Assembly: GCA_903936865.1 (NCBI GenBank)
Contig: CAIZXK010000151.1
Coordinates: 1 to 34,709, forward strand
DNA from: an uncultured Bacteroidales bacterium
GTDB lineage: Bacteria; Bacteroidota; Bacteroidia; Bacteroidales; JACABE01
Direction: 5' to 3'
DNA length: 34,709 bases
The translations under genes and the position numbers were made by a program. Below the pieces are notes generated by a model. That model did no database searches, had not been told where the DNA came from, and worked only from the letters and a program-made list of their open reading frames with translations. Below, in pieces: positions 1 to 34,709 of this stretch (its first letter is position 1; every line of letters begins with the position of its first letter).

Positions 1-2295
1 GCCTGGGAATGGAAAGAAAAACATGGTGGAATTATTTTGGAACAGTTAAAGAAACTGGGAGCCAGCTGCGACTGGAACCGCACCAAATTTACCATGGACG
101 AAGATATGTACGAATCCGTTATACAGGTTTTTGTTGATTTGTTCAGCAAAGGACTTATTTATCGCGGAGTTCGTATGGTTAACTGGGATCCTAAGGCACT
201 AACCGCCGTTTCCGACGAAGAAGTTATTTATAAAGAAGTAAATTCGAAACTATACTACTTAAAATATTTTATCGAAGGCAGTAATGATTTCATTACCATT
301 GCCACTACCCGTCCCGAAACCATTTTGGGCGATACAGCCGTTTGTGTTCATCCCGAAGACGAACGTTATGCTTACCTGAAAGGTAAAAAGGTATTGGTTC
401 CGCTAATCAATCGTGCTGTTCCTGTAATTTTCGATGAATACGTTGACAGAGAATTTGGTACAGGATGTTTGAAAATTACTCCGGCTCACGATATCAACGA
501 CTACAACCTGGGTAATAAGTATAAGTTGGAAACCATTGATATTTTCAACGATAACGGAACATTAAACGAAAAAGCTCAGCTTTATGTTGGCGAAGACCGT
601 TTTGCAGTTCGTAAGAAAATAAGCAAAGAGCTCGAAGAAAAAGGACATCTGGCAAAGATTGAAGAATATGCCAATAAAGTAGGCTATTCCGAAAGAACTG
701 ATGAAGTTATAGAACCCAAACTTTCGATGCAATGGTTTATGCGCATGGGCGAAATGGCAAAACCTGCTCTGGATGTGGTGATGAATGACGATATTAAGTT
801 TCATCCCGTTAAGTTTAAAAATACGTATCGCCATTGGATGGAAAACGTTAAGGATTGGTGTATTTCCCGTCAGTTGTGGTGGGGACAACGCATTCCTGCA
901 TGGTATCTACCAAACCGCGAAATCGTTGTTGCCATGAATGCCGAAGATGCATTGAAAACTGCTCAGTTAAAATTTCCTGAGTTAAACCTAACAGCTGCCG
1001 ATTTAATTCAGGACGAAGATGTATTGGATACCTGGTTTTCATCATGGTTGTGGCCTATATCGGTTTTCGATGGCATTCGCAATCCTGACAATGAAGACAT
1101 CAAATACTATTATCCAACCAAAGATTTAATTACCGCACCCGAAATTCTGTTTTTCTGGGTTGCCCGTATGATAATGGCTGGTTTGGAATACAAAAAAGAA
1201 ATTCCTTTTAAAAATGTATATCTTACCGGAATTGTTCGCGATAAATTGGGCAGAAAGATGTCGAAATCTTTAGGCAATTCTCCCGATCCTATCATGCTGA
1301 TGGAAAAATACGGAGCCGATGGTGTAAGAGTGGGCATGTTACTCACTTCACCTGCCGGTAACGATTTGCCTTTTGATGAAAGTTTGTGCGAACAGGGACG
1401 TAATTTCAATAATAAAATCTGGAATGCATTACGTCTGGTTACAGGTTGGGAAGTTGATGGAAATTTACCTCAACCCGATTATGCAAAAGTTGCCATCGAA
1501 TGGTTTAATGCCAAGTTTAACGAAACTTTATTGCAGATAGAAGATCATTACGAAAAATATCGCTTAAGCGATGCGTTGATGACCGCTTACAAATTGGTTT
1601 GGGACGATTTCTGTTCCTGGTATCTGGAAATGATAAAGCCGGTTTATCAGCATCCGATTGATAAAGCTACTTTTGAAGCAACAATTGCAATCTTTGACAA
1701 ACTGATGAAAGTTCTGCATCCGTTTATGCCATTCATTACAGAAGAAATCTGGCATTTACTGGACGAAAAAAACGAAGGTAAAAGCATTATGGTTTCCGAA
1801 ATGCCTGAAGCAACAACGATAAATCAGGAAATACTGCAACAGTTTAATTTTGCATTGGAAATCATTATTGCCATCCGTACATTCCGCAAAGACAAGAACA
1901 TACTAAACAAGGAAAGTATTTCGTTGTATATCCGCAAAAATAACAACGAAAGTGCTGATACAACATTCGATAGTCTTATTGCCAAGCTTTGCAATATTGA
2001 CAAAATTGAGTATATAACCGAAAAGATGGAAAATGCACAGTCGTTTATTGTAAAAACTACTGAATGTAATATTCCGCTATTACAAAATATAGATGTAGAA
2101 GCTGAACTGGCAAAACTTCAGATTGAATTGGATTATGCCAATAAATTCCTGAATTCGGTTAAGCAAAAGCTCAGTAACGAACGTTTTGTAAACAGTGCAC
2201 CGGCTCAGGTTGTTGATCTGGAAAAGAAAAAACAATCAGACGCCGAACAAAAAATAAAAGTGTTGGAAGAACAAATTAATAAATTACAAAAATAA
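1..2295 (+). CDS. valS: Valine--tRNA ligase, 5'-truncated by window edge
   Basis: Frame 1 is open from base 1 ([25 protein letters not shown]...), so the TTG 'start' at 37 is internal. Class I aaRS motifs include KMSKS ([14 protein letters not shown]), the [18 protein letters not shown] block and a C-terminal coiled-coil. Confidence 0.97.
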
Positions 2296-2299
2296 AACC

Positions 2300-5200
2300 A
2301 TGAAGCAATATCAAAAAATAAACAATGTATTGGGTTGGTTCACATTCCTGATTGCATCAGCAGTGTATCTGATGACAGCCGAACCAACAGCCAGTTGGTG
2401 GGATTGCGGTGAATATATAGCTACAGCATTCAAATTACAGGTTGGTCACCCACCGGGAGCACCAACTTTTCAATTATTTGGAAGAATTTTTACCCTATTT
2501 GCATTTGGTGATGTTACCAAAGTTGCTTTCATGATAAATGCAATGTCTGCAATTGTAAGTGCATTTACCATTTTATTTTTATTCTGGTCTATCACTTTAT
2601 TAGGAAAAAAATTAGTGATGGCAAATGAAGGCGAATTAACAACAGCAAAAACAATTGCCATTTTCGGTAGCGGTTTTGTTGGAGCATTAGCTTATACATT
2701 TTCCGATTCATTTTGGTTTTCTGCAGTGGAAGGCGAAGTTTATGCAATGTCATCTTTCTTTACAGCTTTGGTATTTTGGGTAATTCTGAAATGGGAAAGT
2801 GTTGCTGAAGAAAAACATTCTTTCCGTTGGATTGTATTGATTTCTTTCCTTATAGGTATTTCTATCGGAGTCCACTTATTGAACTTGTTGGCTATTCCTG
2901 CCATTGTTTTTGTATATTATTTCAAAAATTTCAAAACCACACGCAACGGAAGTATTATTTCCTTTTTAATTGCATTTGTAATGCTGGCAGTTATCCTTTG
3001 GGGTATTATCCCATGGATTGTTGATTTTGCAGGTAAATTTGAATTGTTCTTTATCAATGGAATTGGCTTACCATTTAATTCAGGTACTATAATTTATTTT
3101 ATAGTTTTATTGGCTGGAATTATATTTGGAATAAGATACACTGTTAAGAAAAAGAAAGTAGTTCTAAATACGATTTTAGTTGCACTGGTTTTTATCCTTG
3201 TTGGATATTCTTCTTTCTTCATTTTGGTTATACGTGCAAATGCAAATACACCTATCAACGAAAATAATCCGAGAGATGCTATTGGTTTGCTTTCTTATCT
3301 TAATCGCGAACAGTATGGAGAAAACCCATTGGTTTATGGTCAGTATTATAACGCTAAACCTACCGGAACAAAAGAAGGTTCTACCAAATATGTTAAAGGG
3401 AAAGATAAATATGTATCTATTGGAGCTAACTTAAGTTATACCTACGATTCAAGGGAATCAACTATTTTCCCCCGTATGTACAGCAGCGACGAAAGTCGTC
3501 AGCATCCAACCATGTACAAGGTTTGGGCAGGTATAAACGGGGATCGGATTCCAACTTTTGGCGAAAATATTAAGTTCTTCTTCCGTTACCAGTTAGGACA
3601 CATGTATTTCCGTTATTTTATGTGGAACTTTGCAGGTCGACAAAATGATATTCAGGGGCATGGTTATGATGTAAATGGGAACAAGGAAATAACCAACGGT
3701 AACTGGATTAGTGGTATAAAAGGACTGGATGCCATGCGATTGGGTAATCAGGATAAATTATCAGATACATTAAAAAATAACAGAGCTCGTAATACATTCT
3801 ACTTCCTTCCTTTACTATTGGGATTAATTGGGATGTTCTATCATTATAAAAAAGATGCAAAAGATATGTTTGTTGTATTCTTATTGTTTTTCTTTACCGG
3901 ATTAGCAATTGCAATTTATCTGAATATGCCTCCTATGCAGCCGCGTGAGAGGGATTATGCCTTTGCAGGTTCATTTTATGCTTTTGCAATTTGGATAGGA
4001 TTGGGAGTAATGGCAATTTTCGATTTCTTATCAAAAAGGAAAATTCCGGCAATGGCAAGTGTAATGGCCGCTATTTTACTTTGTCTGGTATTAGTACCGG
4101 GAATAATGGCAAAAGAAGGCTGGGACGATCATGATCGTTCAAACAAATATGCTGCCCGTGATTTTGCTATCAACCACCTGAATTCCTGTGCACCAAATTC
4201 AATTTTAATTACCAATGGAGATAATGACACTTTCCCATTGTGGTATGCTCAGGAAGTGGAAGGAGTGAGAACAGACGTTAGAGTTGTAAACTTTACATTA
4301 GCTTCGGGATCCTGGTATGTTGAACAACTTTTCAATAAAGTATATGAATCAGCACCTTTGCCTTTTACATTAGCCGTTGAAAAGTACAAACAAGGAACTA
4401 ATGAATATATTCCTATTAAAGAAAGCAACTTAAATGAATTTATTGATCTTAAGCAGGTTATTGATTTTGTAAACAGCGAAAGCATGGATGCAAAAGTTAT
4501 GGCTCAGGATGGTCAGTATATTAATTATGCACCAACAAATAAAGTAAGATTACTAATTGATTCAGCATATCTGATTAAAAAAGGAATCATTAAACCTGAA
4601 AATACTGCAAGACTTTTCCCTTCAATTGACTGGACTATTGGCAAAAGTAATCTGTTTAAAAATGAAATCATGCTACTTGATTTTCTGGCTACCAATAAAT
4701 GGGAACGCCCGGTTTACTTTGTAAATCCATCTTCAGTTAGAAATATCGCCAATATTACCGATTATTGCCAGATGGAAGGAATTGTATACCGTTTATTACC
4801 GTATGCTTCAACTAACAGAGGTGATGGTTTTGCAGGTGTTTCCATTGATGCAAGCTATGACCTGATGATGAATAAAAGCAAATGGGGCAATTTGAATGAT
4901 CCAAGAGTTAATGTAGATCCTGAAAGCATGAGGAGTGCTCAAGTAGCACGTAGTCAGTTTGCCAGATTGGCTCAAGCCTTAATTATCGAAAACAAAAAGG
5001 ATTCGGCAGTAAAAGTATTGGATAAAGCCATTGAATTTTTCCCTAACAGCAAGATTCCTTTTGATATGTATATGATTTCGCATGCACAATTATTTTATAA
5101 TGCTGGTGCTGTTGCAAAAGGAAATGACATGGTAAAAATCATACTTATGCATTATAAGAACGATCTGGAATACTATGATTCTTTGGAAGCCAAACACAGA

Positions 5201-5332
5201 AGAAGTGTTGCTCAGGATAGAGGACAAGCTATTTATGCAATTAAAAGTATAGCGCAGGTTTGTAATTCATTTCAACAAAATGAAATTGTAACGCAAGCGG
5301 AGGAAATTTTAAAACTTCATCCTGAAATGTAA
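2300..5332 (+). CDS. DUF2723 family multi-spanning membrane protein (GT-C-like) with C-terminal repeat-like region
   Basis: N-terminal TAEPTASWWDCGEYIATAFKLQVGHPPGAPTFQL is typical of Bacteroidota DUF2723 proteins; many TM helices; starts 4 nt after valS stop. Confidence 0.9.
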   Translation: MKQYQKINNVLGWFTFLIASAVYLMTAEPTASWWDCGEYIATAFKLQVGHPPGAPTFQLFGRIFTLFAFGDVTKVAFMINAMSAIVSAFTILFLFWSITLLGKKLVMANEGELTTAKTIAIFGSGFVGALAYTFSDSFWFSAVEGEVYAMSSFFTALVFWVILKWESVAEEKHSFRWIVLISFLIGISIGVHLLNLLAIPAIVFVYYFKNFKTTRNGSIISFLIAFVMLAVILWGIIPWIVDFAGKFELFFINGIGLPFNSGTIIYFIVLLAGIIFGIRYTVKKKKVVLNTILVALVFILVGYSSFFILVIRANANTPINENNPRDAIGLLSYLNREQYGENPLVYGQYYNAKPTGTKEGSTKYVKGKDKYVSIGANLSYTYDSRESTIFPRMYSSDESRQHPTMYKVWAGINGDRIPTFGENIKFFFRYQLGHMYFRYFMWNFAGRQNDIQGHGYDVNGNKEITNGNWISGIKGLDAMRLGNQDKLSDTLKNNRARNTFYFLPLLLGLIGMFYHYKKDAKDMFVVFLLFFFTGLAIAIYLNMPPMQPRERDYAFAGSFYAFAIWIGLGVMAIFDFLSKRKIPAMASVMAAILLCLVLVPGIMAKEGWDDHDRSNKYAARDFAINHLNSCAPNSILITNGDNDTFPLWYAQEVEGVRTDVRVVNFTLASGSWYVEQLFNKVYESAPLPFTLAVEKYKQGTNEYIPIKESNLNEFIDLKQVIDFVNSESMDAKVMAQDGQYINYAPTNKVRLLIDSAYLIKKGIIKPENTARLFPSIDWTIGKSNLFKNEIMLLDFLATNKWERPVYFVNPSSVRNIANITDYCQMEGIVYRLLPYASTNRGDGFAGVSIDASYDLMMNKSKWGNLNDPRVNVDPESMRSAQVARSQFARLAQALIIENKKDSAVKVLDKAIEFFPNSKIPFDMYMISHAQLFYNAGAVAKGNDMVKIILMHYKNDLEYYDSLEAKHRRSVAQDRGQAIYAIKSIAQVCNSFQQNEIVTQAEEILKLHPEM

Positions 5333-5350
5333 TATTGTTCAGAAAAAGCG

Positions 5351-5387
5351 AAAAGCCCGTTATGATTAACTCAAAACGGGCTTTTTT
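5351..5387. terminator. Intrinsic terminator, likely bidirectional
   Basis: AAAAGCCCGTT...AACGGGCTTTTTT hairpin between convergent genes, T-rich on both strands. Confidence 0.85.
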
Positions 5388-5428
5388 ATTTATCAGGTCT
5401 TTGGAATAATCAAAGCTCTATAAAATAC

Positions 5429-5674
5429 CTATAATCCTTCTTTCTTTTCATTTTCAATATATTCTTTCTGATATTTATATTCTTCCAAAACATAATCCTG
5501 TTGCTCATCTGTTAGCAAATCCATCATTTCTTTTACTCTTGCATTTAATTCATTAACAGATTCAACTATTTCCGGTTTATCGCTAATTTCTTTTTCATAG
5601 GTTCTGAAAAAATCAACCATTCGCATATACATACAAATACTTGCTACCATTTCTTCATCAAGTTCTTCTTCCAT
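5429..5674 (-). CDS. Small acidic hypothetical protein (81 aa)
   Basis: Intact ORF between genes with a highly charged helical composition; no recognised domain. Confidence 0.65.
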   Translation of the reverse strand: MEEELDEEMVASICMYMRMVDFFRTYEKEISDKPEIVESVNELNARVKEMMDLLTDEQQDYVLEEYKYQKEYIENEKKEGL

Positions 5675-5826
5675 AATAATGATTTTAAAGGTTACTATTA
5701 AATTTTTACAAATTTATTAATTTTTACGATATTGAATGTCTATTAAATATTTTTCTTACTTGATTTTGAAAAATGAACTATTCTTTGCATTTAAAATCTA
5801 ATGAAAATTGAATAGGTTAAAATACT

Positions 5827-8070
5827 TTAAATACTTAACCGCCAGATAAATTTTGCTAATAACGTAAAGTCTCCAAATTCAATGGTATTACCTTTCGTTT
5901 TAATACGTTGGTTTATTACAAAATAAAAATCGCTTCCCACCTTGGGTATCCAGTTAATACGATAATTAAGCAATATTTCTTCCGAAAGGTTATTCCATTG
6001 ACCATAAATGCTATTATTGAGTTTTGGAGTAAAAGCATATTCAACTCTTGAACCAAATTCGTGTGTTATAAAATTTCCCTGAGGTAGTTGAATGTCATTA
6101 CGTGTCCAATCGGCAGTAATATTAAAATGCTTGTTGGGATACCATTTTGCATCGATATAAGTTTTTGTGCGTTTGCCATTATAAAAATCACCCCAGTTTA
6201 AATAGGTTCCCAGATAAAATTTTCTTGATTCATACGTATCAAATTGCAGTTCATAATGATTGTACCAGTATTCTCCTTTTGGGATAATAATATTATCAAA
6301 AATATTAAAATCATAAGGCATATTATCGAAATCACGCTGAATATTAAATTCAAACCATTCGCCGCTTTTAGTTCTTATACCTAATGGACGGATTACATAT
6401 TGTGCATTTTCAACTATTTTGGTATTATCAGACAAATAATAGATAACATCCATAGGCTTAAAGGATAATTGGCGAACCCATGGAATCCATTTTGGACGTG
6501 GTTTAAACTCCAATGTTGAATAATACATATTGTAATTACCACGTTGCCTGAAACCTATCTCCGGATTAAATCCATCCTGAGCAGTACTGGTAACAAAATA
6601 ATAATTAATAAAATCATTTGGGTAACTGAGATAGGCCTGATAGGCAATATTCTTTTTACTATCCTCGCTTTTTGTTTGTGATTGAGCGATTTTGCCACCA
6701 AGCATCAGATATTTATTTTTAAAAACACTTGAAGTTATATAATTAAAATCGGCACCATACATGTAATTATAATGACCCTTTTCATTCTTGGCAGTTGAAA
6801 TGATTCCAATATTCGATTTGTTGGAAATATCCTGTTTTACTCTGATAACAGTATAGTTAACAGAAGGAATGCTATCCTTTGAAGCGGTTTGCAGCGAAAG
6901 TATTCCAAAATTGGTACCTTTCTCTTTTCCTGCAAGTTTTACACCTCCGATTATTGGGATTTCGCTTCCCTGAAATATTCCTATCTGCCTGCTGTAGAAT
7001 CCTTCAGTTCCACCTGCTATTGTGAATCCAAACAAATCCTTACTTTCGATAAAAAACTCCCTTTTCTCAGGCATATAAACCGAATATCGCGAAAGATTAA
7101 CAGGAACTCTATCTGATTCAACCTGCGAAAAATCAGTATTTACCGTAAGGTTTAATTTGGTAGTTGGTGAAAAATGAATATTAATATCGCCACCAACCTT
7201 GAGTGTTTTATCTACATCATCAGAAGGTTGTTTCATAAAACCACTAGTTATAAATGGTTTTATTTCTGCAAGTTGCTTACTCTTAATATTATTAAGTCCA
7301 GCTAAAGTTCCTCCTTGAGAAATATTAAAAACACTGTAATCTCTTGACCAACCCTGCCAGGAGGCTTGCTCTTTTTTCCAGCGAATATTACGTTCGATAT
7401 TTAACCCCCAAATGTGAGATTCGTGGTTTTTGAATTTCATCGTAGAAAAAGGAATTTCCAGTTCGGCAAACCAACCACTGTCTGTTCGAGTAACACTAAC
7501 ATCCCAAACTCCATTCCAATCTTCGTTCCATCCGTTGCCTTCGTCGGAAATAATGGCATCACCTCTTGCTCCGTTTGGGTTTACTACAAATAAATAAGCA
7601 TTTCGGTTATCATTGAAAGTACTTATTACAATTTCGAAATTATCTGAAGTTCCCCATCTTCCATCTCTTGCCATGTCTTTTGCCAGAATTTTTTCAGGAT
7701 GCGAATCAAAACCCCACAACCCAATGTATAATGTATTGTCATTATATAAGAAGGCTACTTCGGTTTTCTCCGAAACAGGCTTACCCTCTTCAGGTTCCCT
7801 TTGTTGGAAATTTGAAATACGGTGAGCTTTTTGCCATACTTCTTCATTTAAAATACCATCCCGTTTTATTTTTTGGCTAATAAAATCAGCATATAATGTA
7901 TCTGGTTTGTTTTTTTGAGCAATGCTTATTGCTGGTAATAAAAATAGTAGAAAACAGAAAAATGAAGAAAAATGAAGAAAGTAAACATTTACTGATAAAC
8001 GGTTGAATGAATTAGTTTTTAATAAGTTAAAAACTTTAAATTCTTCTTTTAAAAAAGTTATCATATTCAT
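5827..8070 (-). CDS. DUF5916 domain protein with N-terminal CBM9-like domain (predicted outer-membrane/secreted)
   Basis: Signal peptide (LLFLLPAISIAQ), DGILNEEVWQKAHRISNFQQREPEEGKPVSEKTEVAFLYNDNTLYIG CBM9-like start, beta-rich C-terminus. The true start may be internal to the ORF start. Confidence 0.82.
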   Translation of the reverse strand: MNMITFLKEEFKVFNLLKTNSFNRLSVNVYFLHFSSFFCFLLFLLPAISIAQKNKPDTLYADFISQKIKRDGILNEEVWQKAHRISNFQQREPEEGKPVSEKTEVAFLYNDNTLYIGLWGFDSHPEKILAKDMARDGRWGTSDNFEIVISTFNDNRNAYLFVVNPNGARGDAIISDEGNGWNEDWNGVWDVSVTRTDSGWFAELEIPFSTMKFKNHESHIWGLNIERNIRWKKEQASWQGWSRDYSVFNISQGGTLAGLNNIKSKQLAEIKPFITSGFMKQPSDDVDKTLKVGGDINIHFSPTTKLNLTVNTDFSQVESDRVPVNLSRYSVYMPEKREFFIESKDLFGFTIAGGTEGFYSRQIGIFQGSEIPIIGGVKLAGKEKGTNFGILSLQTASKDSIPSVNYTVIRVKQDISNKSNIGIISTAKNEKGHYNYMYGADFNYITSSVFKNKYLMLGGKIAQSQTKSEDSKKNIAYQAYLSYPNDFINYYFVTSTAQDGFNPEIGFRQRGNYNMYYSTLEFKPRPKWIPWVRQLSFKPMDVIYYLSDNTKIVENAQYVIRPLGIRTKSGEWFEFNIQRDFDNMPYDFNIFDNIIIPKGEYWYNHYELQFDTYESRKFYLGTYLNWGDFYNGKRTKTYIDAKWYPNKHFNITADWTRNDIQLPQGNFITHEFGSRVEYAFTPKLNNSIYGQWNNLSEEILLNYRINWIPKVGSDFYFVINQRIKTKGNTIEFGDFTLLAKFIWRLSI

Positions 8071-8171
8071 TAATATTTCAAAATAGCTTTTATAAATGCT
8101 CCCTGTTTTGTCTTAAATTCCTGTAATATGAAAGATAATACTAAATATTTATACTACTTCGCACTTCCATC

Positions 8172-9267
<1,096 letters not shown>

Positions 9268-9362
9268 GATGCATGTATAATTAATTTGCAAACCTACGAA
9301 TTTTTTTTAATGTACTTACATTATTGAATAAGCATAAACTTAAAAATAGAAGGATTATATTT

Positions 9363-11321
9363 CTATTGTATTGCCTTTCTTGCTTTTAAAATATATTTAG
9401 CGGTATCCAACGGACTAATACCCTTAAAGGATCTAATAATTCCCTGCTCATCGCTACATGCTTTGTAAGAATGAAATCTGGTGGAAATTTTGGCTTTACC
9501 ACCTGAACGTGAACTTAGTTTTACTGGAAAATCAAGAGATGTAGCAACTGGAATTAAACCAGTTAAAATAAATTTGCCATTTTCTAAATGAGGACTATCA
9601 AAACTCCCTCTCATTTGTGTAATATCGCCTGTAATTATTCCCAGTAACTCTTCAGGAGCAGAGATGCGAAATGAATTAATAGGTTCTAAAAGCGTTGTTC
9701 CGGTATTTTGCAATCCATTCATTATTCCCATAGGAGTTGCAATTGCAAAATCTCCTGGTCTTGTATGCATTACATGATCTTCTCCCTCAATTAAAGTGAT
9801 TTTAAGATCTGTAACTTCCCAGCCTTTTATTCCTTGTTGCAATGCTAATGGTATTGTTCGTAAAACTTCATTCTGATATTTTTGCTGAATGCTGTTAACA
9901 CCAACATTGCTTTTATATTCAATTCCACTTCCTGTTTCAGCAGGCTCAATCAGAAACTTCATAATTGCCCAGCAAGGTTTTGGCATCCAATATCGAACAA
10001 AGCCTTCTCCAATTTTAGTTGGTGTTTCCTTATAAATTACCGTTGGATTTTGAAAACTTGCATTTATTCCAAATCTATCCTGAAAAATCCTTTCCAATAC
10101 TTCAATTTGTATCCAACCCATTATTTTTACATTAAGCTCACGATCTTCCTTTAACCATTCAAATTCAAGAGCAGGATCTTCGGCTGAAAGTTCAAGCAAA
10201 GCTGCTGCTAAAGCCGGATAATCACTTTCCTTTTCTGCTTTTACCTGAACCGTGAGCAATGGATGATTAAGACTGATATGCTTGCGTATTTCATCAGTAA
10301 TTTCGCCAAGAACATCGCCAACCTGAGCATCAGTTAATCCACAAATACCCGCAATATCTCCAGCATTAACGCTACCAACAACTTCAAACTTTCCCGACAA
10401 GGATTTTCTTAGCTGCATTACTTTTGAAACAGTTTGTCTGGTTGTATTTTTAACAACTTCACGGTTTGAAATGCTTCCATTGAAAACTTTAACGTTGGCT
10501 ATTTTACCCATCGTTTTATCGAATTCTATACTGTAAACGAGTGCTGAAAGTGGTAAATCACAATTCCCATCAGGGGAAGGTAAATAGTTAACTATTGAAT
10601 CAAGCAAAAACTCCATACCTAAACTGTTTTTTGCAGAACCAAATAAAATCGGTACAATCTTATTTGCAACAACCAAATTTTCAATAGATTGATTTAGCAT
10701 TTCAAAGGAAATAAAATCAGCATTAAGATAATGTTCAAGCACAATTTCGTCATAATTGGCAATGACTTCAATTATCGATTCATCATAATTCGATTTATCA
10801 AAAAGCGGAGTAATCTGAACATTATTACTTCCCTCTTTTGACACTTCCTGCATTATAATTACATCATTGCACAATTCCTTTTTTATGTCTTTTATAAGAG
10901 ATTCACAATCAGCACCTACCCTGTCACATTTATTAATAAAAATTAAACAAGGAATATGATTTACTTGCAACGCATTCCAAAGTGTTTCGGTATGAGCCTG
11001 AATTCCTTCCACTGCAGATATTACCAGCACAGCACCATCAATAATTCTCAGTATTCTTTCCACATCAGCAGAAAAATCAATATGACCCGGAGTATCTATC
11101 AAATTTATTTGCGATTGATTCCATGTAAAATATGTATGAGCAGAGCGTACAGAAATTCCCCTTTCTTTTTCCACATTCAGAAAATCAGTTTGTGATGTTC
11201 CGCTATCGACACTGCCAAGTTTTTTAGTTATACCTCCAAGATACAGAAAATTCTCAGTAATAGTTGTTTTGCCTGCATCGGCATGGGCTAAAATGGCAAT
11301 ATTGCGAATCTGGATAGTCAT
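9363..11321 (-). CDS. TetM/EF-G-like translational GTPase (ribosomal-protection-protein subfamily)
   Basis: G1 AHADAGKTT, G3 DTPGH, G4 NKCD, EF-G-like C-terminal domains; Tet(M)-like architecture starting MTIQIRNIAILAHADAGKTTITENFLYLGGITKKLGSVDSGTSQTD. Confidence 0.87.
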   Translation of the reverse strand: MTIQIRNIAILAHADAGKTTITENFLYLGGITKKLGSVDSGTSQTDFLNVEKERGISVRSAHTYFTWNQSQINLIDTPGHIDFSADVERILRIIDGAVLVISAVEGIQAHTETLWNALQVNHIPCLIFINKCDRVGADCESLIKDIKKELCNDVIIMQEVSKEGSNNVQITPLFDKSNYDESIIEVIANYDEIVLEHYLNADFISFEMLNQSIENLVVANKIVPILFGSAKNSLGMEFLLDSIVNYLPSPDGNCDLPLSALVYSIEFDKTMGKIANVKVFNGSISNREVVKNTTRQTVSKVMQLRKSLSGKFEVVGSVNAGDIAGICGLTDAQVGDVLGEITDEIRKHISLNHPLLTVQVKAEKESDYPALAAALLELSAEDPALEFEWLKEDRELNVKIMGWIQIEVLERIFQDRFGINASFQNPTVIYKETPTKIGEGFVRYWMPKPCWAIMKFLIEPAETGSGIEYKSNVGVNSIQQKYQNEVLRTIPLALQQGIKGWEVTDLKITLIEGEDHVMHTRPGDFAIATPMGIMNGLQNTGTTLLEPINSFRISAPEELLGIITGDITQMRGSFDSPHLENGKFILTGLIPVATSLDFPVKLSSRSGGKAKISTRFHSYKACSDEQGIIRSFKGISPLDTAKYILKARKAIQ

Positions 11322-11371
11322 TTGAAAGTTTTTGGTAAAAATAAATCAAAAAAAATGAAATACTTAAGATA

Positions 11372-13198
11372 TTAAGAAATTATAGGATTTTCTTTAAAAT
11401 AATTCAACAAGATAGCGGTTTTAGCTTTTCCAACAACTTTTTGTAAATCTTCTTCACTTGATTTTTGAATTTTCTTAACTGATTTAAATTTTCTTAGTAA
11501 TGTTTGTGCAGTAGTAAATCCAATGCCTTCAATTTCAGTTAAAACCGATTTAATTGTTCCTTTATCTCTTTTGCTGCGATGATGGGTAATCCCAAATCGA
11601 TGTGCTTCGTCTCGCATTTGCTGAATAATTTTCAATGTTTCAGATTTTTTATCAAGATACATTGGGATGGAATCTTCGGGATAATAGATTTCTTCCAGTT
11701 TTTTTGCAATACCAATAATGCTGATTTTCCCTCTAAGTCCTAAACTTTCGAGACTTTTAAGTGCAGAACTTAATTGCCCTTTGCCACCATCAACCACAAT
11801 AAGTTGTGGCAATGGTTGTTCCTCTTCCAGCAAACGATGGTAACGTCTGTAAATCACCTCTTCCATTGAAGCAAAATCGTTTGGTCCTTCCACTGTTTTA
11901 ATATTATAATGACGATATTCCTTCTTATCGGGTTTTGCATTTTTAAAGACTACCATAGCCGATACAGGATAAGTTCCCTGAATATTTGAATTATCGAAAC
12001 ATTCAATATATTCAGGTAACTGATTTAATCTTAAATCTTTCATCATCTGATTAAGTACTCTTTTCGAATGCCTTTCGGGATCTACCAGGTCTTTTTGCTT
12101 TTGTTTATCTAATTTGTAGAATTTGGCATTGCGTTCCGATAAATCGAGCAATTGCTTTTTATCACCACGCTGAGGTACTGTTAATTCTATTTTTGGCCAA
12201 TCGATATCCAATGGAAAAGGGATAATAATCTCCCGGGAATTGCTGCTGAATCTTTGTCGCAAATCTATAATGGCAATAATAAGTAATTCTTCGGGTGTTT
12301 CGTCGAGTTTCTTTTTCAGTTCAATTGTATGAGTTTGGACAATAGCACCATCAATAACTTTAAGAAAGTTAACAAAACCAGAGTTTTCATCAGTAACAAT
12401 CGTAAAAACATCTACATTTTCAATATTCGGATTTACAATGGTTGATTTGCTTTTATAATTTCCCAAATGCTCTATTTTTTCCTTAATAATATGAGCTTTT
12501 TCAAATTCGAGCATATCAGCATAACTCATCATTTTTGATTTAAGCTGCTTTAGCACATTGGAAATATTACCTTTTATAATTTCCGTAATTTCTGTAATAG
12601 TTTGATTGTAATCATCTTCCTGCTGAAATCCTTCGCAGGGACCTTTGCAATTTTTGATATGATATTCGAGACAAACCTTATATTTCCCATTTTTTAAAGC
12701 CGTTTCAGAAAGATTGAGTTTGCAGTTTCTAATTTGATAAAGCTGGCGAATCAGCTCCAACAATGTATTCATCATCCTTACCGATGCATAAGGTCCAAAA
12801 TATTGAGAACCATCTTTGAGTACATATCTTGTAGGGAAAATACGTGGAAAAGGCTCGTTCTTAATACAAATCCATGGATAGGTTTTATCATCCTTCAGCA
12901 TTACATTGTAACGGGGCTGATATTTTTTTATCAGATTGTTTTCCAGAAGTAGAGCATCCAATTCTGTATCAACAATCATAAATTGAATATCGGAAATTTT
13001 CCGAACCAGAACTCCTATTTTACCATTTTCAAAATTTTCTTTATTAAAGTAAGAACTTACTCTTTTTTTAAGGTTTTTGGCTTTGCCAATATAAATAATT
13101 GTCCCTTTATCATCAAAATACTGATAAATACCCGGTTTTTCGGGTAAAGATTGAAGTATGGATTTTATTTTATCGTTGTATTTTGGTTGAGTAACCAT
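11372..13198 (-). CDS. uvrC: Excinuclease ABC subunit C
   Basis: GIY-YIG start (LPEKPGIYQYFDDKGTIIYIGKAKNLKKRVSSYF), UVR motif, RNase H-like C domain (ECFDNSNIQGTYPVSAMVVF), terminal HhH. Confidence 0.97.
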   Translation of the reverse strand: MVTQPKYNDKIKSILQSLPEKPGIYQYFDDKGTIIYIGKAKNLKKRVSSYFNKENFENGKIGVLVRKISDIQFMIVDTELDALLLENNLIKKYQPRYNVMLKDDKTYPWICIKNEPFPRIFPTRYVLKDGSQYFGPYASVRMMNTLLELIRQLYQIRNCKLNLSETALKNGKYKVCLEYHIKNCKGPCEGFQQEDDYNQTITEITEIIKGNISNVLKQLKSKMMSYADMLEFEKAHIIKEKIEHLGNYKSKSTIVNPNIENVDVFTIVTDENSGFVNFLKVIDGAIVQTHTIELKKKLDETPEELLIIAIIDLRQRFSSNSREIIIPFPLDIDWPKIELTVPQRGDKKQLLDLSERNAKFYKLDKQKQKDLVDPERHSKRVLNQMMKDLRLNQLPEYIECFDNSNIQGTYPVSAMVVFKNAKPDKKEYRHYNIKTVEGPNDFASMEEVIYRRYHRLLEEEQPLPQLIVVDGGKGQLSSALKSLESLGLRGKISIIGIAKKLEEIYYPEDSIPMYLDKKSETLKIIQQMRDEAHRFGITHHRSKRDKGTIKSVLTEIEGIGFTTAQTLLRKFKSVKKIQKSSEEDLQKVVGKAKTAILLNYFKENPIIS

Positions 13199-13209
13199 TA
13201 AAGCGAATT

Positions 13210-13692
13210 TTAATCTTTCTCTTTTTTAGGAGATACTTTTTCTACAATTACTCCAAAATCCATTAAACCAACAACATCATAATAATCCATCAGATTATCA
13301 ATTTGAAATTTATAGGTTCCTGCTTTATTAAACGACATATTTTCTTTAACCAATAATTTTAAATCCCATAAATCACCAGCACCTTCACCCAAAAATTTTC
13401 CTTCAGCATCTTTTACTTTAAAAGTATGAACCGTTGTACGTTCTTCACCTTCAGGAGAATAAATTGTTAAATTGGTTTTAAGATCATCATAAGGATATTG
13501 GGTTATGTGACGACAGGTAAAATGAACATTATATTCTGATTTAATGTCGTTTATAGGTATTTCAAAAATTAAGGGTTTAAGTCGGTTCCATGTGTAATTT
13601 GGAAATTCCTGACGTTGTTCAAAAATTTTTCCCTTACTGCAAGCAGCAAATATAAATATGCCAACAAATAAAATAAAACCATTTTTTTTCAT
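13210..13692 (-). CDS. gldH: GldH-family lipoprotein
   Basis: Lipobox FAAC; W..L.PLIFEIPINDIKSEYNVHFTCRHITQYPYDDLKTNLTI pattern typical of GldH. Confidence 0.8.
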   Translation of the reverse strand: MKKNGFILFVGIFIFAACSKGKIFEQRQEFPNYTWNRLKPLIFEIPINDIKSEYNVHFTCRHITQYPYDDLKTNLTIYSPEGEERTTVHTFKVKDAEGKFLGEGAGDLWDLKLLVKENMSFNKAGTYKFQIDNLMDYYDVVGLMDFGVIVEKVSPKKEKD

Positions 13693-13710
13693 ATCTGAGT
13701 AATTAAAAAG

Positions 13711-14760
13711 TTAAACATTTTCTTTTTTAGGAAATGCCAAGGAAGCCAATACACTTACGACTAATATTGCTAAAACAACATATAAAGAGTGAGCTGTTGT
13801 AAAACCAATTTCTTTGAGCCAATCATGTATTAACATCTTTATGCCAATAAAAGTAAGCAATGCTGCTAATCCAACTTTTAAGTAATGGAATTTGTCCATT
13901 ACATTGCTTAATAAGAAAAACAATGAACGCAAACCTATTATTGCAAATATATTAGAAAAAAATACAATATAAGGATCTTTGGTTATAGAGAAAATGGCAG
14001 GAACTGAATCAACAGCAAAAATAACATCTGTAAATTCTATTACTAATAATACGATAAATAAAGGTGTTATATAAGTTTTACCAGCTTTTCTAATAAAAAA
14101 ATTCTGTTTTACATAACGAGGATAAACTGAAAAATATTTGGATGCAAACTTTACAACAGGATGTTTATGGGTTTCCATTTTATCTTCTTTATTTCGGGTA
14201 ATAAACATTTTAACACCAGTGAAAATCAGCAATAACCCAAAAACGTATAAAATCCAGGCAAATTCCTGAATTAATGCAGCACTTAGGAAAATGAATATAA
14301 AACGCATGATAATGGCTCCGATAATTCCCCAGAACAATACTCTTTTATAGTATTTTTGTTGTACTCCAAATGCTAGGAAAATAAGAATCATAACAAAAAC
14401 ATTATCTACAGAAAGTGCATATTCAATAAGATAACCGGTAATATATTCCAACGATAAGTTATTTCGATATATCTGTATAGCAGTTTCAAAATCAAGACCT
14501 TCTATTTTAATTTGATGATCATGAATTTTTGTAATATATTTTAATCTTTCCATCGTATCAATTCCATGAATCCAATCACCATGAAGTTTTAATATAAAGT
14601 AAAAAATTATGGAAATTGTAACCCAAACGATAGTCCAGGAAATAGATTCCTTGAATGATATAATATGACTGTTTTTACCAACCACACCCAGATCAATATA
14701 CATCATAAGGCCTATAAAGGCTAAAAAGATTGTAAAAAAGATGATTTCATTCCAATTCAT
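13711..14760 (-). CDS. TerC family integral membrane protein
   Basis: TM-rich protein with EYALSVDNVFV and EFTDVIFAVDSVPAIF, the paired acidic TerC motifs. Confidence 0.92.
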   Translation of the reverse strand: MNWNEIIFFTIFLAFIGLMMYIDLGVVGKNSHIISFKESISWTIVWVTISIIFYFILKLHGDWIHGIDTMERLKYITKIHDHQIKIEGLDFETAIQIYRNNLSLEYITGYLIEYALSVDNVFVMILIFLAFGVQQKYYKRVLFWGIIGAIIMRFIFIFLSAALIQEFAWILYVFGLLLIFTGVKMFITRNKEDKMETHKHPVVKFASKYFSVYPRYVKQNFFIRKAGKTYITPLFIVLLVIEFTDVIFAVDSVPAIFSITKDPYIVFFSNIFAIIGLRSLFFLLSNVMDKFHYLKVGLAALLTFIGIKMLIHDWLKEIGFTTAHSLYVVLAILVVSVLASLAFPKKENV

Positions 14761-14830
14761 AGCGTGTTTTTATTTTGCTGCAAAAATAATTATTTAAAAT
14801 GTAATTTTAGTACGTTGATTTAAATAAACA

Positions 14831-14861
14831 AAAAAGTCATCAAAATAATTGATGACTTTTT
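14831..14861 (-). terminator. Intrinsic terminator downstream of blaR1-like gene
   Basis: AAAAAGTCATCAA-aataa-TTGATGACTTTTT hairpin, 13-bp stem. Confidence 0.85.
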
Positions 14862-14893
14862 ATTATAATCTACAATAAAACATTAATTAACAA

Positions 14894-16156
14894 CTACTTC
14901 TTTTCATTGCTTAATTTAAATTTAATTGGTAAATTAAACTGAACCCTGACAGCTTTCCCTTTTTGAGTTCCTGGTTTCCACTTTTTCGACATAAGTTTTA
15001 CTACCCGAATAGCTTCATTATCCAATGAAGCATTAACACCTCGAATTGCTTTCACTCCAGTCACTGCTCCATCCTTTTCAACAATAAAACTAACGTAAAC
15101 CGTTCCTTCAATTCCATTTTTTCTTTCATTTTCAGGATAATTTACGTTTTTAATAAGAAAATCGGTCATTGCTTTTTGTCCTCCAATGTATTCAGGCTGA
15201 TTTTCAACAACCTCAAAAACTTCCTCTTTTGATTGAGGAATTGTAAGTAAAACTGGAGCAACCTTTAGAGAAACTGGTTTCAAATTCATAGCAAACGATT
15301 TCTCAATTTTAATTGAAGGAATAAGCCAAAGTATTCCTATCACCGGTAATACCAATGCATATTTAATTAAAGATGAATTGGTTGATTTTTGTTTTGACAT
15401 CATAATCATGCGTTTTTTTATTAATGAATTAAAATTATTAATTGGTTTCCAATCGTTAATGCCCGTTGCAACTGAAAGCATAAGCGTTTGATAACCTTTT
15501 TTGTCGCATCCTTTACTGATTACGCCTTCGTCAGCTAAATATTCGTGTATTTCACGGAAAGAAGCTTTGTACAACCATATAAAAGGGTTGAACCAATGAA
15601 AGATACAAATTATTTCAACCAACAGAATATCCAACGTGTGAAATTGATTTACATGTACACTTTCGTGTAAAATTATTTTGTCAATATCATCACTGCTATT
15701 ATTTTTGTTTATGAAAATTAAATTAAAAAAAGAAAAAGGGGGATGATCATCCGTATATATAATGGTTGAGTTTTCATTATAATTTTGGGAAATAATGTAT
15801 AATCTGAGTATATGAAGTATCTGAATTAGTAATCTTACCAATAAGAAACCTGTAATTAAAAGGTAAGTATCTAAAATCACAGTAAGAAAACTGAAAATAG
15901 ATGAATTTGATTGATTTATAACATCCTGATAAAAAGTAATTTCTGGTAAGAGTATCGTATTTATTGTATTTCCATTTGAAAATGAAACTATTTTCATTAT
16001 AAGTGGAAATATAAGGCAAGATATTAAAATTGATACAAATAGAAATAGTCTGTTAAGTTTAAAATACATTTCATTTTTCAATGAAAAACGATAAGGTATA
16101 ATCATTAAACTTAAATAAATGCTTGATTTTAAAATATATTCAAAGAATGTTTCCAT
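14894..16156 (-). CDS. M56 (BlaR1/MecR1-like) membrane metallopeptidase with C-terminal TonB_C domain
   Basis: ILHESVHVNQFHTLDILLVEIICIFHWFNPFIWLYKASFREIHEYLADEGVI (HExxH and downstream E); C-terminus GTVYVSFIVEKDGAVTGVKAIRGV...W.PGTQKGKAVRVQFNLPIKF (TonB C-terminal). Confidence 0.92.
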   Translation of the reverse strand: METFFEYILKSSIYLSLMIIPYRFSLKNEMYFKLNRLFLFVSILISCLIFPLIMKIVSFSNGNTINTILLPEITFYQDVINQSNSSIFSFLTVILDTYLLITGFLLVRLLIQILHILRLYIISQNYNENSTIIYTDDHPPFSFFNLIFINKNNSSDDIDKIILHESVHVNQFHTLDILLVEIICIFHWFNPFIWLYKASFREIHEYLADEGVISKGCDKKGYQTLMLSVATGINDWKPINNFNSLIKKRMIMMSKQKSTNSSLIKYALVLPVIGILWLIPSIKIEKSFAMNLKPVSLKVAPVLLTIPQSKEEVFEVVENQPEYIGGQKAMTDFLIKNVNYPENERKNGIEGTVYVSFIVEKDGAVTGVKAIRGVNASLDNEAIRVVKLMSKKWKPGTQKGKAVRVQFNLPIKFKLSNEKK

Positions 16157-16164
16157 TGTGTTTA

Positions 16165-16536
16165 TTATTTTTGTTTAGAAATCTCCTCATCAAGTAAAAT
16201 TCTAACTTCTTCTAATTCTTTCAGTGATAATTGTTTGTCAGTTGCAAAAAAAGAAACTAATTGCTGAAATGAATTACTGAAATAATTTTTGACAACATTT
16301 CCCATTAGCTCATTACGATAATCTTCTTTAGCAACTAAAGGAAAATATTCATGTGTTTTTCCATAAGCTTTATAGCCAACAAATTTTTTCTTCTCCAGAA
16401 TTCTTACGATGGTTGAAACCGTATTATACGCTGGCTTCGGCTCTTCAATCTTATCAAGGATGTCTTTTACAAAACCTTGATTTATATCCCAGATTATCTG
16501 CATTATTTGTTCTTCAGCTTTTGTAAGTTCTTTCAT
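16165..16536 (-). CDS. BlaI/MecI/CopY family transcriptional repressor
   Basis: LTKAEEQIMQIIWDINQGFVKDILDKI..PAYNTVSTIVRILEKKKFVGYKAYGKTHEYFPLV winged helix; immediately upstream of M56 gene. Confidence 0.94.
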   Translation of the reverse strand: MKELTKAEEQIMQIIWDINQGFVKDILDKIEEPKPAYNTVSTIVRILEKKKFVGYKAYGKTHEYFPLVAKEDYRNELMGNVVKNYFSNSFQQLVSFFATDKQLSLKELEEVRILLDEEISKQK

Positions 16537-16563
16537 TATTTTTTAACGTTTAAAATTCAATTA

Positions 16564-16571
16564 CAAAGATA
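16564..16571 (-). promoter_or_regulatory. Bacteroidota -7 box TATCTTTG for blaI-blaR1-like operon
   Basis: Minus strand TATCTTTG fits TAnnTTTG, ~28 nt upstream of blaI ATG; no clear -33 TTTG at the expected spacing. Confidence 0.6.
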
Positions 16572-16572
16572 C

Positions 16573-16608
16573 AACTAAAAACGTAGTTATAGAACTAATA
16601 TTGTAGTT
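16573..16608. promoter_or_regulatory. Tandem dyads, probable BlaI-type operators
   Basis: AACTA-aaaacg-TAGTT (16573-16588) and AACTA-atattg-TAGTT (16593-16608), centres 20 bp apart, directly upstream of the -7 box. Confidence 0.72.
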
Positions 16609-16754
16609 ATTTTGTTAAAAATTCAATAATATTAAAAAATTGTATATAGTTTGCTGAATTTCAAGGACTATTAAAAAAAATATAAACCTTTGATTTGGAA
16701 CTTTTTTTTAATTACTTCGTATATAGCTAATTATTAAATACGTTTATTTATAGA

Positions 16755-17819
16755 ATGAATTTTACCGGTTTATTATTACTTCCATTGTCTGTTATCTATG
16801 GTTTTATAGTCTATTTCAGAAATAAACTATTTGATTTTGGTATTTTAAAATCTAAAAAATTTAATTTACCAATAATTTCAGTAGGTAATCTAAGCATGGG
16901 AGGAACGGGAAAAACACCTCAGATTGAATATTTAATCAGATTATTAATAAAAGATTTTAAAATTGCCACATTAAGTAGAGGTTACGGAAGAAAAAGTAAA
17001 GGCTTTATACTTGTTGACGATAAATCAAATTCAACAATAGCTGGCGATGAACCTATGCAATACCGAACTAAATTTCCTGAAATTACTGTTGCATTGGACG
17101 AAAAAAGAGTAAATGGTGTAAACAGGATTTTAAATGAAAAACCAGAAATTGAAGTTATTTTACTGGATGATGCATTTCAGCACCGTTATATTAAACCAGG
17201 TTTATCTATTTTATTAACTGATTTTTACAAACCATTTTCACATGATTATATATTCCCATCAGGTACATTAAGAGAAGCGAGAAATAATATGAAACGTGCA
17301 AATATTATTATTGTAACAAAAAGTCCTCGGATTTTATCTCCCATAACCCGCAAATCAATGGAAGAAGAAATGAAAATAAATCCAGTTCAAAAAGTGTATT
17401 ACTCTTATATTGAATATGGTAAATTAATTCCTTTAAATTCGTATTCAGAAAAACTTGAATTAAGCAAAATTTCAACTATATTAATGATTTCTGGAATAGC
17501 TAATCCATATCCACTTCAAGAACAACTAAAAACCATGGCAGATAATGTTGAAAGCATTATTTTTAAAGATCATTACCAGTTTGAGCAAAATGATGCCATT
17601 AAAATTAAAGATACTTTTAATGCTATTTTCTCTAAAAATAAGATAATTGTAACTACTGAAAAAGATGCCATGCGAATAAAAGATACCGATTTATTGAAAA
17701 ATTTTGTAGATTTGCCGATCTTTTATTTGCCAATAGAAGTAAGATTTCATAAAAATGATAAAGAAAAGTTTGATAAACAAATAATTGACTATGTTAGAAA
17801 AAATAAACCAAACCACTGA
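16755..17819 (+). CDS. lpxK: Tetraacyldisaccharide 4'-kinase
   Basis: P-loop VGNLSMGGTGKTPQIEYL, LSRGYGRKSKGF, GDEPMQY, LLDDAFQHRYIKPGLSILLTDF. Confidence 0.96.
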   Translation: MNFTGLLLLPLSVIYGFIVYFRNKLFDFGILKSKKFNLPIISVGNLSMGGTGKTPQIEYLIRLLIKDFKIATLSRGYGRKSKGFILVDDKSNSTIAGDEPMQYRTKFPEITVALDEKRVNGVNRILNEKPEIEVILLDDAFQHRYIKPGLSILLTDFYKPFSHDYIFPSGTLREARNNMKRANIIIVTKSPRILSPITRKSMEEEMKINPVQKVYYSYIEYGKLIPLNSYSEKLELSKISTILMISGIANPYPLQEQLKTMADNVESIIFKDHYQFEQNDAIKIKDTFNAIFSKNKIIVTTEKDAMRIKDTDLLKNFVDLPIFYLPIEVRFHKNDKEKFDKQIIDYVRKNKPNH

Positions 17820-18609
17820 ATTTATTCAAAAGCAAATTAATTTTGAACCTGAAATAGGAATTATATTAGGCACCGGATTAGGTAATCTTACCAGCGAAAT
17901 TGATATTAAATTTAAAATACCATATTCGGAAATACCAAATTTCCCAGTTTCGACTGTTGAAGGACATAGCGGACAATTAATCTTTGGTATTCTGGGGAAC
18001 AAAAAAGTTGTTGCCATGCAAGGTCGTTTTCATTACTATGAAGGCTATACAATGAAAGAGGTTACTTTCCCTATCCGTGTATTAAAAATGCTGGGAATTA
18101 AATTGTTGGTACTTTCAAATGCCAGCGGAGGAGTAAATCCTAATTTTAAAGTTGGTGATATGATGATTATAACCGATCATATAAATATGATGGGAGACAA
18201 TCCTTTATTAGGCAAAAATGATGACAGACTTGGACCACGTTTTCCCGATATGCACATTCCCTATGATAAAACATTGATTGAGAAAGGAATTGAAATTTCA
18301 AAAAAGTTTAATGTTAATTATCAGTTAGGCGTTTATGTGGGTGTTACCGGACCAACATACGAAACACCGGCAGAATATAAGCTATTCAGGATAATTGGTG
18401 GTGATGCAGTTGGAATGTCAACAGTACCCGAAGTTATTGTAGCCCGACATTGCAATATTCCATGTTTTGCAGTTTCTGTAATTACTGATTTGGGCGTTGA
18501 AGGTATGATTATGGAAATTTCTCATCAGGAAGTTATAGCAGCAGCAAAAGCAGCAGAACCTAAAATGACTCAGGTAATTAAAGAGCTCATTACTACTGTT
18601 GTATTATAA
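17791..18609 (+). CDS. Purine nucleoside phosphorylase (PNP/MTAP family)
   Basis: IGIILGTGLGNL, VEGHSGQLIFG, MQGRFHYYEGY, LSNASGGVNP, GVTGPTYETPAEYKLFRIIGGDAVGMSTVPEVIVARH. Likely ATG at 17791, overlapping the lpxK 3' end. Confidence 0.96.
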   Translation: MLEKINQTTEFIQKQINFEPEIGIILGTGLGNLTSEIDIKFKIPYSEIPNFPVSTVEGHSGQLIFGILGNKKVVAMQGRFHYYEGYTMKEVTFPIRVLKMLGIKLLVLSNASGGVNPNFKVGDMMIITDHINMMGDNPLLGKNDDRLGPRFPDMHIPYDKTLIEKGIEISKKFNVNYQLGVYVGVTGPTYETPAEYKLFRIIGGDAVGMSTVPEVIVARHCNIPCFAVSVITDLGVEGMIMEISHQEVIAAAKAAEPKMTQVIKELITTVVL

Positions 18610-18627
18610 AGAACGTTTCTTTTTAAT

Positions 18628-18663
18628 AAAAAAGCCTGAAAATTTAAATTTTCAGGCTTTTTT
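18628..18663 (+). terminator. Intrinsic terminator after pnp
   Basis: AAAAAGCCTGAAAATTT/AAATTTTCAGGCTTTTT, contiguous perfect palindrome. Confidence 0.87.
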
Positions 18664-18696
18664 ATACCGATGAAATCCACTCTTTTGTCGAAAAGA

Positions 18697-18727
18697 TTTG
18701 TTGTGTGCATTAAAAGTACTATTTTTG
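18697..18727 (+). promoter_or_regulatory. Bacteroidota housekeeping promoter for M16 gene
   Basis: TTTG-N19-TATTTTTG, near-ideal -33/-7, ~28 nt upstream of ATG 18755. Confidence 0.65.
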
Positions 18728-18754
18728 TTTAAATTTATTTAATACCATTTAAAA

Positions 18755-21658
18755 ATGCAACACTATAAAAATTGGATAATGTATTGCCTTATATTTTTTA
18801 TAAGCATTTCATTACAAGCACAAAAGATTTATAAGTACGAATCTGTACTTAATGACCCGCTTAAAGCAAGAATCTATACTTTAGACAATGGTCTGAAGGT
18901 TTATTTATCAGTTTATAAAAATGCTCCACGAATTCAGGCTTATGTGTCGGTTAAGGTTGGGAGTAAAAACGATCCAAAAGAAACAACTGGTCTTGCCCAC
19001 TATTTTGAACACATGATGTTTAAAGGCACACCTGATTTTGGAACATCCGATTGGGCGAAAGAACAACCATTAATTGCTCAGATTGAGGCTCTATTTGAAA
19101 AATACAGAATTGAAAAAGACAACTCAAAACGTGCAGAAATCTATCATTTAATTGATAGTATTTCTTATGAGGCATCAAAAATTGCCATACCCAATGAATA
19201 TGATAAATTAATGAAAGCTATTGGTTCTCAAGGAACCAATGCAGGTACTTCAAATGATTATACTGTATATATAGAAGATATCCCATCCAATCAACTTGAA
19301 AATTGGGCAATAATTCAGTCAAATCGTTTTAATCATCCGGTTTTGCGGTTATTCCACACAGAATTGGAAACAGTTTATGAAGAAAAAAATATGTCGCTTA
19401 CAAACGATAGTCGCAAAGCCAATGAGGCAATGTTGGCTGGATTATATCCAAATCACCCTTATGGAACACAAACGACTTTAGGTGATGCAGAACATTTAAA
19501 AAACCCATCAATGAAAAATATCCGTGAGTTTTTCGCCAAATATTATGTTCCAAATAATATGGCTGTTGTTATGTCAGGTGATTTTGACCCAGATGAAACC
19601 ATTAAAATAATTGATAAATATTTTGGCAGACTAAAACAAGGAAATCCACAACCATTGGTATTTAAAGCAGAAAAACCTATAACAGAACCCGTGGTTAAAG
19701 AAGTTATTGGTTTGGAGGCAGAAAATGTAAGATTGGCATGGCGTTTTGGAAATGTAAATTCACAGGATGCTTTATTAATTGATATGATTAGTAAAATGCT
19801 TTCAAATGGAAAAGCAGGAATTATTGATGTGAATCTTGAACAAAAACAAAAAACCATGTCTGCCGGTGCATATCCATACCAAATGGTTGATTATGGTTCA
19901 TTGGTTTTATATGGAAATCCCAAAACCAACCAAACGTTAGATCAGGTTAAAGATTTATTGTTGCAGCAAATAGATAGCTTGAAAAATGGAAGATTTCCCA
20001 ATTCACTTATTGAAGCTACAATCAACAATTTAAAATTAAGCGAATTAAAAAGATACGAATCCAATGCAAGTCGTGTAAGAGCAATGTCTTCTGCATTTTT
20101 AAATAATACTTCCTGGGCAAAATCTGTAGCTTACATCAATAATTTAAGTAAAGTTACAAAAAAAGAAATAATAGATTTTGCAAATAAAAATCTAAGAAAT
20201 AATTATGTTCTTGTTTACAAACGACAAGGAAAACCAGAGGAAATTGCAAAAGTAAATAAACCTGCAATTACGCCTATTTTTATCAACAGAAAAGCTGAAT
20301 CTGAATTTCTTAAAACGATAAAGAACAATCAGGTAAAAGAAATCAAACCTGTCTTTTTGGATTATTCAAAAGATTTAACTATCCGAAAATTGGGGAATAC
20401 ACGAATTTTATACAAAGAAAATACAGAAAACAATACATTCAACTTGTATTATTTTTTCAAAATGGGTAGCTATAACGATTTGATGATGGATATGGCAGTT
20501 TCATATTTAAGTTATTTAGGTACAAATAAATATTCACTTGAAGAAATCAACAGAGAATTTTACAATTTAGCTTGTAGTTTTAATGTGTCAAACGGAAACG
20601 ATGAAACTTATGTTTCTATAAGTGGGTTGAGTGAAAATATGGAAAAAGCAGTTTCATTATTAGAGGAACTATTGGCAAATGCAAAACCTGATCAAAATGC
20701 TTTAGACAATCTGATTTCTGATATTTTGAAATCCAGAAAAGATGCTAAAGCAAATCAGCAGAATAATTTCAAAGCTTTAGTTGATTATGCAACCTATGGC
20801 GAAAAATCTCCAGGAAAATACATGCTTAATGAAACTGAACTGAAATCTCTAAAAGCCGAACAATTGGTTCAAAAAATAAAAGGATTGCTAAACTATTCGC
20901 ATGAAATATTATATTATGGAAATACAACACCAGAGAAACTGGAAGCATTGCTTACTAAATATCACAAAGTACCACCTCAGTTTATTCCATATTCATTAGC
21001 CGTAAAATTTATACCCTTGGAAACAAATGATAATAAGGTTTTCTTTTCAAATTATGATTCTAAACAATCTTACTTACAAACTAGTACAAGAGGTGGTTTA
21101 TTTGATGAAAAAATGACTTCTGAAATAAGCTTATATAATGCATATTTTGGAGGAAGTATGAATTCTATTGTTTTTCAGGAATTAAGAGAAAAACGATCAT
21201 TGGCTTATACTGCACGTTCAGCATACAATACACCTGGCGATCCGGATAAATACTATACAAATACAGGTTTTATTGCTACTCAAAATGACAAAGTGATTGA
21301 TGCTTTTGATGCTTATAATGATTTGTTTAACAATATGCCATTAGCAGAAAATGCCTTTAATCTTTCGAAAGAATCCATTATCAGTAAAATAAATACTGAA
21401 AGAATTACAAAAATGGGTGTAATTTGGAATTATCTGAATGCTCAGAAATTTAATCAAACTTACGATATTAGGAAGGATATATATACTAAAACCTCTACTA
21501 TGACAATAAATGATGTAAAATCATTTAATGAAAATTATATTAAAAATAAAAATAAAACATATGTAATTCTTGGAAAAGAAATTGATATGAAATTTAATGC
21601 CCTCGAAAAATATGGTTCAGTTAAGAAATTAACACAAGAAGATATTTTTGGATATTAA
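18755..21658 (+). CDS. M16 family zinc metallopeptidase (insulinase/pitrilysin-like), secreted
   Basis: Signal peptide (LIFFISISLQAQ); inverted zinc motif HYFEHMMFKGT; second M16 domain with LREKRSLAYTARSAY. Confidence 0.95.
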   Translation: MQHYKNWIMYCLIFFISISLQAQKIYKYESVLNDPLKARIYTLDNGLKVYLSVYKNAPRIQAYVSVKVGSKNDPKETTGLAHYFEHMMFKGTPDFGTSDWAKEQPLIAQIEALFEKYRIEKDNSKRAEIYHLIDSISYEASKIAIPNEYDKLMKAIGSQGTNAGTSNDYTVYIEDIPSNQLENWAIIQSNRFNHPVLRLFHTELETVYEEKNMSLTNDSRKANEAMLAGLYPNHPYGTQTTLGDAEHLKNPSMKNIREFFAKYYVPNNMAVVMSGDFDPDETIKIIDKYFGRLKQGNPQPLVFKAEKPITEPVVKEVIGLEAENVRLAWRFGNVNSQDALLIDMISKMLSNGKAGIIDVNLEQKQKTMSAGAYPYQMVDYGSLVLYGNPKTNQTLDQVKDLLLQQIDSLKNGRFPNSLIEATINNLKLSELKRYESNASRVRAMSSAFLNNTSWAKSVAYINNLSKVTKKEIIDFANKNLRNNYVLVYKRQGKPEEIAKVNKPAITPIFINRKAESEFLKTIKNNQVKEIKPVFLDYSKDLTIRKLGNTRILYKENTENNTFNLYYFFKMGSYNDLMMDMAVSYLSYLGTNKYSLEEINREFYNLACSFNVSNGNDETYVSISGLSENMEKAVSLLEELLANAKPDQNALDNLISDILKSRKDAKANQQNNFKALVDYATYGEKSPGKYMLNETELKSLKAEQLVQKIKGLLNYSHEILYYGNTTPEKLEALLTKYHKVPPQFIPYSLAVKFIPLETNDNKVFFSNYDSKQSYLQTSTRGGLFDEKMTSEISLYNAYFGGSMNSIVFQELREKRSLAYTARSAYNTPGDPDKYYTNTGFIATQNDKVIDAFDAYNDLFNNMPLAENAFNLSKESIISKINTERITKMGVIWNYLNAQKFNQTYDIRKDIYTKTSTMTINDVKSFNENYIKNKNKTYVILGKEIDMKFNALEKYGSVKKLTQEDIFGY

Positions 21659-21670
21659 GTTTTTAATTTA

Positions 21671-21717
21671 AAATAAGAAACAGCCATTAATCAAAAACTA
21701 ATGGCTGTTTCTTATTT
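21671..21717. terminator. Terminator hairpin with perfect 19-bp stem
   Basis: AAATAAGAAACAGCCATTA ... TAATGGCTGTTTCTTATTT, 9-nt loop, just after the M16 stop. Confidence 0.83.
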
Positions 21718-21792
21718 AATGTAATCTATAAAACTGTAAATCAATCTTATGAATATTCAAAATATTATAGTAATCTATTTATTTGATTATTT

Positions 21793-21936
21793 CTATTGCT
21801 CAATAGCTCGTTAAACTTTGACAGAGTTTATTCCTGCAAAACAATAATTGATTGATTATTAATATATTATACAACAAAAAGCAACTTTGTCAAAGTTCTC
21901 AATACATGCGAATTATAAAATTTTAACGAAGTATTG
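21793..21936. repeat. Nested inverted repeats in intergenic DNA
   Basis: CTATTG-ct-CAATAG (21793-21806); AACTTTG-a-CAGAGTT (21814-21828); AACTTTG-t-CAAAGTT (21883-21897); CAATAGCTCGTTAAA (21801-21815) is a 13/15 inverted match to TTTAACGAAGTATTG (21922-21936). Confidence 0.6.
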
Positions 21937-22005
21937 TATTGCTTGAATAAAACAATAATAATAAAATTTTTATTTTTCAACATCAAAACAAGGGTAAAAC
22001 GATAC

Positions 22006-22104
22006 AGTGAGTTATTATAGGACTATTTATAATAGTCATTTATATATCTGTATTACTGCTTATTATTTGTTTAATGAATTTTATAGTGAGTTATAATAAC
22101 TCAC
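22006..22104. promoter_or_regulatory. Candidate activator (enhancer) sites upstream of sigma54-like promoter
   Basis: AGTGAGTTATTATA (22006-22019) and AGTGAGTTATAATA (22085-22098) match 13/14; the second lies in perfect dyad GTGAGTTA-TAA-TAACTCAC (22086-22104). A separate dyad GACTATT-tat-AATAGTC is at 22021-22037. Confidence 0.5.
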
Positions 22105-22166
22105 CAGTTTCTTTTACAAATTATACAAAAAATATTATAATACAGAATATCAATTGATAAATAGTT

Positions 22167-22182
22167 TGGCACACATTTTGTA
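22167..22182 (+). promoter_or_regulatory. Sigma54-like (-24/-12) promoter
   Basis: TGGCAC-A-CATT-TTGT-A against consensus TGGCACR-N4-TTGCW, with T in place of C in the -12 GC. Predicted TSS ~22193. Confidence 0.5.
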
Positions 22183-22192
22183 TATAAGAAAT

Positions 22193-22280
22193 TGCTTATT
22201 CAAAATAAGTTAATAATTTTATATTTTATCTTTTATCTTCGAGGGGTTGGGGGCTGTCTATTTAGGCAGCCCTTTTTTTT
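22193..22280 (+). ncRNA. Candidate ~85-90 nt small RNA (alternatively a terminated 5' leader)
   Basis: Between predicted TSS and terminator: 5' hairpin CTTATT-CAA-AATAAG (22195-22209), AU/pyrimidine-rich linker, G-rich GAGGGGTTGG, terminator stem plus T8. No credible ORF. Confidence 0.5.
22251..22280 (+). terminator. GC-rich intrinsic terminator with no upstream ORF
   Basis: GGGCTGTC-tattta-GGCAGCCC-TTTTTTTT; more than 500 nt separates it from the M16 stop, which has its own terminator. Confidence 0.85.
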
Positions 22281-22294
22281 ATCCATTTTTATAT

Positions 22295-22302
22295 TATTTT
22301 TG
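22295..22302 (+). promoter_or_regulatory. Bacteroidota -7 box TATTTTTG for ade
   Basis: TAnnTTTG match 24 nt upstream of ATG 22326, downstream of the 22251-22280 terminator. Confidence 0.5.
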
Positions 22303-22325
22303 CATTCGATTTAAATTTAAAAATT

Positions 22326-23963
22326 ATGATAACAAATAATTACAAGATATCTGGCAATATTGTAGATGTAGTAGCTAAGCGTATATTTAAGGGAATAATT
22401 ACTGTAGAAAATCAAAAAATAATATCAATTGTAGAAAATCAAGATGTAGAAAATCAATATATTATACCTGGTTTAATTGATTCTCATGTTCACATAGAAA
22501 GTTCTATGATTATTCCATCCGAATTTGCACGATTGGCAGTTATTCATGGAACTGTTGCAACTGTTTCTGATCCACATGAAATTGGTAATGTATTAGGAAT
22601 GAATGGTGTAAACTTTATGATAGAAAATGGCAGAAAAGTCCCCTTTAAATTCTTCTTCGGAGCACCATCCTGTGTACCGGCTACTCCGTTTGAAACTTCA
22701 GGAGCAAGTATTGATATTAATGATATTGAAAAATTACTGTCAAACCCTGAAGTTAAATATCTATCAGAAATGATGAACTTTCCAGGTGTACTTTTTGAAG
22801 ACACAGACGTAATGAATAAATTAGCTATTGCAAGAAAATATAAAAAACCCATTGATGGACATGCACCAGGATTAAAGGGAGAAGATGCAAGAAAATATGT
22901 AAAAGCAGGCATAACTACTGATCATGAATGTTTTACTACAGACGAAGCTATTGATAAAATTAATGGTGGTATGAAGATTCAGATTAGGGAAGGAAGTGCT
23001 GCCAAAAACTTTTCTGCTTTAATCGACTTACTTTCAACACATCCAGATGAAGTAATGTTTTGTTCCGATGATAAACATCCTAACGATCTTATGGATGGAC
23101 ATATTAATAAGCTAATAATTAGATCACTAAAATTAGGCTATGATTTAATTAGTGTTCTAAGAGCTTGTACATATATTCCTGTAAAACATTACAATCTTGA
23201 AGTTGGTTTGTTGCAAAATGGAGACTTTGCTGATTTTATTGTAATTGATAATACAGAGGATTTTAATATTTTGGCAACATTTATTAACGGTGAAAAAGTT
23301 GCAGAAAATGGAAAGTCACTTATTAAATCTGTAACAGAATTATCACCAAACTCTTTTAATGCTGATAAGATTTCAACTAATGACATTGCAGTTCCATTTA
23401 CAGGAAAAAAGATAAAAGTAATAAAAGCATTAGAAGGTCAATTAATTACCGAAAAAATCATCATTTTTCCAAAACATGATTCTCAAAATATTTTAAGTGA
23501 TGTCGAAAATGATGTATTAAAAATAGTTGTAATGAATCGCTATCAGAAATCAAAACCAGCAGTTGCTTTTATCAAAGGATTTAATTTAAAGAAAGGGGCA
23601 TTAGCTTCAACTGTAGCACACGACAGCCATAATATTATAGCTATAGGAACTAATGATGAAGATATGGTATCCGCAATTAATTTATTGATTGAATCTAAAG
23701 GTGGAATTTCCATTGCAAACAAATCAGAGAAATATCATCTGCCATTAACAGTTGCCGGCTTAATGTCAAATGAAGATGGATTTGAGGTTGCTCAGAAATA
23801 TGATTTTATGGATAAAAAAGCAAAAGAATTGGGATCCGGTTTGCAAGCTCCATTTATGACCTTATCCTTTATGGCATTGCTTGTTATTCCAGAACTAAAA
23901 CTAAGCGATAAAGGATTATTTGATGGAAATACTTTTAATTTTACAACATTAGAACAAATATAA
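22326..23963 (+). CDS. ade: Adenine deaminase
   Basis: YIIPGLIDSHVHIESSMIIPSEFARLAVIHGTVATVSDPHEIGNVLG; GHAPGLKGEDARKYVKAGITTDHECFT; C-terminal VAHDSHNIIAIGTNDEDM. Confidence 0.97.
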   Translation: MITNNYKISGNIVDVVAKRIFKGIITVENQKIISIVENQDVENQYIIPGLIDSHVHIESSMIIPSEFARLAVIHGTVATVSDPHEIGNVLGMNGVNFMIENGRKVPFKFFFGAPSCVPATPFETSGASIDINDIEKLLSNPEVKYLSEMMNFPGVLFEDTDVMNKLAIARKYKKPIDGHAPGLKGEDARKYVKAGITTDHECFTTDEAIDKINGGMKIQIREGSAAKNFSALIDLLSTHPDEVMFCSDDKHPNDLMDGHINKLIIRSLKLGYDLISVLRACTYIPVKHYNLEVGLLQNGDFADFIVIDNTEDFNILATFINGEKVAENGKSLIKSVTELSPNSFNADKISTNDIAVPFTGKKIKVIKALEGQLITEKIIIFPKHDSQNILSDVENDVLKIVVMNRYQKSKPAVAFIKGFNLKKGALASTVAHDSHNIIAIGTNDEDMVSAINLLIESKGGISIANKSEKYHLPLTVAGLMSNEDGFEVAQKYDFMDKKAKELGSGLQAPFMTLSFMALLVIPELKLSDKGLFDGNTFNFTTLEQI

Positions 23964-24006
23964 ATCTTCTACATATATAAATTATTTGCATTTGTTACTA
24001 TTTTTA

Positions 24007-24014
24007 TATCTTTG
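24007..24014 (+). promoter_or_regulatory. Bacteroidota -7 box TATCTTTG for arsR-like gene
   Basis: TATCTTTG, with TTTG 18 nt upstream (23985-23988), very close to ATG 24028. Confidence 0.6.
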
Positions 24015-24027
24015 CAAAAAATGAAAT

Positions 24028-24321
24028 ATGTCGGAAATTGATATTGAACAATTAGAAATTGTTGCAGCAAGACTTAAATCCATAGCACATCCTATAAGAA
24101 TTGCTATAATCAGTCTCTTACAGGAAAAAGGAAAACTTAGTGTAACAGATATTCACAATATACTTGAAATAGGACAAGCAGTAGCCTCACATCATTTGAA
24201 TATTTTAAAAACAAATGGAATTCTTTCCTGTAAACGCGAGGGAAAACAAATGCATTATACCCTGAAATCAAACAACTTAAACAAAATATTGGAATGTATT
24301 AATAAATGTTCTACGGATTAA
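24028..24321 (+). CDS. ArsR/SmtB family winged-helix regulator
   Basis: LKSIAHPIRIAIISLLQEKGKLSVTDIHNILEIGQAVASHHLNILKTNGILSCKREGKQMHYTL. Confidence 0.93.
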   Translation: MSEIDIEQLEIVAARLKSIAHPIRIAIISLLQEKGKLSVTDIHNILEIGQAVASHHLNILKTNGILSCKREGKQMHYTLKSNNLNKILECINKCSTD

Positions 24322-24327
24322 TACAAC

Positions 24328-24651
24328 TTATAAATTTGATTTGATTTCTAACAGAAACTCTTTAACTTTTTGCAAAGACTTTACAAGCTCATGATTATCC
24401 ACGACTTCTGTTTTGTTTTCATTTAATTTATCTTTAGCTCCTTGTAAAGTAAAACCTCTTTCTTTAACTAAATGATAGATAATATGAAAATTATCTATAT
24501 CTTGCTTGGTAAATAACCTATTACCTTTTTTGTTTTTAAAAGGTTTGATAATCTCAAATTCTTTTTCCCAGAATCTTATTAAAGATGTATTAACATTAAA
24601 TAATTCAGCTACTTCGCCTATAGAATAATAAATTTTTTCTACCATTATCAA
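24328..24651 (-). CDS. MerR family transcriptional regulator
   Basis: YYSIGEVAELFNVNTSLIRFWEKEFEIIKPFKNKKGNRLFTKQDIDNFHIIYHLVKERGFTLQGAKDKL. Confidence 0.93.
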   Translation of the reverse strand: MIMVEKIYYSIGEVAELFNVNTSLIRFWEKEFEIIKPFKNKKGNRLFTKQDIDNFHIIYHLVKERGFTLQGAKDKLNENKTEVVDNHELVKSLQKVKEFLLEIKSNL

Positions 24652-24725
24652 TAATTATAACAAATTCAAAAACAAACAATTTAATTCTATAATATAATAA
24701 TATTTCCTTTAAACATACTATATAA

Positions 24726-25247
24726 TTACCAGTGAAACGCATCTTTATGAAACCAATTATCATGTAATCGTAATACCTGCTCAATAATATCCCTTACACA
24801 TCCATCACCTCCTTTTGCATCTGAAATATAATCTGCAATAGATTTAATTTCAATTGCAGCATCTGAAGGACAAGTGGCAACTCCTACGTTATTCATTACT
24901 TCATAATCTGGAATATCATCACCCATATACAAAACCTGTGATTTATCCAAATTATTATCTACCAAGTATTTATTATATACATCTATTTTCTTTTCAACCC
25001 CAAGAAAAACGTCATTTATTCCTAAGCTATTCATTCTTTGAGACATGGAATCTGATTTTCCTCCAGAAATAATACAAATTCTATATCCTTTTTTAACAGC
25101 GTACTGCAAAGCATATCCATCCTTTACATTTGAAGTTCGTAACTGTTCTTTTTCATTAATTACCAATACCTTACCATCGGTAAGAACACCATCATAATCA
25201 AAAATAAAAGTGGTTACAGTACTTAGTTTTTCTTTATAATTCGACAT
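24726..25247 (-). CDS. HAD phosphatase, KdsC-like (3-deoxy-manno-octulosonate-8-phosphatase)
   Basis: FIFDYDGVLTDGKVLV, IISGGKSDSMSQRMNSLGINDVFLGVEKKIDVY, YMGDDIPDYEVMNNVGVATCPSDA. Confidence 0.91.
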   Translation of the reverse strand: MSNYKEKLSTVTTFIFDYDGVLTDGKVLVINEKEQLRTSNVKDGYALQYAVKKGYRICIISGGKSDSMSQRMNSLGINDVFLGVEKKIDVYNKYLVDNNLDKSQVLYMGDDIPDYEVMNNVGVATCPSDAAIEIKSIADYISDAKGGDGCVRDIIEQVLRLHDNWFHKDAFHW

Positions 25248-25252
25248 ATAAT

Positions 25253-26041
25253 TTATAAGTTAGTATCATAAAAATGATTAATAATATTGTTGCTTAACAG
25301 TTTGTAAATTTTATAATAATTTGGCTTAGATTTTAAAAAATCAAGATGTTTTTTAATTATTTCAGTATCATTGCGTCGTGAAGGACCAGTTATGGCTTCT
25401 TCGGGTTTATGGGTTTGTAATTTTGCAGCGGTTCTTTCAATTAAAGGAAGGAGTAAATTAAAATCCAAGCTGTTTTCTTTAACTATTTCATTAGCTATTA
25501 AATACATGAAACTAGTATAATTAGATGCAAATACAGCTGAAATATGAAGTGTTTTCCTTTGATCAGAACTAATCAAATTTACATTCCCTGAAATCTTTTT
25601 TGCTAAATTTAAAAGTATGAATTCTACACTTTTCGAATTAGACTCTATGCAAATAGGGATATTCGAAAAATTAATTATTTCAAATTTTGAAAATGTTTGA
25701 ATTGGATAAAAAACACCAACATTTTCAGAAATTGAACTTAGTATATTCATTTCTAATGTTCCAGATGTATGAACAACTATTTTATTTTTTAATCTTAATT
25801 TAAAGGAAATATCAGCCAAAGCAGTGTCTGTAACTGAAATTATATACAAATCAGCATTTTGATTTATCTCAGACAAATTATTAGTATAATCTGTTGTAAG
25901 TTTTTCTGCAAGTATTTTTGAAGAATAAATGGAACGACTTACTATCTGGATAATATTAACACCTATGCCATGTAATGCCATAGCAAGATTGGTGGCAAGA
26001 TTACCAGCTCCTATAAAAACTACTGTTGATATACTTTCCAA
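25253..26041 (-). CDS. Rossmann-like NAD(P)-binding protein with DUF2520 C-terminal domain
   Basis: VVFIGAGNLATNLAMALHGIG; C-terminal LHISAVFASNYTSFMYLIA...EEAITGPSRRNDTEIIKKHL typical of DUF2520. Confidence 0.88.
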   Translation of the reverse strand: MESISTVVFIGAGNLATNLAMALHGIGVNIIQIVSRSIYSSKILAEKLTTDYTNNLSEINQNADLYIISVTDTALADISFKLRLKNKIVVHTSGTLEMNILSSISENVGVFYPIQTFSKFEIINFSNIPICIESNSKSVEFILLNLAKKISGNVNLISSDQRKTLHISAVFASNYTSFMYLIANEIVKENSLDFNLLLPLIERTAAKLQTHKPEEAITGPSRRNDTEIIKKHLDFLKSKPNYYKIYKLLSNNIINHFYDTNL

Positions 26042-26091
26042 TTTATAATGTTAAAATACAAAATTAATCAATTTAATTTATCATCAATAAA

Positions 26092-26121
26092 AAACTCGTT
26101 ATTATTTCTAACAACGAGTTT
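26092..26121 (-). terminator. Intrinsic terminator of aspS
   Basis: Minus strand AAACTCGTT...AACGAGTTTTTTA, immediately 3' of aspS. Confidence 0.82.
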
Positions 26122-26142
26122 CCCAAGCAATTGAAATTATAA

Positions 26143-27897
26143 TTATTTATTTATGATTTCTACTTTTAAACATAATTCTTTTAATTGATCATTACTAATC
26201 GCTGAAGGAGAATCACTCATAATATCCCTGCCTGAATTGTTTTTTGGAAATGCTATAAAATCGCGAATACTTTCCGAACCACCAAACAATGAACACAATC
26301 TGTCGAATCCAAAAGCAATACCTCCATGAGGTGGGGCTCCGAATTCAAAAGCATTCATTAAAAATCCAAACTGATTTTGAGCTTCTTCATCACTAAATCC
26401 CAATAATGAAAACATTCTCTTTTGTAAATCTTTATTAAAAATACGAATAGACCCACCTCCTACTTCTACTCCATTAATAACCAAATCATAAGCATTAGCT
26501 CTAACGGCAACTGGATTGTTATCAATCAAAGGAATATCTTCTGGTTTTGGAGAAGTAAATGGATGATGCTTTGCATAAAACCGTTTTGAATCTTCATCCC
26601 ATTCCAATAAGGGAAAATCAACAACCCATAATGGAGCATAAATTTCAGGTTTGCGTAAACCTAAGCGATTACCCATTTCAAGTCTTAACTCGTTAAGTGC
26701 TTTTTGGGTTTTTTCTTCTTTACCTGCTAAAATCAATATTAAATCACCAGGCTGAGCTTTCATTCTTTCGGCCCAAATTTTTAAGTCTTCCGGGGAAAAG
26801 AATTTGTCAACAGATGATTTTATAGTTCCATCCACATTATATCTGGCATATATTAAGCCTGTTGCACCAATCTGAGGTTTTTTAACAAAATCAGTTAATT
26901 CATCCAACTGCTTACGGGTATATTCACTACAAGCCTTTGCATTAATTCCAATAACCAATTCAGCCTCATCAAATATTTTAAATCCTTTATTCTGAACCAA
27001 ACCTGTTAAGTCTTCAAATTTCATATCAAAACGTATATCCGGTTTGTCTGAACCATAATATTTCATGGCATCAGCATAAGATATCCTTGGAAAAGCTTCC
27101 AATTCAATTCCTTTTATTTTTTGGAAAAGATGCTTGGATAAGCCTTCGAAAGTATTTAAAATATCTTCCTGAGTTACGAAAGACATTTCACAATCAATCT
27201 GTGTGAATTCGGGCTGACGATCAGCACGTAAATCTTCATCGCGAAAACATCTTACAATTTGGAAATAACGATCGTAACCGGCTACCATCAGCAATTGTTT
27301 GTATTGCTGAGGAGATTGTGGAAGTGCATAAAATTCTCCGGAATTCATACGAGAAGGTACAACGAAATCGCGAGCACCTTCGGGTGTAGAACGAATAAGA
27401 TAAGGTGTTTCAACTTCAATGAATTTTAAATCATTCAGATAATTACGGGTTTCCATGGAAAGTTGATGTCTCAATTCCAGGTTTCTTCTGACTGGGTTTC
27501 TTCGTAAATCCAGATAACGATATTTCATTCGTAATTCATCACCACCATCTGTATTGTCTTCAATTGTAAAAGGGGGTAATTTAGCCTGATTAAGAATTTC
27601 AATATGATTAACAGTTATTTCTATTTCACCAGTCATCATTTTAAGGTTTTTATTACTCCTTTCGGAAACAATTCCTGTAATTGAAATAACAAATTCTCTT
27701 CCCAATTTGCGGGCTTGTTCGCAAAGTATTGAATTGGTTTCCATATTAAAAACCAATTGAGTTAAACCATAACGGTCGCGAAGATCAACAAAAGTCATTC
27801 CTCCTAAATCTCTTGAACGCTGCACCCAACCACTCAATGTAACTTCCTGATTTATATTTGATAAGTTTAATTCTCCGCAAGTATGTGTTCTAAGCAT
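26143..27897 (-). CDS. aspS: Aspartate--tRNA ligase
   Basis: [78 protein letters not shown]. Class II, bacterial type with GAD insert. Confidence 0.98.
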
Positions 27898-28260
27898 TTT
27901 AATTGTTTTTAAGAAAGTGCGAAATTACAAAAAAACACCGATTTATAAAATATGACTAAAAACAGTTTTTTAAAATTTAACAATCAATACATTTAATTAT
28001 TTTTCGAAACAGTAATAATGAAAAACCGTTATATAATGCTGTAAATATGGATATTAAATTTTCATTTTCACAAATAAAATACAATTTTTCAAAGTCAATT
28101 ATAATTGCTTTGGTTATAAAATGTGTTATTAATTAAAAAAATGAAATACTTTTAAACAATAGTAATCCAAGAAGATAACCATGCATTACATCTTATTTTA
28201 TGAATAGAAATATATCAATAAGAAAAAAAATAAAAATCTATGATAAAAAAATATTATTTT

Positions 28261-28276
28261 TGGCATATTATTTGTT
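28261..28276 (+). promoter_or_regulatory. Possible sigma54-like (-24/-12) element upstream of lpoB-like gene
   Basis: TGGCAT-A-TTAT-TTGT-T: same GG/GT 12-nt spacing as at 22167; ~36 nt upstream of likely ATG 28312. Confidence 0.35.
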
Positions 28277-28311
28277 TAAAAATTTATTTATCTAACAAAA
28301 AAATATTAAAA

Positions 28312-28902
28312 ATGAACAAGATTTTCAAATTATTTGCAATTGCAATTTTATTAGTACTAAATGCTTGTACTCCCACAAGAGAAGTAAAAAGAGTATCACC
28401 AGACCAACAATTCGATTTGAGTGGAAGATGGAATGACAGTGATGCTAAAATGACAGCAGAATCAATGATAACTCAAGTATTGAGCGAGGCATGGTTGCCC
28501 GAATATCAAAAAGAGAATGAAGGCAAACGTCCTATTTTAATTGTTGGAATAGTTTCAAATAAAACAAGTGAACACATTAGTGCCGAAACTTTTATAAAAG
28601 ATTTGGAAAGAGCATTTCTAACAGATAGAAGAGTTAGATTAGTTCAGGCTGGAGATAAAAGAGAACAACTTCGTGGCGAAAGAGCTGATCAACAAGATTA
28701 TGCTTCACCAGAAACTACAAAAAAATGGGGTAAGGAATTAGGAGCTGATTTTATTTTACAAGGGAGTATTAATTCTACAGTTGACTCCTTCAACAAAGAT
28801 AAAGTTGTTAATTATAAAATCAATCTGGAACTTACTAATCTGGAAACCAACGAAATTGTATGGATTGGTGATAAAGAAATCAAGAAAGTTATTTCAAACT
28901 AA
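28312..28902 (+). CDS. LpoB-like (COG3417) lipoprotein
   Basis: From ATG 28312: MNKIFKLFAIAILLVLNAC lipobox; RPILIVGIVSNKTSEHISAETFIKDLERAFLTDRRVRLVQA...GADFILQGSINSTVD. ORF-track start at 28240 adds residues ahead of the signal peptide. Confidence 0.85.
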   Translation: MNKIFKLFAIAILLVLNACTPTREVKRVSPDQQFDLSGRWNDSDAKMTAESMITQVLSEAWLPEYQKENEGKRPILIVGIVSNKTSEHISAETFIKDLERAFLTDRRVRLVQAGDKREQLRGERADQQDYASPETTKKWGKELGADFILQGSINSTVDSFNKDKVVNYKINLELTNLETNEIVWIGDKEIKKVISN

Positions 28903-28910
28903 TTGTTTTT

Positions 28911-28942
28911 GCAAAGGTATTTTTAATTAAAAATACCTTTGC
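28911..28942. terminator. Perfect 32-nt palindrome, terminator-like, overlapping a -7 box
   Basis: GCAAAGGTATTTTTAA/TTAAAAATACCTTTGC; right arm contains TACCTTTG (28934-28941) with TTTG at 28908-28911. Confidence 0.7.
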
Positions 28943-28974
28943 TTTTATTTCATTCACTTCAATTTCATTAGCAA

Positions 28975-30375
28975 ATGAATCGTAATTTTATTTTAGTACT
29001 TGCTATTTCAAGTCTATTATTTTCATCTTGTGCAACATATTATCAAAGGAACATTAAATTCCAGGCTCAGGTATCTGAAGGTGATTTTACAAAAGCAAAA
29101 GATTATCTGGAAAAAGATAAAAGCAAAAAAGGGAAAAACCGAATTTTATATCTTTTTAATAAAGGCTGGGTTGAATGGATGATGAATCAGAACAATGAAA
29201 GTAACATTTCTCTTGATGAAGCAGATAAAATGGCTGAAGATTATCAAAAAAATTATGGGATGGAAGCGTTGGCATTAATTTCTAATCCTGGTATAAAACC
29301 CTATAAAGCAGAGGATTTTGAAATTGTGATGATAAACTATTTTAAAGCACTTAACTATTTAAATATTGGAAAATATAAGGAAGCATTGGTTGAGGTAAGA
29401 CGAATAAATGAGAAGTTAAATCAATTAAATGATAAATATCCAGACCATAAAAACAGATATCAAAATGATGCATTTGCTAACATCGTAATGGGTTTGATTT
29501 ATGATGCAAATAAAGAATATAATGATGCTTTTATTGCCTATAGAAATGCAATTGATATATATGAAAATTCTTATTTAAAAAATTTCAATCTATCTATTCC
29601 TGAACAGTTAAAATACGATTTACTCCGGGCTGCATACAGAGTCGGGTTTAATGAGGAATTGAGATTTTACGAACAAAAATTTAACATGAAGTATCAAGCA
29701 AAACCAAACGATGGTGGAGAACTGGTGTTTTTTTGGCACAATGGTTTAGGTCCGATAAAGTCTGAATGGAGTATAAATTTTGCTAAAACATCGAATAAAG
29801 ATGGATTTGTAACTTTTGCAAACGAACAATATGGGATGTCATTTCCAATATACATAGGTGACAAATCGGAAAATGAAAAAAGTGGATTCTCAAAATTAAG
29901 TTTTCTGCGAATTGCGTTTCCTAAATATATTGAACGGAAACCAATATATACAAATGCAGAATTAATTAGTAACGGGACAATTAACCAACTTCAGATTGCT
30001 CAGGACATTAATGGAATAGCTTTTAAAACACTAAATGACAGATTGCTTCGTGAAATGGGAACAGCCATTTTACGAATGGCCACAAAAAAGGCATTAGAAG
30101 CAGCAGCACGAAAAGAAAACGATGATTTAGGTTCGGCAATCAGCATTGTAAATGCACTCACAGAGAAAGCTGATACTCGAAATTGGCAAACGTTACCCTA
30201 TCAAATTGCTTATACAAGAGTTTCACTTCCTGAAGGAGAAAATACAGTAGATTTTAAAATGACATCATCAACTGTAACTGCTAAAACCCAAACTTTAAAA
30301 TTTAATATCAGTAAAGGGAAAACTACATTTTTCACTTTTTCAAGTTTAGATTCTTTTGCTCCGGCAGATAATTAG
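28975..30375 (+). CDS. COG3014-like lipoprotein with TPR-like N-terminal region
   Basis: Lipobox LLFSSC; NYFKALNYLNIGKYKEALVEVRRINEKL...NDAFANIVMGLIYDANKEYNDAFIAYRNAIDIY; directly downstream of the LpoB-like gene. Confidence 0.82.
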   Translation: MNRNFILVLAISSLLFSSCATYYQRNIKFQAQVSEGDFTKAKDYLEKDKSKKGKNRILYLFNKGWVEWMMNQNNESNISLDEADKMAEDYQKNYGMEALALISNPGIKPYKAEDFEIVMINYFKALNYLNIGKYKEALVEVRRINEKLNQLNDKYPDHKNRYQNDAFANIVMGLIYDANKEYNDAFIAYRNAIDIYENSYLKNFNLSIPEQLKYDLLRAAYRVGFNEELRFYEQKFNMKYQAKPNDGGELVFFWHNGLGPIKSEWSINFAKTSNKDGFVTFANEQYGMSFPIYIGDKSENEKSGFSKLSFLRIAFPKYIERKPIYTNAELISNGTINQLQIAQDINGIAFKTLNDRLLREMGTAILRMATKKALEAAARKENDDLGSAISIVNALTEKADTRNWQTLPYQIAYTRVSLPEGENTVDFKMTSSTVTAKTQTLKFNISKGKTTFFTFSSLDSFAPADN

Positions 30376-30429
30376 TTGATAACTCAATCTTTTCTTTAAT
30401 AGTTTTGTTAAAAAATTAAAGCTTAGGTA

Positions 30430-30458
30430 AAAACATCATAAAAAATATGATATTTTTG
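30430..30458 (+). terminator. Weak imperfect terminator-like hairpin
   Basis: AAAAAcATCATA-aaaaa-TATGATaTTTTT, one mismatch, after the COG3014-like gene. Confidence 0.45.
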
Positions 30459-30508
30459 TTATTTTTACTAACTTTGCAAAAATTTCTATATTCTAATTCA
30501 AAGAAAAG

Positions 30509-31330
30509 ATGAGTAAAGGCAGGATTTTATTTGTTACCCAAGAGATTACGCCATATATGAAAGAAAGTCACATGGCAAATATTGGGCGATATCTCCCACA
30601 AGGAATTCAAGAAAAAGGCAAAGAAATCAGAACTTTTATGCCACGTTTTGGAAGCATAAATGAAAGACGCAATCAACTTCATGAGGTAATTCGTTTATCT
30701 GGAATGAATTTGATTATCAGCGATCATGACCATCCTCTTATCATTAAAGTAGCTTCAATACAATCAGCCCGTATGCAAATTTATTTTATTGATAATGAAG
30801 ATTATTTTCAACGAAAAGCTGTTTTTACCGATAAAAATAATAAATTTTTTGAAGATAACGATGAAAGAGCTATTTTTTTCTCAAGAGGTGTAATTGAAAC
30901 CGTTAAAAAATTGAGTTGGCAGCCAGAAATCATTCATTGTCATGGATGGATGACAAGCCTTGTTCCTTTGTATATAAAAAAAGCATTTAAGGACAATCCT
31001 TTATTTGCCGATACAAAAATTGTAATGTCAATTTATGATGACGATTTTAAAGAAACTTTACATAAGGATTTTGGATCAAAAATAAAATTACCAGGTATAA
31101 CTTCAAAAGATGTTAAACAATATAAAACACCTACTTTCGTTAACGTAATGAAAGCTGCAATAGATTTTTCTGATGGAGTTATTGTTGGTAGCGAAATTAT
31201 CAATGAAGATTTGGTTTCGTATGCCAAAAATTCCAACAAACCTTTTTTGGCATACCAAAATAAGGAAAAATATGTTAACGCTTATGCTGATTTCTACGAT
31301 AAGGTAATGTTATCAGAAACTATTGCATAA
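30509..31330 (+). CDS. Single-domain GT5 (glycogen/starch synthase N-terminal-like) protein
   Basis: GRILFVTQEITPYMKESHMANIGRYLPQGIQEKGKEIRTFMPRFGSINERR and PEIIHCHGWMTSLVPLYIKK resemble the GT5 N-terminal domain; no C-terminal GT1 domain (273 aa). Confidence 0.85.
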   Translation: MSKGRILFVTQEITPYMKESHMANIGRYLPQGIQEKGKEIRTFMPRFGSINERRNQLHEVIRLSGMNLIISDHDHPLIIKVASIQSARMQIYFIDNEDYFQRKAVFTDKNNKFFEDNDERAIFFSRGVIETVKKLSWQPEIIHCHGWMTSLVPLYIKKAFKDNPLFADTKIVMSIYDDDFKETLHKDFGSKIKLPGITSKDVKQYKTPTFVNVMKAAIDFSDGVIVGSEIINEDLVSYAKNSNKPFLAYQNKEKYVNAYADFYDKVMLSETIA

Positions 31331-31364
31331 TAATTAATAATAAAAACTAATACAACCTTTACAT

Positions 31365-32723
31365 TTGAAAACATTTCTTTTACATCCGACTCGTTTATTA
31401 TTCCTATTGGGATTTTTGATTTTCTTATCCTCATGCGAAGAAGAACCTGATTTAATTGGTATGAATTTACAACCTAAAAGCGAGAAATTAGGATTAGCTA
31501 TAGATACAACATTGTCAATAAATGCTTACTCGCAGATAGACGATTCATTAAGAACTGATAATTATCCATTATGCTTATTTGGAACGTATAATGATCCTAT
31601 TTTCGGAACAACTTCAGCTAGTATATTAACACAGCTTAGATTGTCCAATAATAATGTTTCATTTGGTAGTAATCCTACACTCGATTCATTGGTTTTATTT
31701 CTTCCTTACTCAGGAAGCTATATGTATAATAATTCTTATGAAAAACAATATCCTTTAGTTTTAAAAATTTATGAGGTAAATCAAAAAATGTCACTAGATA
31801 GTTTATATTATTCAAATGATTTATTACCATATATAAATACTGAGTTAGCAAGTGTAACTTTTAAACCAAACCCCAAAGATAGTGTTGTTTACAATGGAGT
31901 TAAATTTCCACCAATGCTGGTTGTAAAATTCAGTAACGATATACTTGGGAAAAAGATATTAAATGCATTGGCTACCAACTTGTCTGATAATAATGCCTTT
32001 GCTGATTTCATGAAAGGATTGTATATTAAAGCAATGCCATTAAGTACAACTCAACATAACAAAGGATCTATCTTATATTTTAATTTATTGTCTTCGTCAT
32101 TGGCAAATATGACCATATATTATAAAAATAACGAAAATGACAGCCTTAAATATACTTTTGTTATCAACGATAATTGCTCAAAATACACCTATTTTGATCA
32201 TTATGGTTATGCAACTGCAACTGCAGATTTGAAAAATCAGCTTGGTATCGGAGGAACACCGGATACAAGCATTGGTAAGCAAAAACTCTTTTTACAGGCC
32301 ATGGGAGGTGTAAAAGTTAAATTAAAATTCCCCACTTTAAGAGATTTAATTAAAAATCAGAAAATTATTGTCAATGAGGCTGTTTTGATTCTGAAAAATG
32401 CAGATATAAATGACTATAACACACCACCTTCATTATTAGCAATGTTGAAAAAATTATCGTCTGGAAAAACAGAATTATTACCCGATTTTATTGAAGAAGG
32501 CTCTTCATTTATTGATGCTACCTATAATTCAACATCTAGAGAATATAGAATCAGAATTACAAGATATTTCCAAAAAATGTTAAATACAACCGATGATGAT
32601 TATGGTTTGTTAATGTTTGTTGACAGTAGAAGAACATCAGCAAACAGATTTGTTTTTTATGGAACAGACAATAGCTTAGTCAATAGAATGAGATTAGAAT
32701 TAAGATACACAATTATCAAATAA
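31365..32723 (+). CDS. DUF4270 family lipoprotein (TTG start)
   Basis: Signal peptide with lipobox LSSC; EEEPDLIGMNLQPKSEKLGLAIDTTLSINAYSQIDDSLRTDNYPLCLFGTYNDPIFGTTSASILTQL pattern. Confidence 0.87.
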   Translation: MKTFLLHPTRLLFLLGFLIFLSSCEEEPDLIGMNLQPKSEKLGLAIDTTLSINAYSQIDDSLRTDNYPLCLFGTYNDPIFGTTSASILTQLRLSNNNVSFGSNPTLDSLVLFLPYSGSYMYNNSYEKQYPLVLKIYEVNQKMSLDSLYYSNDLLPYINTELASVTFKPNPKDSVVYNGVKFPPMLVVKFSNDILGKKILNALATNLSDNNAFADFMKGLYIKAMPLSTTQHNKGSILYFNLLSSSLANMTIYYKNNENDSLKYTFVINDNCSKYTYFDHYGYATATADLKNQLGIGGTPDTSIGKQKLFLQAMGGVKVKLKFPTLRDLIKNQKIIVNEAVLILKNADINDYNTPPSLLAMLKKLSSGKTELLPDFIEEGSSFIDATYNSTSREYRIRITRYFQKMLNTTDDDYGLLMFVDSRRTSANRFVFYGTDNSLVNRMRLELRYTIIK

Positions 32724-32759
32724 TAAAAACAAATAATATTTACCAAAAATAATAAAAAC

Positions 32760-34598
32760 ATGTGTGGAATAGTTGGTTACATTGGACCCAGAGAAGCTTA
32801 CCCAATTTTGATAAAAGGCCTGCACCGATTGGAATACAGAGGTTACGACAGTGCTGGTATTGCAATATTAAACGATGAACTTCAGGTTTATAAAACCAAA
32901 GGAAAAGTTTCTGATTTAGAAAATTTTGTAAAAGGTAAAAATCTTCATGGTACAATAGGAATTGCACATACACGTTGGGCTACTCATGGTGAACCTAATG
33001 ATGTTAATGCTCATCCTCATTATTCACAATCAGAAAATCTGGCATTGATTCACAATGGGATTATTGAAAATTATGCGATTTTAAAAGAAGAATTAATTAA
33101 AAACGGATATACTTTTTCAAGTAATACAGATACAGAAGTATTAATTCAGCTAATAGAATATATCAAGGTAACAAATGAGGTCAGTCTTCTTGATGCTGTT
33201 CAATTAGCATTAAATCAGGTTGTTGGTGCTTATGCAATTGTCATTATTTCTAAAGATGACCATAATACATTAATAGCTGCACGTAAAGGGAGTCCGTTGG
33301 TTGTAGGTATTGGTGAAGATGATTTCTTTCTGGCTTCTGATGCTACTCCAATTATCGAATATACAAAAAATGTAGTTTATCTTGATGATGAAGAAATTGC
33401 TATTTTAAGAAGAGGAGAAGAGATTCAGATAAGAACTATAAAAAATATTGAAAAAACGCCCATGATTCATAAATTGGAAATGAATTTGAGCGAACTGGAG
33501 AAAGAAGGTTACGAGCACTTTATGTTAAAAGAAATTTACGAGCAACCAAAAACCATTTTTGACAGTTGCCGTGGACGTATTCAAAAAGAAATAAGCCATA
33601 TTTCATTAGCAGGTATTATCGATCATAAAGACAAATTTCTTAAAGCACGAAGAATAATCATTTTAGCTTGTGGTACTTCATGGCACTCAGGTTTGGTTGG
33701 CGAATATCTTTTCGAGGAATTAGCAAAAATTCCTGTAGAAGTTGAATATTCTTCAGAATTCAGATACCGTAAACCTCTCATTTTTCCAGATGACATTATA
33801 ATTGCTATTTCACAATCTGGCGAAACTGCTGATACATTGGCTGCAATAGAATTAGCTAAATCTCAGGGAGCTTTCATTTATGGTATTTGCAATGTTGTGG
33901 GTTCTTCAATTGCACGTGCTGCTCATACAGGTTCATTTACCCATGCCGGACCAGAAATTGGAGTAGCTTCTACTAAAGCTTTTACAGCACAAGTAGCAGT
34001 TCTTACACTTATGGCATTAGCAATTGCACAGGAAAAAGGTACAGTAGACAATCAATTATTTAAAGAAATCGTTGATGAATTGGAATCTATTCCTGAAAAA
34101 GTTTCTGAAATTTTAAAACAAAATGAGAACATTAAGGAAATAGCAAAAATATTTACATATGCCCGTAATTTCCTATATTTAGGAAGAGGTTATAATTTCC
34201 CGGTAGCATTGGAAGGTGCATTGAAGTTAAAAGAAATTTCATACATTCATGCTGAAGGTTACCCTGCTGCAGAAATGAAACATGGCCCTATTGCACTAAT
34301 TGATGCTGAAATGCCAGTTGTTGTTATTGCAACTAATCAGGGAACTTATGAAAAAGTAATCAGCAATATTCAGGAAGTAAAAGCAAGAAAAGGCAGAATC
34401 ATATCTATAATTACACAAGGCGATGTTACTGTAAAGGGGCTTTCCGATTTTTACATTGAGATTCCGGAAGTTAAAGAAATGTTGGTTCCAATTTTAGCTA
34501 CAGTTCCATTGCAATTATTAGCATATCATATTGCCATTAATAGGGGCTGTAATGTAGATCAACCAAGAAATCTGGCAAAATCAGTTACTGTGGAGTAG
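32760..34598 (+). CDS. glmS: Glutamine--fructose-6-phosphate aminotransferase (isomerizing)
   Basis: MCGIVGYIG N-terminal nucleophile Cys; HTRWATHGEPNDVNAHPH; paired SIS domains; C-terminal DQPRNLAKSVTVE. Confidence 0.98.
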   Translation: MCGIVGYIGPREAYPILIKGLHRLEYRGYDSAGIAILNDELQVYKTKGKVSDLENFVKGKNLHGTIGIAHTRWATHGEPNDVNAHPHYSQSENLALIHNGIIENYAILKEELIKNGYTFSSNTDTEVLIQLIEYIKVTNEVSLLDAVQLALNQVVGAYAIVIISKDDHNTLIAARKGSPLVVGIGEDDFFLASDATPIIEYTKNVVYLDDEEIAILRRGEEIQIRTIKNIEKTPMIHKLEMNLSELEKEGYEHFMLKEIYEQPKTIFDSCRGRIQKEISHISLAGIIDHKDKFLKARRIIILACGTSWHSGLVGEYLFEELAKIPVEVEYSSEFRYRKPLIFPDDIIIAISQSGETADTLAAIELAKSQGAFIYGICNVVGSSIARAAHTGSFTHAGPEIGVASTKAFTAQVAVLTLMALAIAQEKGTVDNQLFKEIVDELESIPEKVSEILKQNENIKEIAKIFTYARNFLYLGRGYNFPVALEGALKLKEISYIHAEGYPAAEMKHGPIALIDAEMPVVVIATNQGTYEKVISNIQEVKARKGRIISIITQGDVTVKGLSDFYIEIPEVKEMLVPILATVPLQLLAYHIAINRGCNVDQPRNLAKSVTVE

Positions 34599-34709
34599 TT
34601 CGGGAAGGTACAATTCTGATCTTTAGATTTACGCCCAGCTTTTGGTGGTACAACTGATAATATTAATGGTGAAAGTGTATGTTCACCATTACTGTTTATT
34701 ATATGGACA

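Follow-up and report, generated by a model that had tools for sequence, protein, structure and literature searches.

Small RNA (sRNA) regulation in Bacteroidota is known chiefly from Bacteroides. Elsewhere, GlmY/GlmZ and CrcZ are controlled by sigma54 together with a two-component system, acting through GlrR and CbrB, respectively, and LhrC of Listeria is not sigma54-dependent. The Vibrio Qrr sRNAs (LuxO, sigma54) share with the locus described here several distal siblings, a sigma54 promoter, a two-component NtrC-type activator (a candidate in the present case) and a strongly conserved core (PMC4211561, PMC10162802). Unlike Qrr, the present sRNA belongs to another phylum and has no Rfam match: when the window (the whole 34,709-nt stretch of Bacteroidales DNA analysed) and six related loci were searched against Rfam, no family, Qrr included, was matched at gathering score; the Rfam hit to a known leader element that would have told against the initial annotation did not appear. 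Moreover, no Hfq was found in the five family genomes (the window's own genome, G000, and G001 to G004), and Qrr-type Hfq dependence is therefore ruled out. GlmY/GlmZ and CrcZ are likewise intergenic sRNAs under sigma54 and two-component control (PMC7073468, PMC8871633), whereas the window sRNA is smaller, has no Rfam match and shows no sign of RapZ/GlmS or Crc/Hfq involvement. LhrC is alike in being a multicopy sRNA under a two-component system (PMC4132741), and differs in its phylum and in the lack of a Rfam match for the window sRNA.

Within Bacteroidota, FopS and GibS of Bacteroides thetaiotaomicron (RbpB) are multicopy sRNAs whose 5' seed is unpaired and which carry a terminator hairpin, as here, but FopS has sigma-ABfr promoters and GibS a noncanonical promoter, whereas the window sRNA has a sigma54-type promoter (PMC11697453). 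Neither a Rfam match nor a sigma-A type or PM2 promoter linked the window sRNA to FopS/GibS; a sigma54 element was found instead. In the open-access literature searched, no sigma54/activator sRNA family or sigma54-dedicated sRNA circuit was described for Bacteroidota. A sigma54-driven RNA in this phylum is nevertheless not wholly unprecedented, because Rfp36 of Flavobacterium psychrophilum, a putative regulatory RNA, is listed downstream of a sigma54 motif; in the available part of that report it is a single table entry with no activator, enhancer site or family described, and the likeness is one of description only (PMC9723704). The present locus is a concrete case in which promoter, enhancer-like sites, candidate activator, RNA and terminator are all visible in the DNA.

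The RNA unit, its copies and its neighbours

A genuine gene for a small regulatory RNA very probably occupies positions 22194 to about 22280 of the window. Sequence comparison provides the evidence for the RNA unit and its conserved copies, for its promoter and enhancer-like sites, and for its co-occurrence with an activator. The features of the locus are as follows.

22008-22024, + strand: distal enhancer-like site (UAS) TGAGTTATTATAGGACT, about -160 from the -24 GG; de novo motif search, the weaker of the two window sites
22087-22103, + strand: proximal enhancer-like site (UAS), the perfect inverted repeat TGAGTTATAATAACTCA, at -81; motif search and leave-one-out
22165-22172, + strand: -24 element TTTGGCAC; the same in each of the six promoter-bearing copies, at a constant 30 nt 5' of the core
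22177-22181, + strand: -12 element TTTGT; from the alignment, GC in four relatives and GA in one
22193-22194, + strand: predicted transcription start; -24/-12 geometry, about 12 nt past the -12 element
22194-22280, + strand: small RNA of about 86 nt, predicted transcript; comparison of copies, no ATG-initiated reading frame
22194-22240, + strand: invariant core of 47 nt, GCUUAUUCAAAAUAAGUUAAUAAUUUUAUAUUUUAUCUUUUAUCUUC; identical in seven copies from four genomes
22195-22209, + strand: 5' hairpin CUUAUU-CAA-AAUAAG; single-sequence fold, invariant
22210-22240, + strand: AU/pyrimidine-rich stretch, predicted from folds to be mostly single-stranded, likely interaction region
22249-22280, + strand: intrinsic terminator and U tract; terminator scan, compensatory changes in three pairs
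22295-22302, + strand: Bacteroidota -7 box (TAnnTTTG) of ade, TATTTTTG; downstream of the sRNA terminator
22326-23963, + strand: ade, adenine deaminase, a neighbour outside the sRNA; TIGR01178, 604.7 bits

When a DNA search was run with positions 22150-22295, the unit was found at other loci and in other genomes with 81-100% identity (E = 1e-26 to 1e-41). Together with the copies in nzgw131, which came from a 26-mer scan, six promoter-bearing copies and one copy cut at its 5' end are known from four MAGs. The window genome G000 carries the window copy (contig C151) and a copy on C619 that is 100% identical over 22190-22279 and whose 5' side is cut by the contig end, and the 3' end of the unit lies at the start of C44. 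Copies were also found in G001 (C393, 85% identity), in G004 (C322, 88%, and C462, 81%) and in MAG nzgw131, which has two, one of them being locus L061. Among the five family genomes, the sRNA was present in G000, G001 and G004 and was not found in G002 or G003. When 85,462 species genomes, a set that may omit the window's own genome, were scanned for an exact 26-mer, the only matches were G001 (Loclat_bin-11079), G004 (Umea3p4_bin-1352) and nzgw131. The hosts of the family are a few freshwater and groundwater Bacteroidales genomes. In 398 sampled Bacteroidota genomes, a covariance model gave no hit at E <= 1e-4 apart from the window's own, nor did it reveal a member in the sampled relatives of the order outside the family; the viral contigs searched held no member either. 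Weaker matches to the model (E = 4e-4 to 0.01; G003, G004:C222, G031, G165, G202 and G243) were discounted, being mainly terminator in AT-rich DNA.

Compared to nzgw131, the window was 76% identical over the aligned flanks and ade DNA, and the 47-nt sRNA core was invariant. Identity among the copies ends at the predicted +1 and past the terminator, and in the 7-copy alignment the predicted +1 coincides with the onset of sequence invariance. Near-identical copies within one genome and contig ends falling inside some of the copies would fit a short mobile repeat (MITE-like) that carries a terminator incidentally. This explanation is very improbable, however, since identity is confined to the stretch from the predicted +1 to the terminator, the promoters of the copies share just their functional letters, the enhancer-like sites hold their position and not their sequence context, and the terminator stems co-vary; moreover, conserved terminal inverted repeats or a target duplication were not evident in the copy alignment.

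The initial annotation had claimed a discrete sRNA of about 85-90 nt, and an approximately 86-nt unit running from promoter to terminator does recur at other loci and in other genomes. The claimed layout was also borne out, with the promoter-like element, 5' hairpin, AU/pyrimidine stretch, G-rich run and terminator each at its place; the hairpin CTTATT-CAA-AATAAG was verified at 22195-22209. The terminator stem occupies 22249-22274 and is followed by the T tract, and the G-rich segment lies 5' of the stem. The sRNA terminator is one of three terminator-like sites in the region, compared to 0.5 expected. Its stem varies among the copies with no loss of pairing (100%), three pairs having changes in both strands of the stem, and its covariation score was reached by 0 of 500 shuffles and lay above every slid control. 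The covariation analysis that had been called for was consequently positive for the terminator, whereas the 5' hairpin gained no such support because it is invariant in every copy; for this hairpin, the covariation data neither support nor contradict the fold. The 92-nt fold had a z score of -3.25 compared to shuffles, and RNAalifold favoured a weak, mostly G-U helix (22229-22234/22241-22246). A small-protein reading was rejected: the RNA has no ATG and indels between copies at 22247-22248 break the frames, in keeping with the earlier statement that no credible ORF is present. The sRNA is thus a discrete, terminated, noncoding unit conserved independently of its neighbours, as is characteristic of a trans-encoded sRNA. 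As a separate observation, a strong 20-pair stem at 21673-21715 of the window, read as a - strand terminator, lies just behind the M16 peptidase gene.

The unit ends 46 nt before ade, and in nzgw131 the copy L061 also lies just upstream of ade, so that the window locus has an ortholog there. Both the proximity and the retained linkage would suit a terminated leader or attenuator of ade. Linkage to ade was found at these two loci only, however, and the other copies lie ahead of a gene for an S41 peptidase, behind an activator gene, downstream of an ORF called fumarase-like from reading its sequence, and between lpxD and a thioredoxin-fold gene. The comparison of ade-upstream regions proposed at the outset came out in part: one ortholog (L061) conserves the unit, and the ade-upstream DNA of other relatives from the whole-genome search was not homologous and did not carry the element. 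In addition, ade has behind the terminator its own -7 box, as the initial annotation had claimed, which follows the Bacteroidota consensus TAnnTTTG (PMC9723704) and has TATCTTTG in its place in L061. Because the copies adjoin unrelated genes, the sRNA is not read as an ade leader, an explanation to which we give only a minimal chance.

Promoter, enhancer-like sites and candidate activator

All six promoter-bearing copies contain TTTGGCACN4TTTG exactly 30 nt before CTTATTC. The window promoter, TGGCACACATTTTGTA at 22167-22182, has GG at 22168-22169 and GT at 22180-22181. The sigma54 -24/-12 promoter initially proposed is thus conserved in relatives with a fixed spacing to the core. The -12 GT over which doubt was raised at the same time is real in the window; of the six copies, four have C in place of this T and one has A. 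Throughout the window genome TTGGCACN4TTTG occurred six times, compared to 0 for the reversed control pattern, and rpoN, the absence of which would have told against a sigma54 reading, was found there (PF00309, 52.1 bits). A sigma54-like promoter was also seen a few tens of nt before the start codon of OmpH/Skp-like genes, so named from the start of their sequence, in three genomes (L083 in G002, L098 in G000 and L103 in G003), which suggests that TTGGCACN4TTTG is a working sigma54 element here.

With its GT, the window promoter may be weaker than the others. The family could be real and its window copy in decay, with a promoter that is weak or silent, since this copy alone has GT at -12 and its distal enhancer-like site is weak. 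Its core and terminator are intact, however, its proximal enhancer-like site is a perfect palindrome, and GA is found at -12 both in another copy and in the sigma54-like promoter of the OmpH-like gene in the window genome; we regard decay of the window copy as unlikely.

Upstream of the promoter, the 17-bp inverted repeat TGTGTCAnnnTGACACA occurs twice, 80-185 bp away, in 6/6 promoter regions. A de novo motif search of the 220 bp upstream gave the palindrome TGTGTCATAATGACACA, with two sites in each of the six regions and a motif objective of 194 compared to 108.5 +/- 5.2 in shuffled regions. The consensus used for pattern scoring was composed after the sites had been viewed, and the less biased test is the de novo leave-one-out, which recovered the best site of each region and was reached by 0 of 300 shuffles. 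Five of the six promoters have a proximal site at -81 to -85 (that of L048 being very weak), and in all six regions a distal site falls between -142 and -184. Among 26 TTGGCACN4TTTG places in the five genomes, upstream sites scoring at least 10/14 were found at the sRNA promoters and at one other, marginal place in apparently coding DNA. The paired inverted repeats are probably the binding sites of one dedicated two-component activator.

The gene immediately 5' of the sRNA in G001, on the same strand, encodes a response-regulator/Sigma54_activat/HTH_8 protein. Close relatives of this protein were found in G000 (74%) and G004 (63%), and G002 and G003 have just paralogs at <=45%. In a maximum-likelihood tree the G000, G001 and G004 activators formed one group with support of 100/100; with three rows and long branches, the tree shows this grouping and not its history. 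The activator clade is therefore present in the three family genomes that carry the sRNA and absent, like the sRNA, in G002 and G003, an association drawn from five genomes and one adjacency. In G004 the activator gene follows a multi-PAS histidine kinase gene. No sRNA copy was found beside the activator gene within the assembled contig in G004 or G000. In G000:C297, three enhancer-like sites (L066:1519-1632) follow the activator gene, where G001 has the sRNA's own sites. Past them, at about 1768-2240 of L066, where a copy of the sRNA might be expected, a stretch starting GTGCGTGGGCTTGTCC is similar to the beginning of a group II intron; a gathering search of this stretch against Rfam gave no match.

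Proposed circuit and mode of action

These findings argue with good confidence for an apparently new sRNA family under sigma54/activator control. Its multiple copies, the pairing of its enhancer-like sites and its tracking with one activator clade go beyond the initial annotation. The sRNA is most likely a two-component, sigma54-activated, Hfq-independent and multicopy regulator that would work in the manner of Vibrio Qrr without Qrr homology. We infer its transcription, the binding of the activator to the enhancer-like sites and its mode of action as follows. A sensor histidine kinase would phosphorylate the NtrC-type response regulator (REC-AAA-Fis HTH), which would occupy the paired inverted repeats (17 bp each, 80-185 bp upstream) and cause RNA polymerase with sigma54 to open the promoter TTTGGCACN4TTTG. 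The transcript (about 86 nt, 22194-22280) would stop at its own terminator and, with no Hfq in the genome, would act in trans; the working part of the sRNA is likely its AU/pyrimidine-rich segment, which is invariant and mostly unpaired. This segment would most likely pair with A-rich translation-start regions of mRNAs and cause repression, and the sibling copies would add dosage. On a wider scale, there is a slightly better than even chance that sibling sRNA genes make up most of a small regulon under a dedicated two-component/sigma54 activator in Bacteroidales. Such a circuit would resemble that of Qrr and would have evolved independently in a lineage without Hfq. The system would make it possible to study the action of sibling sRNAs where Hfq is missing and to ask if the Qrr logic arose independently.

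Base pairing is, on balance, the probable mode of action. Small target screens of low power gave nothing clear. When the complement of AAGATAAAAGATAAAATAT was searched for, the exact matches were sRNA copies only, and two matches with 2 mismatches (L114, G001:C250, and L120, G000:C358) were rejected as targets, their coding strand being identical and not complementary to the RNA. These two loci appear to be homologous coding starts of a signal peptide with TTTTATCTTTTATCTT-like letters on the sense strand, as in the unpaired region of the sRNA, probably by chance. Duplex energies against 51 translation starts were on average worse than those of shuffled RNA and pointed to no target; the ade translation start was worse still than this average, and ade is not favoured as a pairing target.

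CrcZ and CsrB keep their proteins away from mRNAs. The same sigma54/activator-controlled sRNA might instead be a protein sponge whose UUUUAU(C) repeats, situated in the unpaired segment, titrate an RRM-type RNA-binding protein from mRNAs. We consider this rather unlikely, as the 47 nt are fixed here, whereas sponge RNAs usually tolerate drift between binding sites, and no RRM_1 protein was found in G004, a carrier of the sRNA. It would be consistent with the three spaced UUUUAU units within the invariant region, with the presence of RRM_1 proteins in G000 and G001 where there is no Hfq, with the many copies, which fit a dosage-driven titration, and with the binding of multicopy sRNAs by RbpB in Bacteroides (PMC11697453). 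Pairing with A-rich translation starts is favoured over the sponge, and the invariant 47 nt offer a strong handle for identifying the partner, be it RNA or protein.

Two TTTGGCACN4TTTG promoters were seen in G003, which is of the same genus and lacks the sRNA (L087, G003:C9:70885-70899, - strand; L100, G003:C36:10032-10046, + strand; near position 1500). They have a different upstream repeat (TGACATTTAAGTGACA / TGTCACTTAAATGTCA) and no reading frame just downstream, and L087 has a terminator-like hairpin about 100 nt on. They may be a second family of sigma54 sRNAs, a hint that circuits of this kind are recurrent. Separately, five copies of TTTGGCACGGTATTTG were noticed in G004 (L086, L091, L095, L102 and L107, on contigs C165, C236, C262, C375 and C483). 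They have tandem-repeat-like DNA upstream and are followed by a short CATCCTTTTTTT...AAAAAGATG hairpin and a T run, upstream of long ORFs with signal-peptide-like starts.
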